The notes beneath the pieces are model-generated. The model was not told the DNA's origin and made no database searches. It worked only from the letters and a program-made list of their open reading frames with translations. Shown in pieces: positions 1 through 64,000 of a stretch of DNA of 64,000 bases (within the stretch, counting starts at the first letter, position 1; each line of letters starts with the position of its first letter). Both the position numbers and the translations under genes were made by a program. Location: NCBI RefSeq assembly GCF_013912375.1, contig NZ_JACETV010000002.1, forward strand, positions 248,001 through 312,000, read 5' to 3'. This stretch comes from Emticicia sp. BO119 (GTDB taxonomy: Bacteria > Bacteroidota > Bacteroidia > Cytophagales > Spirosomataceae).

Positions 1-157
1 GGCGGGCCACAAAACCATCCAGAAAATCAAGGATACCAGCAATGAAAATGAGATAGGCGGCATAGGTAAGCTCGCCCTGAAAAACAAAGACAATTCCGAA
101 ACATCCGCACAACAGATTGCCGAGGGTCATGAGGTTAGGAACAGTAAACAATTTCAT
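1..157 (-). CDS. pssA: CDP-diacylglycerol-serine O-phosphatidyltransferase, N-terminal part (runs off the window)
   Basis: The reverse strand from an ATG at 157 reads 52 residues beginning MKLFTVPNLMTLGNLLCG, followed by hydrophobic segments and then DFLDGFVAR. The last block is the start of the CDP-alcohol phosphotransferase signature (D-x2-D-G-x2-A-R). The VPNLMTLGNLLCG opening is typical of phosphatidylserine synthases, which make phosphatidylserine from CDP-diacylglycerol and serine in the inner membrane. The rest lies outside the window, so a phosphatidylglycerophosphate synthase cannot be fully excluded, but the N-terminus fits PssA better. Confidence 0.8.
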   Translation of the reverse strand, partial: MKLFTVPNLMTLGNLLCGCFGIVFVFQGELTYAAYLIFIAGILDFLDGFVAR

Positions 158-264
158 ATGTTGGTGTTTGGGTAGTTAAGATTAAAGCGCTGAAAATTAC
201 GATATTCGCTTCTTTATTCCTTATATTTTGTAATTAATCTGAAAGAGTAGCACAAACTATGGTA

Positions 265-293
265 ACAAAAAACCTCGTTCATACAAAACGAGG
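265..293 (-). terminator. Rho-independent terminator of the GNAT gene
   Basis: On the minus strand, CCTCGTT and AACGAGG pair around a 7-nt loop and are followed directly by a run of six T. It lies 34 bases past the stop of the acetyltransferase gene and ahead of pssA, so the two genes are probably separate transcription units. Confidence 0.8.
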
Positions 294-326
294 CTCCGGT
301 TTATTCAATAATACCATTAATCGTAT

Positions 327-1055
327 CTATAATTCCACTAATTCCTTTGTGGCTGCCTGTTTTTTTTTTCTACGTTCTTCACGTCGTAACAGGATTCTTT
401 GTTTAAATCTCATCCAACGTTCATAGAGAGGTACTTCTTTCAGAAAATCCCAGTTATCATCTTCCTTGCCAGCTTCCTCTTTCTTCTTTGCTTCTACCGG
501 ATCAAAAAGCATACCTGTACACAAGCAATGCTTGCGGTTAGTACGGGTCAGGATATCGTAGTTTACACAACTCGAACAGCCTTTCCAGAATGAATCATCG
601 GCAGGTAACTCACTAAAAGTAGTTGGTTCATAACCTAAATCAGAGTTGATTTTCATAACTGCCAGACTTGTGGTCAAACCAATGATTTTGGCATCGGGAT
701 ATTTTTTACGCGAAAGCTCAAAGGCTTTTTGCTTGATACGGGTGGCAATCCCGCTTTTACGGAAGTCTGGACTTACAATCAGACCTGAGTTTGCTACAAA
801 TTTACCATGTTCCCAGGTTTCAATATAGCAAAATCCAACCCACTTCCCTGTTTTTGTCAGGGCAATGATAGCCTTACCTTCACGCATCTTCTCACGTAGA
901 TAATCAGGAGAACGTTTGGCAATCCCTGTACCACGGGCTTTAGCACTCTCGGCCATTTCATCACAAATCGTTTCGGCTAAGGCAAAGTGCTTTTCGTTAG
1001 CTATTTCTACAATATATTGGTCGTCGGAAATTATTTCTGTGTTATTCATCGTCAT
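327..1055 (-). CDS. GNAT-family N-acetyltransferase with a Cys-containing C-terminal extension
   Basis: The 242-residue protein carries a GNAT fold over roughly residues 12-150: an acceptor-site region followed by SGLIVSPDFRKSGIATRI, which holds the acetyl-CoA pyrophosphate loop. Residues ~155-185 add a Cys cluster (GCSSCVNYDIL ... CLCTGM) that could bind metal, and the tail is strongly basic. Similar GNAT proteins with this cluster are linked to arginine biosynthesis in Bacteroidota as candidate N-acetylglutamate synthases (family knowledge), but no arg gene lies next to this copy, so the substrate is open. ATG codons occur at 1055 and 1049; the first is used. The ~180 bases upstream hold the stable-RNA candidate, which could instead be this gene's leader. 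Confidence 0.8.
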   Translation of the reverse strand: MTMNNTEIISDDQYIVEIANEKHFALAETICDEMAESAKARGTGIAKRSPDYLREKMREGKAIIALTKTGKWVGFCYIETWEHGKFVANSGLIVSPDFRKSGIATRIKQKAFELSRKKYPDAKIIGLTTSLAVMKINSDLGYEPTTFSELPADDSFWKGCSSCVNYDILTRTNRKHCLCTGMLFDPVEAKKKEEAGKEDDNWDFLKEVPLYERWMRFKQRILLRREERRKKKQAATKELVEL

Positions 1056-1129
1056 TTATTGGGCTTTCCACAAACGGAGACGCTGTATCCTAAAATTGTT
1101 AAAAAATGAAATAAAGAGAAAATTGAATG

Positions 1130-1236
1130 AGAGGGTGTTTTACCACGCAGGCAAAACGGTTACAGTCGAGTCCTTTCGGACCTGACATATCGAACGGGCG
1201 TTATGGGAAGACGAATATTCATGTGTTCTTAGACAA
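1130..1236 (-). ncRNA. Stable structured RNA candidate resembling small bacterial SRP RNA (4.5S)
   Basis: The minus strand between about 1236 and 1130 contains GTCAGGTCCGAAAGGA, very close to the tip of bacterial SRP RNA (GTCAGGTCCGGAAGGA). GTAAC and a GTTTTGCCTGCGTGG tail follow, as in Bacteroidota 4.5S RNAs. The stem GTCC-GAAA-GGAC closes the tip, and ACGC (1197-1200 region) can pair with GCGT near 1145. The normally invariant AGCAGC strand of the Ffh-binding loop reads CTCGAC instead, with the length unchanged. A good promoter sits just upstream and no ORF fits. It could be a divergent ffs RNA or a structured leader of the acetyltransferase gene; ends are approximate. Confidence 0.45.
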
Positions 1237-1239
1237 CTG

Positions 1240-1270
1240 CAAAGATGTTAGGTTTAAAATTTATATCCAA
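1240..1270 (-). promoter_or_regulatory. Bacteroidota-type promoter for the SRP-like RNA
   Basis: On the minus strand TTG (1270-1268) is followed by exactly 20 bases and then CATCTTTG (1247-1240), matching 7 of 8 positions of TAnnTTTG. The downstream CAGTTG resembles the CAGTCCC that follows the -7 box of the tRNA-Phe promoter in this window. Transcription should begin near 1234. Confidence 0.6.
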
Positions 1271-1376
1271 GATATAAGCCTAATATTTTTACTTGCCAAT
1301 CAATAACGATACACTTCAGGTTTTAGTTCGTGCATTGAAAAAAATCTGATAACTTTGAAAAAAAAATGAATAAGCT

Positions 1377-2003
1377 TTGAATACGCGATTAGCCACCTTT
1401 TTGTCGGGTACATTACACCCACTATTAATGCCAACCCTTTTGTTTCTGATTCTGTTTTTCCTGGCTCCGGTTTCTTTAGGAGTTGAGGGGCTGGATATGA
1501 CTTTCAAATGGATAGTAATAGGATTTGTATTTATCTATACTTTTGCCATACCTGCTTATCTGGTATATCTGCTCAAACGCTGGGGTGTTATCAGCAGCCT
1601 TAAAATGGAGAGCTTACAAGAGCGTAGGATTCCTTACCTGATGACTGCTGTCATTTATGGTATTTTAGGGTATTTTTTATATACCAAAAACTCGAGCCTT
1701 TTTGCTTGCGCTTATATACTCTGGAGTATCACGCTTGTTATTCTTTGCGTAGCTATTATTAGTTTCTGGTGGCAGATTAGTGCCCACGCCGCGGGTATCG
1801 GGGGGGTAGTAGGGGCCTTGGCTGGTATTTTGGTGAAGTTTGGTGAAGGAAGCCTTTTTATACCGCTTTTATGTTCTATGATTATAGCCGGATACTTAAT
1901 CGGGGCTCGTTTACAACTCAATGCTCATACACCCCGGCAGGTTTGGGCGGGTCTTTCTTTAGGTATTATTTTAAGTTTGATGTCGGTCTCTTATTTTTTT
2001 TGA
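1377..2003 (+). CDS. PAP2-like membrane phosphatase-related protein
   Basis: A 208-residue integral membrane protein with about six hydrophobic segments. Three spaced blocks recall the PAP2/phosphatidic-acid phosphatase motifs: KMESLQERRIPYL (for K-x6-RP), SAHAAGIGG (for PSGH) and RLQLNAHTPRQVWAG (for SR-x5-H-x3-D). The last acidic residue is replaced by Gln and the Ser-Gly-His by Ser-Ala-His, so it may have altered activity or none. Likely substrates in the family are lipid phosphates or undecaprenyl pyrophosphate. The frame opens with TTG at 1377; the upstream ATG at 1366 is out of frame and hits a stop, and an in-frame ATG at 1428 would cut the first segment. Confidence 0.65.
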   Translation: MNTRLATFLSGTLHPLLMPTLLFLILFFLAPVSLGVEGLDMTFKWIVIGFVFIYTFAIPAYLVYLLKRWGVISSLKMESLQERRIPYLMTAVIYGILGYFLYTKNSSLFACAYILWSITLVILCVAIISFWWQISAHAAGIGGVVGALAGILVKFGEGSLFIPLLCSMIIAGYLIGARLQLNAHTPRQVWAGLSLGIILSLMSVSYFF

Positions 2004-2092
2004 CATTTTATTCTTCTCATTATCAGTGGTTTAAGCTGAATTTTTAAAAATCTTGCTGCAATCATGCAACGTTCTGTTTTTTTAAGCATCTT

Positions 2093-2692
2093 TTGTTTGA
2101 AACCATAAAACAGCATAACCCTCTGACAAATACAGTATTCATTAACAAGCACGCTGACCTGGTCGAGCAATGTAAACGTGGCGAAAGTAAAGCGCAGTAC
2201 GAGTTGTACAAGCATTACTCAAAGGCTATGTTCAACGTCTGTATGCGGATACTTAATCATGTAGGAGAAGCTGAAGATGTTTTGCAGGATTCGTTTATTG
2301 ATGCTTTTGCAAAAATCGGAGATTTTCGTCAGCAAGCTACTTTTGGTGTTTGGCTCAAGCAGATTGTGGTCAATAAAGCCATCAACCATCTGAGGTCAAG
2401 AAAAGTAGAATTAGTCAATATTGATAGCTTTGGCGGAGAAGAATACGATATTGCTGACTATGCAGAGGATTCTTATAGCGAAGAGAATACAAAACTGGAA
2501 GTAGAGCGTTTACGTAGAGCAATGGAACAATTGCCAGAAGGTTTCAGGGTGGTGCTTTCCTTGTATTTGTTTGAAGGATATGACCACGAAGAGATTGGGA
2601 ATATATTGGGTATAAGCGAGACAACCTCCCGGACACAATATATGCGGGCCAAAAAAAGGCTATTGGAAATTGTAAACAGGCAAATGTTTTGA
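2093..2692 (+). CDS. ECF-type RNA polymerase sigma factor
   Basis: The 199-residue protein has sigma region 2 at ~residues 25-95 (EAEDVLQDSFIDAFAKI, then FGVWLKQIVVNKAINHLR) and region 4 at ~130-190 (LPEGFRVVLSLYLFEGYDHEEIG as two short blocks, ending SRTQYMRAKKRL), the usual ECF layout. It would redirect RNA polymerase to a small regulon. The next two genes, an anti-sigma-like membrane protein and a secreted adhesin-like protein, run in the same direction and probably form one operon. No ATG is available near the N-terminus; the frame opens with TTG inside a TTTTGTTTG stretch that itself resembles a -7 box, so the true start is uncertain. Confidence 0.9.
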   Translation: MFETIKQHNPLTNTVFINKHADLVEQCKRGESKAQYELYKHYSKAMFNVCMRILNHVGEAEDVLQDSFIDAFAKIGDFRQQATFGVWLKQIVVNKAINHLRSRKVELVNIDSFGGEEYDIADYAEDSYSEENTKLEVERLRRAMEQLPEGFRVVLSLYLFEGYDHEEIGNILGISETTSRTQYMRAKKRLLEIVNRQMF

Positions 2693-2744
2693 CTAAACTA
2701 AAAATTCAACTTAATTAAAAAAATCCCTGCAAAGGGTGAGTGAT

Positions 2745-3323
2745 ATGAAAGACCGTTTAGAAAGATTCGTGAGAGATAACCGTGAAGACTTTGATAGCTT
2801 TGAGCCATCAAAAGCCTTGTGGAAGAAAATTGAGGTGGAGGTTGCTAAACAACAACCTGCAGGCAAACGCCTGAACGGAAAGACAGTAAGATTTGGAGGT
2901 ATGAGATGGGGGATAGCTATTGCTGCCAGTATTGGTATATTGTTGACAGTAGGGTATGGAATTGTGATGTATTCACAAATTCCTGATGATTTTGCCAGTT
3001 TGAATTTGCCACGTGCTTATGAAAAAACTTATGGCAAAGAATTAGTACAGTTTACTTCTTTGGTAGAGCAAAAAAGAGAGGAGTTAAAGGCATTGGAAAG
3101 TGCTGACCCTCAACTCTACCACCAGTTTGATGCCGAAATACAGGCATTAGAAAAGAACTATCAGAGCCTTAAAAATGATTTACCGCAAAATCCGAATCCG
3201 GAAGATTTGCTCAAGGCTATGGTTCAAAACTTAACTATGCAGATCGATCTGTTAAACCAACAGTTACAAATAATTCAAAAAATTAAAGAAGTTAAAAATG
3301 GAAAAATTAAAACGATGGTGTAG
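2745..3323 (+). CDS. Single-pass membrane protein, probable anti-sigma partner
   Basis: 192 residues from the ATG at 2745, which has an AAAGG element 8 bases upstream; a GTG at 2736 would add three residues. Residues 1-45 are charged and cytoplasmic (LERFVRDNREDFDSFEP ... LWKKIE), a single membrane helix follows (WGIAIAASIGILLTVGYGI), and the rest is helical and coiled-coil-rich. This layout, directly after an ECF sigma gene, fits a sigma-sequestering membrane protein, but no zinc-binding anti-sigma motif is present. Its 3' end overlaps the next gene by 26 bases, suggesting translational coupling. Confidence 0.7.
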   Translation: MKDRLERFVRDNREDFDSFEPSKALWKKIEVEVAKQQPAGKRLNGKTVRFGGMRWGIAIAASIGILLTVGYGIVMYSQIPDDFASLNLPRAYEKTYGKELVQFTSLVEQKREELKALESADPQLYHQFDAEIQALEKNYQSLKNDLPQNPNPEDLLKAMVQNLTMQIDLLNQQLQIIQKIKEVKNGKIKTMV

Positions 3324-4383
3324 CCTTTCCACCAAAAAAAGAGGGGTATTCTGGGCATTATTCCTTTTGACTGCTGTACAAACTTTTGCCAACCACGATG
3401 ATAAAGAATGGATTGAGAAAAAGAAAACCGTAAACTTGTCTTATCCGGTTTCATCGTCAGATAAAGTATCTTTACATAATCAGTTTGGGGATATTAAAGT
3501 CAATTTCTGGGATAAAAAAGAGGTAAAAGTAGAGGTACTTATTGTAGCAAATGCCTCTTCTGATGACAGAGCAGCAGATTTTATCAATTCGGTTGATGTA
3601 ACAGGCAAAAAAGAAGACGGACAGGTAAGTATTAAAACGCATATCGAACGCTCAGATAACAGAAACTGGAGTAATAAAGGCGAGAAGCACTCATTGAAGA
3701 TTGATTACATGGTATATATGCCTAAATCAAACCCGCTTCAGGTAAAAAACTCGTTCGGTAATACCTATCTACCAAGTTTTAATACCCCTTTAAAAGTTGA
3801 CCAAAGCTACGGAAAATTAGTTGCTGAGGATATTCTGAATCCTGAATCTGATATTAAGATAGCGTTTTGTCAGAACTCTTATATTAAATCCATGAATGGA
3901 GGTACTTTAAAGGCGTCTTATTCAGGAATTAAGATGGAAAGGGCAGATAATTTTGATTTCAATAATAGCTTTGGTGATATTGACATTAAAGAGGTAGGAA
4001 AAATTGATGCGAAAATCAGTTATTCCAGTGGTTCAATCGGACTATTGAAAGAGTCGAGCAATTGGAAACTGGAGTTCTCTGGTGATTTTAAATTAGGAAG
4101 TGTTGGTAGAAATGTAAAAGATCTGGATATCAGAGCCAGTTATTCACCTGTGTCATTGACATTGGATGATAATGTGACGTATGATTTTGATATAAAAGCG
4201 CACTACGGCGACTTTGATTATCCAAAAGATAAAGGTATCTCATTTACGAGAAATACCGAAACCGAAAAGAAAGAAAGCTATGGCTTTAATCCGACCAAAT
4301 ATTACGAAGGTAAGGTCGGCAAAGGTTCACCTACTTGCAGAATTACAGTAAACGGTAATTTTAGTAGTGTTAAATTGAAATAA
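3298..4383 (+). CDS. Secreted DUF4097/adhesin-like beta-repeat protein
   Basis: 361 residues with a signal peptide (RGVFWALFLLTAVQTFANH), then a long beta-rich domain with recurring short strands such as LHNQFGDIKVNFWDKKEVKV, VKNSFGNTYLP, FNNSFGDIDIKEVGK and ISYSSGSIGLL. The xxFGxI/ySG pattern suggests a beta-helix of the DUF4097 'putative auto-transporter adhesin' kind. Last gene of the sigma/anti-sigma operon, so it is either a target of the system or an envelope sensor. The precise role is not known. Confidence 0.65.
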   Translation: MEKLKRWCSLSTKKRGVFWALFLLTAVQTFANHDDKEWIEKKKTVNLSYPVSSSDKVSLHNQFGDIKVNFWDKKEVKVEVLIVANASSDDRAADFINSVDVTGKKEDGQVSIKTHIERSDNRNWSNKGEKHSLKIDYMVYMPKSNPLQVKNSFGNTYLPSFNTPLKVDQSYGKLVAEDILNPESDIKIAFCQNSYIKSMNGGTLKASYSGIKMERADNFDFNNSFGDIDIKEVGKIDAKISYSSGSIGLLKESSNWKLEFSGDFKLGSVGRNVKDLDIRASYSPVSLTLDDNVTYDFDIKAHYGDFDYPKDKGISFTRNTETEKKESYGFNPTKYYEGKVGKGSPTCRITVNGNFSSVKLK

Positions 4384-4403
4384 ATTAAGTGTTTTGAATG
4401 CAG

Positions 4404-4438
4404 ACAGGATAGGCTCTCAGGGCTTATCCTGTTTTTTG
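4404..4438 (+). terminator. Rho-independent terminator after the sigma operon
   Basis: ACAGGATA (4404-4411) pairs with TATCCTGT (4425-4432) and is followed by a T-run. The same eight-base stem is reused in the next terminator at 5169. Confidence 0.85.
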
Positions 4439-4625
4439 TTAGAGCGATTTAACTGCCGCAGGCTGACAATCGGGTAAAATAATGTTGCCGGAAAATTCTG
4501 ATAAGCCCTGCTAACATTTAGGATAGCTTTAATGTTATATACTTGCCTAAGATAATAGCTACCCATTAATATCTAAGAATTACAGATTCAGAAGAATCTG
4601 TAAATACTGTACAACAATTACTACA

Positions 4626-5144
4626 ATGGAAAAAGTAGCATCAATCAGAGAGTCTGTAAAGACCAATAAAGGTAAACGTACTGTAATAGAGTCAGAATTT
4701 GCTCCGGGCGCAAGTATTCCGCCACATTATCACCGGAAATTTGATAAGACCTTTGAAGTATTGGAGGGAGAAATCAGGTTATGGAATGGAAGCCAAGAGC
4801 TTGTGCTGAAAGCAGGAGAGTCGGCTACGGTAAAGAAAGACATTGTGCATAACTATGAGATTGGTAACTCAAAAGCGGTATTAAAGACAACCTTAGTACC
4901 GGGCAGTCTTTGTTTTGAAAATGCGATAAAAGTGATGCAGGGTATTCATAAAGATGGAGAAGATGGAGAATTGAATACGATTGAAAACAACACTATGGTT
5001 TATATGGCGATTATTTCAAGGCTTACAGATGCTAACTTTATGGGTGAGGCAGGTGCCACACTTGAAACCTTTCTGCTAAGTGAAGAGGGTAAACAGGTGA
5101 TGTATATCCAGAATGAACTGGTGGAGAAGTATGGTGAATTATAA
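4626..5144 (+). CDS. Cupin-domain protein
   Basis: A 172-residue single-domain cupin. Motif 1 is PPHYHRKFDKTFEVLEGE (~residues 32-50) with two His and a Glu for metal binding; motif 2 is AGESATVKKDIVHNY (~64-78) with the fourth His. The C-terminal ~80 residues form a helical extension (ENAIKVMQGIHKDGE ... FMGEAGATLETFLLSE). Metal binding is likely; the substrate is unknown. It is monocistronic, with terminators on both sides, and resembles the two tandem cupins near 30-31 kb in layout and length. Confidence 0.8.
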   Translation: MEKVASIRESVKTNKGKRTVIESEFAPGASIPPHYHRKFDKTFEVLEGEIRLWNGSQELVLKAGESATVKKDIVHNYEIGNSKAVLKTTLVPGSLCFENAIKVMQGIHKDGEDGELNTIENNTMVYMAIISRLTDANFMGEAGATLETFLLSEEGKQVMYIQNELVEKYGEL

Positions 5145-5168
5145 TACGAATAATAAAACTATAAGAAA

Positions 5169-5197
5169 ACAGGATAGAATGTTATCCTGTTTTTTTA
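5169..5197 (+). terminator. Rho-independent terminator after the cupin gene
   Basis: ACAGGATA (5169-5176) and TATCCTGT (5183-5190) form a hairpin followed by seven T. Stem identical to the terminator at 4404. Confidence 0.85.
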
Positions 5198-5221
5198 TTT
5201 TTGTATAAACCACGACAGGAT

Positions 5222-6034
5222 ATGAGCCAGATAAAAGACAGTGTTTTTATTGTAACAGGCGCGGCCTCGGGTATTGGCAGGGCACTGGCTATGCAGGCAG
5301 CCGATGCCGGAGCAAGGGTAATTGCTACTGACATAAACGAGGCCGGATTAAACGAGACTATTAATCTTGCCACAGGGATTATTGAAGGCTATATTTTAGA
5401 TGTTTCTGATGCTGAACAAATTAAAACCTTTGCTACTGAAACCATTAAAAAGCATTTTCATGAACGTTTTATATTGGTGAATAATGCGGGCGTAGCCTTG
5501 TTTTCAGGAGGTTTTTTAGAAACCTCGCTGGCAGATTTTGAATGGCTGTTGAATATCAATCTATGGGGAGTTGTGCGAATGACAAAGGCTTTTTTAAGGC
5601 ATTTTGTGAAGCAGAACCAAGGGCATATTGTAAATGTATCAAGTATTTTCGGGATTACGGGTATGCCCGAAAATTCGGCGTATTCTACGGCTAAATTTGC
5701 TGTAAAGGGCTTTTCTGATGTGTTGAAATTTGAATTGTTGCGTACAAATGTAAAAATATCAACAGTGCACCCAGGCGGTATTAAAACCAATATTGCCCGA
5801 AATTCCCGTGTGGGACAAACCAAAAATAATGAAGAAGGGAAAAAGGCTATATCAAAGTTTGAGAGAGTTGCCTTAAAAACATCTTCTGAAAAAGCGGCGG
5901 CTATTATCCTGGCAGGCATTGAGAAAGATAAACCACGAATCCTTGTAGGAAATGATGCCAGAACCATGGATTTGATTGCCCGGGTTTTTCCGAACACCTA
6001 CCACAAGGTTCTGGCAAAGATGCTTAAATTGTGA
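5222..6034 (+). CDS. Short-chain dehydrogenase/reductase
   Basis: 270 residues from the ATG at 5222, which is preceded by an AGGA element; an in-frame TTG at 5201 lies in the upstream terminator tail and is rejected. The Rossmann signature TGAASGIG is at ~12-19, NNAG at ~90, and the catalytic Ser and Tyr-x3-Lys are in NVSSIFG and AYSTAKFAVKGF. It would be an NAD(P)-dependent oxidoreductase of the classical SDR family (~250-280 residues); substrate unknown. It converges on the next gene with the two stop codons directly abutting at 6034/6035 and no room for a terminator. Confidence 0.9.
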   Translation: MSQIKDSVFIVTGAASGIGRALAMQAADAGARVIATDINEAGLNETINLATGIIEGYILDVSDAEQIKTFATETIKKHFHERFILVNNAGVALFSGGFLETSLADFEWLLNINLWGVVRMTKAFLRHFVKQNQGHIVNVSSIFGITGMPENSAYSTAKFAVKGFSDVLKFELLRTNVKISTVHPGGIKTNIARNSRVGQTKNNEEGKKAISKFERVALKTSSEKAAAIILAGIEKDKPRILVGNDARTMDLIARVFPNTYHKVLAKMLKL

Positions 6035-7192
6035 TTAACGATTTGCCACCAGATTAGTTGGTTTATCCAGCGATTTTTTGAGTACATATTGGGCTACGAC
6101 CGGAAAGTGGTCTGAAACTGTGATGCCTTTTATGGTCTGGCACGATTGCACTTTCCAGTCTGAGCTAAAAAACTGTTGATCAATCCGAACCCAGTAAGGG
6201 CGGCGGTTTAATGTAAAGCCTAAACCCTGACCAGCCTCTTCAAAGGCATTATTAAAGCTTAAACTTAATTTTCCGTAAACATATCCAAAGGGAATTTCGT
6301 TGAAATCTCCACAAATAATGACAGGATATTTACTGCCGGACACATATGATTCGACTTCTTTAATCTGTTCATCCCGTGCCTCAAAGCCCTGTTTCAATCG
6401 GCGGAAAGTGTCGAAAATTTCAAAAGCAAATTCTTTAACATTCCCTCTTTTAAGTGCATCGGTAGCCTGATTGATACGTACACCCATCGACCACAAATGG
6501 ACATTTACTACCCGTACGGTATCTTGCTGATAGGCAATATCGGCACAAATGAAACCATTAATATTTGGCTGACCCTTCCTGTCCCAGATTTTGCTGTATT
6601 CTTTTACCACAGGGTATTGAGAAAACAAAGCTAAACCGATATGCCTGCCTTTATCAAAGGGAGTCAGTTTAACTAACTTGTTGCTATATTGAGATTCAAT
6701 GTTTTCATTATAAGAATATTCCTGAAAGCAGGCTATATCTGATTTAAGCGAAGACCAATTAACGCCTTTACCATTGTGTTCTCCAAAGCTTTCGCTATTA
6801 TAACTTAGTACTTTGAGCGATTGTGCCTGACTGATTTCAGGTTTGCTCTTGCCTACCCCTACAAACCTTTTTATGATCGGGAATGTCATTAAGAACCAGA
6901 TAAAACCTGCTGAAGCGACTAATTTTTGTTTTTTATAGAGTAAATAACAACTGGCTGTTAGACCAGCCAAGATGGCCAAGGGTAGGCTCATCATAATAAA
7001 TCCGGTCAACCAGTGGTCAAAAATAGGATAGTAACAGAAAGCCATTGTAATAAACATATAGCACACTGCTATATAAGAGCGAGGAAATTTTTTAAAAGCT
7101 CTGATGGCCATTCTCATCCCTTCCATTGCTATTTCTCCGAAAATCTGAATAATAGCTAATACGAATATTTTAAAGCCATTTAATAAAACCAT
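6035..7192 (-). CDS. Membrane-anchored endonuclease/exonuclease/phosphatase (EEP) family protein
   Basis: 385 residues: several hydrophobic segments in the first ~110 residues, then an EEP domain (residues ~125-370). Recognisable blocks are LKVLSYNSESFG (for the N of the first motif), IACFQEY (catalytic Glu), VVNVHLWSMG, VIICGDFNEIP (Asp-Asn metal site) and VSDHFPVVAQY (terminal Asp-His pair). All key acidic and His residues look intact, so a metal-dependent phosphodiesterase or phosphatase activity outside the membrane is likely; such Bacteroidota proteins are usually uncharacterised. It is followed upstream by a membrane coiled-coil gene in the same direction. Confidence 0.85.
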   Translation of the reverse strand: MVLLNGFKIFVLAIIQIFGEIAMEGMRMAIRAFKKFPRSYIAVCYMFITMAFCYYPIFDHWLTGFIMMSLPLAILAGLTASCYLLYKKQKLVASAGFIWFLMTFPIIKRFVGVGKSKPEISQAQSLKVLSYNSESFGEHNGKGVNWSSLKSDIACFQEYSYNENIESQYSNKLVKLTPFDKGRHIGLALFSQYPVVKEYSKIWDRKGQPNINGFICADIAYQQDTVRVVNVHLWSMGVRINQATDALKRGNVKEFAFEIFDTFRRLKQGFEARDEQIKEVESYVSGSKYPVIICGDFNEIPFGYVYGKLSLSFNNAFEEAGQGLGFTLNRRPYWVRIDQQFFSSDWKVQSCQTIKGITVSDHFPVVAQYVLKKSLDKPTNLVANR

Positions 7193-7246
7193 ATATTGAG
7201 ATAATTATGGGTCGACAATAGTTTGTGAGATGGTAAGGTTGTCTGC

Positions 7247-8209
7247 TTACTTTACTTCAAATCTACCTTTACCAATTTTAAATCCTTCACAGTAAATTTC
7301 AATTTCATATTTTCCAGGGGTATAGGGCGCATCCTGTACATAAATAATGTCTACTTTCTGGTCATTGTTTTCAAATAAAACACCTTGTCGGGTACTGAAA
7401 CCTATTTCGTTACCTTCATATTCTAACACACCACTATTTACATTATCAGTTATTATACCACCATTGGCGTCAAGAATCCTTAGATAAATGTCTTTTTTGT
7501 TCTTAACCGCAATCGGATTTGAGGGCATAATAAATGAGATTTTCAGGCGATTAATACGTGATGCTTTAAAAGTATTACCTTCCCGTGCCTTGCCATTAGC
7601 CGACAAAGCAGCTACCTGTACATTAATGGCCTTCATTGAAGAAGCCATTGTTACCTGACGTTGCAGGTTGTAATTTTCGGCCGAATATTCTGCCACTGTC
7701 TGCGATAAGGTTTCTTTATCTGTTTTAAGGGAAGTATTTTCGTTCAATACTTCTTGTTTTTCTTGCTCTAAAAGTTCAGTGCGAGCTTTTAGTTCAGTGT
7801 TTTCTTCTTTCAGAAGATTAAATTCTTTGTCTTTTACTGTTAAAAAATTCTCGTAATCTCTTATTTTGGTATTGTACTTTTGTAATGAAAAATTCAGATC
7901 TGATTTCAATAATTTCTTGTCGTTTTCTAATTGCGCTTTAATGCGCTTCAATTCGACAATGTTGCCTCCTAATCTATTGATTTTTGCAATTTTTTCGTCT
8001 AAAACCTTTGAAATTGAATCTAATTTTATTTGTGTAGAAGACAGTTGCTCAACTTTTTCCGTCAATGATTTTTGAAGTTCAAAAGTGTCATTTCGTGCAC
8101 CCATAAATAAATACCCAAGCAAGGCTAAGATTCCTATCAAAACACCAAAGGAGACCTTGAATATACCTTGATTACTATTAGATGCCATTTTTTCTTCAGT
8201 TATTTCCAT
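7247..8209 (-). CDS. Membrane-anchored coiled-coil protein with C-terminal beta domain
   Basis: 320 residues. A single membrane helix (FKVSFGVLIGILALLGYLFM, ~18-37) is followed by a long coiled coil (~45-195, with heptads in LQKSLTEKVEQLSSTQIKLD, LKARTELLEQEKQEVLNEN and LKTDKETLSQTVAEY) and a C-terminal domain of ~125 residues with beta-strands (KISFIMPSNPIAVKNKKDIY, FEVK). No known family was recognised. The architecture suggests a periplasmic spacer or scaffold protein. ATG codons occur at 8209 and 8188; the first is used. Confidence 0.7.
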   Translation of the reverse strand: MEITEEKMASNSNQGIFKVSFGVLIGILALLGYLFMGARNDTFELQKSLTEKVEQLSSTQIKLDSISKVLDEKIAKINRLGGNIVELKRIKAQLENDKKLLKSDLNFSLQKYNTKIRDYENFLTVKDKEFNLLKEENTELKARTELLEQEKQEVLNENTSLKTDKETLSQTVAEYSAENYNLQRQVTMASSMKAINVQVAALSANGKAREGNTFKASRINRLKISFIMPSNPIAVKNKKDIYLRILDANGGIITDNVNSGVLEYEGNEIGFSTRQGVLFENNDQKVDIIYVQDAPYTPGKYEIEIYCEGFKIGKGRFEVK

Positions 8210-8300
8210 AATGGCAAATTAACGAACCTCAACTTAAGCAGGCGTTAAATTGACTTTAAATTTGCCTTAAAATTGGATTATGACAATAGTTAAAGGGGAG

Positions 8301-9671
8301 TCAATGGGTAAAAATAAGTGTAAAAATAGTGCCATCGGCGGTGGATTTTACTGTTATCTCTCCTTTATGCAAGCGTGTAATTTGAGCTACAATGGCTAAA
8401 CCTACGCCATGCCCCTCAACAGCTTGTGCAGAAGCATTGCTGCGATAAAAAGGCTGGAAAATATAAGGGATGTCCCTTTTAGGAATAACAGGGCCTTTAT
8501 TAAAGAAAGAAATAACAATATCCTTATTAGAAGAGGTAAAGTTTACAATGGCCGTATTATCATCAGAAAACTTGCAGGCATTATCCATCAGATTCATAAA
8601 AACCACTTTCATGGAAGCTTCATTGCCTTGAATAATCAGGGCCGATTCATCATCTGGGAAATCGGTGAAATTTATCTGAACATGATAATCTTCATGCCAT
8701 TTCTGTAGTTGACTTTTGGCTTCCCAGAGGAGTTCGTCTAAGCGGATTGGCGTATATTTTACATTTTCAGCTTTAGCAACTACCGTTGCTAAATTCAGCA
8801 GAGTATTAGAAAGTTGAGTAAGTGTTCGGGTATCTTCCTGTAATGATTTCAGACTTTTTTCGTAAACTTCCGGCGAACGTTTCTGTAGCAATGTCACTTC
8901 TATCTGCGAATAAATTTTAGTTAAGGGGTTTTTTAACTCGTGAGATACATTAGCTATAAACATTTTCTGAGTAATAAGTGCCTCCTCAATACGGTCAAGT
9001 AATTGATTAAATGTGGCTACCAATGTTCCTATTTCATCGTCAGGGTTAGGATATTCAACCCTTTTTTTTACATTGCGTGGGAAAATCTGATTAACCTGTC
9101 TGATAATGCCCGAGACTGGTGCGAGAGCTCTATTGGCAAATAGCCAGCCAGAAATGCCTAATAATAAAATACCTGCACCTACCATCACAATCAGAATTTT
9201 CTGTAAATCCTGTAAAGCAACTTTGCCATTCTGGTCGATGGCGCTCACGATCACCCAATTACCCTTTCCCTTATTAGTTAAGTGAATACCTAAAACCTGA
9301 TAGCCCTTGAATTTTGTGTAGGTAGTAAGATTTTTGCTGACTACAAGAGGTAATAATTGTTGATGGAAGCTTGTGTCTGAAGGGTGTGTGAAAAAGATAA
9401 ATTGCTCTAAGGATTCATTAAATACCGAAATACTTTCGTTGGTCAGTAGTTCTCTGTCTGATACGTTGACTAATTTTAGTACGGTAGTATCGGCCGCCTG
9501 AATATCAAAAAGTAGGGTAGTAGTAGTAATGGCACGGTCTTGCAGGCGTTTATAAAAACGCTTTTCGAGGTATAATTTACTAAAAAAGTAGACCCCAAAC
9601 GAAAAAAACAAAAGAATGGCGCTTACTAACACTACAAATTGATAGGTTAGCCTTGAGCGAATATTTGTCAT
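8301..9671 (-). CDS. Sensor histidine kinase (HAMP/HisKA/HATPase)
   Basis: 456 residues: an N-terminal membrane helix, a periplasmic sensor of ~130 residues, a second helix near 165-185, a HAMP domain (NRALAPVSGIIRQVNQI), the phosphoacceptor box FIANVSHELKNPLTKIYSQ with His near 243, the N-box NLMDNACKF and the G-box GHGVGLAIV. All catalytic motifs are intact. The layout resembles CusS/heavy-metal sensor kinases, but the ligand is not evident. It overlaps the upstream response regulator gene by one base (ATGA), so the two are translationally coupled. Confidence 0.92.
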   Translation of the reverse strand: MTNIRSRLTYQFVVLVSAILLFFSFGVYFFSKLYLEKRFYKRLQDRAITTTTLLFDIQAADTTVLKLVNVSDRELLTNESISVFNESLEQFIFFTHPSDTSFHQQLLPLVVSKNLTTYTKFKGYQVLGIHLTNKGKGNWVIVSAIDQNGKVALQDLQKILIVMVGAGILLLGISGWLFANRALAPVSGIIRQVNQIFPRNVKKRVEYPNPDDEIGTLVATFNQLLDRIEEALITQKMFIANVSHELKNPLTKIYSQIEVTLLQKRSPEVYEKSLKSLQEDTRTLTQLSNTLLNLATVVAKAENVKYTPIRLDELLWEAKSQLQKWHEDYHVQINFTDFPDDESALIIQGNEASMKVVFMNLMDNACKFSDDNTAIVNFTSSNKDIVISFFNKGPVIPKRDIPYIFQPFYRSNASAQAVEGHGVGLAIVAQITRLHKGEITVKSTADGTIFTLIFTH

Positions 9672-10351
9672 CAGGAAATTACTTTGAGAACATACCCCAT
9701 ACCTATCTGTGTATGAAGCAGTTTAGGCTCAAAATCTTTATCTATTTTTTTTCGTAAAAAATTGACGTACACTTCTATTACATTTGTTCCTGTATCAAAA
9801 GTTACATCCCATATTTTTTCTGCTAATTCTGCTTTTGAAATAACCCTTCCCTGGTTTCGGATAAAGTACTCTAACAGTCCGAATTCTTTGGCTGTGAGCG
9901 AAAGCTCCTGACCTGCACGGGTTACTGTTTTTGTATCTAAATCCATTTCTAAATCGGCTACTTTCAGGGTGTTAGCTGTATGGATAATGCCGATATTTCT
10001 GCGGGTCAAGGCTCTTACCCTTGCCATTAGTTCTTTAAATTCAAATGGTTTTGCCAGATAATCGTCTGCACCAGCATCCAAGCCCTCAATTTTATCGTCG
10101 GTTGTGCCTAAAGCTGTTAGGAGTAAAATAGGAGAGGAGACTCCTACCTCACGGAGTTTCCGACAGAGTTCTAAACCGTTCATGCCGGGTAAGATGATGT
10201 CAGAAATAATCAGTGCATATACCTGACGGGTCGCCAATTGAAAACCCATTGCCCCGTCATAGGCTATGTCAACTTCCCATTGTTGCTCTTCGAGCCCTTG
10301 CCTGATTAGTTGAATAGTTCTGACTTCGTCTTCAATCACTAAGATTTTCAT
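9671..10351 (-). CDS. OmpR/PhoB-family response regulator
   Basis: 226 residues. The receiver domain has acidic residues near 8-9, the phosphorylation site Asp51 in IISDIILPGMNGLELC, Thr in LLLTAL and Lys in YLAKPFEF; the C-terminus is a winged helix (LSLTAKEFGLLEYFIRNQGR ... VYVNFLRKKI). First gene of the two-component operon. Neighbouring genes give no clear target. Confidence 0.95.
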   Translation of the reverse strand: MKILVIEDEVRTIQLIRQGLEEQQWEVDIAYDGAMGFQLATRQVYALIISDIILPGMNGLELCRKLREVGVSSPILLLTALGTTDDKIEGLDAGADDYLAKPFEFKELMARVRALTRRNIGIIHTANTLKVADLEMDLDTKTVTRAGQELSLTAKEFGLLEYFIRNQGRVISKAELAEKIWDVTFDTGTNVIEVYVNFLRKKIDKDFEPKLLHTQIGMGYVLKVIS

Positions 10352-10394
10352 GATTAGGTAGCTTGGATTTTATCAAAATTAGGAAATTAAATGG

Positions 10395-10430
10395 AAAACG
10401 CAGCTAAGTTCAATTACATAGCTGCGTTTT
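10395..10430 (-). terminator. Terminator of the GH105 gene
   Basis: A perfect 12-base inverted repeat (AAAACGCAGCTA at 10395-10406, TAGCTGCGTTTT at 10419-10430) leaves a T-run on the minus strand. It lies between the GH105 stop and the response regulator start. Confidence 0.75.
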
Positions 10431-10466
10431 ATCAGAATTATGCTAATAAAAGCAGGAAAATTAGTA

Positions 10467-11600
10467 TCAACGTTTTATTTTGTAAACTTCAGTCATAGCT
10501 AAAAGGAAACAACCTAAGCCAAAGTCTTCGAAATCAGGCATTTTATCATAAGTAACAGGTTGGCCGTCTTTTGGCTCTTTGCCTGTGCCTTGTACATAGC
10601 CTAAAAAACCGTTTGGGTGAATACAATTATTCATTATGGCATATACTGCCTTTGCCATAGGCGGATAGAATTTTTTCTTATCTAATATTCCCTTATTGAT
10701 ACCCCATGCCATACCATATACAAAGAGTGAAGTCCCGGTGAGTTCTTTACCACCAAAATCGGTTGCGTCAGTAAGGCTCACATTCCAGAACCCATCACTT
10801 CTTTGTAATGGTACAAGGGCATTCATCATTTCAAGATAAGTTTTTTCATATTCTTCACGATGCGGGGCATCTTTCGGTAAAATATCCAGTACTCTTACCA
10901 AAGCCGCTATTACCCAACCATTACCACGAGACCAATAACAACTTTTGCCTGATGGGGTAACGTAGGGAGGGTCAAAATCTTTATCTCTCCACCATAATCC
11001 ATCAACAGGATTGTATAGGCCTTTGTCGCCGTGCATGGTTTTGGTATGCATATACATTTCGTACATTTTCTCAAAGTATCGATTGTCTTCATAAATAACC
11101 CCCAATTGGGCAAACACCGGCATTGCCATTTGTAAAGCATCAACCCACGACCAGTCATCTTTTTTTGGGTTATTAATCAGGCTGTCAATAGAAGCCTTGA
11201 TGTCATGGATACGCTCTGGTTTAGGGTCAAGGAGATATAAATCTATATAAGTCTGCCCGCAACATTGGTCATCGGCATTTCGGGTATTAATGCCATTTCG
11301 TAAACCCCATTTATGGGCTTCTCCCCAGTTAACGGCATATTCGTAGTAGCGCTTTTGCTGGTCAATTTTATAGAGAGCCATTAGCCCTTCATAATACACC
11401 CCTCTTGTCCAGATATTACTTGGTCGGGTACGGTCGGGTCTTACAATGGGTTTGCCTACATCTTCCCATTTTAACATAAAGTATTCATTGGCGAGTGTCA
11501 TGGCTTTCATAATATCCTGATTTTTAGGGAGACTTTGTGCAAAAGCCGGAATAATGCCTAATAAGATGATTGAAAGTAGAATAAAGGTGTTTTTTTTCAT
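10467..11600 (-). CDS. Secreted GH105/GH88-type unsaturated glucuronyl hydrolase
   Basis: 377 residues from the ATG at 11600, where the signal peptide MKKNTFILLSIILLGIIPAF begins; an in-frame start 33 bases upstream adds nothing useful. The mature protein is an (alpha/alpha)6-barrel candidate with features of YteR-like unsaturated rhamnogalacturonyl hydrolases: WTRGVYYEGLMALY, DWSWVDALQMAMP, YWSRGNGWVIAALV, DGFWNVSLTD and GTSLFVYGMAWG. Such enzymes hydrate unsaturated uronic acids left by pectin lyases. It is monocistronic with its own terminator. Signal peptidase cleavage after ..PAFAQ suggests a periplasmic location. Confidence 0.9.
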   Translation of the reverse strand: MKKNTFILLSIILLGIIPAFAQSLPKNQDIMKAMTLANEYFMLKWEDVGKPIVRPDRTRPSNIWTRGVYYEGLMALYKIDQQKRYYEYAVNWGEAHKWGLRNGINTRNADDQCCGQTYIDLYLLDPKPERIHDIKASIDSLINNPKKDDWSWVDALQMAMPVFAQLGVIYEDNRYFEKMYEMYMHTKTMHGDKGLYNPVDGLWWRDKDFDPPYVTPSGKSCYWSRGNGWVIAALVRVLDILPKDAPHREEYEKTYLEMMNALVPLQRSDGFWNVSLTDATDFGGKELTGTSLFVYGMAWGINKGILDKKKFYPPMAKAVYAIMNNCIHPNGFLGYVQGTGKEPKDGQPVTYDKMPDFEDFGLGCFLLAMTEVYKIKR

Positions 11601-11882
11601 AAGTACTGTACTAATCGTTGGGTAATCACGCAAATATAGACGTTAGCGACATAAGAATGGCTGCCTATGGGTGCAAAGATAAAATTTAGTGGGGGGCTGT
11701 CTTAATTTTGATTTGCCTGATAGAGTTTCGAAAAATTGGAGCTATTTCAAAGTAATAATTTAAACTCTGTTCTTAATTATTCAAATATCATCAAATCAGG
11801 TAAATCAAAGTTCAGACAGCAATTCTGAAACCTCCAACACTTATTATTTGTTAATAGAAAGAACATATAAAAACATACAACA

Positions 11883-12182
11883 ATGACGGGAACATTTGAA
11901 GAACTGATTGCCTCAGAAAAACCAATATTGATTGACTTCTTTGCTGAATGGTGCGGACCATGCAAAGTATTATCCCCTACGCTGCAACAATTAGCACAGG
12001 AAGAAGGTGAGAACCTGAAAATTGTAAAGATTGATGTAGATAAAAATCCGAAATTAGCCTCAAAGTACAAAGTTTCCGGGGTGCCAACACTCATGTTATT
12101 TAAGAAGAGCGAATTAAAATGGCGACAATCGGGAGTTCTGTCACTACCTCAATTAAAAAGTATTGTTCAGAAGTTTGCCTGA
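11883..12182 (+). CDS. trxA: Thioredoxin
   Basis: 99 residues, cytoplasmic, with the WCGPC redox site (Trp23-Cys27) in a DFFAEWCGPCKVL context and the cis-proline loop SGVPTLMLF near residue 67. Slightly shorter than typical TrxA (~105). It serves as a general disulfide reductant. Monocistronic; an imperfect hairpin (CC(T)AAAGA / TCTTTGG) near 12210-12235 may be its terminator. Confidence 0.93.
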   Translation: MTGTFEELIASEKPILIDFFAEWCGPCKVLSPTLQQLAQEEGENLKIVKIDVDKNPKLASKYKVSGVPTLMLFKKSELKWRQSGVLSLPQLKSIVQKFA

Positions 12183-12267
12183 ATGTATTGCAATAAAAAA
12201 GTGGAGTCCTAAAGATAAATTCTTTGGGCCAGACGCTTTTTATCGGATTTGGAAAGCTTTAAGCTAA

Positions 12268-12420
12268 TCAGGATATTATTTCTTTTTCGATAATATCAGA
12301 AGTAGCTTGCTCAAAAACACGCTTAATACCATCAAATGCCCCGCTAACAATGGCCAATGGTAATAACAACGGCATAAAAACTATCCATTGTAAAAACATG
12401 GATGAATTAAATTTTCTCAT
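12268..12420 (-). CDS. Small 50-residue membrane-associated protein
   Basis: A 50-codon frame from ATG at 12420 to TGA at 12268. Its N-terminal half is hydrophobic (FLQWIVFMPLLLPLAIVSG) and its C-terminal half amphipathic (FDGIKRVFEQATSDIIEKE). A CATTTTTG box (12440-12433, 7/8 match to TAnnTTTG) lies 12 bases upstream of the start, so a nearly leaderless transcript is possible. No family recognised; the membrane helix plus charged tail is typical of small regulatory or stress membrane proteins. Confidence 0.5.
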   Translation of the reverse strand: MRKFNSSMFLQWIVFMPLLLPLAIVSGAFDGIKRVFEQATSDIIEKEIIS

Positions 12421-12638
12421 GGAGGTTAGAGGCAAAAATGCACATTAGGCTAAAAATAAAATTTTACAACACATATCAGCTTATTTCAAATAATATGCCA
12501 ACATATTTTTGTAAAGCCTATGTAAAGTTAAAAAAAATATTTACTAAGTGCAAAATGTTTAGGCATTAAAATAATTCAATAATAAAAAAAAACTATTTTT
12601 CCCCAAATAAAATAGCAATTTATTTATTTAACGGCTAA

Positions 12639-13967
12639 TTATTTTAAATTATCTACCCAGTTGAACCTGTCACTCGGAGAAAACTTCCAGGGAGCCATAT
12701 TATTTTCTGAATTAGAAAACATTGCATTCCATGATGCAGGAGCCGACGACTCTTCCATAACCTTATAACGGCGGAGTTCGAGAATGATGTCGAGAGGAGA
12801 GATATTAACCGGACATTCCTGCACGCAAGCATTGCAAGTAGTACAGGCCAGAATTTCCTCTTCTGAAATATAATCTCCTAAAAGTGTTTTACCATCATCA
12901 TAGGTCTGCCCGTTTTTCAGCCAGCCTTTTTGTATATCTTCGAGTCTGTCACGTGTATCCATCATGATTTTGCGGGGCGAGAGTTTCTTACCTGTAATAT
13001 TGGCAGGGCAAGCAGTTGTGCAACGGCCACATTCAGTACAACTGTAGGCATCCATCAGGTTTTTCCAACTTAAATCTTTCACATCTTTAGCACCAAAACG
13101 CCCTACTTCAGCAGGAGTAGCCTCAGGTTGCTCAACACCGAGCATAATTTTTACTTCTTTGGTCACAGCAGGCATATTAGCCATTTGTCCTTTAGGCTCA
13201 AGATTGGAGAAATACGTATTCGGGAAAGCCAAAAAGATATGCAAGTGTTTAGAATAAGTAACATACAAAGCAAAGCTCATGATACCTAAAATGTGAAACC
13301 ACCAAGTGAAACGCTCATAAATGACCAATGTGGTGTTGCTCCAGTTACTGAAAACGGGTTGTAACCATTGGCTTATAATAAAGTTTCCAGTGAAGGCTTC
13401 AGTATAGTGTTCTACTCCTCTTGCCTGCAATAGTGTATCAGTGGCATTCATACTTAAAAATGCCCACATTAATAATATTTCAATAGTCAGGATAATATTA
13501 GCGTCATTCCGGGGCCATGCTTTCATTTCCCGATGACGGCTTTCCTGAAAACGTTGTATTTTCAGAATGTTACGTCTAAGCAGAAATACCACACAAACAG
13601 TTAGCACTCCAATTGCTAAAACTTCAAAAAAATTAATGAGAAAGTTATAAAAACCACCCAAAAAAGGGAGGAATAGGCGGTGCGTGGCAAAGACACCATC
13701 TAATATAATTTCTAATACTTCAATATTAATAATCAGAAACCCAGCATAGATTATGAAATGCATCAGGCCTACTAATGGCCTGTTAAACATCTTTTTTTGT
13801 CCGAAGGCAATCAGGAGCATGGTTTTGAGTCGCTCGGCAGGCCTGTCCGTACGGTCTTCGGAATGGCCTAACTGAATTGTTTTTTTGATAAGTATAACTC
13901 TACGGGTAATGAAGTAGGCAGCTAAGGCTAAAGCTACGATGAATAGTATTTGTGATAGGATTTGCAT
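12639..13967 (-). CDS. Membrane (Fe-S) oxidoreductase, heterodisulfide-reductase-like with NarI-like membrane domain
   Basis: 442 residues. Several membrane helices (residues 1-25, ~70-130, ~160-260) form a quinone-facing domain, followed by two ferredoxin-type [4Fe-4S] motifs: CTECGRCTTACP (~314-325) and CTTCNACVQECP (~376-387). The family couples a soluble electron donor to the quinone pool. In related genomes it is usually followed by a second (Fe-S) subunit with CCG domains; here the region downstream holds only the small 50-residue frame, so the partner must be elsewhere or missing. The gene is divergent from tRNA-Phe. Confidence 0.88.
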   Translation of the reverse strand: MQILSQILFIVALALAAYFITRRVILIKKTIQLGHSEDRTDRPAERLKTMLLIAFGQKKMFNRPLVGLMHFIIYAGFLIINIEVLEIILDGVFATHRLFLPFLGGFYNFLINFFEVLAIGVLTVCVVFLLRRNILKIQRFQESRHREMKAWPRNDANIILTIEILLMWAFLSMNATDTLLQARGVEHYTEAFTGNFIISQWLQPVFSNWSNTTLVIYERFTWWFHILGIMSFALYVTYSKHLHIFLAFPNTYFSNLEPKGQMANMPAVTKEVKIMLGVEQPEATPAEVGRFGAKDVKDLSWKNLMDAYSCTECGRCTTACPANITGKKLSPRKIMMDTRDRLEDIQKGWLKNGQTYDDGKTLLGDYISEEEILACTTCNACVQECPVNISPLDIILELRRYKVMEESSAPASWNAMFSNSENNMAPWKFSPSDRFNWVDNLK

Positions 13968-14106
13968 ACGAGTCAGTTTTGTTAAATACTGATAGGAACT
14001 CTTTAAATATCGCCATATTAGTATGCTTGCATACCATTACAAATATAGTTAAATTTTTGATAATACAAGTTTAAAGAAAATTTTTAAGATTTTTTTAGTC
14101 AGAAGT

Positions 14107-14136
14107 TTGTAGTTGATTTTTTTTTGTCTACTTTTG
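14107..14136 (+). promoter_or_regulatory. Promoter of tRNA-Phe
   Basis: TTG at 14107-14109, 19-base spacer, TACTTTTG at 14129-14136 (8/8 match to TAnnTTTG). The tRNA begins 32 bases further on. Confidence 0.8.
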
Positions 14137-14168
14137 CAGTCCCAAATCACGGGGAATGGTGGTAATAG

Positions 14169-14244
14169 GGTAATGTAGCTCAGTTGGTAGAGCAAAGGAC
14201 TGAAAATCCTTGTGTCGGCGGTTCGATTCCGTCCATTACCACCA
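14169..14244 (+). tRNA. tRNA-Phe (GAA)
   Basis: A 76-nt cloverleaf: acceptor GGTAATG/CATTACC, D-arm TAGCTCAGTTGGTAGAGC, anticodon arm AAGGA-CTGAAAA-TCCTT with anticodon GAA, T-arm CGG-TTCGATT-CCG, discriminator A and encoded CCA. It is followed by its own terminator. A diverged copy of its 3' half lies at 21256. Confidence 0.97.
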
Positions 14245-14253
14245 AGATAATCA

Positions 14254-14287
14254 GGCAGTTAGAACTTAGGTTTTAACTGCCTTTTTT
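14254..14287 (+). terminator. Terminator of tRNA-Phe
   Basis: GGCAGTTA (14254-14261) pairs with TAACTGCC (14274-14281), followed by six T. Confidence 0.88.
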
Positions 14288-14335
14288 CTTAGGTACAAAA
14301 TAGGTATCGTTTTTTAAAGTAATCATAAATATACT

Positions 14336-15064
14336 CTATTGAATACCTCTCAGCATTTTAAAGAAAGATTCGGAATAAGTATCACTAATGGGTATAATTT
14401 GATCTCCTAACCAGATTCTGTTTTTTTCGATGTGATCTATTTTATCAATTGCAATCAGAAAAGAACGATGTACACGGGCAAAATCGGTTGATGGTAGTAA
14501 TTCTTCCAGTTTAGCGAAACTCAAAAGAGTCATAATCTTCTCTTCTGTGGTATGAATCCGCAGATAATCTTTCATTCCCTCTGCGAAAAGAATATCACGG
14601 ATCGCCACTTTACGGATGCGGTGACCAACTTTCAGAAAGATGTACTCCTGCTCGGTTTTTACTTCTGGTATTGTTGCGTTCTTTTCAGGTTGTTGTCTGG
14701 AGTTTTGTTCCTGATATAGACGCAGGACACCTTTATAGAAACGCTCAAACGAAAAGGGTTTTAACAGGTAATCTTTCACATCCAATTCAAAGGCTTTCAA
14801 GGCATATTGGTCATAGGCGGTGGTCAGGATAATCATGGGTTTTCGGTTCAGCATCTGCATGAAACTAAGCCCATCCAAGTCTGGCATGTTTATATCCAGA
14901 AATAGTATATCAGGTTGGTCTTTCTCCAGAGAACCTGCGGCTTCCAGAGGACTCATAAAGCTGCCTTTCAACTCCAGAAAAGAAACTTTAGAAATATACT
15001 CTTCCAGTATTTCCTGCGCCAGTGGTTCGTCATCAATGATATAGCAAGTGAGTTTATCCTTCAT
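14336..15064 (-). CDS. LytTR-family response regulator
   Basis: 242 residues from ATG at 15064 (MKDKLTCYIIDDEP); a longer frame starting 36 bases earlier lies inside the kinase gene and is rejected. The receiver carries Asp in DILFLDINMPDLDG and Lys in YLLKPFSF; the C-terminal LytTR DNA-binding domain spans ~140-240 (ILFAEGMKDYLRIHTTEEK, FARVHRSFLIAIDKID). Its start overlaps the kinase stop by 11 bases. The divergent ABC/peptidase genes are the obvious target. Confidence 0.93.
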   Translation of the reverse strand: MKDKLTCYIIDDEPLAQEILEEYISKVSFLELKGSFMSPLEAAGSLEKDQPDILFLDINMPDLDGLSFMQMLNRKPMIILTTAYDQYALKAFELDVKDYLLKPFSFERFYKGVLRLYQEQNSRQQPEKNATIPEVKTEQEYIFLKVGHRIRKVAIRDILFAEGMKDYLRIHTTEEKIMTLLSFAKLEELLPSTDFARVHRSFLIAIDKIDHIEKNRIWLGDQIIPISDTYSESFFKMLRGIQ

Positions 15065-16073
15065 GAGTTTCTGATTGAAGACTGTGAATATTGAGAACAA
15101 CAGAAAAGGTGTCCACCATATTGGTCACCTTTAGCGTGTGCTGCCCAGAGTACAATAAGGCCAATCTTTTCCTGACATTCGGCAGGCCTATGCCACCGGG
15201 GTCATTAAGGTTATGAGCCGGATGCTTATCTACAGGGTTCTGCACACTGAAAGTAAGGTTATTTTTCTGTACTTCCACGCTGACTTTTAAATCGCCGGGG
15301 TTGAGACGGGCTGGGCTATGCTTATAAGCATTCTCAAGAAGATGAATAAACAATAATGGAGCAATATGGCAGGCTGATGTATCTCCAACTATCTTTAAAT
15401 CTACCACAGGGCTTTGTTTGTAACGTAGTTGTTGCAAATTCATATAATCCTGCAAATAAGCTATTTCTTTTGCGATTGGTACAGTAGGGGCATTTGACTC
15501 GTAAATCATGTAGCGCATAAGAGAAGCCAGGTGCAAAACTGCTTCAGGAGCCGCTGGTGCCTGCTTATATACCAATGTATGAATATTATGAAGGGTATTG
15601 AATAGAAAATGTGGGTTAATCTGCGATTTGAGGTAATATAGTTCAGCCTCCACGGCCTGTTTCTCCAATTGCTCTTTCTTTATAGTATTCAATACCAGAT
15701 TTTCTGTGACCCTTGCCAGCCAGCTAAGTAACATAAAAATCGGGACAGCAGAGATCAGGAGCATAAAATAGGACTCAGATAAAAGATTCCAGGCATTGAG
15801 CTTTTCGTAACGAAAAAGCAAAAAAGGCACCGGCCCACTTAGCATGATTCCTGCCCGTATGAAAAAATAATCTCTCTTCTTTATTTTACCTGAATGGTAG
15901 GTCAGGAGAAAAAAATGGCCGTAAAAAACATATAAACATGTGAGAGTGAATCCTATAGATGTGGCAAACCATCTGGGATTTCCTTCACCTCCTAATTGCA
16001 AAGCTACCAGTAGACTGAACAACGTCCAGAGAACAATGTGGACTACCAAGAATATATTTTTAACTCTATTCAT
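15054..16073 (-). CDS. LytS-type sensor histidine kinase
   Basis: 339 residues from ATG at 16073 (a TTG precedes it). Four hydrophobic helices occupy the first ~130 residues, then the His_kinase family phosphoacceptor block YYLKSQINPHFLFNTLHNIH, the N-box LLFIHLLENAYKHSP and the G-box GGIGLPNVRKRLALLY. All catalytic elements are present. It forms a coupled pair with the LytTR regulator and is transcribed away from the ABC transporter genes across a 252-base intergenic region. Confidence 0.92.
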   Translation of the reverse strand: MNRVKNIFLVVHIVLWTLFSLLVALQLGGEGNPRWFATSIGFTLTCLYVFYGHFFLLTYHSGKIKKRDYFFIRAGIMLSGPVPFLLFRYEKLNAWNLLSESYFMLLISAVPIFMLLSWLARVTENLVLNTIKKEQLEKQAVEAELYYLKSQINPHFLFNTLHNIHTLVYKQAPAAPEAVLHLASLMRYMIYESNAPTVPIAKEIAYLQDYMNLQQLRYKQSPVVDLKIVGDTSACHIAPLLFIHLLENAYKHSPARLNPGDLKVSVEVQKNNLTFSVQNPVDKHPAHNLNDPGGIGLPNVRKRLALLYSGQHTLKVTNMVDTFSVVLNIHSLQSETHEG

Positions 16074-16325
16074 CAAACAAAGATAGTTTTTCCTGCTATT
16101 CTGTAGTTGCCTTATCGACAGGATCTTTACCTTAATCTATGAAAGATCAAATCCGTTCTGCCAGCGATTTGGCGGAAGCAAAGCCTCCACTGGTCGATTA
16201 CTTCACAGTATTAGCATATCGTTTTTTACTTTCTGTTTTGTTAAGAATTGCTTTGCAATAGAAATGAGGAAGTATTGGTAAAGTTACTTCATCTCGAAAG
16301 ATTAACCTGGTAAAATTCAGATAAA

Positions 16326-17246
16326 ATGGAAAATCATACTTTTGGCCTTTCTATCCGTCATGTCTCTAAAACCTATTGGAATGGCACAAGGGCTTTGAAT
16401 AATGTATCGCTGGATATTCCACCCGGTATGTTTGGGTTGCTCGGCCCAAACGGAGCTGGTAAATCGACTCTTATGCGTACACTCGCTACATTGCAAGAGC
16501 CGGATGAAGGGCAAATATTTTTAGGTGATATTGATGTAATAAATCAGAAAGACGAATTGCGGGAAACGTTAGGCTATCTTCCACAGGATTTTGGTGTTTA
16601 CCCCAAAGTGAGTGCAGAAGAATTGCTGGATCATTTTGCGGTGCTGAAAGGCATCATCAATCGAGCTGTGCGAAGAGAAACTGTTGAGGCCCTGCTTAAA
16701 CAAACTAATCTCTGGGAAAAGCGCAAGCAGCAATTGGGTGGATATTCAGGTGGCATGAAGCAGCGCTTTGGTGTGGCTGTAGCCTTATTGGGGAATCCTA
16801 AACTATTGATTGTAGACGAGCCAACTGCCGGACTTGATCCTGCTGAGCGTGTACGCTTTCTCAATCTTTTAAGCGAATTAGGCGAAAAAAGTGTGGTGAT
16901 TCTCTCTACCCACATTGTGGAAGACGTATCAGAGTTATGCACGAATATGGCTATTATCAATAAGGGAGAGATTTTGCTGGAAGCCCCGACTCTGGAAGCT
17001 GTTGCAATGCTTAATGGTAAAATCTGGCGCAAATTGACAGATAAAAATATGCTGCCTGAATTGGAACAGGAATATCAGGTTATTTCTGCCAAACTATTAG
17101 GTGGCCGAACATTGGTTCACATCTACAGCCTTGAAACGCCTGGTAACGGTTTTGAGCCGATAGAGCCGAATTTGGAAGACGTGTACTTCAGTACTATCAC
17201 GGGTAGTTATGTTAAAGCATTGAAAGTGAAGGAGGTGAAAAAATGA
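16326..17246 (+). CDS. ABC transporter ATP-binding protein
   Basis: 306 residues: Walker A GPNGAGKST (~40-48), signature YSGGMKQRFG, Walker B LLIVDEPTAGLDP and His switch STHIVED, followed by a ~90-residue C-terminal extension. It resembles CcmA/DrrA-type exporters. Its stop overlaps the start of the permease/peptidase gene by four bases (ATGA-type coupling). It provides the ATPase for the fused membrane protein. Confidence 0.94.
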   Translation: MENHTFGLSIRHVSKTYWNGTRALNNVSLDIPPGMFGLLGPNGAGKSTLMRTLATLQEPDEGQIFLGDIDVINQKDELRETLGYLPQDFGVYPKVSAEELLDHFAVLKGIINRAVRRETVEALLKQTNLWEKRKQQLGGYSGGMKQRFGVAVALLGNPKLLIVDEPTAGLDPAERVRFLNLLSELGEKSVVILSTHIVEDVSELCTNMAIINKGEILLEAPTLEAVAMLNGKIWRKLTDKNMLPELEQEYQVISAKLLGGRTLVHIYSLETPGNGFEPIEPNLEDVYFSTITGSYVKALKVKEVKK

Positions 17247-20200
17247 AATTCTTGAAGATTTTTCGCTTTGAACTCATTTATCAGTTACGGAGTGTCACTA
17301 CCTGGCTTTATTTTGCAGTGGTACTGAGCTTTGCTTTTCTGGTGGTGACTGAAAATTATAGCTATGATGCCCGGGAGGGCTACTTTTTACTTAATGCGCC
17401 CATTGTCATTGCTACTGTCATGGTTTTAAGCATCGTTCATTGGCTTTTAATAGGGGCATCTGTAGCAGGCAATGCAGCAACCCGTGATATACAGAAACGC
17501 ATGCATTTCCTTACCTATGCCACTCCTGTCAGCAAAGGTATATATCTTGGTGGGCGATTTCTGGCTGCTTTTATTCTCAATGTCTTGATTCTACTCGCTA
17601 TACCGATAGGTATCCTGTTTGCAATATATTTTTCAGGCATAGAAAGGGAGATTCTTGGAACGTTCCGCTTGGCATCTTATCTCACTGCTTTTTTCTATAT
17701 ATTATTGCCCAACGTCTTTATCTCAACGGCTTTTCAGTTTTCGCTGGCGGCACTCAGCCGTCGGGCCATTGCGAGTTATCTTGGAGGGCTGATTCTCTTC
17801 GTAGCTGCTTATCTATTCTGGATGATGCTAAAGGATAAAGGAGAATGGGGGAGTCTGGTAGATCCTATGAGTTTTACTCCTATCATGAATCACCAGAATG
17901 ATTGGAGTCCAATAGATAAGAATACACGCCTGCTTATGCTGGAAGGTTCATTTCTTATAAACCGTCTTCTTTGGCTTGGCATTTCATTGGGTATGCTGAT
18001 ATTCACCTATTTCCGGTTTCGGTTCGTTTTACCGGAAACAAGCCGAAAGCAGAAATCTGTTAAATATCCCAAACCTGGTGTAGAGATTATAGAAGAAAAA
18101 CTAAAGTGGGCAGAGGGAGGAGGATTGCCAAAGGTGAGAGGAACTTTTGGATTTGCTTCGCATTTGTATCAGTTACGCATCCTCACCTGGAAAACCTTTC
18201 TGCAAATGGCAAAAAATGGTGCGGGCCTGCCTCTTCTGGCAGTTCTTGCCCTATTGATGGGAATGGCTGCCCCGGGAGACGGGAATCTAAAGGCAAGAGG
18301 TGTACCTCTCTTTCCCAGAACCGACCAGGTGTTGCATTATCTGACGGGTCCTCTGAATGAACCGAAGTTTTTCTGGATTATCATGGCCCTGCTAACTATT
18401 TACTATACCGGTGAGCTATTATGGCGGGAGCAGGAAACCAGACTGAACGAAATTGTCAATGTAACACCAATAGCTGAATGGGTTCTTTTCTTAAGTCGTT
18501 TTCTGGCATTAAGTCTTTTAGCCATAATATGGCTCGTCTTTGTGATGCTGGCAGGAATAGTTGTTCAGATGATTTTGGGTGGAGCAGGTATTGAAATCGG
18601 ACTATACCTGCAGATTCTTTTTGGACTACAGTTGGTAGACAGCCTACTTTTTACACTAATTGTAATCTTTATACATGTGCTGGTCAATCAGAAATTTATA
18701 GGCCATTTGGTAGCACTTCTTGTCTATGGATTTATCGTCTATGCGCCTAATCTGGGTATTGAGCACAAACTCCTCATTTTTGGAAATAGTCCCAAATGGT
18801 CTTATACAGCTATGGCTGGTTTCGGCAATTCTCTTGCGCCCTGGATATGGTTTAAAATGTATTGGGTGGCATGGGCGTTACTATTGGCAATAGTTACGAG
18901 GTTGCTCTGGGTGAGAAGCCGTGAAACAGGCTTAATTGCTCGGCTTCACCTTGCCCGCCATCGCTTCAGGTCATCTACTGTTTTGATTACTGCCTTTTCT
19001 GCTGGCTGCATTCTATTGTCGGGTGGTTTCATCTTCTACAATACAAATGTGGTGAATGAATACAAACCTGTCTCTGACACTATGAAGCAGAGGGCCTTAT
19101 ATGAGCAGCTTTATGGACAGTATAAGACTCAACCACAACCTCTTTTGATAAAAACCAGCTTACAGGTTGAGATTTATCCCAACCGTAGGGAAACAGAAAT
19201 ACATGGTACTTACTATTTGTTAAATAATACTACGATAACCATTGACTCTATTCATGTAGCTACTGCTGATGCAGTTCAAACTACCAATGTTAGCATTAAC
19301 AGACCATCAAAGCAGGTATTAATAGATGAAACATTGGGTCACCACATTTTTATACTTGCCAAACCTCTCCAACCCGGCGATTCACTGCAACTCAGTTTTG
19401 AAGTGCATCATAAAACTCAGGGCTTTACTAACAACGGAGCAGACGCATCTGTATTGGCTAATGGAACCAACTTTAAAAATTATGACTTATTGCCTTCCAT
19501 TGGGTATCAATCTCATCGGGAAATTAATGATATTGGCCAGAGAAAGCAATACAAACTCTGTGCGCGACCTGGGACACCTTCACTTTATGATATTAACGCA
19601 CGCAAAAACGCACCTTTTACTGAGCGAATCTATTTTGAAGCTATTATAGGCACTGATAGTGGTCAGACCGCAGTAGCACCTGGGGAACTGCGTCAATCCT
19701 GGACCAAAGGTAGACGCCAATACTTTCATTATATTACTGATGCGCCCATCAGGAATGAATATAATATTCTTTCGGCCAGATATGCGGTGTATGAGAGGTA
19801 TTGGAAAGATATAGCTATACAAATCTACTATGATCCAGGCCAAACAGAAAATCTGGAACGCATGATGCAGAGTGTACAGGCTTCGTTGGCTTATTATGCC
19901 CAACAGTTCGGTCCTTACCCATATCGTCAGATTAAGTTTATCTCTTATCCCGGATATGGCAGCAATAATCATTCAACACCTGGTACTATAACAACCGAGG
20001 AGGGTTTCTTTCTTCTGAACCCAAAAGGTGACCCAAGAGGTTTTGATCTGGTAACAGCAGTAGTGGCACACGAAGTGGCTCATCAGTGGTGGGGAGGTCA
20101 GTTGACACCCGCTCGGGTAGAAGGGGCGGGGTTGCTTTCAGAGAGCCTGGCCTGGTATTCTGCTATGGGGGTTTTTGAGGATAAATATGGTTTTGAACAA

Positions 20201-20845
20201 CTACACAGGCTATTAGATTTCTTAAGAGAAGAGAATGAGACGCCGCGCACCCGTGCTGCCTTACCACTGCTTAGAGCTGATGACTGGTACCAATACTATC
20301 GTAAAGGCCCTTTTGTATTATATGCGCTAAGCCAGTATATTGATAGGAATAGGGTTAATAATGCACTCCGTCACTTACTGGTGAAACATCCTGCTGGAAG
20401 TTTGCCTTTGCCAACTTCGCTGGCACTTTATCGAGAATTAAAAGTAGTGACACCGGATTCGCTTCATTATCTGTTGCACGACTTCTTTGAGAAGAATATT
20501 TTCTGGCAGCTTGAAACAAAAGAGGCTACGGCAAAGAAAACCAAAGCAGGTTTCTGGCAGGTGACACTCAACATAGCAGCACGAAAATGGGCAGTAGATA
20601 CTGCTGGTACAGAAACTAAATTACCTATGAATGACTGGATAGAAATCGGTGTGTTTGCACCCGCCGAAGCTGGAAAGGAAACAGGTAAACAACTTTATCT
20701 ACAAAAGCGTCTTATTAAATCCGGCCAGCAGAGCATTACTGTAACGGTACCGCAAAAACCTGCCCGTGTTGGTATAGACCCTAATCACTTACTGATAGAA
20801 TGGGAGATAGAGGACAATAGTAAAGAGGTGAAGCTAAGTAATTAG
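17243..20845 (+). CDS. ABC-2-type permease fused to an M1-like metallopeptidase
   Basis: 1200 residues. Residues ~1-590 hold two blocks of about six membrane helices separated by a cytoplasmic linker (~270-330), i.e. a duplicated ABC-2 permease. From ~620 the protein is extracytoplasmic with an M1-like beta domain and a gluzincin site HEVAHQWWGG (His943/Glu944/His947) plus a downstream SES Glu. The His-to-Glu distance is 19 intervening residues rather than the 18 of classical M1 enzymes; the SESLAWYSA block is characteristic of this fused family. It may cleave or modify what the ABC unit exports, or act on envelope peptides. The fusion architecture is known in Bacteroidota; the substrate is not. 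Confidence 0.88.
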   Translation: MKFLKIFRFELIYQLRSVTTWLYFAVVLSFAFLVVTENYSYDAREGYFLLNAPIVIATVMVLSIVHWLLIGASVAGNAATRDIQKRMHFLTYATPVSKGIYLGGRFLAAFILNVLILLAIPIGILFAIYFSGIEREILGTFRLASYLTAFFYILLPNVFISTAFQFSLAALSRRAIASYLGGLILFVAAYLFWMMLKDKGEWGSLVDPMSFTPIMNHQNDWSPIDKNTRLLMLEGSFLINRLLWLGISLGMLIFTYFRFRFVLPETSRKQKSVKYPKPGVEIIEEKLKWAEGGGLPKVRGTFGFASHLYQLRILTWKTFLQMAKNGAGLPLLAVLALLMGMAAPGDGNLKARGVPLFPRTDQVLHYLTGPLNEPKFFWIIMALLTIYYTGELLWREQETRLNEIVNVTPIAEWVLFLSRFLALSLLAIIWLVFVMLAGIVVQMILGGAGIEIGLYLQILFGLQLVDSLLFTLIVIFIHVLVNQKFIGHLVALLVYGFIVYAPNLGIEHKLLIFGNSPKWSYTAMAGFGNSLAPWIWFKMYWVAWALLLAIVTRLLWVRSRETGLIARLHLARHRFRSSTVLITAFSAGCILLSGGFIFYNTNVVNEYKPVSDTMKQRALYEQLYGQYKTQPQPLLIKTSLQVEIYPNRRETEIHGTYYLLNNTTITIDSIHVATADAVQTTNVSINRPSKQVLIDETLGHHIFILAKPLQPGDSLQLSFEVHHKTQGFTNNGADASVLANGTNFKNYDLLPSIGYQSHREINDIGQRKQYKLCARPGTPSLYDINARKNAPFTERIYFEAIIGTDSGQTAVAPGELRQSWTKGRRQYFHYITDAPIRNEYNILSARYAVYERYWKDIAIQIYYDPGQTENLERMMQSVQASLAYYAQQFGPYPYRQIKFISYPGYGSNNHSTPGTITTEEGFFLLNPKGDPRGFDLVTAVVAHEVAHQWWGGQLTPARVEGAGLLSESLAWYSAMGVFEDKYGFEQLHRLLDFLREENETPRTRAALPLLRADDWYQYYRKGPFVLYALSQYIDRNRVNNALRHLLVKHPAGSLPLPTSLALYRELKVVTPDSLHYLLHDFFEKNIFWQLETKEATAKKTKAGFWQVTLNIAARKWAVDTAGTETKLPMNDWIEIGVFAPAEAGKETGKQLYLQKRLIKSGQQSITVTVPQKPARVGIDPNHLLIEWEIEDNSKEVKLSN

Positions 20846-20935
20846 CCTGCCAGGAAAACCTTTGATGATGCAGAAGATATGGAAAGATGACTGAATTAAA
20901 TGTCTCTTTTGAAATTGCATACTCAACTTGATGTA

Positions 20936-21115
20936 AGAGCATGTTTAAAAATTATGATTCGACCTACAAAGCCCATCTTTTTCAGCAATACTTCGTTGCA
21001 TTTTTTCGATGTAGCTGCCGGCTACATCTGCAAAATGCGCCCGCAGCGGCGGACCGCTCGTCTATCTGAAAAATATGAACTTTTCGGTCAGAATAACAAA
21101 ATTTAAACATGCTCT
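20936..21115. repeat. MITE-like inverted-repeat element (~180 bp)
   Basis: AGAGCATGTTTAAA at 20936-20949 is repeated in inverted orientation at 21102-21115, and similarity continues inward (ATTCgACC / ATTCtGACC). Inside lie a perfect hairpin GATGTAGC/GCTACATC (21008-21028), a GC-rich block, and a second nested pair (CTTTTTCAG / CTGAAAAAT). No transposase frame exists. It sits in the non-coding 20846-21579 region with no clear target duplication. Confidence 0.65.
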
Positions 21116-21255
21116 AATTCAATTTTTATTCTAAATAGTATTTTTTTTACTAAAACATTTGGTGGTTTTATACGTATTAATATATATCTAAATGTATAAA
21201 AAATAACGTAAAAAAGCCATGTGAGACCATATTTAACCATATAAGTACACCTTCT

Positions 21256-21304
21256 TAAAGATGGAAAATCTTTGTGTCGGCGGTTGGATTCCGTCTATTA
21301 ACAC
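21256..21304 (+). pseudogene. Remnant of the tRNA-Phe 3' half
   Basis: From the anticodon loop onward the sequence matches tRNA-Phe with only four substitutions over about 41 bases. It includes an exact 14-base block TTGTGTCGGCGGTT; the T-loop, acceptor 3' strand and CCA are mutated, and no 5' half is present. It is followed by a terminator similar to that of the intact tRNA. Best read as a scar of a duplication or of integration at tRNA-Phe, 7 kb from the intact gene. Confidence 0.75.
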
Positions 21305-21317
21305 AAAAACAAAAAAA

Positions 21318-21347
21318 GCAGTTATAGCATCAGTTATAACTGCTTTT
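21318..21347 (+). terminator. Terminator-like hairpin following the tRNA remnant
   Basis: GCAGTTATA (21318-21326) pairs with TATAACTGC (21335-21343), followed by TTTT. Its core GCAGTTA...TAACTGC matches the tRNA-Phe terminator, so it was probably copied with the tRNA fragment. Confidence 0.7.
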
Positions 21348-21547
21348 CTGTTAAATAAGCCTAATATACAATCATTTCTGAACTCTGTTTGCTTATTTCT
21401 AAAGCAAATTTCTTTCCTGAACCAAGTTATTTATAGGTTGCTTATTTGTAATCTCATAGAAAACACTTTCTCCTCCAAAAAACACAATTCGTTCTTAAAT
21501 TCTTGCAGCTCGTCAGAGTTGCCATTTCTTGTGTCTGTCTGCCGTAA

Positions 21548-21555
21548 TAGTTTTG
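21548..21555 (+). promoter_or_regulatory. -7 promoter box for the lipoprotein-cytochrome operon
   Basis: TAGTTTTG matches TAnnTTTG at all eight positions and lies 24 bases ahead of the lipoprotein ATG at 21580. No well-spaced TTG was found upstream. Confidence 0.45.
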
Positions 21556-21579
21556 CCCAAGAAACAAAAAAATGAATTT

Positions 21580-22122
21580 ATGAAAAAGTTATTTGTAACA
21601 ATTACCTTATTGGTCTCTTCATTACTGATGGGCTGTGAGGTAAATGAAATTAAGGCCGAATATGGAAACGGCCCAAAGACAGAAGTACCTATGGGTATTC
21701 AGGGTAGCTGGATGTTCGGGCAATTTTCTATGACTGAGTATTGGAGCCAGGATCCGGCCACTTATACTGGTAATGCTTTACAACTGGCAATTGCTTTTAA
21801 GTTCAATGACAATGGCACCTATGAGCAATACTTCACATCAGGCTCCACCACCAGCACAGGCCAGACCTATCAGCAGTCGGTTACCAAAGGAACCATTGAA
21901 GTCAATGCTTCTGCCAGAACTATTACGACTCATGCTTACGCTTCCAAATATCGTCGCACGGTTAACGGGAAAGTCGTTGAAGACCGCCAGTTGAACGAAA
22001 ATGAAATAGCTAAAGATAATATCTACTATTATACTTTAGATACAGAAACCAATGGCACAAGAGTCATTAATCTTACTATTGAAGGTACTAATAGTACACT
22101 TCCGTTTCAAAAGAAATTTTAA
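21580..22122 (+). CDS. Hypothetical lipoprotein
   Basis: 180 residues from the ATG at 21580, where a lipoprotein signal peptide begins (KLFVTITLLVSSLLMGC; lipobox LMGC). The mature part has a lipocalin-like feel: GSWMFGQF, AIAFKFNDNGTYEQYF, GTIEVNASARTITTHAY, YYYTLDTE, with alternating beta-strands typical of small Bacteroidota lipocalin-like lipoproteins. No function assigned. It is 18 bases ahead of the cytochrome c gene and probably co-transcribed. Confidence 0.75.
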   Translation: MKKLFVTITLLVSSLLMGCEVNEIKAEYGNGPKTEVPMGIQGSWMFGQFSMTEYWSQDPATYTGNALQLAIAFKFNDNGTYEQYFTSGSTTSTGQTYQQSVTKGTIEVNASARTITTHAYASKYRRTVNGKVVEDRQLNENEIAKDNIYYYTLDTETNGTRVINLTIEGTNSTLPFQKKF

Positions 22123-22140
22123 TCTCAACTTTATACAATT

Positions 22141-23070
22141 ATGAAAATTCTCCTTAAAACTTTAAAAAGGATAGGTATTACTTTATTGGTGTTGGTTGTA
22201 GGGTTTGTAATAACCGTATCGCTGCGCCAGAATCTCACCTACGAAGCACCATATCCCGATATAAAAGCCAGTAAAGATAGTTCCGTTATAGCGCATGGCA
22301 AAGATCTGGCTTTAGGACCAGCTCATTGTGCTTCATGCCATAGCACGGCAAATGCTGATTCGTTGATTGCTTTAGGTCAGGAAGTTCCTCTAAGTGGGGG
22401 TTTTGAATTTAAAATACCTCCGGTGGCTACAATCTATTCACCAAATATTACATCTGATTCGACTCATGGTATTGGAAAGCGTACAGATGGAGAGATTGCA
22501 CGGGCACTACGATATGGTGTTCGTGCTGATGGAACGGCAATGTTTGACTTTATGCCTTTCCATAATGTATCAGATGAAGATTTAACAGCTATCGTTTCTT
22601 ATGTACGCTCGCTAAAACCTGTTAATAAGCCAAGAAAACAGCATGAAATTGAGCCAATGGGAAGAATAATAAAAGCCTTTATGGTTGAACCTGTCTGGCC
22701 AAGTGAAAAAATACAGAAGTCAGTAAAAGTGGATACTACTGCAGAATACGGTCGTTATTTGGCGCATAATGTAGCTAACTGTGTTGGTTGCCATACGCGC
22801 AGAGGGTTAGCTGGTGGCTACACTGGAGAACAGTTCGCTGGGGGAAATAAAATGGGAGAGCTTATTACTCCAAATATTACGCCCGATAGTTCAAGCCGGA
22901 TTTATGGATGGAGTGAAGAAGCTTTTATTGCCCGTTTAAAAGGAGGAAAAGTTATTCCGCAGAGTGAAATGCCATGGAATTCTTTCAAGAGAATGAATGA
23001 TAATCAGCTAAAAGCTATTTACAGATATTTGCAGACTGTAAAACCTGCAAAAATGCCTAAAGAAGGGTAA
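22141..23070 (+). CDS. Membrane-anchored dihaem cytochrome c
   Basis: 309 residues. An N-terminal membrane helix (IGITLLVLVVGFVITVSL) anchors two class I cytochrome c domains with haem sites CASCH (63-67) and CVGCH (214-218). Candidate Met axial ligands lie in MFDFMPFH and SEMPWNS. Diheme proteins of this type carry electrons from periplasmic dehydrogenases to terminal oxidases. No dehydrogenase lies next to it. Followed by a strong terminator. Confidence 0.92.
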   Translation: MKILLKTLKRIGITLLVLVVGFVITVSLRQNLTYEAPYPDIKASKDSSVIAHGKDLALGPAHCASCHSTANADSLIALGQEVPLSGGFEFKIPPVATIYSPNITSDSTHGIGKRTDGEIARALRYGVRADGTAMFDFMPFHNVSDEDLTAIVSYVRSLKPVNKPRKQHEIEPMGRIIKAFMVEPVWPSEKIQKSVKVDTTAEYGRYLAHNVANCVGCHTRRGLAGGYTGEQFAGGNKMGELITPNITPDSSSRIYGWSEEAFIARLKGGKVIPQSEMPWNSFKRMNDNQLKAIYRYLQTVKPAKMPKEG

Positions 23071-23130
23071 AAACTGAAGCATAGTGTTGTTTTTATATAG
23101 TTTGAGTATTTAGAAAATAAAGTGAAAATC

Positions 23131-23167
23131 AAAAAGGTCGAGACTGATAGTTTCGACCTTTTTTTCT
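23131..23167 (+). terminator. Terminator of the cytochrome operon
   Basis: AAGGTCGA and TCGACCTT pair around an 11-nt loop and run into a long T tract. Confidence 0.88.
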
Positions 23168-23225
23168 TATTTAGTTTAGCATTCTGAATCTGGGCTATGT
23201 TAGCTTCTGAAAATTATAGTATTGT

Positions 23226-23993
23226 TTACTTACCCATCCACTTTTTAAAATCAGTTACTTTTTCTCGGCTGACGATAGCTTCTTTATCGACTGTAGGGTT
23301 AAGCAATAAAACTAATCGATTGCCAAAGTAATCTTCAATTTTAGTAATACACCCTACGGAAACATAAAATGCCCGGCTGATCCGGAAAAAGTGTTCAGGT
23401 TCAAGCATTTCTTCCAGTTCATCCATCGTATAATCTACAGCGTATCTTTTATTATCTGGTGTTTTAAAGAAGTTAAGGCGTCCGTCGCTATAGAAATAAC
23501 AAATATCCTTTACTTCAATGCTTACCAGTTTAGCACTGTACTTTACCAGAAAACGTTTACGGTACTCCTTAGGTTGCAGTTTTTGCTGCAACTCTTTTAC
23601 TATTTTTTCTAACGAATTATCTGTCGGTTTGTATGTAGACGATAACTTTTTGAATTTTTCTAAAGCTGCCTGTAACTCATCATTCTGTATAGGTTTCAGT
23701 AAATAATCAACACTATTCACTTTGAATGCTTTAAGGGCATATTCGTCATAAGATGTTGTAAAGATAACAGGACATTTAATGTCTATCAGATTAAATATCT
23801 CAAAGCTTTGTCCGTCTGCCAACTCGATATCCATTAAAATCAAGTCTGGTGAAGGATTAGCCGTAAGCCATTCCACACTCCCCTTGATACTATCAGCAAT
23901 CCCTACTACATTGGCAGTAGTATCTACAGTTGCAAGTGTTTTCTGGAGTTTTTTTACTGCCAGATCTTCGTCTTCAATAATTAAAATTTTCAT
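23226..23993 (-). CDS. LytTR-family response regulator
   Basis: 255 residues: a receiver with acidic IIEDEDLA, phosphorylation site Asp55 in LILMDIELADG and Lys in YLLKPIQN, then a LytTR DNA-binding domain (~150-250: ICYFYSDGRLNFFKTPDN, HFFRISRAFYVSVGCI). Last gene of the signalling locus, 116 bases downstream of the second kinase. A 21-bp-period direct repeat lies 102 bases before its ATG, suggesting that it has its own promoter and controls itself. Confidence 0.93.
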   Translation of the reverse strand: MKILIIEDEDLAVKKLQKTLATVDTTANVVGIADSIKGSVEWLTANPSPDLILMDIELADGQSFEIFNLIDIKCPVIFTTSYDEYALKAFKVNSVDYLLKPIQNDELQAALEKFKKLSSTYKPTDNSLEKIVKELQQKLQPKEYRKRFLVKYSAKLVSIEVKDICYFYSDGRLNFFKTPDNKRYAVDYTMDELEEMLEPEHFFRISRAFYVSVGCITKIEDYFGNRLVLLLNPTVDKEAIVSREKVTDFKKWMGK

Positions 23994-24094
23994 AAACCAA
24001 CGTACAGAAAGAGTTATACTGAGTATTTTTATACTAATTTAAAAATCTGCTATTGAACATCATACATGTTTAAGTACAATTAGCCGAATAATGG

Positions 24095-24123
24095 ATGAAT
24101 TGAGGATTTTTATGAATGAATTG
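24095..24123 (-). promoter_or_regulatory. Direct-repeat candidate LytTR site upstream of the regulator gene
   Basis: ATGAATTG at 24095-24102 and again at 24116-24123, 13-base spacer starting AGGA. The same arrangement occurs at 29411 and 34611. It overlaps the 3' end of the upstream kinase gene and lies 102 bases from the regulator ATG. LytTR regulators are known to bind paired direct repeats about two helical turns apart; the assignment here is inferred. Confidence 0.6.
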
Positions 24124-25162
24124 TATGAGACTTCCATATCAGTGGTAGCACTACTGTAAAATTTTTATTATCAGACAGAATCTGAAATCCAGGTTGATTT
24201 AAAAGATTGTATTTGTTTCTGATATTTTCGAGTCCTACGCCATTACTTGAAACTTTGACAGTTCGATGTTGAATATTATTGTTCACCACAAGTTGCTTAC
24301 CTCTTGTAGAAAAAATATCAATGACTAAGGGCTTGTTTTTAGACAGGGAATTATGTTTTACTACGTTCTCGACTAAAAGCTGTAAGGTAAGCGAAGGTAT
24401 CAGATAGCTATAGTATTGCCTGTCTATCTGTAGATTCATTTTTACGGCTTCGCCATGTCGGGTTTGTAATAGACGGAAGTATGAATGAATAAATTTGACT
24501 TCATTTTCGACAGTACTCATACCTTCTTCGTTGTTTCTGAGCAAATATCGGTAAACTTTACTGAGTTCATCAAGAAACTGGCCGGCTCGCTGTTTATCTA
24601 CTGTAATTAATGATGAAAGTGTATTGAAGCAATTAAACAGGAAATGAGGATTCACCTGGCTTTTGAGTGTATCAAACTCCTGATTAATAGCCAGTTGTCG
24701 GAGAGTCTCTTTTTCAATAGCGGTTTCTTTTAATCTTGACAGAATAAAATCAGCCTCAAACAGGGTTTCGAAAGTAAGATAGATAAAAAAAACACAGGCA
24801 AAGCATTTCCAGAAATGAGCAATTTCATAATCATAATCAAAAAGATGAAAGTAGCCGTAAAGTGTGATTGGGAGAAAAGTGGCAACTAAACAAATTATTA
24901 ACAATGAGATAAATTTTCTTAAAATTCGTTCAAAGCTTTGTTGTACTTGCGGATAAATTCTTTCGAGATACTGATTATAACGTAAACGTATCAACCAGAC
25001 AATAAAGCCTAAAACGAAAACCAGAGGAAAAGAATACAGCCATAAGCGAGAGTCATACCAGATAGAGTTTTCAAACATAAACAAATGAGCCACAACCACA
25101 ATAAATGGCATTGAAAACAGAAAACTGAAAAGTTCAAGTTTGGGTATTGATTTAAAGTTCAT
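24110..25162 (-). CDS. LytS-type histidine kinase (catalytically intact member of a tandem pair)
   Basis: 350 residues: four membrane helices in the first ~145 residues, then the phosphoacceptor block FDTLKSQVNPHFLFNCFNTL, N-box LLVENVVKHNSL and G-box SNGVGLENIRNKYNLL. The ATP-binding motifs look complete. The gene overlaps the upstream kinase by 11 bases and is a diverged paralogue of it in length and topology. It probably phosphorylates the downstream LytTR regulator. Confidence 0.9.
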   Translation of the reverse strand: MNFKSIPKLELFSFLFSMPFIVVVAHLFMFENSIWYDSRLWLYSFPLVFVLGFIVWLIRLRYNQYLERIYPQVQQSFERILRKFISLLIICLVATFLPITLYGYFHLFDYDYEIAHFWKCFACVFFIYLTFETLFEADFILSRLKETAIEKETLRQLAINQEFDTLKSQVNPHFLFNCFNTLSSLITVDKQRAGQFLDELSKVYRYLLRNNEEGMSTVENEVKFIHSYFRLLQTRHGEAVKMNLQIDRQYYSYLIPSLTLQLLVENVVKHNSLSKNKPLVIDIFSTRGKQLVVNNNIQHRTVKVSSNGVGLENIRNKYNLLNQPGFQILSDNKNFTVVLPLIWKSHTIHS

Positions 25163-26222
25163 CTGGCACCTCCTTCTCTTTCAATATTAATGGTATGGTG
25201 ATACTCCGGCAGGTAATATTCTGCTCGTTCACTAAAACATTCTTTCCTAATAATTGATATTTTTTAACGAGGTGATCTAAGCCTGACTCAAAATCTATCG
25301 CTTCTGTAATAGACTTAGGATTTACTGTGTTTCTGAATAGTAAATTATCTGTATCATCTGAACGAATAGCTATTTTCAGTGGATTGGCTTTGCTCATGAT
25401 ATTTTGTGAAAAGGCATTCTCAATCAATACCTGTAGAGTAAGTGGTGCTATCAGGTTAGCCTTTGAATGATCTGCTATATCAATTTTTAATTGCAGGCTA
25501 TCACCATAACGTGCTTTCAGAATATGCGTATAAGATCTGATAAATTTTAGTTCTGTTTCGAGTGTAACCATCGGATCTTCGTCATTTCGGAGCATATAGC
25601 GATAGACTTTGGTCATTTCGTTCAGGAATGTCTCAGCCTCGTTCTCATCTTCCTGAATCAGACTGGATAACGAATTAAGGCTATTGAATAAAAAATGTGG
25701 GTTTACCTGACTCTTCAATCCATTTAACTGGCTTTTTTTATAAGCGATACTCAGCTTTTCATTTTCTTCTTTGCTCTTTTTCCATTCGTTATATTGTACA
25801 ATACCTTCCATCAGAAAGGTTATAAAAATATTAAGAAGTGCCAATGATACGTAGTTCCAGGCCAAATCAGTTTCAACAAAATGATAATTGAGAAAACTGA
25901 ACCAATCTTCCAGCTTATTTAAGTACAGATATAGAAAAAGAAAAGTCAATAATAAAAAACAAGTAATGCTAAGTGAAAGGCGCATAGAAATTTGCCGCTC
26001 ATTTGGGAACCGTTTTTTGACTTGCACTGCTATTGCCCCGCAAAAAATAAAATAGGCTCCGAACGCGAATAGTGTGCTGATACTTAGCACCAGAAAATTA
26101 AAGGTACTGGCAAAGTATTGCCGGGGGAAATTGTAATAATTGAATGTAAATGCAAATACTGGTGTAACTATTGCCATCACCAGATTATCTTTGCCATTAT
26201 ATGCAGGTAGTTTGACTTTCAT
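25152..26222 (-). CDS. LytS-type histidine kinase with degraded ATP-binding motifs
   Basis: 356 residues with the same plan as the next kinase: four helices, then LNGLKSQVNPHFLFNSLNSL with the phosphoacceptor His. The N-box reads LIENAFSQNI (the usual Lys-His pair lost) and the G-box reads ESGLDHLVKKY (first Gly lost), so ATP use may be weak. It may act as the partner of a heterodimer, phosphorylated by its neighbour. Second gene of the operon, 74 bases after the propeller sensor. Confidence 0.87.
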   Translation of the reverse strand: MKVKLPAYNGKDNLVMAIVTPVFAFTFNYYNFPRQYFASTFNFLVLSISTLFAFGAYFIFCGAIAVQVKKRFPNERQISMRLSLSITCFLLLTFLFLYLYLNKLEDWFSFLNYHFVETDLAWNYVSLALLNIFITFLMEGIVQYNEWKKSKEENEKLSIAYKKSQLNGLKSQVNPHFLFNSLNSLSSLIQEDENEAETFLNEMTKVYRYMLRNDEDPMVTLETELKFIRSYTHILKARYGDSLQLKIDIADHSKANLIAPLTLQVLIENAFSQNIMSKANPLKIAIRSDDTDNLLFRNTVNPKSITEAIDFESGLDHLVKKYQLLGKNVLVNEQNITCRSITIPLILKEKEVPDEL

Positions 26223-26296
26223 TTTACAAAATTCCCAAAAGTTTTATTATGTAACTACAAGCTTCGGCTGAATCGAAAAAAGTCAGGATTGAAATG

Positions 26297-29200
26297 TTAC
26301 AATGCGATCTTAATATGAACTACCGAATTTTTATCCTGATGCCCGACATCAAGATGGGCTTTTAAGCTATCTAACTTCTGTATGAATTCTTTGCTTTCAA
26401 AAACATACTTAATAGATTGCCGATTTAAATTGCTGCTAAAAAAATCAATTGAAAAATCTAAAACAGATAGCATGACTTTTAATCTGATTTTATGGATTTG
26501 CGCCTCGGTATAAACCAGATACTGGATACATTCTTTAAATAATATAAGCAATTCATGGCGTACCTTCATATCCGGTTGTAATACCTTTACTTTTTCTTCT
26601 ACTTCAAGCGAAATATTTGTGTCATTTTCCAGATTAAGTCCCTCTATAAACTCTTGCAGACGCTCTACTACTTTTTGCATACTATCGTTAGCCGGGTTAA
26701 TACTCCATAGCATATCATCCATTGCCTCAATCATACTACCACTTTTGTCATGAATCTGCTCAATAAATTCCTTAGACTTTAAGGAATCTGTGTCGGTTTT
26801 TATTCTGGCAATTTCACTCAATACATTGATATTATTCAATACAGTACTGACATCCTGATAGAGGCTATCAGCAATGGTATTTCGCATTTTTACAAGGGCG
26901 TCTTTACGTTTCATTCGTTCATTATCTAACCAGAAAATGATGGAGGCGGCTAAAACCAGCATAGTTATATAGAACCACCACCTCTGATAGAATGGCGGGT
27001 ATATCTTAATTGTCAATTGGGTAGTTTGGTTAGATTCATTCCCTTCTTCATCTACAGTTTTGAGTATAAAATGATAACGCCCCGGTGGCAAATAGTTATA
27101 AATAGCTTCATTTTCAGCAATCCGCCAATCCTCATCAATTTCTTTAAGTTTGTATTTAATAATGTAGGCACTGTTATATAATAGTGTTGAAAAGCGAATC
27201 AGTATAGAGTTCTGGTTATGTTCGAGTTCAATTTCTTTTAATTGAAGCAGAGAATCAACGGGCAACGATTTATTCAGAACCTTAAAGTCTGTAATCTTGA
27301 CTTCAGGTGGTGTAGTATTAGAATGAATATGTGTCGGGTTAAATGCAACAAACTGATTGACTGTGCCAAAAAGAAGCCTTCCGTCGGGTAAATGGTAAGA
27401 GGCAGACTGTGTAAAGTTTTCATTATCGAGTCCATCAGTACGATTAAAAGAACTAAAAATAGTTTTAGGCAGATTCAATTTGTATAGACCATTTGTGCTT
27501 GTTATCCACAGGTATCCGTTTGCATCTTTCTCTATATTCGCATTAAAGCCTGAAATTCTGCCGGGTAGCCCTATAGTACGGGAACGATTCAGCATCATAT
27601 TGTGGCATACCACACGAGTAGCTGTAAGAATAACCATCAATGAATCATTGCATTGCAGGAAACCTGCAACTCCTCTTTCTGGTATTAGTTTATTCTCAAG
27701 AGTGAGCCGACGTAATATTTTACCAGTGGTCGGGTTAAACTCATATGCACCGTTTTCGGGGGTTGCTACCCATATATTTCCTTTAGAGTCGGGTAGGAGC
27801 TTATTAATAGAAAATTGCGGAATGGCATCAAAGGAGCTGATTCTGAAATTGTTATGTGGTGATATTCTGAAAATACCCTTAGTTTCTGTGCCTATCCAGA
27901 GCTCACCATTCTGATCTTCAGTAATATGCTTTACCGGTTCGTTTGTCAATTCATTCCAATGTAACCATTTGCAAGATTTTGTTTGCTGATTTAAGGCATA
28001 TATTCCCCCGTCTGTACCAATCCAGATTGTATTGCTGTCAGCTGAGGCACACATAGCCCACGCGTTAAAATTACCATTCCGGGGTAATCCCTTTATACTT
28101 AATGGCAGGGGTTTCAGATTTTTGTCATATTCAAAAAGCCCATCTCCCCAGGTGCCTACGAGCAATGTTTGTGCACGTGTTGGTATGAAAGCGTGTACGC
28201 GACCTGTACCACGAAGCCCAGACTTTGGGTTTAAATGCTGCACATTGGTAAAAAATTCCTGTGATGGATTAAAGCGGAAAACGCCATTGTTATTAGTAGT
28301 TACCCAAAGGTTATTTTCACGATCTTCATAAATAGTACGTACCCGCTCGTAGGCAATACTTTTTTCGCTTGTGAACCCATTCGGGATCAACTGAAATTGA
28401 TGTATATCTTCCTGAAATGCAGCTAAAACGAGTTGCCCTTTTACCCAGATAGTACCGTTAGATTGTTCGTTAAAACCAAAAATGTCATAATTCCCTTTTA
28501 AAACATTATTGAACGAATAATGTGTAAGAATAGGTTGTTGATGCGCTATATCATAACAGCCGATTGTTGGGGAAATACCTGGCCGGGTGTACCAGAAGCG
28601 TTTTTTGCTATCAAAAAACAATCGGTCATATATATCTTTCTGATTTAACTGGTCTATTAGAATTTCGTGATCAGGATTATGCTCCGGGTCATTCCAACGC
28701 TTTGTTTGCAGATTATAGACAGCCAACCCGCCATTGCTGAGGCTCACCCAATATTTGCTGGTATGTGGTTGATGAACAAAATCTACTATACCCCATTTAA
28801 CCTTAAAGGGTATAAAATTGTGCAGGTAAGAAAACTCATTGGCTTGAGGATTGTAAGTTGTCACCTCACTTCCACCCATCAGATAAAACAAATTACCCGA
28901 CTGGTCGGTTATAAGCCGTTTAATATAAGTATTGGGAGAAACACCTTTATGGAAATGCGTTTTTACTTCATTAAAGAGGAATTTTTTGGTGTCGAAAATG
29001 CCAACTTTCCCGCTTGCTAAAAGTACCCACAGGTTATTTTTTTTATCTATCAATAATTGCCAGACCGGATTAGAGGGCAATTGGCTATTAGTCATCTGAA
29101 AAGACTTATACTCTTTTCCATCAAAACGTTGAAGACCATTAGTTGAGCCTATCCATATAAATCCTTCATTGTCTTGAACGACAGTATTGGTCTGGTAGGT

Positions 29201-29308
29201 AAGAAGGCCGGAGGCCGGAGTATAGCGTGTAAAAGTATATTGCCCCTTTACAGCCACAGGCTGTAAAGAAAGAAGAACCAAGGCGAGAAATGTAAGCGTT
29301 TTCTTCAA
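26297..29308 (-). CDS. Two-component-type propeller/Y_Y_Y sensor with a degenerate kinase domain
   Basis: 1003 residues: signal peptide (TLTFLALVLLSLQPVAVKG), two-component regulator propeller repeats over ~30-680 (DNEGFIWIGSTNGLQRFDG, ENGELWIGTE, NGYLWITSTNGLYKL), a Y_Y_Y domain (~700-765), one membrane helix (WWFYITMLVLAASIIFWL), and a HisKA_3-like segment from ~808. There the LHDD-type phosphoacceptor block reads ADSLYQDVSTVLNNINVLSE, with Tyr817 where His is expected. The N-box region reads FKECIQYLVYTEAQ and no glycine boxes follow. It should therefore sense a ligand but not phosphorylate. The frame opens with TTG at 29308; no ATG is available. First gene of the operon. Confidence 0.88.
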   Translation of the reverse strand: MKKTLTFLALVLLSLQPVAVKGQYTFTRYTPASGLLTYQTNTVVQDNEGFIWIGSTNGLQRFDGKEYKSFQMTNSQLPSNPVWQLLIDKKNNLWVLLASGKVGIFDTKKFLFNEVKTHFHKGVSPNTYIKRLITDQSGNLFYLMGGSEVTTYNPQANEFSYLHNFIPFKVKWGIVDFVHQPHTSKYWVSLSNGGLAVYNLQTKRWNDPEHNPDHEILIDQLNQKDIYDRLFFDSKKRFWYTRPGISPTIGCYDIAHQQPILTHYSFNNVLKGNYDIFGFNEQSNGTIWVKGQLVLAAFQEDIHQFQLIPNGFTSEKSIAYERVRTIYEDRENNLWVTTNNNGVFRFNPSQEFFTNVQHLNPKSGLRGTGRVHAFIPTRAQTLLVGTWGDGLFEYDKNLKPLPLSIKGLPRNGNFNAWAMCASADSNTIWIGTDGGIYALNQQTKSCKWLHWNELTNEPVKHITEDQNGELWIGTETKGIFRISPHNNFRISSFDAIPQFSINKLLPDSKGNIWVATPENGAYEFNPTTGKILRRLTLENKLIPERGVAGFLQCNDSLMVILTATRVVCHNMMLNRSRTIGLPGRISGFNANIEKDANGYLWITSTNGLYKLNLPKTIFSSFNRTDGLDNENFTQSASYHLPDGRLLFGTVNQFVAFNPTHIHSNTTPPEVKITDFKVLNKSLPVDSLLQLKEIELEHNQNSILIRFSTLLYNSAYIIKYKLKEIDEDWRIAENEAIYNYLPPGRYHFILKTVDEEGNESNQTTQLTIKIYPPFYQRWWFYITMLVLAASIIFWLDNERMKRKDALVKMRNTIADSLYQDVSTVLNNINVLSEIARIKTDTDSLKSKEFIEQIHDKSGSMIEAMDDMLWSINPANDSMQKVVERLQEFIEGLNLENDTNISLEVEEKVKVLQPDMKVRHELLILFKECIQYLVYTEAQIHKIRLKVMLSVLDFSIDFFSSNLNRQSIKYVFESKEFIQKLDSLKAHLDVGHQDKNSVVHIKIAL

Positions 29309-29319
29309 TTGCTTTTTAG

Positions 29320-29327
29320 CAAAATTA
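29320..29327 (-). promoter_or_regulatory. -7 promoter box of the propeller-sensor operon
   Basis: TAATTTTG on the minus strand (8/8 match to TAnnTTTG) ends 11 bases before the TTG start codon, so the transcript would be nearly leaderless. The direct-repeat site at 29411 lies 84 bases upstream of it. Confidence 0.5.
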
Positions 29328-29410
29328 ACAATTATTCCTTTTCATCCGAAAATTAAATAATTGCACTGAAAATCAGACGCTTAGCTCAGATGGTATCAGG
29401 AAAAATGTGT

Positions 29411-29439
29411 ATGAATTGAGGAAAAACGTGTATGAATTG
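29411..29439 (-). promoter_or_regulatory. Direct-repeat candidate LytTR site upstream of the propeller sensor
   Basis: ATGAATTG at 29411-29418 and 29432-29439; the similarity extends outward, since GGAAAAAyGTGTATGAATTG occurs twice in tandem (29399-29418, 29420-29439). Spacer of 13 bases starting AGGA, as at 24095 and 34611. It lies 103 bases from the start codon, the same distance as at the regulator gene. Confidence 0.65.
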
Positions 29440-29524
29440 TTTTGAATAAAAATATATTCAGAGAAACACAAACTTGTGGTCCGGGGCTTCTCTGAATCTC
29501 TAAATTATGCATACATTGGCTGTA

Positions 29525-29794
29525 TTATTGACAGGCATTTTTAACAGCTTCTTCAAATTGTTTGCGTTCTTCGGCAGGTATCCCAGGACATTCGATTACT
29601 TTTCGTGCTGCATTTACTACGTCTCTGCATTTACTCAGATTAGTGGGGTCTTGCGCAAAGATTTCGTAGGCGGTCAGATAATCTTTTGTGGTTCTTTCAT
29701 AACAACTCAACGGTGCTGGCGTAGGGTCTTCTTTTGATTTACTACATGCAAACATAGTTGCAACAATGGTAACGGACATGAATAGCTTTTTCAT
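29525..29794 (-). CDS. Small hypothetical lipoprotein
   Basis: 89 residues: lipoprotein signal peptide KLFMSVTIVATMFAC with lipobox MFAC, a short linker rich in Pro/Asp/Thr, and a helical domain with four further Cys (SCYERTTKDYL, SKCRDVV, IECPGIP, NACQ) likely to form two disulfides. Family not recognised. It lies upstream of the propeller-sensor operon in the same direction but has a separate 216-base upstream region between them. Confidence 0.75.
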   Translation of the reverse strand: MKKLFMSVTIVATMFACSKSKEDPTPAPLSCYERTTKDYLTAYEIFAQDPTNLSKCRDVVNAARKVIECPGIPAEERKQFEEAVKNACQ

Positions 29795-30165
29795 TTTTGT
29801 ATATCAGTTTAAATGACTGGTTTATTTGTTTTGATGATTCAAAATTCAAACTTTTTTCCGGGCTGAGCTATCTGTTCCGGCTGTATTGAGATTTTCGATG
29901 TACCAATTGAAGTATTTATGGTTGTGTCCGTTTTAGTTAAATATATGTAATTATTGCAAAGGGGTAAATGCTGATTCTCTACGCTTTGGCATCAACAAAG
30001 ATTGCGGTATGTGTTTTTAATTGACTGATAATTAGCGGGTTCATTCAATTCAGCGGAGTCTTCCTCAATCCATTCAGGTCTTATGCCGGCTGAACTGAAA
30101 GACCTGTTTTCTTATGATGGGAATTCCGAATTTCGAATAAAATATTAACACAAAATCAAGAAACC
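29795..30165. other. Gene-free 371-base region with a terminator-like hairpin ahead of the cupins
   Basis: No coding frame is convincing. The notable structure is CAGGTCTT (30075-30082) paired with AAGACCTG (30099-30106) and followed by TTTTCTT, i.e. a plus-strand terminator-like hairpin 60 bases before the first cupin start. With no plus-strand gene upstream, it may be an attenuator in the cupin leader or the end of a small RNA. Confidence 0.4.
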
Positions 30166-30720
30166 ATGAAAAGAAAATTCATTAATCCTGAAATACAGGA
30201 TGAAGCTACATTTACAAAATTTGCATTTGAAACCGGCGGGGAGTTAACTGAAATAGATATTATATTACAAGTGGGGGGAGGGAATGACCTTCACTATCAT
30301 AAGACTTATTCGGAGACATTTACAGCCATCGAAGGAGAATTAGGCGTAAAAATTGGTAAGAAAAAGGAAATACTGATTTTAGAACCCGGCCAGTCATTTA
30401 CTGTACCAGCCAATATGCTTCATTGCTTTTTTAATCCTGGTCAAAAACAGATCAGATTCAAAGTCGAGATTGCTCCAGGACACGAGGGTTTTGAAAAAGC
30501 AATTATGATTGGTTATAGTCTGATTGAAAATGGACTTTTAAAAAAGAATTTTCTAAGGAATATGGCAGTGCTCCTTTGCATTAGCGATATGAATATTCCT
30601 GGAGTATTTTCTATTTTTGAGCCTGTGCTAAAGTGTATCGCTTATTTTTCGAAAGATTATGAAAAAGCCTTAGTGAAAAAATATTGCGCAGAAGCAACGA
30701 CCGTAGAAGAATTAGTATAA
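30166..30720 (+). CDS. Cupin-domain protein, first of a tandem pair
   Basis: 184 residues. Cupin motif 1 is LHYHKTYSETFTAIEGE (~44-60) with His, His and Glu ligands; motif 2 is PGQSFTVPANMLHCFFNPG (~76-94) with the fourth His. A C-terminal helical part (FEKAIMIGYSLIENGLL ... SIFEPVLKCIAYFSKDYE) is shared with the next gene. Likely metal-binding; reaction unknown. It has its own terminator at 30779. Confidence 0.82.
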   Translation: MKRKFINPEIQDEATFTKFAFETGGELTEIDIILQVGGGNDLHYHKTYSETFTAIEGELGVKIGKKKEILILEPGQSFTVPANMLHCFFNPGQKQIRFKVEIAPGHEGFEKAIMIGYSLIENGLLKKNFLRNMAVLLCISDMNIPGVFSIFEPVLKCIAYFSKDYEKALVKKYCAEATTVEELV

Positions 30721-30778
30721 TAATTAAACGCATTTATTAGCTTCACAGCAATAAATATAGATGATCCATAAGCCAGAG

Positions 30779-30811
30779 CCGTCTCAATATATTTTGAGAC
30801 GGTCTTTTTTT
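30779..30811 (+). terminator. Terminator between the tandem cupins
   Basis: CCGTCTCAA pairs with TTGAGACGG and is followed by TCTTTTTTT. Confidence 0.88.
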
Positions 30812-30873
30812 AAAGATTTTTGGGGTCTAAAAAGCCAAAATCTGATAAATTCTTAACATAAAAATTAAACAAG

Positions 30874-31422
30874 ATGAAAAGAAAATTTATTAATCCGGAA
30901 ATGCATAATGAAGCAACATTTATACAATTTGCCTGTGAATCTGAAGAAAAAATAACCATAATTGAGAATGTTTTACAAGCAGGAGGGGGTAACAGACTTC
31001 ACTACCACAAAACATATACAGAGATATTTACGGCTATTGAAGGAGAATTAGGTTTAATGGTTGGCAGAAAGAAGGAGATTCATATACTGCAACCCGGAGA
31101 ATCGTTTAGTTTACTTCCCGGAACACCCCACTGTTTTTTTAACCCTGGAGAAAAAGCTATTAAATTCAGGTCTGAAACTACACCCGGCCACGAAGGTTTT
31201 GAAAAGTCGATTATGATTGGATTTGGTCTTGCCGCAGATGGCCACTACAAGAAGAATTTTATAAGAAATACCTCAATCATTCTTTCAATCAGTGAGATGA
31301 GTTTACCAGGAATATTTTCGCTTTTCGAACCTGTCTGGAAATGTATTGCTTATTTTTCAAAAAATTATACAAAAACCTTAGAGAAAAAATATTGTACTAA
31401 AATGATGATGCAAATTAATTAG
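30874..31422 (+). CDS. Cupin-domain protein, second of a tandem pair
   Basis: 182 residues, closely similar to the preceding cupin along its full length (shared MKRKFINPE opening, LHYHKTYTEIFTAIEGE motif 1, PHCFFNPGEKAIKF motif 2, PGHEGFEKSIMIGF and CIAYFSKNY tail). All four metal ligands are kept. The two genes clearly arose by tandem duplication; each has an independent terminator. It converges on the ELWxTDGT protein gene. Confidence 0.82.
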   Translation: MKRKFINPEMHNEATFIQFACESEEKITIIENVLQAGGGNRLHYHKTYTEIFTAIEGELGLMVGRKKEIHILQPGESFSLLPGTPHCFFNPGEKAIKFRSETTPGHEGFEKSIMIGFGLAADGHYKKNFIRNTSIILSISEMSLPGIFSLFEPVWKCIAYFSKNYTKTLEKKYCTKMMMQIN

Positions 31423-31460
31423 CGTAATATAAAGCTTGTTTATTATTATTCTTAAAGCAA

Positions 31461-31494
31461 TAATGCCCTGTAGGTAACTACTCACAGGGCATTA
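31461..31494. terminator. Convergent hairpin between the cupin and surface-protein genes
   Basis: TAATGCCCTGT pairs with ACAGGGCATTA with a 12-base loop region. No long T-run on either side, so it probably acts as a bidirectional structure between converging transcripts. Confidence 0.6.
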
Positions 31495-31524
31495 ATTATG
31501 AGATGTAGTCTTCTTTTACAGGCA

Positions 31525-34500
31525 TTAATTGGCTGTTGTATCATATACACAGGCTTCTATTTTAGCTTCAAAAACCGAATTACTATCGGCTACAAAGCCA
31601 GGCGTCAGTTCAATAGATTTTCCTGCTATCATTGTATAAGACTGATTGCTTATAATTGTATTACTACTCTTGATGGTATCATAGGCTTGATTGTATAGAT
31701 AATGAATGTCTCCGGCCAATTCTGCGTTATTTTTACAATCTCTAAAAACATGAATCTGGTGTATGCCGTTTGGGAGTGTTATTCGCATAAATATGAGGCC
31801 ATTGTGCCCGACAAAATATTGTGGCAGTGAATGCCCATTAGGTACAATGTTAGCTAATTGTCTCTTAGATGTAGGAGTAGACTCGATTTTTGCAGGTTCT
31901 ACATCTGAACCACCATCAGCAAAATATACACCTCCTCTGGCAGCATAAGCATATATATTACTAATGTCAGAAATAGGAATGGTGCCTTCAGGTGTCAGAT
32001 CAGATTTAAATAATTGCCTGACATTATTTGTTGTAGTAGCAAGGAAATAGACGTTATTTTCAAATACAGCATATTTAAGTTTATTTGTATGATTTATAGG
32101 CGAACTTGAGCCCGTACCAGGATAAATATCCTTTATTAGATTAGTGCCGGCTTCTGTTCCGTCTGATTTCCAGAGTTCATATCCGTTTTGGGGGTCGTAA
32201 GCCTGAAAAACCAAGAGCGAATCTTTAAAATTTGTAAGGTAACTCGGGCAGGCTCCTGTTGTTCCAAAAGAATGTAAGAGCCTTGTATTGGCTTCAGTGC
32301 CATCCGTTACATATAATTTACACCCTCCGGCAGAACTAAACTTGGTATAATAATAACTATTGCCTACCACCTCTGATTCTGAATTATAGATATAGGTATT
32401 CTGCCCTGGTATAACATCTTTCACCAAAGTAATGTTTCCATTGCTATATTGAAATAGTTCATCGCCATACATGGTCGAATACCCGAGAAAACACAACTTG
32501 TTGTTTACAGTGCTTAACCCTCTGATAAAATAAGAATCATTAGGTCTGGTATTATCCACAACTCCTGCTTTTACAGTGCTTTCAGGACTTCCTCCGGTTT
32601 GCCATAATTCATTCACGACATTGAAATAAACCAATCCGTTGAATGATTCAAATTTATTAGTATAACCTGATTGCTTAAGCCTTGGGCTGGAGTAGAGTTC
32701 TACAGGTGCATTAACTCCATCAGTTACCCATACTCCTTCAAATGTCATAATATAAATCTGGTCATTAAACTCATATAAATCCCAGAATTTTGATGAGTAA
32801 TTATAATATTCAAAAGCGTCTTCTTCTGCAATGGTTGTCTCTGGCATTGGATAAGATGCAAGATTGGCAAATAAGCCTGTACCGCCCTGTTTACCATTTG
32901 TTCTCCAGAGTTCTAATCCGTTTTTCCCGTCATCAGCGGTAAAAAACAAACCATTTGAATTAGCCACAGTCTTCGAAAAATTGTTAGTATTACTGGTATA
33001 AGTAGCATCAATGTCTTTTACAAATGTGTTGGTCTCTCCATTTGATTTATAAAGCTCGTATCCGGTTGCCGGATTATAAGCAGAGAAGTAAAACCAATCA
33101 CCGGATTGCATTAAGGGATACACGTTGTCGATGTTCAGCGTAGGAGTAAGGTCTTTTACCTCAACCGCATCACTGCCATTGTCTGTTATATAACACTTAT
33201 GTTCTCCATTATTGCTATCGGTTATGAAAAACAATTTATTATTGAAAGCTCTGATATAGGAATAGTCTCCGTTCCATAAATTGATTATAGCTTTTGTTCC
33301 TTGCTGTGTCCCGTTTGAAGTCCAGAGTCTTATATTTGAAGATTGCTGCCCTGTAAAGAAATAAATATTTCCATTAGGTATGGGTATTAACTTTCTTTTT
33401 TCAGGATTAACAGGAAACGGGTCAATACTTGCCCCTGTTACATATACCAGATGTGCAATTTCTGAATCTACCGGCGACTCAATCACTCCCAAATCTGTTT
33501 GTCCGGTGCCGGTGTTATTAACTAAAAAGTATAATTTATTATTTGAAACGGTCAGATTTTCTGCTGTCCAGGAATAATAAGTAAAACTATTATTGACGCC
33601 TGTAGGCATAACATTATCTCCGAGATAGAAAAGGTTTCCGCTGTAAGTAGGATTAATTGTGAAATAAACTTTTCCGTCAAAGAGGGTCAAGTTACTGGGG
33701 TTTAAAAAACTATTACCAAATGAATTAGTGCTATTATAAGTGCCTCCTGTTTGTATCAGCACAGTACTATTCGCTACACTACCATCATTTAGATTCATAT
33801 AAGCGGCATAATTATTGACTACTATTTTACTGGTGCTAATAAAAGAACTGCTGTTACCTGGATTGATATCTTTTACTAATTGAGTTCCTGCGTCGGTGCC
33901 ATCAGTTATCCATAGCTCACGACCATGTGTTGCATCTATGGCTGAGAAAAGCACTTTGTCCTGAAATTGTTCAAAGTTTGCAGGCATTGAACCCGATGAA
34001 TTTGTATTAATATCCTTAACCAGTTTAGTGCCATCAGGTGTGCCATCAGTTACCCAGAGTTCTTCTCCAAGTGTACCATTGTTTGCACTAAAAAATGCTT
34101 TGAATACTCCACCAATAGAGACCACTTTAATATTTTTAATATCAGATTTAGTATTCGGATTAATATCTTTTAGTAAAAAAGTGCCTGATGGTGTTCCGTC
34201 TGTTACCCATAGTTCAAAGTTTAAGTTATTATGATAATCGGAGGCAAGCAGAAGAGCCTTGTTACCAAAAGGTATAATACATTCCTTACTCCGGATATCA
34301 GGTTGAGGAGTGACTCCCGTAGCAGTAATAATTTTGTAAGTTCCGCCATTTGTGCCGTCTGATTTCCAGAAGCCGTAATCGTTAGAGGTAGCCATATTTG
34401 CTACAAAATAATAGGCACCATTTATATCGACCCCATAACGTGGGTAAGAGCTTTGGGTAGATGATTTGATTTGAGTTAAAAGAGAATTCTGGCTATAACC

Positions 34501-34545
34501 CTTTGATATAAAAAAAGAAAAAACAATTACGAAAAGTGTTCTCAT
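31525..34545 (-). CDS. Large ELWxTDGT-repeat surface protein with C-terminal coathanger-type domain
   Basis: 1006 residues from the ATG at 34545, where the signal peptide starts (RTLFVIVFSFFISKGYS); an earlier in-frame start at 34572 falls inside the promoter. The body carries about ten ELWxxDGTxxGTxLVKDI-type repeats (ELWVTDGTPSGTFLLKDINP, ELWVTDGTPDGTKLVKDINT, ELWKSDGTEAGTNLIKDIYP), read as a beta-propeller-like fold. The end (YTMIAGKSIELTPGFVADSN, EAKIEAC) matches the three-coathanger-stack domain seen on Bacteroidota exported proteins. Probably cell-surface or secreted. It carries the third copy of the 21-bp-period repeat in its promoter. Confidence 0.85.
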   Translation of the reverse strand: MRTLFVIVFSFFISKGYSQNSLLTQIKSSTQSSYPRYGVDINGAYYFVANMATSNDYGFWKSDGTNGGTYKIITATGVTPQPDIRSKECIIPFGNKALLLASDYHNNLNFELWVTDGTPSGTFLLKDINPNTKSDIKNIKVVSIGGVFKAFFSANNGTLGEELWVTDGTPDGTKLVKDINTNSSGSMPANFEQFQDKVLFSAIDATHGRELWITDGTDAGTQLVKDINPGNSSSFISTSKIVVNNYAAYMNLNDGSVANSTVLIQTGGTYNSTNSFGNSFLNPSNLTLFDGKVYFTINPTYSGNLFYLGDNVMPTGVNNSFTYYSWTAENLTVSNNKLYFLVNNTGTGQTDLGVIESPVDSEIAHLVYVTGASIDPFPVNPEKRKLIPIPNGNIYFFTGQQSSNIRLWTSNGTQQGTKAIINLWNGDYSYIRAFNNKLFFITDSNNGEHKCYITDNGSDAVEVKDLTPTLNIDNVYPLMQSGDWFYFSAYNPATGYELYKSNGETNTFVKDIDATYTSNTNNFSKTVANSNGLFFTADDGKNGLELWRTNGKQGGTGLFANLASYPMPETTIAEEDAFEYYNYSSKFWDLYEFNDQIYIMTFEGVWVTDGVNAPVELYSSPRLKQSGYTNKFESFNGLVYFNVVNELWQTGGSPESTVKAGVVDNTRPNDSYFIRGLSTVNNKLCFLGYSTMYGDELFQYSNGNITLVKDVIPGQNTYIYNSESEVVGNSYYYTKFSSAGGCKLYVTDGTEANTRLLHSFGTTGACPSYLTNFKDSLLVFQAYDPQNGYELWKSDGTEAGTNLIKDIYPGTGSSSPINHTNKLKYAVFENNVYFLATTTNNVRQLFKSDLTPEGTIPISDISNIYAYAARGGVYFADGGSDVEPAKIESTPTSKRQLANIVPNGHSLPQYFVGHNGLIFMRITLPNGIHQIHVFRDCKNNAELAGDIHYLYNQAYDTIKSSNTIISNQSYTMIAGKSIELTPGFVADSNSVFEAKIEACVYDTTAN

Positions 34546-34569
34546 AGCTATATAATTTTGATTTTTGTT

Positions 34570-34577
34570 CAAAATTA
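34570..34577 (-). promoter_or_regulatory. -7 promoter box of the ELWxTDGT protein
   Basis: TAATTTTG on the minus strand (8/8), 24 bases before the ATG at 34545. The direct repeat lies 34 bases upstream. Confidence 0.5.
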
Positions 34578-34596
34578 TCGGCTTTCAAAACCGGAG

Positions 34597-34627
34597 AAAT
34601 ATCCTCGCGAATGAGTTGAGGATATTT
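34597..34627 (-). terminator. Hairpin at the end of the sugar operon
   Basis: AAATATCCTC (34597-34606) pairs with GAGGATATTT (34618-34627). On the minus strand it ends in TTTCTCC, a weak T tract. It may terminate the operon ending at 34693, but it shares bases with the 34611 direct repeat, so its role is ambiguous. Confidence 0.45.
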
Positions 34628-34641
34628 AGTTATGAGTTGAG
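34611..34641 (-). promoter_or_regulatory. Direct-repeat candidate LytTR site upstream of the ELWxTDGT protein
   Basis: ATGAGTTGAG at 34611-34620 and 34632-34641: 21-bp period, spacer again opening AGGA. It differs from the sites at 24095 and 29411 by one base in each half. It lies 66 bases before the ATG. Confidence 0.6.
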
Positions 34642-34692
34642 TAATTATTTTCTGGCAGGATTGACAGTAATTTTTGAGAAGTAAATTCTCTT

Positions 34693-36186
34693 TTAATGAG
34701 AGGCTATCCATTTCTGCCAACCTATATAGGCCGAACGCACGGCAGTATCTGATAAGTCAGGTTTTATTGTTTCGGTCTTTATCTGATTGAGTTTTTTTAA
34801 TTGTTCAATGTTTTTGTACACGCCGCTTTTCAAGCCCGCAAGGTAAGCAGCACCTAATGCTGAAATGTCAGCATTTGCCTGTTTTTTGAGTGGAATGCCT
34901 AATAAATCAACCAAGAAGCGAATCACAAACTGATTTCGCGCAATACCACCATTGACAGAAATCACTTGTAATGATGCGCCTGTATCCTGACTCATGGAGT
35001 TAATTACATCCTTTATCTGGTAGGGGATGCTTTCTAAGGCTGCTCTTACAATATGGTTTTTAGTTGTACCGAAAGTCATGCCTTCAATAGATGCCCTGCG
35101 GTTCATTTGCCAATGTGGGCCGCCCAGTCCACTAAATGCAGGTATCAGATATACACCTGCGTTATCTGGGACGGCATTAGCCATTGCTTCAGTTTCTGAT
35201 ACATGCTCAAAAAGATTAAGTTCGTTTTTCAACCATTCAATCGTTGAGCCACAAGCTATAATGGCCCCCTCAAGCGCATAATCAACCCGGTTTTCTATAC
35301 TCCAGCAAATAGTGGTCAGCATACCATTTGATGAGATAACGGGTCTATCACCAATATTCATCATGATTGAACTACCTGTGCCTAAAGTTACTTTGGCTGT
35401 GCCTTGTTCAAAACAGCCTTCGCCAAAGGTAGCAGCATGAGAATCACCAATAAGTGAATTTATTTTTAATGATGAATTTTGAAAATCCTCTATTTTAAAA
35501 TCCAGAGTCCACTCACCAAACTCATAAGAGGAGGGGCAAACTTCCGGCAGGTTTAATTTTTCTAATCCCCATTTTTTTAGAATTTCCTCGTCCCAGTTTA
35601 GGGTATTAATATTAAACAGGAGTGTTCGGTGGGCATTTGTATAATCGGTTTTAAAAGATTTTCCTCCGGTAAGTTTAAACAGCAGCCAGCAATCAATTGT
35701 GCCAAAATATACTTCTCTATTTTCTAATTTTTCTTTCAGAGTATTATCATTTTCAATCAGCCAGAGCAATTTAGTACCCGAAAAGTATGGGTCAATAATT
35801 AATCCGGTTTTTTCTTTAATGAAAGGCTCCTGATTCTGACCTTTTAGTCTTTGGCAAATATCAATAGAACGCTTACAAGCCCATACTATAGCAGGGGTAA
35901 GAGCGGTGCCTGATTTATCCCATAGTATAAAAGTTTCTCGCTGGTTACTAATGCCACAGGAAGCAATAGCAGAAACGCTGAATCCTTTGGCTACAAAATC
36001 TGACAGACATAAATACACTGAATCTAAAACATTCTGATAAATTTCTTCAGGGTTTTGTTCTACAAAGCCATTGTCGAAGTAATCGGTATGCAAATCGGTA
36101 TGCCCCTTGGCGATGGGATTGCCCTCGTTATCAAAAACAATAGATTTGGTGCTACTTGTACCCTGGTCTATGGCAAGAACAAACAT
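34693..36186 (-). CDS. FGGY-family sugar kinase (glycerol-kinase-like)
   Basis: 497 residues: N-terminal ATPase phosphate loop FVLAIDQGTSSTKSIVFD, substrate-domain blocks VEQNPEEIY and CGISNQRET, ALEGAIIACGSTIEWL, and the C-terminal LGGPHWQMNRRASIEGMTFG and NGGIARNQF. Overall it is closest in pattern to glycerol kinases, but it ends an operon with a sugar ABC importer, an isomerase and a split transketolase. A ketose kinase role (apulose-kinase-like) is therefore more likely than glycerol kinase. 41 bases separate it from the permease gene. Confidence 0.88.
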   Translation of the reverse strand: MFVLAIDQGTSSTKSIVFDNEGNPIAKGHTDLHTDYFDNGFVEQNPEEIYQNVLDSVYLCLSDFVAKGFSVSAIASCGISNQRETFILWDKSGTALTPAIVWACKRSIDICQRLKGQNQEPFIKEKTGLIIDPYFSGTKLLWLIENDNTLKEKLENREVYFGTIDCWLLFKLTGGKSFKTDYTNAHRTLLFNINTLNWDEEILKKWGLEKLNLPEVCPSSYEFGEWTLDFKIEDFQNSSLKINSLIGDSHAATFGEGCFEQGTAKVTLGTGSSIMMNIGDRPVISSNGMLTTICWSIENRVDYALEGAIIACGSTIEWLKNELNLFEHVSETEAMANAVPDNAGVYLIPAFSGLGGPHWQMNRRASIEGMTFGTTKNHIVRAALESIPYQIKDVINSMSQDTGASLQVISVNGGIARNQFVIRFLVDLLGIPLKKQANADISALGAAYLAGLKSGVYKNIEQLKKLNQIKTETIKPDLSDTAVRSAYIGWQKWIASH

Positions 36187-36227
36187 TGGTAAGGTTGAAA
36201 TTTATAATGATGAATGCAATTAGTGAT

Positions 36228-37187
36228 TTATTTCTTTTTGCTCTTCTGGTCGATAATAACTGCTAATAAAATTACTAAGCCTTTAACGACCTGTTGCCAG
36301 AATGGCGATACATTAAGAAGGACTAAACCGTTATTTAAAACCCCTATAACAATTGCTCCGATTACAGTACCTGTAATAGAGCCTATACCACCTGAAAGAG
36401 AAGTGCCACCGATTACTACAGCAGCAATTGAGTCTAACTCATAACTTGTACCAGCATTGGGTTGCGCAGAATTAAGGCGAGAACTGACCAGAATGCCCCC
36501 TATAGCAGCCATAATTCCTGCAATACCGTAGACTGCCAGTTTGATTGAATTAATGTTAATGCCAGAAAGAAAGGCTGCTTTCTCGTTACCCCCAATGGCA
36601 TAGATGTATCTTCCGAAAGTAGTTCTTTTACTGATAAACACACCCACTAAAACCACAATCAGAGAAATCCAGACGGGCACAGGAATACCAATGAACCAAC
36701 CTGAACCAATAAACTCAAAATTTTCTCCTAAATTTGAAATAGGCATGCCTTGAGTAAAAAGCATGGTGGCTCCACGAGCAATGGTAAGCATGGCCAATGT
36801 AACTACGAAAGGAGGGAGGGAGAACCGGGTAATGACCCACCCATTAAAAATACCAATCAGTAAGCCAATAAGTAGTGCTGCCAGGATACCCCCTAAGGTA
36901 GTGAACCCAATGAATAAATCGAAAGACTCAAGGGCAATACCGTTTTTGAGTAATCCGGCGCAAACGGCAGAAGTAAAAGCCAAGACAGAACCTACCGATA
37001 AATCAATACCTGCGGTCAGTACTACCAATGTCATTCCCACTGAAATGCAGACATTTACGGAGATTTGCCGTAGTACATTCCATAAATTATTGGCAGTCAG
37101 AAATTTATCTGATAATAGGCTGATTGCCAGACACAACACAAAAAGTGCGATTAAAGACTGTGATTTTTTTAATAATTCTTTATTCAT
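36228..37187 (-). CDS. Ribose-type ABC transporter permease
   Basis: 319 residues with about eight to ten membrane helices of the RbsC/BPD_transp_2 family. Characteristic blocks are TLVVLTAGIDLSVGSVLAF, ARGATMLFTQGMP and AVVIGGTSLSGGIGSITGT. It forms the inner-membrane channel for the sugar bound by the lipoprotein encoded upstream. 32 bases follow the ATPase gene. Confidence 0.93.
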   Translation of the reverse strand: MNKELLKKSQSLIALFVLCLAISLLSDKFLTANNLWNVLRQISVNVCISVGMTLVVLTAGIDLSVGSVLAFTSAVCAGLLKNGIALESFDLFIGFTTLGGILAALLIGLLIGIFNGWVITRFSLPPFVVTLAMLTIARGATMLFTQGMPISNLGENFEFIGSGWFIGIPVPVWISLIVVLVGVFISKRTTFGRYIYAIGGNEKAAFLSGININSIKLAVYGIAGIMAAIGGILVSSRLNSAQPNAGTSYELDSIAAVVIGGTSLSGGIGSITGTVIGAIVIGVLNNGLVLLNVSPFWQQVVKGLVILLAVIIDQKSKKK

Positions 37188-37219
37188 CTATTTTGAGTAA
37201 ACAGGTTAGGGAGAGGTCT

Positions 37220-38704
37220 TTAAATAGCGGCTTTCAACAGTTTATCTTCATTGGCTTCATCTGCCGGAAATTCAGCTTTGATTTTCCCTTCTGCCATAAC
37301 CAGTATTCTATCGGCTAAAGCTAATAATTCAGGGATTTCTGACGATACCAAGATAATACTTTTGCCTTCTCCTGCCAGTTTTTTAATAATTTCGTATATT
37401 TCGTTTTTGGCATTAATGTCAATTCCTCTGGTAGGTTCATCTAACATAAGAATTCCCGGACTCGTTGCCAGCCATTTAGCCAAGACCACCTTTTGTTGGT
37501 TACCTCCACTAAGATTCACGCATAGTTGTTGCGCAGAAGGCGTTTTAATAGCTAAAGCAGAAATATATTCTTTAGCAAGCCTCTGTTCAGATTTTTCGTT
37601 TAAAAGACTGTTTTCCGGTAAGGATGTCAGGCTGATATTTGAGGCAACGTTCATGCCCAATACCAGACCTTCGGTTTTCCGGTCTTCGGTTACAAATGCC
37701 ATTCCATGTTTGATCGCATCTTTGGGGGCTTTTATGCTTACTACCTGGTTGTTAATAGAAACAGTGCCTTTACTTTTAGCCGGGTTTACTCCAAAAATGG
37801 TCTGGAGTAATTCGGTTCTACCTGCACCCATCAAACCGAAAATACCCAAGATTTCGCCCTCTTTGAGGTCAAAAGAGATATTATCAAGCAAATTCTGGTT
37901 TTTTAGTATGTGATGAGATAAGGTGAGATTGTTAATGCTCAGTATTGTATTTTTATCATTATTACTCACTTGTTTTTTCTGAATCAATACCTCGCGGCCT
38001 ACCATTTTCCTGATTAAATCCTGTTCGGTAGTCTGGCTTATTTCACCTGCATCAATGCTGTTACCATCCCGCATAACCATATAAGTGTCTGCAATTCTGA
38101 ACAGTTCGTCCATTTTATGAGAAATGTAGACAATGGTTTTACCCTCTTTTTTGAGGTCTGCAATGATGCGGTGCAGGTTTTCAATTTCTTTATCGCTGAG
38201 TGCCGATGTCGGCTCGTCCATCAGAATTACCTGGGCATCAGCCAATAAGGCTTTGGCAATTTCTACGAGTTGTTGCTCGCCTACTTTCAGGTTTTCTACT
38301 AAGGTAGTAGGAGAGATATTGAGTTCTAATTTATGAAGCAGATCTTTGGTTATCTGTGTCATTTTAAAGGTATCCAACAAGCCCCAGCTATTATGGATTT
38401 CCTTACCCAGAAACAGGTTTTCAACAATGTTCAGCGCAGGAATCAGGTTTAATTCCTGATGAATGATGGCGATTCCTGCTTTTTGAGCATCTTTGATGTT
38501 TTTAAATCTGACAGTTTTTTCATTTAATACAATTTCTCCTTCATAATCAGTATAAACTCCTGTAAGTATCTTCAGAAGCGTAGACTTACCTGCTCCGTTT
38601 TCACCCAGAATAGCATTGACTTTTGATGGGTAAAAAGTCAGATTCACCTCATTCAACGCCTTTACTCCCGGAAAAGACTTAGATATGTTAATAGTTTTTA
38701 ACAA
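37220..38704 (-). CDS. Ribose-type ABC transporter ATP-binding protein (two ABC domains)
   Basis: 494 residues, RbsA-like. Domain 1 has Walker A GENGAGKST, signature LKVGEQQLVEIAK and Walker B VILMDEPTSAL; domain 2 has the usual degenerate Walker A GLMGAGRTELLQ, signature LSGGNQQKVVLAK and Walker B ILMLDEPTRGID. It energises pentose-type uptake. The frame starts with TTG at 38704, 9 bases after the DUF2291 stop; the homologous start LKTINISKSFPGVKAL supports it. Confidence 0.93.
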   Translation of the reverse strand: MLKTINISKSFPGVKALNEVNLTFYPSKVNAILGENGAGKSTLLKILTGVYTDYEGEIVLNEKTVRFKNIKDAQKAGIAIIHQELNLIPALNIVENLFLGKEIHNSWGLLDTFKMTQITKDLLHKLELNISPTTLVENLKVGEQQLVEIAKALLADAQVILMDEPTSALSDKEIENLHRIIADLKKEGKTIVYISHKMDELFRIADTYMVMRDGNSIDAGEISQTTEQDLIRKMVGREVLIQKKQVSNNDKNTILSINNLTLSHHILKNQNLLDNISFDLKEGEILGIFGLMGAGRTELLQTIFGVNPAKSKGTVSINNQVVSIKAPKDAIKHGMAFVTEDRKTEGLVLGMNVASNISLTSLPENSLLNEKSEQRLAKEYISALAIKTPSAQQLCVNLSGGNQQKVVLAKWLATSPGILMLDEPTRGIDINAKNEIYEIIKKLAGEGKSIILVSSEIPELLALADRILVMAEGKIKAEFPADEANEDKLLKAAI

Positions 38705-38713
38705 TGTAAGATA

Positions 38714-39319
38714 TTATTCTGTTTTTGAAATTTTGATTGGCAAAATGCTTACTATCGTCGATTTTTCTGGTATTTTGCTTAATTTGGTTGCCCCGCTTAC
38801 TATTATTTCATCGCCTACGCTGATATTTTTTAAATCTTCTGGAATTGCCTTTTCTCTGATAATCATATTCAATGCTTCCGAGAGTTTGTTGAAATCGGCA
38901 TTGGTCTTAAAGTCGGTTAGTTTGACTAAGCCCGAAGCGTCTCTGATGGCATTGCCGAAGATGTATTTTGTGTCTATAGTAAGTATGTTATTATTTTCGG
39001 TAGCCACTTTTAACCCGTTTGCCTGTTTTTGTATCACTTTCCCCTTGCCTTTTACCATAAAATAGGCTGAGTTTCCAATTCCTAACCGGTTACCATAAGC
39101 CTTAAATGCCGAATCAGGATTCGATTGAACCAATGCCAGTAATTTTGAAAGTTCAACCGAACGAGCACTTGTGAGAATCCCCTGATAATATAGGGAGTCA
39201 GCAAAAGCATTGAAATTAAAACTGCTTTGCTTTTGATTTCTTACTTCACTTAGCTTGCTGAAATAGACGGAGTTATAGCCAAGAATAAGCAGGATTACGA
39301 TGGATATACCTTTTTTCAT
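38714..39319 (-). CDS. DUF2291 protein associated with the sugar ABC transporter
   Basis: 201 residues: one N-terminal hydrophobic segment (GISIVILLILGYNSVYFS) and a periplasmic domain with FADSLYYQGILTSARSVELS, FMVKGKGKVIQ and a C-terminal beta part (VGDEIIVSGATKL). This is the pattern of DUF2291, a family that travels with pentose/polyol ABC transporter operons; its biochemical role is not known. It sits between binding protein and ATPase genes. Confidence 0.75.
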   Translation of the reverse strand: MKKGISIVILLILGYNSVYFSKLSEVRNQKQSSFNFNAFADSLYYQGILTSARSVELSKLLALVQSNPDSAFKAYGNRLGIGNSAYFMVKGKGKVIQKQANGLKVATENNNILTIDTKYIFGNAIRDASGLVKLTDFKTNADFNKLSEALNMIIREKAIPEDLKNISVGDEIIVSGATKLSKIPEKSTIVSILPIKISKTE

Positions 39320-39331
39320 GATGCTCGTTTA

Positions 39332-40249
39332 TTATTGATAGCTGCCAGCGTTGGCAATGGTTACCAATTCTACTTCTACAGGCACTCTTTGCGGGAAATC
39401 CCGCTTGCCCTTAAAATATTCATCGGCATACTGTGCAGCGGTTTTTGCCATTACTTTCGGGTACTGCATACCTGTTGCCACTATTTTCTTTTCTTTTATT
39501 TTTTCAATTACATCCGATGCCCCATCAAAGCCGAATACCTTTACTTTATCTGCTTTGCCTGCCGATTGTAAAGCCTGATAAGCTCCCATTGCCATCGCAT
39601 CGTTACCACAAAAAACAGCATCAATATCAGGGTGTGCCTGCATGATGGTTTCCAGTACTTCCATTGCCTTGTTGCGGTCGAAATCGCCACTTTGCTGGGC
39701 TATCATTTTCAGATTCGGGAATTTATCTACTACTGAATGAAATCCACCTGACCTCGCCCAAGTATTATTATCACCAACCAGACCAATTATTTCAGCGTAA
39801 TTCCCTTTTTCATTCAGGGCTTTTACAAACGTCACGCCTATTTCTACACAACCCGAATAATTATCAGAGAGAATCTGGCTCGTAGCGGCATTGTCAGCAT
39901 TGATTTCTCTGTCCATACAAAAAACCGGAATACCCACTTCTTTGGCTTTTAGTACATTGACAATAGAACCATCGGCATCAGTCGGGTTAAAGAGAATGGC
40001 ATCAAAGCCCGATGAAATCAGGTTTTCAAAATTGTCTGATTCAGTAGCCGGGTTATTCTGCGAATCGAAAATCTTGGCATCATAGCCTAATTTCCGGGCA
40101 TTTTCGGCCGCTGATTCGGCTAAAACCACAAACCAGGGATTATTAAGAGTGGAAATAACGACCGCTATTTTAGGTTTGTCATCTTGTTTTTCGTGACAGG
40201 AGACGCTTATTAAGTTGAGTAGTAAGAATAAAAAAAGGATTTTCTTCAT
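39332..40249 (-). CDS. Sugar-binding lipoprotein of the ABC transporter (RbsB-like)
   Basis: 305 residues from ATG at 40249; an in-frame TTG nine bases earlier overlaps the previous stop. Lipobox ISVSC follows the signal helix. The type I periplasmic binding fold shows [66 protein letters not shown] and VFGFDGA, all as in ribose-type binding proteins. The ligand is probably a pentose. It lies directly after the nucleoside-hydrolase-like gene. Confidence 0.92.
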
Positions 40250-40254
40250 AGGTT

Positions 40255-41655
40255 TCAAGGGATAACGTTGACAATTACTCTTTGATAACGTGTCAGGTTA
40301 GGAGTGCCGTTGTCGGTAACTTCTAATATAAAGTGCATGGTTTTGGGTTCGGTTACTTTGGGGGCTGTAAAACTGATTTCCTGACTGGCAGGGTTTTTTA
40401 GTACAAATCTGCTGGCAGTCAGGCTGCCTACTTCTTTGTAAAAGAACCAGTTATAATTTACTTCATTATTATCCGGGTCAGTTGCTTTGCCAGATAACAC
40501 TACATTTGCTCCTGATTTCACTGTAATGGTATTCCCATGACTTAATGATATTACCGGAGGGTGATTGGCTTCTTTATAGGTTTTGGCTACACACCAGTCC
40601 ATACGGGCGAAGAAATCATTCTGAAAGGCTTTCCTCCATCGCCAGATAGTGGCCTGGTTGCTGGTATGATAGGCTTTGGTAATGTCGCTATACACCTCAT
40701 CCTGTGTATCTGTCCAGATAGGGCGGGTTTCTGGTTCATACATATACTTTTTGAACTGCGGGATATACAATTCGTACCGACCTCCCCAACTACCATAATC
40801 AGGATGTTCAGGGTCATTTAAACCATTGTTGATTAAACCCATAAATGATGGACTGTCTCCTTCCATCAGAAAAGAAATCTGGGGATATTTTTCACCTAAC
40901 GCTCCGTGATTCTGACGGACGTGCTGGTCTAAATATTTATTACGAACAATAGTAGTATCTGCACCAGTGAATCTTCCATGAAAAATATCTCCCGAAATGC
41001 CCGACCAAGTAGCATAGTGGTATTGTCCGCCGCCGTTTTCTTCATAACCCGGACTTACGATATAAAATAAATCAGGGAAGTTCTTACGAATCCACGGTCC
41101 AGTATCGTCCTGATCAGAAATAGTATAGACACGCAATTTCTTCACAATCCGGGTAACATCTGCTGGCTTCTGCGTCTTTTGTAATTTATAGAGTGCCTGT
41201 GCCAATACATTTGTTCCGCCCCATGCCTGGATGTATAAAGGGCGGGTATCGTTTTTAAGCATACTTTGTACCAACCAGTCTGAACCTTCGGAGTCTTTGC
41301 CTTCGCCTAAGCCCTCTTTACCAAAAACAGGTAAACCTTTTTTGATGATAGCGTGCATATAGGCTTCAGTAGGATAGCCCTTTTCATGTATTTCCAGATT
41401 ATCCCTTACTTTTCCATAGGCATCTGTAATTTCATGCAAACGCCATTCGGCAGTCTTGGTGCGTTGCCAGCAGGAGGTGGTAGCTATCAGACCCTCAATA
41501 TCAAACTGGTTGGCATAAGTCAGGAATCGTACATAAGACATGGCATCATCTGGCTCATTTTCAATATCTGTCAGTACAAATACTCTTGGTTTTTGTGCAA
41601 AGGAAGCGTAGCAGACCAGTGATAGTATCAAAAAACTAATGATTCGGCGTTTCAT
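40255..41655 (-). CDS. Secreted nucleoside-hydrolase-like (DUF1593) protein
   Basis: 466 residues from ATG at 41655 (one base after the upstream stop; an earlier TTG is rejected), with a signal peptide ([18 protein letters not shown]). The N-terminal domain opens with [20 protein letters not shown], an Asp-rich block comparable to the metal site of nucleoside hydrolases. Other blocks are [17 protein letters not shown] and [18 protein letters not shown], followed by a C-terminal Ig-like domain ([20 protein letters not shown]). A paralogue sits at 48943. It may hydrolyse a glycosidic bond in the same substrate; activity not established. Confidence 0.85.
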
Positions 41656-41656
41656 A

Positions 41657-43276
41657 TCAGTCAGGGGTTGTTTCAATAATTCTCAAGGCGATATAGGGTT
41701 TTAAGGGCAGTCTTATTTTCCGGTTTTCTTTGTCGGCAATCCGGTAATCGTTCACTTCTGCTCCTTCAAAAACTGTATTGACTTTTGTTACGGTCATATC
41801 CCATGTATCAATAATTTCTACTTTATATTTAGTACCGGATTTCGGTCGTTCAGAATTGGCGTTCTTATGGGGTAAATCAAAAGACCAATATTCAAGCATT
41901 TCTTTTCCGAAGTAAATAAGATACGTGCCTTTCCCGTTGGTGGCAGTCTTAAAATCCCGACTGACATCAGCCATTTCTAATGGTCCGGTTTCTGTTAGTA
42001 TTTTTCTTGCAAAGGCAGCTCTTTTCCAGCTTTTGCCTGCGAATTTTCCGCCTTTTGCCCAGAAGATGGTATCCCGGTGGTCTTTAAACATAAAAGATTC
42101 TCCATGCGTAACGTAAGTACCCCCAATCAATCCCATCCAGATCAGATGATTCATTTCCTCACCGCTGTATCTTCCCCATCGGGATTTTAGATTGCCTTCA
42201 TAACCTACCTCATCAAAAATGATGGGCTTTGGATAAATGCTTCGGACGATGGCTGATCCTCCCCAGTTGATAACAGGCGATTCATCCTGAATGGAAGTAT
42301 GAGTGATTTCCGGCATCCGGTAATCAAAGTATTTGGCTGTGCTACCATGAATAGAACATAAATGATGATAAGGGTCGGCTTTAACAACTGCTTTGATTAA
42401 GGCTTCCCAGTCTTTATCAGTCTTACTTTTTACATAATCGTATTCATTCGCCAATGACCACCAGACATTACGAAAAGACGCCAGACGAGCCACTAAATAT
42501 TTAATATAATTCAGATTTGCCGCCATAGGTATTTCATCAAAACCCCATCTTCCTTTATCATAAGGGTGAAAAAGAATTAAATCTGCTTCAATGCCTAATG
42601 TGCGCAAGTCATCAATCCGTTTTTCTAAGTGCTGGAAAAAGACAGGGTTAAATTGATTGAAATCCCAGACTTTTACTTCATTCCCTTTCGCATCTTTTTT
42701 TACTTCTTTTATTATATAAGGATAAATTGGCGGTTCTTCTTTGACCAACTCATAATTTTTAGGGAACACACACATCCTGATTTTATTAAACCCTGCATTC
42801 TGCAAGGATTTTAAGGTTTGTTGTTGAACACCTTCTGCCATGTGCGTCCAGGCATAGGCAGTTGTTCCGAAAGGAAAATAAGCTGTGCTATCGGCATATT
42901 TGAAATGATAAATTTGCGAAACCCGGACAACGCCGTGATTATTTGAAACCGCTTTAATGCACTCAAATTCACCTCTTTTATTGTTTAAGGTAGTAAGCGG
43001 ACTATTGGTGCTGTATTTCCAGATACCCGTTTTTTCAGGCATGAAACGGATAACGTATTGGTTATTGCCATCATAAAAGCCAGAGATAATGATGGAAGTA
43101 TCTTTATGGGTAAAAGTTGCGGACAGCAGATTATCCGAAAAGTTATTTTTATCTGAACTATTGGGCAACTTTAATTCAAACCGATTCCATTGCTCAATTT
43201 TTTGTTGAGAGAAAGCAGGTTCTTTACTCAAAAAAAGCCAGATAGCTAATAAAAATATACCTTTTAATCTTCGCAT
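41657..43276 (-). CDS. Secreted apiosidase-like glycoside hydrolase (DUF5060-DUF4038)
   Basis: 539 residues from ATG at 43276, with signal peptide (GIFLLAIWLFLSKEPAFSQ). Residues ~25-110 form a DUF5060-type beta domain (ATFTHKDTSIIISGFYDGN, GIWKYSTNSPLTTLNNKRGE). Residues ~115-430 form a TIM-barrel of the DUF4038/apiosidase-like family (YFPFGTTAYAWTHMAEG, RMCVFPKNYE, VWWSLANEYDYVKSKTDKDW with the candidate acid/base Glu, PIIFDEVGYEG with the candidate nucleophile). A beta domain ends the protein. The family includes the GH140 endo-apiosidase of rhamnogalacturonan-II degradation, but other activities exist. Confidence 0.8.
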   Translation of the reverse strand: MRRLKGIFLLAIWLFLSKEPAFSQQKIEQWNRFELKLPNSSDKNNFSDNLLSATFTHKDTSIIISGFYDGNNQYVIRFMPEKTGIWKYSTNSPLTTLNNKRGEFECIKAVSNNHGVVRVSQIYHFKYADSTAYFPFGTTAYAWTHMAEGVQQQTLKSLQNAGFNKIRMCVFPKNYELVKEEPPIYPYIIKEVKKDAKGNEVKVWDFNQFNPVFFQHLEKRIDDLRTLGIEADLILFHPYDKGRWGFDEIPMAANLNYIKYLVARLASFRNVWWSLANEYDYVKSKTDKDWEALIKAVVKADPYHHLCSIHGSTAKYFDYRMPEITHTSIQDESPVINWGGSAIVRSIYPKPIIFDEVGYEGNLKSRWGRYSGEEMNHLIWMGLIGGTYVTHGESFMFKDHRDTIFWAKGGKFAGKSWKRAAFARKILTETGPLEMADVSRDFKTATNGKGTYLIYFGKEMLEYWSFDLPHKNANSERPKSGTKYKVEIIDTWDMTVTKVNTVFEGAEVNDYRIADKENRKIRLPLKPYIALRIIETTPD

Positions 43277-43280
43277 CAAC

Positions 43281-44240
43281 TTAGTTTTTTATCCATGTTA
43301 ACACTGTATCGCTTAATCCTTTCTTTGATATACCATAATGCTCAAAAATCTCTACCTGTGAACCCGAAACTGTATGGTCATCAGGTAGACCCACAATTTT
43401 GAATTGATTGTGAAAACCGTTTTGTAGCAGCAAAGAACCAACTGCCTCGCCTAAGCCCCCATAAACTGAATGTTCTTCTACTGTGATAATTGGCTTTCCG
43501 TTGGCGGCAATATGCATGATCAAAGTGCTATCCAAAGGCTTGACGGTGTGCATACTTACAACGGTACACGAAATTCCATGTTCTTGTGCCAGTACTTCTG
43601 CCGCCTGTACACATGGCAACACTGCTTCGCCAGTGGCTATAAATGTTAAATCTGTTCCCTCCTGAATGATGCGACCTTTACCAATTTTAAATGCACTATT
43701 TTTTTCTAATACACCACTCAATGAATCAGGCATATTTTTCTTGCCGAACCGGATATACACAGGGCTTGTCATTTCAGCGGCTTGCCTGATGGCCTCTTCG
43801 GTCTCATAATTGTCAGCAGGTGCAACAATCGTAATATTATTGATGGCGCGAAGCACTGCATAATCATGCAGGCTATGGTGAGTACTGCCCAATGCTCCAT
43901 AACTTACGCCTGCCGAAATACCAATGAGTTTAACGGCGTTATCAGAATAACAGACATCGTTTTTAATCTGCTCTAATGCCCTTGCCGTAAGAAAACAAGC
44001 CGGAGAAACTGCAAAGGCTTTTTTGCCCATACTTGCAAGCCCCGTGGCGACACCAACCAGATTTTGTTCAGCAATCCCTACCTCTACAATCTGTTCAGGG
44101 AAACACTGTCCGTAAGGTACTAACTTACCCGAGCCACGCGAATCGCTCGTTACTACATAAATATCTTTATCCTGTTGAGCCAGAGACTGTAATGTTTCTG
44201 AGAAAACCTCAAGATTCGCTTTATTAATTGTAAAATTCAT
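43281..44240 (-). CDS. Transketolase, C-terminal subunit
   Basis: 319 residues from ATG at 44240 (MNFTINKANLEVF); a longer frame starting at 44276 lies in the gap after the N-terminal subunit. It has the pyrimidine-binding domain (VEVGIAEQNLVGVATGLASM with the catalytic Glu, SYGALGSTHHSLHDYAVLRA) and the transketolase C-terminal domain (PIITVEEHSVYGGLGEAVG). Together with the next gene it makes a split thiamine-diphosphate enzyme, as in apulose-4-phosphate transketolase AptAB. Four bases separate it from the glycosidase gene. Confidence 0.9.
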   Translation of the reverse strand: MNFTINKANLEVFSETLQSLAQQDKDIYVVTSDSRGSGKLVPYGQCFPEQIVEVGIAEQNLVGVATGLASMGKKAFAVSPACFLTARALEQIKNDVCYSDNAVKLIGISAGVSYGALGSTHHSLHDYAVLRAINNITIVAPADNYETEEAIRQAAEMTSPVYIRFGKKNMPDSLSGVLEKNSAFKIGKGRIIQEGTDLTFIATGEAVLPCVQAAEVLAQEHGISCTVVSMHTVKPLDSTLIMHIAANGKPIITVEEHSVYGGLGEAVGSLLLQNGFHNQFKIVGLPDDHTVSGSQVEIFEHYGISKKGLSDTVLTWIKN

Positions 44241-44299
44241 CGTTTCAATACAATACAGATTTGTAGCTTTTTTCAAATCTGTGTTCTTGATTCAGTCTC

Positions 44300-45106
44300 T
44301 TAATTTAGTTCCAGTAAAGCCGCTTCGTATTGCTCGGCACTTGGTACGCCATGATGCCATTTCAATATATTTTCCATATAGCTGATGCCTTTACCTTTGG
44401 TTGTATGTGCAATTACAAATGATGGTTTGTCAGGTTCAAATGGGAGGCCTTCTAAGGTCTGTGTCAATGCTTCTACATCATTGCCATCTACATGTTTTAC
44501 TACCCAGCCGAAGGCTTCTAATTTTTTATCCAAAGGCTCAAGACCCATTACATCGGCATTGGGGGCGGTAATCTGTAATTTGTTGTAATCCAATATGGCG
44601 CAAAGATTATCTAATTTATAATGGGCGGCAAACATAAATGCCTCCCAGTTAGATCCTTCAGCCATTTCTCCATCACCTAAAACAGTAAAAACTCTTACAC
44701 CGGATTTATCTTTTTTAGCAGCTAAGGCATTGCCACAGCAGATAGATAAACCATGCCCTAAACCTCCTGTATTTTGCTCTATCCCTTTGATTTTTTTGGT
44801 AGGATGGCCAATATAAGGCGACTGGTATTTACACAATGTTAATAAATCTTCTTCTGCAAAAAAGCCTTTATCTGCCAGCACTACATAAAGCGCTTCTACA
44901 CAATGTCCTTTGCTCTGGATATATCTGTCTCGTAGATTGGAATCAAAGTTTTCAGGCGAAACATTCATGATTCTGTTATATAAGACATTAAGAATATCAA
45001 TGACCGATAAACTCCCACCCGTATGCCCTGCTTTGGCATTATAGATATATTTCAGAATGTTTCTTCTGTATAGTTTTGATTTTTCTTGTAATGCTTTGAG
45101 TTCCAT
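44300..45106 (-). CDS. Transketolase, N-terminal subunit
   Basis: 268 residues with the thiamine-diphosphate-binding domain: GHTGGSLSVIDILNVLY, KGHCVEALYVVLADKGFF, GGLGHGLSICCGNALA and the Mg/ThDP motif GDGEMAEGSNWEAFMFA ... LDYNKLQ. Complete for a split subunit (~270 residues). It would transfer a two-carbon ketol unit between sugar phosphates. 59 bases separate it from the C-terminal subunit, and a 190-base gap holding a palindromic repeat separates it from the isomerase. Confidence 0.92.
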   Translation of the reverse strand: MELKALQEKSKLYRRNILKYIYNAKAGHTGGSLSVIDILNVLYNRIMNVSPENFDSNLRDRYIQSKGHCVEALYVVLADKGFFAEEDLLTLCKYQSPYIGHPTKKIKGIEQNTGGLGHGLSICCGNALAAKKDKSGVRVFTVLGDGEMAEGSNWEAFMFAAHYKLDNLCAILDYNKLQITAPNADVMGLEPLDKKLEAFGWVVKHVDGNDVEALTQTLEGLPFEPDKPSFVIAHTTKGKGISYMENILKWHHGVPSAEQYEAALLELN

Positions 45107-45146
45107 TTTTCTTTGGTTTTCGGAAAGACATTTATAAAATTCAAAA

Positions 45147-45263
45147 AATAAACGTTCTTAAATTACCTGATTAGGTATAATAAACCTAAAGATATGTCTG
45201 AGTAGAGACAGGGCATTGCCCTGTCTCTACCAACAAATCTGCATTATTTAAAGAACGTTTATT
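45147..45263. repeat. Nested palindromic element inside the sugar operon
   Basis: Outer 13-base inverted repeat AATAAACGTTCTT (45147-45159) / AAGAACGTTTATT (45251-45263). In its centre is a perfect 13-bp hairpin GTAGAGACAGGGC / GCCCTGTCTCTAC with an ATT loop (45202-45230). Probably a MITE-like repeat; it could also attenuate or process the operon transcript. Confidence 0.65.
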
Positions 45264-45293
45264 GGTAGAAAATTAATCACTATGTCTCCTTCT

Positions 45294-46688
45294 TCAATGC
45301 TTATAAATCTCCCAACCCATATAATTACCCAATGCCTCTTCCAGAATATTGGCAGTTTTTGAGGCATTCATTACTACATGGTGCTCGAAGCCGTTTCTGC
45401 AAACATATTTCATAAGGCCTTGTAAATCAGGGATTTGTGCTACTGCACGATTCCCGAAAGTATTGAGCGGGTCGTTAGTCAGCTCGCCTTCACCTATGTA
45501 GGCTCTAATGATACCCTTTGGGTCATCTGTGCTGATGCGCCCGTAAGTAAGTGGCATGGCAGGGGTGCGGCCGTCTAATGCCCCGTATGTATTTTCTACA
45601 CCAACGGTAGTACCTAAAATTGGTGCATTACTGATTTGAATATCCGGCAGGAACGACTTCGCCCAGTTGCCGCAATGGAACAAGACACATTTGTTTTCAT
45701 CATCGGCATAGTTATTATTCCAGTCTACCAAGGCACTTGGCGAGCCTGATGCCAATTGCATGACATACATTGAAAGCGTACCTGTCACATCCACTTCGCA
45801 GGCACTTGGTAGCATATTTTCTGACATTATACTCATGCTTGTACAGACATTACAGCCATAGTTTTGTTGCAGCGATGTCCAGCATTGAATAGCTGTAGCA
45901 TCGAGGACATTCTCTTCCATAATTTCTTTCAGAACCACATCCAATCGTGCAATCTGTAACATGGCTTCGTTAGGCGTTCGGCCTTTAGGCGCATAAGCAT
46001 TGATTGATTCTAAATGTTGTATTACTTTGGTATCGTCAGTAGCTAATTTATTAGCTCTGCCTAAGATTTCAGACAGGTCAAAAGTTGTTACCGAGATGCC
46101 GTTTCTCTGAAGGATTTTCTCTGAATACCGAACCGTGTTAAATGCTCCAGGTCTTGCCCCGATTGCTCCGATTCGCACATTTTTTAACCCTTTTACTACC
46201 CGGCAAACCGCTGTAAAATCCAGCAAATCTCTCTGAAAATTTTCGCTTGCAGGCGAACTCACATGTTGGCTCGTTAAGGTATATTTGATACCATATTGAT
46301 ACAGATTATTGCAAACCGAAATCTTGCCACACCATGAATCCCGGCGGTTCACTACATTCATTTTACTGAGTTCATCGGGGTATGCCTGTATCAGCACCGG
46401 TACATTCAGATCGGCTAATTTGAGTGTATCAGCTACACCTTTTTCGTCACCAAAATTGGGTAGCAATACCAGTATTCCCATCAGTTCCTCCCGATGAGCT
46501 TTGAATAATTCAGCACATTTCTGTGCTTCCTTAAACGTTTCTACTCCCCCAAGCTTGGTGTCGTTACTGTCTAACAGGATAGGTTTAAGATTCAGTTTGG
46601 CAAAAACATCAATGATTTCGGTTCTTGCTTTTTCTACTAAACTATCCGGAAAAAAATCTCTGTTTCCGATAATAATTCCAATACTCAT
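45294..46688 (-). CDS. L-fucose/L-arabinose isomerase-family protein
   Basis: 464 residues from ATG at 46688 (MSIGIIIGNRDFFPDSLVEK); the longer frame beginning at 46709 is rejected. Blocks include GILVLLPNFGDEKGVADTL, VRIGAIGARPGAFNTVRYSE, CWTSLQQNYGCNVCTSMSIM, CEVDVTGTLSMYVMQLASG, VLFHCGNWAKSF and GRISTDDPKGIIRAYIGEGE, all as in the FucI/AraA-like C-terminal fold. It would interconvert an aldose and ketose. If the operon is for apiose, this would replace the xylose-isomerase-like enzyme of the described route. First structural gene after the DeoR regulator. Confidence 0.82.
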   Translation of the reverse strand: MSIGIIIGNRDFFPDSLVEKARTEIIDVFAKLNLKPILLDSNDTKLGGVETFKEAQKCAELFKAHREELMGILVLLPNFGDEKGVADTLKLADLNVPVLIQAYPDELSKMNVVNRRDSWCGKISVCNNLYQYGIKYTLTSQHVSSPASENFQRDLLDFTAVCRVVKGLKNVRIGAIGARPGAFNTVRYSEKILQRNGISVTTFDLSEILGRANKLATDDTKVIQHLESINAYAPKGRTPNEAMLQIARLDVVLKEIMEENVLDATAIQCWTSLQQNYGCNVCTSMSIMSENMLPSACEVDVTGTLSMYVMQLASGSPSALVDWNNNYADDENKCVLFHCGNWAKSFLPDIQISNAPILGTTVGVENTYGALDGRTPAMPLTYGRISTDDPKGIIRAYIGEGELTNDPLNTFGNRAVAQIPDLQGLMKYVCRNGFEHHVVMNASKTANILEEALGNYMGWEIYKH

Positions 46689-46754
46689 TTTTCTTATTTT
46701 TAAGCGCACAGAAGTAGGTCATTGTCGTAGTGTATCTGCGGCGGTTGGTAAGCT

Positions 46755-47522
46755 TTATGCTATGATTACTTCAATTTCGTTTTCCCTGAACACGTCCTTG
46801 TGTTTCTCTTCTATACCGGCATCGGTAATTATATAATCTATCAGTCCCAACGCACCAAGACTTGCCAAAGCACTCTTACCGATTTTTGTACTGTCAGCTA
46901 CCAGATAGGTTACTTCAGCGGCATCAATCATTGCTTTTTTTACCACTAAATCACTGATACTCGGATAAGTTAAACCTGATTTCAGTGAGATGCCTGCTGT
47001 GGCTAAAAATAGTTTCTGCACATTTAAGCCTTTAAAGAAATCAGCCGCTTTTTGTCCGGTTAATGAAAGGGTAGGGGGTTTAAATTCTCCTCCTGTCATA
47101 ATTACTTCAATGCTCGGTTCTGTGCCAAGCATCAGGGCTATGTTGAGGGCATTGGTGATGACAGTCAGGTTTTTAATGCCTGAGGTCTTTATCTTTTTGG
47201 CAATTTCGGTTGTGGTACTACCTGAATCGAGAATAATTGTATCACCCGTTTCGATAAACTCTAAGCATTTCTGCGCAATTACTTCCTTTTTATCGAGGTT
47301 ATCCTGATGTACCAGTGAAAAACTCCGAACCTGGTCTTCTACGTTTTTCAGGTAGGCTCCGCCATGCTCTTTGATTATTAAATCTTCGGCCTCTAATTTT
47401 TCTAAATCCTGCCGGATGGTTACTTCTGTTACTTTAAAAAGGCGCGCCAGATCGGCTACTTTGGCCGAGCCATCTTCACGCAATAATTCTAAAATTCTAT
47501 CTCTCCGCTGATTGGGTAGCAT
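46755..47522 (-). CDS. DeoR-family transcriptional regulator
   Basis: 255 residues: N-terminal DeoR helix-turn-helix (NQRRDRILELLREDGSAKV, VTEVTIRQDLEKLEAEDLI) and a sugar-phosphate-sensing domain (VIAQKCLEFIETGDTIILDSG, STTTEIAKKI, FLATAGISL, VADSTKIGKSAL). Such repressors usually respond to a phosphorylated pathway intermediate. It precedes the sugar operon in the same direction and diverges from the esterase gene across a 199-base region with decameric A-rich repeats. Confidence 0.93.
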   Translation of the reverse strand: MLPNQRRDRILELLREDGSAKVADLARLFKVTEVTIRQDLEKLEAEDLIIKEHGGAYLKNVEDQVRSFSLVHQDNLDKKEVIAQKCLEFIETGDTIILDSGSTTTEIAKKIKTSGIKNLTVITNALNIALMLGTEPSIEVIMTGGEFKPPTLSLTGQKAADFFKGLNVQKLFLATAGISLKSGLTYPSISDLVVKKAMIDAAEVTYLVADSTKIGKSALASLGALGLIDYIITDAGIEEKHKDVFRENEIEVIIA

Positions 47523-47590
47523 GGTTTACAAATGAATGTTAAATGGAATGAGATGCTAATTTACTATTTAATATTCATTTTCTTGAAGCA

Positions 47591-47667
47591 AAACTAAAAG
47601 AAAATAAAAGAAATAAAAAGAAAATAAACGAAAATATTTGACAAATGATTTTTTGCTTTTATTTTCG
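47591..47667. promoter_or_regulatory. Phased decameric repeats, candidate DeoR operator region
   Basis: Five 10-base units in direct register (47591-47640: aaactaaaag, aaaataaaag, aaataaaaag, aaaataaacg, aaaatatttg) plus an inverted copy CTTTTATTTTCG (47656-47667). The spacing matches one helical turn, so the region is probably curved, with several identical regulator half-sites. It serves the divergent promoters of DeoR and the esterase gene. Confidence 0.55.
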
Positions 47668-47721
47668 CATATCAAAAATAAGTCAAAGCATTTATTTAAA
47701 AAATTATAAAACAATCAAAAA

Positions 47722-48906
47722 ATGAAAAAAGCCATTTTCTTTTTAATAAATAAAAAAGGGATTCTTTATGCGCTAAATCTTTTGTTGTTACCATTACTCA
47801 TACAAGCGCAACGTCGCCCGAGTAAGATTGTTTCACCGGAAGTACTGCCGGATAATTCAGTTATCTTTCGTTTAAAAGCCCCGAATGCCAATTCGGTGCA
47901 ATTATCAGGTACATGGCCGAAATCATTTAAGAATATGATTCCTATGACAAAGGTTGACTCTGTATATGAGATAAAAATAGGGCCTTTACCTTCTGATATG
48001 TATGAATATGAGTTTATTTTAGATGGCATTCCTACCCTTGACCCCAACAGCAGTATGGTAACGCGCGATGGAGCGTGGATTCAGAACAGATTGATGGTGC
48101 CTGGTGCACAGGCGGATATTTATGATGTGAAGCCTGTTCCGCATGGTGATTTAAAGGCTGTATGGTATAATTCTGCTACTTTAGGTACAGAGCGCAGAAT
48201 GTTTATTTATACGCCTCCGGGATATGATAAAAATAAAAAAAGTTATCCGGTTCTCTATTTATTGCATGGAGGTGGGGGTGACGAAGAAGTGTGGCTGAGC
48301 AGAGGAAGAGCCAATTATATTATTGATAATCTGATTGCCACAGATAAAGCTGAACCAATGATTGTAGTGATTACGAATGGGAATCCGGTTACGACAGCAG
48401 CACCCTTAGACCGTCTGGCCGCCATGCAGAATAAGGTAGCACCCGGTATTAATTCGATGGCTTCCGGGAAATTTGAAGAAAGTTTAGTAAAAGATGTGAT
48501 TCCATACATTGAGAGTAATTATCGCGTAATTGCTGACGCAAACCACCGTGCCTTAACTGGTTTTTCGATGGGGGGGTATCAGACCCAGAATATTACCAAT
48601 GCTAATCCTGATAAATTTAAGTATATTGGCGTGATGAGTATGGGATTATTCTCAACATTTATCAAAGACGGCAACTATAAAAAGGAAGAGCATGTGAAAC
48701 AACTGAAGGAGTTGCAAAAAAATAACCCGAAAGTATATTGGATAGGCATAGCCAAAGATGATTTCCTGTATTCGAGCGTTGTAAAAATGAAAGAACTCTA
48801 TGATGAAGTCGGTTTTAAATATACTTATAGAGAGAATGAGGGTACGCACGATTGGAACTCATGGAGATTATATTTAAGCGAGTTTGCGCAATTGGCGTTT
48901 AAATAA
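47722..48906 (+). CDS. Secreted CE1-type carbohydrate esterase with CBM48-like domain
   Basis: 394 residues: signal peptide (ILYALNLLLLPLLIQAQ), an E-set/CBM48-like domain (~35-110: VIFRLKAPNANSVQLSGTWP, YEYEFILDGIPTLDPNS), then an alpha/beta-hydrolase esterase (~130-390) with oxyanion loop PVLYLLHGGGGDEEVW, nucleophile GFSMGGYQTQ and catalytic His in GTHDWNSWRLYL. The family removes acyl groups (feruloyl or acetyl) from plant polysaccharides. It is transcribed from the DeoR divergent region together with the next gene. Confidence 0.88.
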   Translation: MKKAIFFLINKKGILYALNLLLLPLLIQAQRRPSKIVSPEVLPDNSVIFRLKAPNANSVQLSGTWPKSFKNMIPMTKVDSVYEIKIGPLPSDMYEYEFILDGIPTLDPNSSMVTRDGAWIQNRLMVPGAQADIYDVKPVPHGDLKAVWYNSATLGTERRMFIYTPPGYDKNKKSYPVLYLLHGGGGDEEVWLSRGRANYIIDNLIATDKAEPMIVVITNGNPVTTAAPLDRLAAMQNKVAPGINSMASGKFEESLVKDVIPYIESNYRVIADANHRALTGFSMGGYQTQNITNANPDKFKYIGVMSMGLFSTFIKDGNYKKEEHVKQLKELQKNNPKVYWIGIAKDDFLYSSVVKMKELYDEVGFKYTYRENEGTHDWNSWRLYLSEFAQLAFK

Positions 48907-48942
48907 TGTATTGATGCTAAAGATGAAACAAAATACTAAAAA

Positions 48943-50454
48943 ATGAAAAGAAAACTCAATTCAATACTACTCTTGTTTTTTGGATTAATATTCATTGCGA
49001 ATACTACAATCGGACAATCAAAACCCCGAACCATTGTAACGACTGATGGAGAGATAGATGATGTAGATTCATTTATCAGAATGTTGTTGTATGCGAATGA
49101 ATTCAGAATAGAGGGATTGGTTTACAGTAGCTCGATGTGGCACTACAAAGGTGATGGTAAAGGCACTAAATTTGTCTCTGAAATGGCCATGACTAAAAAT
49201 CTGTATAAGGAAAAAACTGACCTCCGCTGGCCTGGTGTTACCTGGATGCAGGATTTAATCGGAGCTTATGAAAAAGTATATCCAAACCTTATTTTACACG
49301 ATAAATCTTTCCCGACAGCCAATTCGCTTCGGAAACTGATAAAAGTAGGCAATATTGATTTTGAGGGAGAGATGGAGAAAATAACTGAAGGCTCAGAACA
49401 TATTAAAAACAAATTGTTGGATGCCACTACCGAGCCTATCTATTTGCAGGTATGGGGTGGAACAAACACTATAGCCAGAGCTTTGAAATCAATAGAAGAA
49501 CAATATAAGCATACACCTCAATGGCCTCAGATTTATAAAAAAGTCTGTGATAAAGCCATTATTTACGCCATTTTAGACCAGGATGCTACTTATAAAAAAT
49601 ATGTTGCCCCAAACTGGAAAGACCTGAAGGTATTCTATAATGCCAGCCAGTTCTGGTGCTTTGCATATCCCTGGAAGAGAGCTGTTCCACAATCGCAACA
49701 TTATTTATTAGAGGGTAAATTTATGGGTGATGAAATCATCAATAATCATGGCCCGCTTACCAAAATGTATTATAGCTATGGCGACGGACAAAAACAGGAA
49801 GGTGATGATGAGCATATACATGGCGATTTGAGCAAAGTAAAAACCGGACAATGGGGTGCATTTGGTAAGTATGATTTTATATCAGAGGGAGATTCGCCGT
49901 CTTATCTGCATCTGATAGATGTAGGGTTGGGTAATATCCAGAATCCATCTTATGGTGGTTGGGGTGGTAGATTAAAGCAATCGGCGGATAATCCGAACCG
50001 CTGGGAGGATGGAAAAGAGGTGGCTGATTATAATCCGTTTACCCAAAAAATGGACTTAACCTATCCTCAAACCCGCTGGATAGAACCTATCCAATTGGAT
50101 TTTGCTTCCCGAGCGGACTGGTGTGTAAAAGATTTTAAAAGTGCCAACCATGCGCCAAAGGTTTCAGTTAAAACCGGAAATGCTATCAAAGCCAAAGCTG
50201 GTACTAAAGTACAGATTATAGCCAACGCCAAAGACCCCGATAAAAACAAGGTGAATTTTAATTACTGGCAATACAAAGAAGCCGGAACTGCCAAAGAAGC
50301 CGTGGAAATTAATAAGAAAACCAATGAAACGGCAGAAATAGCATTACCAGCAACACTCAATAGCGGAGATACAATTCATATCATTGTTGAAGGAAAAGAC
50401 GAAGGCATTCCTGCATTGACACGCTATCAAAGGGTGATAATAACAGTTTTGTAA
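48943..50454 (+). CDS. Secreted nucleoside-hydrolase-like (DUF1593) protein, second copy
   Basis: 503 residues: signal peptide (ILLLFFGLIFIANTTIGQS), domain start PRTIVTTDGEIDDVDSFIRM, then YLQVWGGTNTIARALKSIEE, FISEGDSPSYLHLIDVGLGN and a C-terminal Ig-like domain (VQIIANAKDPDKNKVNFNYW). Paralogous to the protein at 40255 along its full length, with a longer central insert. Paired with the CE1 esterase under the DeoR divergent region, suggesting the two paralogues act on the same glycan from opposite arms of the locus. Confidence 0.85.
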   Translation: MKRKLNSILLLFFGLIFIANTTIGQSKPRTIVTTDGEIDDVDSFIRMLLYANEFRIEGLVYSSSMWHYKGDGKGTKFVSEMAMTKNLYKEKTDLRWPGVTWMQDLIGAYEKVYPNLILHDKSFPTANSLRKLIKVGNIDFEGEMEKITEGSEHIKNKLLDATTEPIYLQVWGGTNTIARALKSIEEQYKHTPQWPQIYKKVCDKAIIYAILDQDATYKKYVAPNWKDLKVFYNASQFWCFAYPWKRAVPQSQHYLLEGKFMGDEIINNHGPLTKMYYSYGDGQKQEGDDEHIHGDLSKVKTGQWGAFGKYDFISEGDSPSYLHLIDVGLGNIQNPSYGGWGGRLKQSADNPNRWEDGKEVADYNPFTQKMDLTYPQTRWIEPIQLDFASRADWCVKDFKSANHAPKVSVKTGNAIKAKAGTKVQIIANAKDPDKNKVNFNYWQYKEAGTAKEAVEINKKTNETAEIALPATLNSGDTIHIIVEGKDEGIPALTRYQRVIITVL

Positions 50455-50485
50455 GTGTTAATTTTTTCGATATAGCTTAATTGAA

Positions 50486-50516
50486 AAGGGGTTTCTCGCT
50501 ATTAGAGGAATCCCTT
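50486..50516. terminator. Convergent hairpin between the DUF1593 and DUF4832 genes
   Basis: AAGGGGTTTCTC pairs with GAGGAATCCCTT (12 bp with two wobbles) around a 7-base loop; no marked T-run. Confidence 0.6.
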
Positions 50517-50570
50517 GTTATTTAAGTTTTAAATATTCTACTCGAAATGAATATTGCAGGATCGTTGAAA

Positions 50571-51968
50571 TCAGTTCATTACATTTAATTCAACTTCTAA
50601 ATCATTGTATCCTCTTTTTGAATCCCAGATGCCTTCATTAGCAAACCTAACCGCATAGTCAACTCTGTCTTTAATGGATGGTGATATATCTGGTAGATAA
50701 AGGTATAAATGATACTTACCAGAATTTATACCTTTTGGTAACTTGATTTGTTCAACAATTTTACCAAACTTCCCCAGCCATTTTCTGGGGTCAGTTTTCA
50801 ATTTTACTATTACTTCTTTGCTGGTTATGGTATTTACGAAAACCAGATATGCTTTTCTTTCATTGAACATGGCCGCAAAACCTTTGTTCTCAATACCTAA
50901 TTCTACTTTAAAAGCCTTAGATTTTGATACCTTTTTGGGATAGCTTATGAAATTTAACTGTAACCGATACCCAAGATTATTAAAAATATCGTCATAGCAA
51001 TTATCTCCTCTTTTCCACTGGTTCATTAATTCCATCGGATAGTCCAGATTTAAAAATGACCAATGAAATTTTCTTAACTCTACCAAAGCATTAGGGCAAT
51101 CGGAACGTGGTGAATTAACTTTACAGGTCTCTCCACCCATCGGTAAATATCTTGTTTGATTTTCCAAAAAACTGTATTCAGTACTCATTTTTGTCTTCAC
51201 ATAAGTGCCTATATCCGTATCGCTTGCTAAAAAGCAATCATTATGAAACCCTATACGAGATTCATTTGACTTATTAAAAGCTTTTGCTGTAGTAATAATC
51301 GTATTGCCATACATACCTGTTTTATATCTTGGGGTTCTTATCTGAACCATTCGGCTAGCAGGTAGGGCTTCTAATAAAGCATCAAGGACTTCTCTTCTTG
51401 CCGGATAATTTGGTTCAGAATCAATTCTTGTTGGAATACCAAACTCTTCCTGCGTTGTGGCATGCCATTCGCCATAAGTGCCGATGAATCCGGCCTGAAC
51501 TACATAAATTACGTCCACATTCTTTTCAAAAAGAGGTTTCAGTTGTTGAATATGACTGATAATCATCCTTTTTGAAGCATCCCGTACGCTTGCCTTTGAA
51601 TTTTTTGTGTATGAAAATCTGATGACCGCTTTCAAGCCAATTTTCCTGAGTATATCAAAATCAGCCTGTACATTATCAAGATAACCCTGTGAGATAGGGG
51701 AGTTAATAAATTCATCCAGATAAAAACCTCTGTAAATTAATGAGATATTGGCTCGTTTTAAAGTATCAAGTACATTTTCTTTAAGCCTTGAATAATACTT
51801 TGAGTTAGTATCAAAGTGTTGATAAAACCCTCTTTCCGGATTGAATATCTTTTCTTGGGTAGGCCGGAATCCACTATAATTTACAATAGAAGAGGTAGTT
51901 TGATTTTGCTTGGCAACAAAGGCCATACAGCAAAACAAGACGATTAAATATAATAATCTGATTTTCAT
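50571..51968 (-). CDS. Secreted DUF4874/DUF4832 protein
   Basis: 465 residues from ATG at 51968, at the signal peptide (IRLLYLIVLFCCMAFVA); an upstream start at 51995 adds nine residues. Residues ~40-220 contain IFNPERGFYQHF, SLIYRGFYLDEF, VIRFSYTKN and VVQAGFIGTYGEWHA (DUF4874-like, barrel-like), and residues ~230-460 form the DUF4832-type beta region (NDCFLASDTDIGTYV, YLPMGGETC). Such proteins occur in glycan-related contexts; activity unknown. It stands alone between a hairpin and a repeat. Confidence 0.75.
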   Translation of the reverse strand: MKIRLLYLIVLFCCMAFVAKQNQTTSSIVNYSGFRPTQEKIFNPERGFYQHFDTNSKYYSRLKENVLDTLKRANISLIYRGFYLDEFINSPISQGYLDNVQADFDILRKIGLKAVIRFSYTKNSKASVRDASKRMIISHIQQLKPLFEKNVDVIYVVQAGFIGTYGEWHATTQEEFGIPTRIDSEPNYPARREVLDALLEALPASRMVQIRTPRYKTGMYGNTIITTAKAFNKSNESRIGFHNDCFLASDTDIGTYVKTKMSTEYSFLENQTRYLPMGGETCKVNSPRSDCPNALVELRKFHWSFLNLDYPMELMNQWKRGDNCYDDIFNNLGYRLQLNFISYPKKVSKSKAFKVELGIENKGFAAMFNERKAYLVFVNTITSKEVIVKLKTDPRKWLGKFGKIVEQIKLPKGINSGKYHLYLYLPDISPSIKDRVDYAVRFANEGIWDSKRGYNDLEVELNVMN

Positions 51969-52100
51969 GATCCTGTTATGATTTATTTTCTGCATTTGTT
52001 ACTTCTAACTTGATTCAAATGAGAATGTTATCAGCTACAGTAGATTTGTGATTTAATAACTTTTATTGAAACTGATTTAGTTACATTTTAAGTATTGAGG

Positions 52101-52263
52101 CTGTTTAAACTTATATAAAAACTATACAATTGATGCTTGTTCTTAGCCTTACTTTTTGTCTTGATACAAAAAGTAACAAAAAAATCAAGAAAATTTAAAC
52201 TCGCTGACGCTCAAACAGTAAATTTTCGGGCTAGGCTTCTTTAAAAAAGAAAAGTTTAAACAG
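52101..52263. repeat. MITE-like element with 12-bp terminal inverted repeats
   Basis: CTGTTTAAACTT (52101-52112) and AAGTTTAAACAG (52252-52263) are perfect inverted repeats. Inside lies a 10-bp hairpin TTACTTTTTG / CAAAAAGTAA (52149-52176) of a kind that recurs in Bacteroidota intergenic DNA (family knowledge). No transposase. With the flanking hairpin it fills most of the gene-free 51969-52353 region. The TGTTTAAA core is shared with the 20936 element. Confidence 0.65.
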
Positions 52264-52299
52264 GGTCATTATTTACAGATTAAAATGACCTATTCTGTT

Positions 52300-52339
52300 A
52301 ATTAAAAAAAGCTACTTTTTAAAGTAGCTTTTTTTAATT
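52300..52339. terminator. Bidirectional terminator palindrome
   Basis: Two 19-base arms, centred on GCTACTTT / AAAGTAGC with A7 and T7 tails, separated by two bases. A T-run follows the stem on either strand. It lies just past the stop of the small basic protein gene. Confidence 0.85.
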
Positions 52340-52353
52340 GTTACGATTCTGTT

Positions 52354-52596
52354 TTATGAGTCAATCTTTTGTGGGGTCTCGCCTCTGGCTAAAAGCCTTT
52401 TTTCTTTATTCTTTTTCCTCCGCTCTTTTTCGTAGGCATTTACCCGCTCTTTATTTATCCGCCTGTACTCACGACAATATTCTTTCATTTCTTCCCGATG
52501 TTGTTCAGCATATTCACGAGAAGTCTTGTTCAGTTTCTCCCTGTTTTTTTCTCTGTATTTTTTTTGATATTCCCTTTGATAGTCAGTTGTTTTCAT
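52354..52596 (-). CDS. Small Lys/Arg/Glu-rich helical protein
   Basis: 80 residues, more than half charged. Short units such as YQREYQKKYREKNREKLNK, YAEQHREEMKEYCREYRR and VNAYEKERRKKNKEKR repeat the (Y/N)-x-(K/R)E pattern with ~11-residue spacing, predicting one long charged helix. Similar Lys/Glu/Tyr arrays precede HNH nuclease domains in some phage proteins (family knowledge), but no such domain is present here. A DNA/RNA-binding role is possible; none can be assigned. Confidence 0.6.
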   Translation of the reverse strand: MKTTDYQREYQKKYREKNREKLNKTSREYAEQHREEMKEYCREYRRINKERVNAYEKERRKKNKEKRLLARGETPQKIDS

Positions 52597-52749
52597 AATG
52601 GATAAGTATTTTGCAAAAGTTTGATTTCAGTTTTCAAAAGTAGAAGATTTTTTAAATTATCATAATTTTTTATAGGGTTTATTAACGGTTTTGTTTTCTC
52701 AGAAAATAATAATGAAGGAACCATTGTTAGTATTAAGACTACTCAACAA

Positions 52750-52778
52750 AAAGACAGTCACCAATGGCAACTGTCTTT
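52750..52778 (-). terminator. Terminator of the 838-residue surface protein
   Basis: AAAGACAGT (52750-52758) pairs with ACTGTCTTT (52770-52778), giving a T-run on the minus strand. Confidence 0.8.
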
Positions 52779-52800
52779 CTCAATTCGATCGTCATAATAA

Positions 52801-55317
52801 TTATTTCCCTTTTTGACTTGTCAGAAGTATATTTTTAAGACTTTCTACTTCCTGAGCTAATTGGTTAATCCGTTGATTCTCTTTTTCCAGTGTCTCAATG
52901 CGTGTTAATAACTGTTGAGTAGCAGAAATGTTGAGCGTTGTTAATGCTTCATAATCGACCGTACGGAAATCATTTACTTCTTTGCCATACACAAATACTT
53001 TTCCGCTTTTTTCTGAACTAACCTGAATACCCTGATCTGAAACGGTTAATACTTCTACAGTTTCCTGCTTTTCTTCACTAATGAGTTTAAGTTTGTCACC
53101 TGCTTTTAATGTTGTTTGGGTTAACGGAATAAATCCTTTTTCGATGAAGCTTAACTGATAAATATCAGGAACAAAATCAGTCATTTTAGTTACAGCAGAA
53201 GGGTAAACTTCTTCTATCTGTTGGGCAATTACTTTCTTATAATTGGTATTTCCTTTAGAGATTGAGTCGATTAATTGATAATCAGTTACCTTGATATTTT
53301 TTAGAATATCAAGGTCTTGCGCATTATCAGATAAGCCCTTTATTTTTTTGATGCGAGCGTCTGAATATACATTCAATTCAGAAGTGGCAATTCGGTCTGA
53401 AGTATAGATAGAATAGTAATTTGTTCCGCTTGTGGTTCCCGTTGAAGCACTGTTATTCAAATACCCATAAGATAAATTAGTTGTCAGGCTGCCATTTACG
53501 ACCAACTTTGCTTTGGTTGGAGTTTCTGTGCCGATTCCGACTGCACCATTGCTTTTGACTATTACTTTACTACCTGTATTATCTTTTAAAATCAGGTGTC
53601 CGACCCCTTCGCTATTTCCACTTCCTGTAGATATGAACTTCCAGTTGTTACCGTTGGTTGAAGTATTATTGATAGCAAGCCATGTACCTGTAGTAGAAGA
53701 ACTGGTGGCTCTTATGGTTTCATTAGTTGTAGCTACAATTTCTAATTTAGAAGAAGGGTTTTCAGTACCAATGCCTACTGCGCCATTGTTACTCTTAATA
53801 ATCATTCTTGAAGTAGTTTCGTCTTTAAATACCAGATTCCCTGTCCCTTCACTATTCTCACTTCCTGTAGAAATCAGCTTCCAACTTTTCCCTCCTAATG
53901 AAGTATTTTCTAATTTAAACCAGGCACCAAGGTTGGATGTACTTGTAGCCCGAAAAATTTCATTATTTGAGCCAAATATTTCCAGTTGCGATTCAGGGTC
54001 ATCCGTGCCTACGCCGACTTTTCCTGCATTTGTAACTACCATGCGTGGACTTTCTCCTCCTTCAACTACGAAAGACCCATTATTATCCTGACCAATGTCT
54101 ATAAAACTATTGCCAACACCCTGAAAACGCATTTGGGGTGCCAGGTTGGTTGGAGAGAATAGTCTGGATACAACTATGGCATTATTATAATCTTCTGAGT
54201 CCTGTACAATAAACCTTGCATTTTCATTAGCAATTACATCGAGTTTGCTGGCATTTTCAAGGGGAGTGTGAGAACCAATAATTAATCGACCATTTACGCC
54301 CATATTACGCTCGAGAAAATCTCCATAAATTAAAGGAGTATCAGTGCCTGAATTATGAATATATAACTTATCATTACCTATTGCATTAGAACCAGCCGCA
54401 TCTCCTATAAATACATTATAGCTTCCGGTTGAATTATGGCCTGCATAAGAACCTATTGCTACATTAGACCCACCCGAAATATTATCAACAAGTGCAAGGC
54501 GCCCAATAGCTACATTAAAACCTCCGGTTTTATTAGTTTCCAAAGCACCTGCTCCGATAGCCAGATTATTGCTTCCGGTAGTGGTTTCAGCGCCTGCATT
54601 GAAACCAATAAAAGTATTATATTTTTGAGTTAAATCGTCGTTTTTCCCTGCTCCTTCTCCAATAAATACACCTAATCCGGTGTTATGAATGTCTATTCTA
54701 CCATTGATACGGGCGTTTCCGTTTACCTCAAGCATTTCAGAGGGATTCAACACTCCGATACCAACCCTACCATTATTACGTAAAATCATTTTGGTGCTAT
54801 TCTGGTCTTTGAAGTGTAATTGTCCGTATCCGCCATTTTCACTCGTAGTTCCTGTTCCAGAATGGAATAACTGCCATTCTGTTGAAACAGGTAGTTCATC
54901 TACTGTACCTGTAACTCCTGAAGATAGTCGTATCCCTGTACCATTAGTTAAATTTCCTCTAAAGCTGGCAACTACCTGAGACCCCGGGTGTCTGACATCT
55001 AACTTATAGGCAGGAGTATTTGTACCAATTCCTAAATTAACCGAGGGTATCAGATATAAATACTCATTCTCTGCTGCCCAGAAAGGGTCTGAAAAAATGG
55101 TTGGGTCCATCCAGGTGCCATTCCCCACAGGGTCTGAAACCATTACTTTATACATACCTGCGCCATTGGTCATCCGAAGAAACCTGGTTGATAGAGTATC
55201 CGTATTTATCTGTGACTTGGGGAGTAAAGTTACACTTTGCGGGAAAGCCTGAGTTAAAGATACAATAGAAAAAATGGTAAAAAATATTGTTTTTTTGAGT
55301 TTTATAGATGTGTTCAT
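52801..55317 (-). CDS. Trimeric surface/tail-fibre-like protein with C-terminal S74 chaperone domain
   Basis: 838 residues: signal peptide (TIFFTIFSIVSLTQAFPQS), a collagen-like/YadA-head region (~230-310: NTFIGFNAGAETTTGSNNLA, NVAIGRLALV, NVFIGDAAGSN), repeats of ~75 residues ending in VGIGTxxP, and a C-terminal peptidase S74 intramolecular chaperone (YSDARIKKIKGLSDNAQDLD, YKKVIAQQIEEVYPSAV) followed by a coiled coil. S74 domains fold trimers and may cleave themselves off. Likely a trimeric adhesin. A palindromic operator lies 68 bases upstream. Confidence 0.85.
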   Translation of the reverse strand: MNTSIKLKKTIFFTIFSIVSLTQAFPQSVTLLPKSQINTDTLSTRFLRMTNGAGMYKVMVSDPVGNGTWMDPTIFSDPFWAAENEYLYLIPSVNLGIGTNTPAYKLDVRHPGSQVVASFRGNLTNGTGIRLSSGVTGTVDELPVSTEWQLFHSGTGTTSENGGYGQLHFKDQNSTKMILRNNGRVGIGVLNPSEMLEVNGNARINGRIDIHNTGLGVFIGEGAGKNDDLTQKYNTFIGFNAGAETTTGSNNLAIGAGALETNKTGGFNVAIGRLALVDNISGGSNVAIGSYAGHNSTGSYNVFIGDAAGSNAIGNDKLYIHNSGTDTPLIYGDFLERNMGVNGRLIIGSHTPLENASKLDVIANENARFIVQDSEDYNNAIVVSRLFSPTNLAPQMRFQGVGNSFIDIGQDNNGSFVVEGGESPRMVVTNAGKVGVGTDDPESQLEIFGSNNEIFRATSTSNLGAWFKLENTSLGGKSWKLISTGSENSEGTGNLVFKDETTSRMIIKSNNGAVGIGTENPSSKLEIVATTNETIRATSSSTTGTWLAINNTSTNGNNWKFISTGSGNSEGVGHLILKDNTGSKVIVKSNGAVGIGTETPTKAKLVVNGSLTTNLSYGYLNNSASTGTTSGTNYYSIYTSDRIATSELNVYSDARIKKIKGLSDNAQDLDILKNIKVTDYQLIDSISKGNTNYKKVIAQQIEEVYPSAVTKMTDFVPDIYQLSFIEKGFIPLTQTTLKAGDKLKLISEEKQETVEVLTVSDQGIQVSSEKSGKVFVYGKEVNDFRTVDYEALTTLNISATQQLLTRIETLEKENQRINQLAQEVESLKNILLTSQKGK

Positions 55318-55384
55318 GGGTAAATAAGCTTTTATTTATAATTGACTGCTAAATTTTTTGCAACGGTTGTATTGATTTTTTTTG

Positions 55385-55411
55385 AAACAATTTTGTTCAA
55401 CAAAATTGTTT
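55385..55411. promoter_or_regulatory. Perfect palindromic operator upstream of the trimeric surface protein
   Basis: AAACAATTTTGTT at 55385-55397, one central C, and its exact reverse complement at 55399-55411. The core TTGTTCAACAA recurs at 56065 next to the TetR start codon. It lies 68 bases before the surface-protein ATG. Confidence 0.75.
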
Positions 55412-55452
55412 AATAAGGTCTAAAAAAATATGGCCGTAGCCATTTTGTAAAA

Positions 55453-56064
55453 TTAAGGCCTGATTCCGTTCAGGACGAATGCCTTAATTTTACTTCTTCT
55501 TTTCCTGATAAATTCTTTCATGCTTTCTTCATCTCGGTTTTGTTTAGCTTTTACATAGGCCATTGTCAAATAAGGCATAGCACATAAGCCGTAAATATTC
55601 ATGATTAAATCTTCACCTGTTATATACTCACTCACGGTACCTTGTTGTTTTTCATTTTTAAGTATTTCGTTTAACTGAAACGGAATTGTATCTTCCCGGG
55701 AGTGAGCGAGAAAGTAGGCTAACTCTTCTGATTCGTTAAATAAATTAACAATAAAGCCTGGCAATCCTGGTTTGTCTTCAAACAAATCGCTTACTACTTC
55801 TATAATGCCCTCTATCAATATATCTAAATCGACTTGTTCACCAATCAGGCGTTTCATGTGAAAAAACACAGTGTTAAGGGTGCTTTCCAATATCTCCTGA
55901 AAAAGTGATTCTTTGGTTCGGAAATAATAATGTAACATCGTACGGCTAATGCCCGCCTCTTCGGCAATCTGGGTAGTACGTGTACCTTTAAATCCGTTTC
56001 GGTGGAAAACTTTCTCAGCAGCTATTAATATCTTTTGCTTGGTGTCTTGATCTATCTTCGGCAT
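55453..56064 (-). CDS. TetR-family transcriptional regulator
   Basis: 203 residues. The N-terminal helix-turn-helix (IDQDTKQKILIAAEKVFHRN, TRTTQIAEEAGISRTMLHYY, FRTKESLFQEIL) is typical of TetR; the remaining helical domain (VDLDILIEGIIEVVSDLFED ... YVKAKQNRDEES) would bind an unknown effector. A palindrome abuts its own start codon and a near-identical one lies before the surface-protein gene, so it probably represses both. Confidence 0.93.
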   Translation of the reverse strand: MPKIDQDTKQKILIAAEKVFHRNGFKGTRTTQIAEEAGISRTMLHYYFRTKESLFQEILESTLNTVFFHMKRLIGEQVDLDILIEGIIEVVSDLFEDKPGLPGFIVNLFNESEELAYFLAHSREDTIPFQLNEILKNEKQQGTVSEYITGEDLIMNIYGLCAMPYLTMAYVKAKQNRDEESMKEFIRKRRSKIKAFVLNGIRP

Positions 56065-56091
56065 AAACTATATTGTTCAACAAAATTGTTT
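56065..56091. promoter_or_regulatory. Palindromic operator abutting the TetR start codon
   Basis: AAACTATATTGTT / C / AACAAAATTGTTT: the same 27-base geometry as 55385 with two mismatches in the left arm. It begins at the base next to the TetR ATG, a classic autorepression position. Confidence 0.7.
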
Positions 56092-56154
56092 ATAAAAAAT
56101 TTATGAAACAAATTTATTTAGGATTCTCGATAAAAATATTTTTAAAACAAATAA

Positions 56155-56205
56155 TCAATAAAAAGCCATTGTTACGTAGTATATTTTTCTACAAGTAACA
56201 ATGGC
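56155..56205 (-). terminator. Terminator of the Gfo/Idh/MocA operon
   Basis: GCCATTGTTAC (56165-56175) pairs with GTAACAATGGC (56195-56205); an inner GTAG/CTAC extends the stem. On the minus strand a TTTTTATT tract follows. Confidence 0.85.
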
Positions 56206-56245
56206 GCTGAATATTAGCTTATATAAAGCTTGTAAAAATAAATAA

Positions 56246-57406
56246 TTATCCCTTAAGCTCCAGTTTTTTGGCAAATTTCTGTGCTTTCAACGATAATTCA
56301 GTCGCTAAGAAACAATGGTCCTGTGTCATAGATGTTTCTGTTCTGTTTACAATATCGCTCACCAATTGCCCACCAAATGGTAGTGGTTCTTTACTACAAT
56401 CAATATATTTAGTTTCTTTATTATTGACCAGATACAGGTTATTGCCGCTGTCTTTGATGGCAATGTCGATATTTTTACGAATTTCAATAAAGCCTTCTGT
56501 ACCTAAGATAGTCAATCGGCCATCACCCCAGGTTTTTAGTCCGTCTGGCGTAAACCAGTCTACACGAATGTATCCCGCTCCTCCATTGCCTTTCACCATT
56601 GCATCGCCGAAATCTTCAAAGAGGGGAAATTCGGGGTGATTCACATTACCAACCTGAGAGCTGATAACTTCGCCTTTAGTAGACCCCGTGAAAAACAAAA
56701 ACTGGTCGAATTGATGCGAAGCAATATCAGTAATAATACCTCCGAACTTGCTACGGTCGAAAAACCATTCCGGGCGGCTTTTGGTATTCATTCTGTGTGG
56801 CCCAAGGCCAATGGTTTGAATTACTCTACCTATCACGCCTTCTTTGATTAACTCACCGGCTTTTACAGTAGCTCTGTTCTCAAAACGTTCGCTATACATA
56901 ATCGAGTAGATGCGCTTGGTTTCTTTCTGCACTTTTCTTGCCTCGGCTAATTGCTCTAAAGTTGTAATACCGGGCTTATCAGACATAAAATCTTTTCCAT
57001 GTTTCATTGCTCTGATTCCAATTGGCGCACGTTCACTGGCAATTGCAGCACTCAAGATGAGTTGAATTGAATTATCCTCCAATACCTCTTTTTCGCTTGT
57101 TGCCTGTTTCACATTCGGGTATCTTTTTACATATGCTGCCAGTAAATCCGGTTCTTTGGCATAGACTGCTACTAACTCTCCGCCACCACGTATAATAGCC
57201 TCTGTCATACCATAAATATGACCGTGATTAAGTCCTATCACCGAAAAACGGATACTTGGTGCTACGTTTTTGTAAATATAAGGTGCTTCCATAGTGTTTG
57301 ACTTTGCGGCAATTTCATTCACAAGGCTCGACGAAAGTACCAGCCCTGCGGTGCTTGTCAGTGTATTCTTTAAGAATTTACGGCGGTTATTCTGATTGTT
57401 TTCCAT
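56246..57406 (-). CDS. Exported Gfo/Idh/MocA-family oxidoreductase (386 residues)
   Basis: Twin-arginine-like leader NNRRKFLKNTLTSTAGLVLS, then a Rossmann domain (IRFSVIGLNHGHIYGMTEAI, LVAVYAKEPDLL) and a Gfo/Idh C-terminal domain. The typical KP motif is present as GKDFMSDKPGITT; a candidate catalytic region is FGGIITDIASHQFDQFLFF with Asp and His. It would oxidise or hydrolyse a sugar derivative in the periplasm using tightly bound NAD(P). Last gene of a three-gene operon. Confidence 0.88.
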   Translation of the reverse strand: MENNQNNRRKFLKNTLTSTAGLVLSSSLVNEIAAKSNTMEAPYIYKNVAPSIRFSVIGLNHGHIYGMTEAIIRGGGELVAVYAKEPDLLAAYVKRYPNVKQATSEKEVLEDNSIQLILSAAIASERAPIGIRAMKHGKDFMSDKPGITTLEQLAEARKVQKETKRIYSIMYSERFENRATVKAGELIKEGVIGRVIQTIGLGPHRMNTKSRPEWFFDRSKFGGIITDIASHQFDQFLFFTGSTKGEVISSQVGNVNHPEFPLFEDFGDAMVKGNGGAGYIRVDWFTPDGLKTWGDGRLTILGTEGFIEIRKNIDIAIKDSGNNLYLVNNKETKYIDCSKEPLPFGGQLVSDIVNRTETSMTQDHCFLATELSLKAQKFAKKLELKG

Positions 57407-57424
57407 AGTTTAATAGGGTAGGTT

Positions 57425-58795
57425 TTATTGGGTTTTGGTTGCCAGTTTTAAAGCCTGAGTAGTAGTATAATATTTGGCAATCATGTTGGGTACTTCCCAA
57501 GCAGGCAATTTGCCTTGTTTCAGATACTCAAGGTATTTTTCGGTTACTCTTCCAAAATGCGCCTCATGTCCTTCTTTGTATTTTTCAGGAATTTCCACTT
57601 CCCATCCTTTGGCATTTTTCTTTAGAGCAACACCGGGGTATTTTTTCTCTATTACTGCTAATGCTTGCAATAAGCCCGCTTCATAGACTTTATTATTGCT
57701 GACAGGCTCAATATATAGTGTTGGCTTATAGTTTTGTTCTGCGCCTTGTCTTATAATGAGATTGGCTTTAGTACCGCGCATAATTGAGTAATGTGTATCT
57801 CCACCGCCCTCAGGTGCCTGATAAGCCCATATTACTGATGCTTTGGCGTGCACCCCTTTTAGCTGATAGTTAATTTCGCCGTTTGAATATACTTTTAATA
57901 CATTATCTACTACATCTTTTTTCAGATAGTCAGGAAAACCATCTGTTTTTGTAATAGTCTTGAATTGATTTAAAGTCATGTCAGTCGTCCAGTGGCGGGC
58001 ACTGGTCAGTTTGATGTCTTTCTGATAATCAATTACCTGTTCAGGAAAACATTCCCACTGAATCAGATCTACGAGGTGCGTAGTTACGTCTACAATACCT
58101 TCGCCCTGCTGTGCAACATCCATAAACCATGATGGGCGCGTGAGTACACTGCCTGACACATATTTATAAAAATGATGCACACTTTCTTTGGTTACGGCAG
58201 GATTCTCGGGGGTTCCTTTCTCCAGTTTTCCGAAAGCAGATGGTAACATCGAAAACTCTCGCTGCAGCATGGTACTAATTTCATAACGCTCAGTCATGAT
58301 ATCGTAGAGCAGTACCTTTTTTTGTGCTGCGGTAGTAAAGGTCTTTTTTAGTTTATCAAAATCTTTGCCATCAATTATCATAGGCTTATCAGCCAATACA
58401 TTCAATCCGGCATTAACTGATTTGTCAATATAATCAGCCTTTATGCGATTATTACCTGCAATCACCACTACATTTCCTGCTTTTTCAGATAGCATTTTTT
58501 CAAAATAATCAGGGCCAGTATATACTTTTTCCAACCACTTTGTCGGGTTATCGGCACGCTTATTATAGCCTTCGATGCGTTGTAAGTGAAAGTCAAGATC
58601 TGTGCCGACCGGAGCATATACCCTTACTTCCGGGCTTACTTCGGGATACATATTTTTCTGTACAAGAGCCGCATGAAAATGACCGGGGTCAAGGGTAATC
58701 AGTCTGATTTCTTTTGAAGTCTGGGCAGATGTTTCTTCATTGATTAACATACTTAGTGCTAAAGCAAACCCTGTTGCTAACAGTTTTTTTCTCAT
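57425..58795 (-). CDS. Exported Gfo/Idh/MocA-like oxidoreductase with specialised C-terminal domain (456 residues)
   Basis: Signal peptide (LLATGFALALSMLINEETSAQ) instead of a Tat leader. The Rossmann part reads IRLITLDPGHFHAALVQKNM and NVVVIAGNNRIKADYIDKSV, with NVLADKPMIID carrying the KP motif; EGIVDVTTHLVDLIQWE provides the Asp/His pair. The long C-terminus matches the 'putative oxidoreductase C-terminal' type found in Bacteroidota. Middle gene of the operon, separated by 18 and 16 bases from its neighbours. Confidence 0.82.
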   Translation of the reverse strand: MRKKLLATGFALALSMLINEETSAQTSKEIRLITLDPGHFHAALVQKNMYPEVSPEVRVYAPVGTDLDFHLQRIEGYNKRADNPTKWLEKVYTGPDYFEKMLSEKAGNVVVIAGNNRIKADYIDKSVNAGLNVLADKPMIIDGKDFDKLKKTFTTAAQKKVLLYDIMTERYEISTMLQREFSMLPSAFGKLEKGTPENPAVTKESVHHFYKYVSGSVLTRPSWFMDVAQQGEGIVDVTTHLVDLIQWECFPEQVIDYQKDIKLTSARHWTTDMTLNQFKTITKTDGFPDYLKKDVVDNVLKVYSNGEINYQLKGVHAKASVIWAYQAPEGGGDTHYSIMRGTKANLIIRQGAEQNYKPTLYIEPVSNNKVYEAGLLQALAVIEKKYPGVALKKNAKGWEVEIPEKYKEGHEAHFGRVTEKYLEYLKQGKLPAWEVPNMIAKYYTTTQALKLATKTQ

Positions 58796-58811
58796 CAGGT
58801 TGAATATAAGG

Positions 58812-60221
58812 TTATTTACTAACTTTTATCGCGTACGCGCTTCTTTGTGGTCTCGACAAGAGTGCGTTGGCTTTGGTATCATTATTCTTAAAACGCTCAG
58901 TTTTCGGATCCCAATATAATCTTCTTTTCAACTTCATTGCTGCATGGTGTAATAAGCAAGCAGTACATGAGCGATGTCCGATTTCAGCCGGAGCGATTGG
59001 TTCTTTTCGTGAAGCGACGCTTTCCAGCCAGTTGCCATGATGGTCGTTGCTCACAGGTAAATGCAATTCGTTAGGGCCAATTTCAGAGGTAATAATTTTA
59101 GGGTCACTGGCGTCCAGTTTCTTGGCTGCGTTTTGTTTCGCTATCGGGTCACTCGAAGTAACCGCTCCATCACCACGAGAAACAAAAATCCAGCCCTCAG
59201 TCCCTTCAAATTTAATTCCATTCGGAATCTCGTTACTGATAATCATTTCTACCCCGTTATCATAGAGTGCATGAGTAGTAAAGATACCATGCACATTCCA
59301 TAAACCACTGGTTGGGAAATCGGCCTTGCCCCATATTTCAACAGGACCCGAATATTCCTTATCCATCCCCCAATGCGCAATGTCAATATGATGTGCGCCC
59401 CAGCCGGTAATCATTCCGGCACCGAACTGCTCGCAACGCAACCAACCCGGGCGGTCGAATCCTACATTGGGGTGTACACGTTTTTCGGTATAATATACCT
59501 CTGGCGTTGTACCCAACCACATATCATAGTTCAGATTCTTCGGGATTGGCATCTGAGGCTCTTCATTGCCCGATGGGTCGCCCGGCAAACCTACATATAC
59601 TTTTTGCAATTTACCTATTCTTCCGTTTCTTACCAACTCTACCGCATATCTGAATTGCGAAGTCGAGCGTTGCTGACTACCAATCTGCAATATTCTGCCC
59701 GATTTCTTCACGGCATCAGCCATCATTCTGCCTTCTGAGATAGTTAACGAAGCGGGTTTTTGTACATATACATCTTTTCCCGCTTCTACGGCATGTACTA
59801 CAATAGGTGCATGCCAATGGTCAGGAGTGCTCACAATCACGGCGTCAATGTCTTTATTGAGCAATAATTCTCTGTAATCGCCATAGCCTGTTACCCCATT
59901 AAACTCTTTGCCCGTTTTTTTAGTGTAATATCCGTTAACTAATTTCTGGGCAAGTTCTACCCGGTTGCTATCTAAGTCACATACGGCCATAATCTGGGCA
60001 GAATCGTGTTTCCATACCCCCGGCATATCATGCCCACGAGAAATTCTTCCTACACCGATAGCCCCGACATTAATTCTGTTACTTGGGGCATTTTTACCAA
60101 AAACAGACGAAGGTACTATTGTTGGTAAACCAGCTAATAGTGTACTGCCGGCCATAATCCCTTTACCACTCAGGTCAAGGAATTTTCTTCTTGAAATATG
60201 AGTGTTTTTTTTAGTAGTCAT
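58812..60221 (-). CDS. Exported Gfo/Idh/MocA-family oxidoreductase (469 residues)
   Basis: Tat leader ISRRKFLDLSGKGIMAGSTL, then a Rossmann domain (INVGAIGVGRISRGHDMPGV, QIMAVCDLDSNRVELAQKLV) and the block VDVYVQKPASLT-like GKDVYVQKPASLTISEGRMM with the KP motif. The C-terminal domain contains GMITGWGAHHIDIAHWGMDK with the His pair. First gene of the operon; the 676-base upstream region contains a strong hairpin and a LacI-like palindrome. Substrate unknown; related proteins include glucoside 3-dehydrogenase-like and alpha-N-acetylgalactosaminidase-like enzymes. Confidence 0.88.
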   Translation of the reverse strand: MTTKKNTHISRRKFLDLSGKGIMAGSTLLAGLPTIVPSSVFGKNAPSNRINVGAIGVGRISRGHDMPGVWKHDSAQIMAVCDLDSNRVELAQKLVNGYYTKKTGKEFNGVTGYGDYRELLLNKDIDAVIVSTPDHWHAPIVVHAVEAGKDVYVQKPASLTISEGRMMADAVKKSGRILQIGSQQRSTSQFRYAVELVRNGRIGKLQKVYVGLPGDPSGNEEPQMPIPKNLNYDMWLGTTPEVYYTEKRVHPNVGFDRPGWLRCEQFGAGMITGWGAHHIDIAHWGMDKEYSGPVEIWGKADFPTSGLWNVHGIFTTHALYDNGVEMIISNEIPNGIKFEGTEGWIFVSRGDGAVTSSDPIAKQNAAKKLDASDPKIITSEIGPNELHLPVSNDHHGNWLESVASRKEPIAPAEIGHRSCTACLLHHAAMKLKRRLYWDPKTERFKNNDTKANALLSRPQRSAYAIKVSK

Positions 60222-60280
60222 AATATGTTATACAATTTACATTGATTGAATAGAAATTTTATCGGAAAAGATGAGGGATT

Positions 60281-60305
60281 AGTGTGGCTGCAATACAGCC
60301 ACACT
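60281..60305. promoter_or_regulatory. Strong hairpin in the leader of the Gfo/Idh/MocA operon
   Basis: AGTGTGGCTG (60281-60290) pairs perfectly with CAGCCACACT (60296-60305) around a 5-base loop. No T-run on either strand, so a simple terminator is unlikely; it lies 60 bases from the operon start. Apart from this and the small frame and palindrome listed next, I see nothing in 60222-60897. Confidence 0.5.
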
Positions 60306-60506
60306 ATTAAAATTATCCCGTTATAAGTAGAATTGTTTCATGATAGTAGATTCGGAGTTTATAGGTGGCATTGATAAGGTTGAATATAAAATATAGTTTA
60401 AGGGTTGGGTAATTCTAAGAAAAATACAATTGTCAGATAAATTTCTAAGGTTATATAAGTCTTTCAAATTATCACTATAAAGCTAAATCCAAAAGAATAT
60501 TACGGT

Positions 60507-60514
60507 TATTTTTG
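60507..60514 (+). promoter_or_regulatory. -7 promoter box in the gap before the APC transporter
   Basis: TATTTTTG, 8/8 match to TAnnTTTG, 19 bases before a small ATG frame at 60533; no good TTG at the -33 distance. It could serve the small frame or the transporter gene. Confidence 0.35.
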
Positions 60515-60532
60515 CATTAAAAAAAGACTTTT

Positions 60533-60679
60533 ATGTCTATTTTTTATATTTTTAATCTACTTTCTATCGGTTTCGTTTTCGGGAACGTTCCCGATAGTTT
60601 TCTGAAACTTGTAATAATTATAGATTTTTCTGGTTGTTTAATCTTAGCCAAAATTGGGATTGAGAAGTCTAATATATGA
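60533..60679 (+). CDS. Possible 48-residue hydrophobic small protein
   Basis: A 48-codon frame starting ATG at 60533 behind a good -7 box: hydrophobic throughout (SIFYIFNLLSIGFVFGN, FLKLVIIIDFSGCLILAKIG) with a short charged end. It could be a small membrane protein, or a chance frame across the LacI-like operator it contains. No homologue is recognised. Confidence 0.25.
   Translation: MSIFYIFNLLSIGFVFGNVPDSFLKLVIIIDFSGCLILAKIGIEKSNI
60580..60593. promoter_or_regulatory. LacI-family-like operator palindrome
   Basis: CGGGAACGTTCCCG is a perfect 14-base palindrome with the central CG of LacI/GalR operators; an outer CTATCGG / CCGATAG pair (60564-60570, 60591-60597) overlaps it. No LacI-type regulator is encoded in the window. 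Confidence 0.5.
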
Positions 60680-60897
60680 TTAAGAAGACTCAGGCATTGG
60701 AAAAGTATAATTCAGATGTTTTTTACCCTGAATAAGATTTAACTGATTTGAGGATTTTGTTGATAAAGAATTATAATTATTGAATTATGAAGGGTTATAT
60801 TAGAGCATAATAAAACATTATTACAATCAATAAATCAGGTAAAACCGTATTTCGTCGCGGCACAGTTCGAGACAACGATTCTTACTATCCTAAACTA

Positions 60898-62193
60898 ATG
60901 GAAAATAACAAACTCAAGAGAGAAATTGATATCCTGGGCTTAGCGGCCAATACGGTAAACCTTATTATCGGGGCTGGTATTTTTATTCTACCTGGCCTGG
61001 TGGCTGCTTATCTGGCCGAAGCCAGTCTATTAGCTTATATCTTTTGTGGTATCCTGATGTTTACTATTGTTCTATGTTTTGCAGAAATAGGTAGCCGCAT
61101 TACTACTACCGGAGGGGCATATGCCTATATTCACAAAGCCTTTGGCGATTATGCAGGTTTTCTGGCCAATACCCTTTTCTGGTTCGGCACTGGCGTGTTG
61201 ATGAACGCTGCCGTAATCAATGCAATGGCAGATATGTTGGCGATATATCTGCCTGCAATGAAATCAATTGAGTACAGAGCTTTATTCTTTATTCTTATTT
61301 TTGGGGGTTTTGCCTGGGTAAATATCAGAGGGGTGAAGTATGGCAATACAATGGTGAAAGTAAATACTATTATTAAATTGATTCCTTTGTTATTGCTGAT
61401 TTTGGTGGGTGTTTTTTACGTATCCATTGATAACCTGCAATGGAAATCCACGCCTTCACTGATTAATATCGGGGGTGCATCACTATTATTATTTTTTGCT
61501 TTTGGGGGCGGGGAAGCCGCTTTGAGTGTAAGCGGCGAGATTAAGAACCCCAAACGTGTAATTCCTCTGGGAATCCTCTCAGGCATCGGCATCGTGATTC
61601 TGCTTTATATGATTATCCAGGCTGTTTCTCAGGGTGTTTTAGGAAATGACTTAGTTAACCATAAAGATGCGCCACTGGCGGCAGTTGCTGAAAAAATCTT
61701 CGGAGTTTCAGGTGCTACACTGATTATTGCGGGGGGTATTATCTCTATTTTCGGTTCGTTAAGCGGGTCTGTTTTGTCTTATCCCCGTGTATTGTTTGCA
61801 GGGGCACAAAGTGGTTGGTTTCCGGTTTTTCTCTCTAAAATCCATCCTAAATATGCTACCCCTTATTGGGCTATTATTATTTATGCCATACTTGATTTTG
61901 TATTTGCTATTTCTGGTGGATTTAAACAACTGGCTATCATCGCAAGTGCCTCTTTGCTTACTATTTATCTGGGGGTTGTTCTGGCCGTTATTAAATTCAG
62001 ACTTACTTCTGAAAACTCTACTGAAAGTACTTTTCGTCTGCCTTTTGGTTTATTTATACCTGTTGTTGCAGTTATTGCTATCCTGTGGTTTTTATCAAAT
62101 CTGAAAGGTGAAGAATTTGCAGGAATGGGTATTGCGCTCCTAATACTTTCGGCTGTCTATGGTGTAATGAAGCTATTAAGACGAGGCAATTGA
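60898..62193 (+). CDS. APC-family amino acid permease
   Basis: 431 residues with about 12 membrane helices. The first helix has the APC signature LIIGAGIFILPGL, and the region GGAYAYIHKAFGDYAGFL follows as in AdiC/YjeH-like permeases; helix 6 region LLFFAFGGGEAALSVSGEIK matches the usual substrate site. It transports an amino acid or amine, coupled by proton symport or antiport; substrate unknown. Monocistronic. Confidence 0.92.
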   Translation: MENNKLKREIDILGLAANTVNLIIGAGIFILPGLVAAYLAEASLLAYIFCGILMFTIVLCFAEIGSRITTTGGAYAYIHKAFGDYAGFLANTLFWFGTGVLMNAAVINAMADMLAIYLPAMKSIEYRALFFILIFGGFAWVNIRGVKYGNTMVKVNTIIKLIPLLLLILVGVFYVSIDNLQWKSTPSLINIGGASLLLFFAFGGGEAALSVSGEIKNPKRVIPLGILSGIGIVILLYMIIQAVSQGVLGNDLVNHKDAPLAAVAEKIFGVSGATLIIAGGIISIFGSLSGSVLSYPRVLFAGAQSGWFPVFLSKIHPKYATPYWAIIIYAILDFVFAISGGFKQLAIIASASLLTIYLGVVLAVIKFRLTSENSTESTFRLPFGLFIPVVAVIAILWFLSNLKGEEFAGMGIALLILSAVYGVMKLLRRGN

Positions 62194-62279
62194 AGCTGCT
62201 AAAGGGACTTTTTCAGCGGTTTTTTTGTTCCATACAGGCGGATAACTCGGATAATACCGGTTTTCTCGTAAAAATCAGT

Positions 62280-62287
62280 TAATTTTG
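62280..62287 (+). promoter_or_regulatory. -7 promoter box immediately before ygiQ
   Basis: TAATTTTG (8/8) ends 4 bases before the ATG at 62292, so transcription would begin at or next to the start codon and give a leaderless mRNA. No clear TTG at -33. Confidence 0.45.
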
Positions 62288-62291
62288 TAGT

Positions 62292-64000
62292 ATGATTATA
62301 AGACCGGAAAGACCCATAACAGATTGGCTGCCACTTACATTGAACGAAGTGGAGAAAAGGGGCTGGGACGAAGTAGACATTGTACTCGTTTCAGGCGATG
62401 CCTATGTAGACCATCCTGCTTTTGGCACGGCTGTTATCGGGCGTATTATTGAAAGTGAAGGATTCAGAACCGCCATTATTGCCCAGCCCAACTGGAGAGA
62501 TGATTTGCGGGACTTTAAGAAATATGGTCGCCCAAAGTATTTCTTTGGGGTAACAGCAGGTTGTATGGATTCGATGGTGAATCATTATACAGCCAACAAA
62601 CGTTTGCGTTCGAATGACTCCTATACACCGGGTGGAGAGGCTGGCTACCGCCCTGACTATGCAACTACGGTTTATACCAGAATATTAAAAGAACTCTATC
62701 CTGATGTACCAGTTCTAATCGGTGGTATAGAAGCCTCTTTAAGACGGGTAACCCATTATGATTACTGGAAAGACCAGTTAATGCCATCTATTCTGGCCGA
62801 CTCAGGCGCAGATTTATTGGTCTACGGCATGGGTGAGCAACCTTTGCGTGAGATATTGAAACTGGTAAAAAAAGGTGTTCCGCTTAATACCATTAGGAAC
62901 GTAAATCAGGTAGCTTATTTGCAGGATAGTTCAGAAGCTTTGCCAGATGACAGAGGTTGGAATACGGTTGAGTTGGCAAGCCACGAAATATGTCTGAAAG
63001 ATAAAATCAAATATGCTTCTAATTTCAAGATAGTGGAGGTAGAGTCGAACAAGTGGCAGGCGAATCGGATTATTCAGAAAGTTGGGAATGAGACATTAGT
63101 GATTAATCCTCCCTTCAAGATTATGGACGAGAAGGAAATCGACCAGTCGTTTGATTTACCTTATACCCGACTACCACACCCCAAATACAAAAAACGTGGA
63201 CCGATTCCGGCTTATGAAATGATCAAGTTCTCGATAAATATGCATCGGGGTTGTTTTGGGGGTTGTAGTTTCTGTACTATTTCGGCACATCAGGGTAAAT
63301 TCATTGCTTCCAGAAGTGAGGAATCTATCATGAAAGAGGTTGACCAGATTGTACAACATCCTGAATTTAAAGGGTATATCTCTGATTTGGGTGGGCCATC
63401 TGCCAATATGTACCGTATGAAAGGCAAAGATGAGTCTATCTGTGCCCGTTGTCAGGCACCGAGTTGCATTCATCCTGTTATCTGTTCTAATCTCGATACT
63501 TCGCATAAACCATTGACCAAAATCTATCAGAAAGTAGATGCGCATCCCGAAGTGAAAAAGGCTTTCGTGGGGTCAGGTATCCGCTACGATTTACTGGTGG
63601 ATGATTTCAATAAAAACAATCAGGACGGCAACCACGACGAATACATGGAGCAGTTGGTGACCCGCCACGTATCGGGACGGCTGAAAGTTGCCCCTGAGCA
63701 TACCTCAGATGATACTCTGCGTGTGATGCGTAAACCTTCGTTTAAGTATTTCAGGAAATTCAAACAGAAATACGATAAAATACAGGATAAACACGAGTTA
63801 AAGCAACCACTGATTCCTTATTTTATCTCCTCTCACCCGGGTTGCGAAGAAGCTGATATGGCTAATCTGGCTGCCGAAACCAAAGATTTAGGCTTTCAGT
63901 TAGAGCAGGTACAGGACTTTACGCCAACGCCTATGACCGTTGCCGAAGTTATCTATTATTCAGGCGTACACCCTTATACTTTACAGCCAATCAAAACTGC
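62292..64000 (+). CDS. ygiQ: YgiQ-family radical SAM protein (3' end outside the window)
   Basis: An open frame of 569 codons with no stop before the window edge, starting MIIRPERPITDWLPLTLN. The N-terminal YgiQ domain includes VDIVLVSGDAYVDHPAFGTA and VPVLIGGIEASLRRVTHYDY. The radical SAM cluster motif CFGGCSFC (C-x3-C-x2-C) is in the block INMHRGCFGGCSFCTISAHQ. A second Cys set (CARCQAPSC, HPVIC) is typical of the family, and APEHTSDDTLRVMRKP follows. Such proteins are thought to be tRNA- or protein-modifying radical enzymes; the reaction is not known. It would normally be ~600-700 residues long. Confidence 0.93.
   Translation, partial: MIIRPERPITDWLPLTLNEVEKRGWDEVDIVLVSGDAYVDHPAFGTAVIGRIIESEGFRTAIIAQPNWRDDLRDFKKYGRPKYFFGVTAGCMDSMVNHYTANKRLRSNDSYTPGGEAGYRPDYATTVYTRILKELYPDVPVLIGGIEASLRRVTHYDYWKDQLMPSILADSGADLLVYGMGEQPLREILKLVKKGVPLNTIRNVNQVAYLQDSSEALPDDRGWNTVELASHEICLKDKIKYASNFKIVEVESNKWQANRIIQKVGNETLVINPPFKIMDEKEIDQSFDLPYTRLPHPKYKKRGPIPAYEMIKFSINMHRGCFGGCSFCTISAHQGKFIASRSEESIMKEVDQIVQHPEFKGYISDLGGPSANMYRMKGKDESICARCQAPSCIHPVICSNLDTSHKPLTKIYQKVDAHPEVKKAFVGSGIRYDLLVDDFNKNNQDGNHDEYMEQLVTRHVSGRLKVAPEHTSDDTLRVMRKPSFKYFRKFKQKYDKIQDKHELKQPLIPYFISSHPGCEEADMANLAAETKDLGFQLEQVQDFTPTPMTVAEVIYYSGVHPYTLQPIKT

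Follow-up and report, generated by a model that had tools for sequence, protein, structure and literature searches.

A 21-bp direct repeat as the probable binding site of a LytTR response regulator in Emticicia sp. BO119

Introduction

How does a LytTR response regulator find its own promoters in a cell that holds many proteins of the same kind? The genome of Emticicia sp. BO119 (6,570,506 bases, 6.57 Mb) encodes 72 LytTR domains, so specificity is a real question at the locus described here. In published LytTR sites, 11-13 nt lie between repeats of 9-11 nt, and there is no common consensus (PMC4847170). A non-exhaustive search of the literature found no binding word for Bacteroidota LytTR response regulators with receiver domains; the exception among related systems is a set of membrane LRS-like Bacteroides operons with 11-11-11 repeats (PMC6193735).

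The DNA analysed is a stretch of 64,000 nt (contig NZ_JACETV010000002.1, positions 248,001 to 312,000 of the forward strand), hereafter called the window. A sequence-only reading had noticed the pattern ATGARTTG-N13-ATGARTTG upstream of three minus-strand genes and had taken it for the LytTR site of a local regulon controlling itself and a surface protein. Genome-wide tests of this proposal relied on pattern searches and fetched stretches.

Results

Genes of the locus

The locus combines PF06580 histidine kinases with a receiver-LytTR regulator. Its genes, in window coordinates, are:

23226-23993, minus strand: LytTR response regulator, 255 aa, receiver and LytTR domains (Pfam PF00072, PF04397)
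24110-25162, minus strand: HK1, LytS-type histidine kinase (PF06580), ATP-lobe motifs intact in the alignment
25152-26222, minus strand: HK2, LytS-type histidine kinase (PF06580), phospho-acceptor motif kept, ATP-lobe motifs degenerate in the alignment
26297-29308, minus strand: propeller sensor with Reg_prop and Y_Y_Y, membrane segment, HisKA_3-like helix and degenerate ATP lobe
21580-22122, plus strand: small predicted lipoprotein, putative target of site S4; longest ORF starts at 21529; 85% ortholog in the sister species G007
22141-23070, plus strand: predicted membrane-anchored c-type cytochrome with two haem domains (PF00034, PF13442), in the same operon as the lipoprotein
30166-30720, plus strand: cupin 1 (PF07883), putative target of site S5
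30874-31422, plus strand: cupin 2 (PF07883), downstream of cupin 1 and a candidate for co-transcription with it
31525-34545, minus strand: ELWxxDGT-repeat protein (NCBIfam TIGR04534, NF045639), putative target of site S3, reading frame open to 34572; C-terminal 3-coathanger stack domain

Asp55 and Lys100 of the regulator are invariant among its relatives. A sequence search of solved structures with this protein matched receiver domains only. In the alignment, HK1 retains all the motifs (H, N and G), and HK2 the H motif. The membrane segment and the HisKA_3 likeness of the propeller sensor were judged by eye. This sensor had been called a pseudokinase. Its ATP lobe is degenerate in most, indeed nearly all, relatives; the histidine is kept in G007 and most relatives, the change to Tyr (window 26297-29308) being seen in this strain alone. 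The situation is reversed in the Niastella soli propeller sensor (L127:11051-14113), where the ATP-lobe motifs are kept and His is replaced by Thr. A division of labour among the propeller protein, HK2 and HK1 is plausible from these motifs.

Elsewhere in the window, some 8 kb away from this regulator, lies a second LytTR gene (14336-15100, minus strand), in whose vicinity no strong CAATTCAT site was seen.

Three exact repeats, all at the locus

The pattern ATGARTTG-N13-ATGARTTG occurs exactly where it had been described, at 24095-24123, 29411-29439 and 34611-34639. These are the only exact matches in the whole genome, a control scan with the reversed pattern yielding none. In the sense of the genes, the sites read CAAYTCAT-N13-CAAYTCAT:

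S1, 24095-24123, minus strand: CAATTCAT-N13-CAATTCAT, upstream of the LytTR regulator gene; exact match, conserved in G007
S2, 29411-29439, minus strand: CAATTCAT-N13-CAATTCAT, upstream of the propeller-HK2-HK1 operon; exact match, conserved in G007
S3, 34611-34639, minus strand: CAACTCAT-N13-CAACTCAT, upstream of the ELWxTDGT gene; exact match, kept in G007

Distances from site to start are 101 bases for the regulator (ATG 23993), 102 for the propeller protein (TTG 29308) and 65 for the likely ATG of the ELWxTDGT gene (34545), and fit those of the sequence-only reading. S1 is not wholly intergenic: it overlaps HK1 (24110-25162), the kinase gene upstream, by that gene's final 14 bases. S2 is an almost perfect 21-bp tandem, CAATTCATACACGTTTTTCCT CAATTCATACACATTTTTCCT. 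With one extra shared base the three sites become WCAAYTCAT-N12-TCAAYTCAT, which falls within the dimensions of LytTR sites given by PMC4847170 (repeats of 9-11 nt, separation of 11-13 nt). The earlier interpretation of the 21-bp repeat as a LytTR site thus agrees, in period and in half-site length, with published examples (PMC4847170, PMC6193735).

In this genome the spacer opens with AGGA at S1, S2 and S3, as had been noted; AGGA was rejected as part of the site on finding CGG (site 1) and AAGA (site 3) at that position in G007.

Looser or wider searches were of little use as evidence. Allowing three mismatches gave 466 matches genome-wide against 218 for the reversed control, an excess that was set aside: a 21-bp period is seven codons long, and the count is inflated by coding heptads (of the ELRTQSDEL type). 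When 291 genomes of the order were searched for the exact pattern, they gave about 0.2 matches per genome, most of them isolated or lying within AATTCAT tandem repeats, and the search was dropped as a test of tracking. Besides the genome under study (G000), only two of the 291 have three exact matches. In one of these, the three are on different contigs; in the other, two copies overlap and the third is on a separate contig.

Two further sites, S4 and S5

The following two sites, which deviate from the strict motif, had been overlooked:

S4, 21485-21513, plus strand: CAATTCGT-N13-CAGCTCGT, preceding the lipoprotein-cytochrome c operon; conserved in G007
S5, 30046-30073, plus strand: CAATTCAG-N12-CAATCCAT, period 20, upstream of cupin 1; conserved island in G007

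The relaxed pattern CARYTCRT-N13-CARYTCRT has five exact matches in the genome, namely S1-S4 and one at C25:158990. The latter was rejected, since the sequence there looks like coding DNA and relatives conserve the spacer as well; such chance matches arise in coiled-coil genes because the period spans seven codons. The S5 pattern matches exactly once in this genome and once in G007, both times at S5. We hold S5 a little less firmly than S1-S4 because it was found with the motif already known and its pattern was written afterwards. A sixth candidate, preceding HK2 (26268-26296) and adjoining the stop codon of the propeller gene, has four mismatches and was rejected as too weak.

The cupins had been placed outside the regulon. 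This was not borne out, given that S5 precedes them and is conserved in G007. Taken with S4, the local regulon is supported as comprising at least five putative transcription units over about 13 kb, including the lipoprotein-cytochrome c and cupin genes.

Conservation in a sister species

An orthologous locus was found in one genome of the genus, G007, whose regulator is 94% and whose ELWxxDGT protein is 76% identical to those of BO119. All five sites are present there. S1 and S2 are nearly unchanged in the promoter alignment, and S3, S4 and S5 stand out against diverged flanks: the S3 repeat is kept even though the upstream DNA and the upstream gene differ, and S5 forms an island of conservation whose upstream DNA has diverged. 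Orientation is constant, each of the ten sites in the two species pointing toward its gene.

The third base of S3 has changed alike in both half-sites (A to C; window 34611-34639 versus L091:2874-2902), from CAACTCAT/CAACTCAT to CACTTCAT/CACCTCAT in G007. The two half-sites look as if they were evolving together.

Position of the repeats relative to the promoter

Sequences downstream of 20 sites, drawn from BO119, G007 and orthologous loci, were scored for the Bacteroidota -7 box, TAnnTTTG (PMC9723704). The best mean offsets were 33 and 34 bases past the repeat, and a match of at least 5/6 at 32-35 bases was found at 8 of the 20 sites, against 0.86 expected. The box is clear at 33-34 in several orthologous sites, at S3 (TAATTTTG at 34570-34577, 33 bases downstream) and at S4 (TAGTTTTG at 21548-21555, 34 bases downstream). 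Offsets of 53-55 form a second peak, which corresponds to 33 plus a further repeat length and so fits sites with a third repeat. For S1 and S2 no clear box was seen at 33-34, the candidates there being at 35 or at about 53-56, and S5 was likewise not clear.

In published LytTR autoregulation, 9-12-9 direct repeats are placed some 10 bp above -35 (PMC6193735). With the -7 box at 33-34, the proximal half-site lies similarly about 10 bp above the -33 position, and activation is for this reason the favoured sign of control. The same regulator might instead repress or act both ways, its repeat blocking or replacing polymerase at some promoters (e.g., S1 and S2) and serving activation at others; the sign of regulation cannot be had from sequence alone, and neither S1 nor S2 has a canonical box at activator distance. 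We consider this unlikely, as S3, S4 and several orthologous sites carry the box at 33-34, the spacing of activating LytTR proteins (PMC6193735).

The repeat in more distant relatives

Loci of relatives were fetched by the regulator protein, not by the motif, giving 11 loci with at least 62% regulator identity. Among pairs of near-CAAYTCAT half-sites in these loci, 10 had period 21 and 3 had period 20, whereas the 35 other periods tested yielded 8 altogether; some of the period-21 pairs fall inside genes and were counted as chance. This peak at 20-21 again lies within the range of LytTR sites. The word was found at 20-21-bp spacing in Niastella, Terrimonas, Chitinophaga (C. sedimenti) and Arenibacter. 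Intergenic pairs precede HK, RR and propeller genes and, in Arenibacter, a cytochrome c gene; the propeller gene is preceded by a repeat array in Niastella and by three repeats in Terrimonas. Gene order is also shared, HK2-HK1-RR with an adjacent propeller gene recurring in Niastella-like genomes, Terrimonas, Niabella, Flaviaesturariibacter, Chitinophaga sedimenti and Arenibacter, with cytochrome c adjoining the module in several relatives.

Eight further homologs of about 60-71% identity showed no spacing peak in 1.5-kb flanks, and wider stretches held a few CAATTC-type pairs; in several homologs of about 60%, CAATTCAT pairs are weak or absent close to the regulator. The site tracks the LytTR regulator across species, more weakly in some homologs of about 60%. 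The idea of a local, self-controlling regulon is supported by conservation of the word in G007 and by its following orthologous regulators into other families; the list of targets that came with it was too short.

Period-21 repeats at other LytTR loci

Intergenic DNA in 60 stretches of the BO119 genome, chosen to cover LytTR loci, was scanned for repeated 10-mers (at most one mismatch). Matches at period 21 numbered 23. The remaining periods between 10 and 44 had a mean of 5.06 (sd 1.98) and never more than 9; in 20 random stretches the figures were 3 and 2.2. S1-S3 account for 3 of the 23, and about five are expected by chance. The words at other loci differ (for example ACTTTGTSAA, TTATCSAACG, TAAGTGGC, GTTGATAA, TTTGCAGAT), and many of these repeats stand in front of LytTR or kinase genes. 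It looks, from these repeats, as though our locus is a single case of a more general pattern within the BO119 genome.

Private period-21 words before LytTR or kinase genes were seen, for instance, at L214, L221, L222, L247, L252, L256 and L284; at L284, similar words occur at a LytS kinase gene and at an outer-membrane beta-barrel gene. L214 (G000:C4:102000-110500) and L215 (G000:C10:1-5000) carry near-identical LytTR genes with the same upstream repeat, and this pair, on a large and a very short contig, represents a recent duplication or an assembly duplicate.

Paralogous systems in three genomes of the genus (regulator about 53% identical) use close variants of the word, including triple repeats. 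In the paralogous loci L092 (G000:C12:1086500-1100500), L094 and L095, 21-bp repeats resembling CAATTCAT stand in arrays of two or three before the genes of two LytS kinases and of a ZU5-like lipoprotein, and before a divergently transcribed operon that encodes an S10 peptidase together with a beta-helix lipoprotein and a carboxypeptidase-regulatory-domain lipoprotein. One of the other LytTR proteins among the 72, such as the paralog at C12:1088229 with its very similar word, could read S1-S5 alone or in cross-talk with the local regulator, considering that the paralogous locus has such repeats before its own kinases and targets and that the two regulators are about 53% identical. With strict sites confined to the present locus and following the orthologs of its own regulator into other families, we regard this as quite improbable. 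That the repeats are unrelated to the regulator, being chance, mobile-element debris or the operator of another transcription factor, is very hard to believe: AT-rich AATTCAT repeats do occur in many genomes of the order, and coiled-coil coding DNA does produce 21-bp periodicity, but they leave unexplained the 20-21 peak in independently fetched orthologs, the conservation of sites against diverged flanks, the uniform orientation of all ten sites and the period-21 enrichment beside LytTR genes in general.

Discussion

The repeats are most likely binding sites of a LytTR response regulator, judging from their geometry and distribution, and the comparative support is unusually strong. As a whole explanation, we find it very probable that the regulator encoded at 23226-23993 binds them and activates the regulator gene, the sensor and kinase genes and the local outputs. 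The sites, their geometry, their conservation, their co-occurrence with the regulator clade and the -7 spacing are read directly from the DNA; that the regulator binds and is phosphorylated, that it activates and does not repress, and what HK1, HK2 and the propeller protein each do, we infer. A signal sensed through the propeller protein and the LytS-type pair HK1/HK2 would lead to phosphorylation of Asp55. The CAATTCAT half-sites, separated by two helical turns and lying on the same side of the DNA, would then each receive one regulator molecule. With a proximal half-site that ends 33-34 bases upstream of the -7 box, the bound pair would sit just upstream of the -33 region and might aid RNA polymerase at promoters with poor -33 elements. 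Levels of regulator, propeller protein and kinases would rise by positive feedback, along with those of the local outputs: the lipoprotein and cytochrome c, the cupins and the ELWxxDGT envelope protein. HK2, HK1 and RR could be co-transcribed from S2, S1 then being a secondary promoter.

By its architecture and site geometry, the system is of a known class, the LytS/LytTR two-component systems. It resembles YpdA/YpdB and BtsS/BtsR of E. coli in joining a LytS-type kinase to a receiver-LytTR regulator and in the use of direct repeats, and the YpdB half-site GGCATTTCAT (PMC4847170) is similar to CAATTCAT. It differs from them in having two LytS-type kinases and a periplasmic propeller protein, a promoter of the Bacteroidota type (-7 TAnnTTTG), and putative targets among envelope and electron-transfer genes rather than pyruvate transporters. 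The LRS of Streptococcus mutans (HdrRM, BrsRM) likewise have 9-12-9 repeats directly upstream of the promoter of their own operon, system-specific words and positive feedback (PMC6193735). In an LRS, however, the partner of the LytTR regulator is a membrane inhibitor, and membership in the strict sense was rejected here, where the regulator has a receiver domain (PF00072) and its partners are kinases. AgrA of Staphylococcus aureus offers a further parallel, its LytTR dimer occupying two direct repeats ahead of promoters under its own control (PMC4227749), with a different recognition word, sensor and targets. The Reg_prop/Y_Y_Y sensors of Bacteroidota hybrid two-component systems share the periplasmic architecture of propeller and Y_Y_Y; unlike them, the propeller protein here adjoins LytS kinases, is not fused to an AraC-type regulator and has an ATP lobe that is degenerate in most relatives.

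A broader proposal, which we put forward tentatively as a possibility somewhat short of even, is that in Bacteroidota genomes with dozens of LytTR proteins each system would have its own near-orthogonal 21-bp word before its regulator or kinase genes, such that the wiring may be read from DNA alone; in the present case, the propeller protein, HK2 and HK1, partly degenerate, would integrate the signal while sharing catalytic functions. A single Bacteroidota genome can contain about 70 LytTR regulators, and for one of them this locus supplies a word, a promoter geometry and a list of candidate targets. The period-21 scan suggests that targets may be assignable for many other LytTR systems. The locus also brings to light an uncharacterised propeller-kinase module with putative links to cytochrome c and envelope outputs, and it helps to decode how dozens of similar LytTR regulators may stay separate within one cell.
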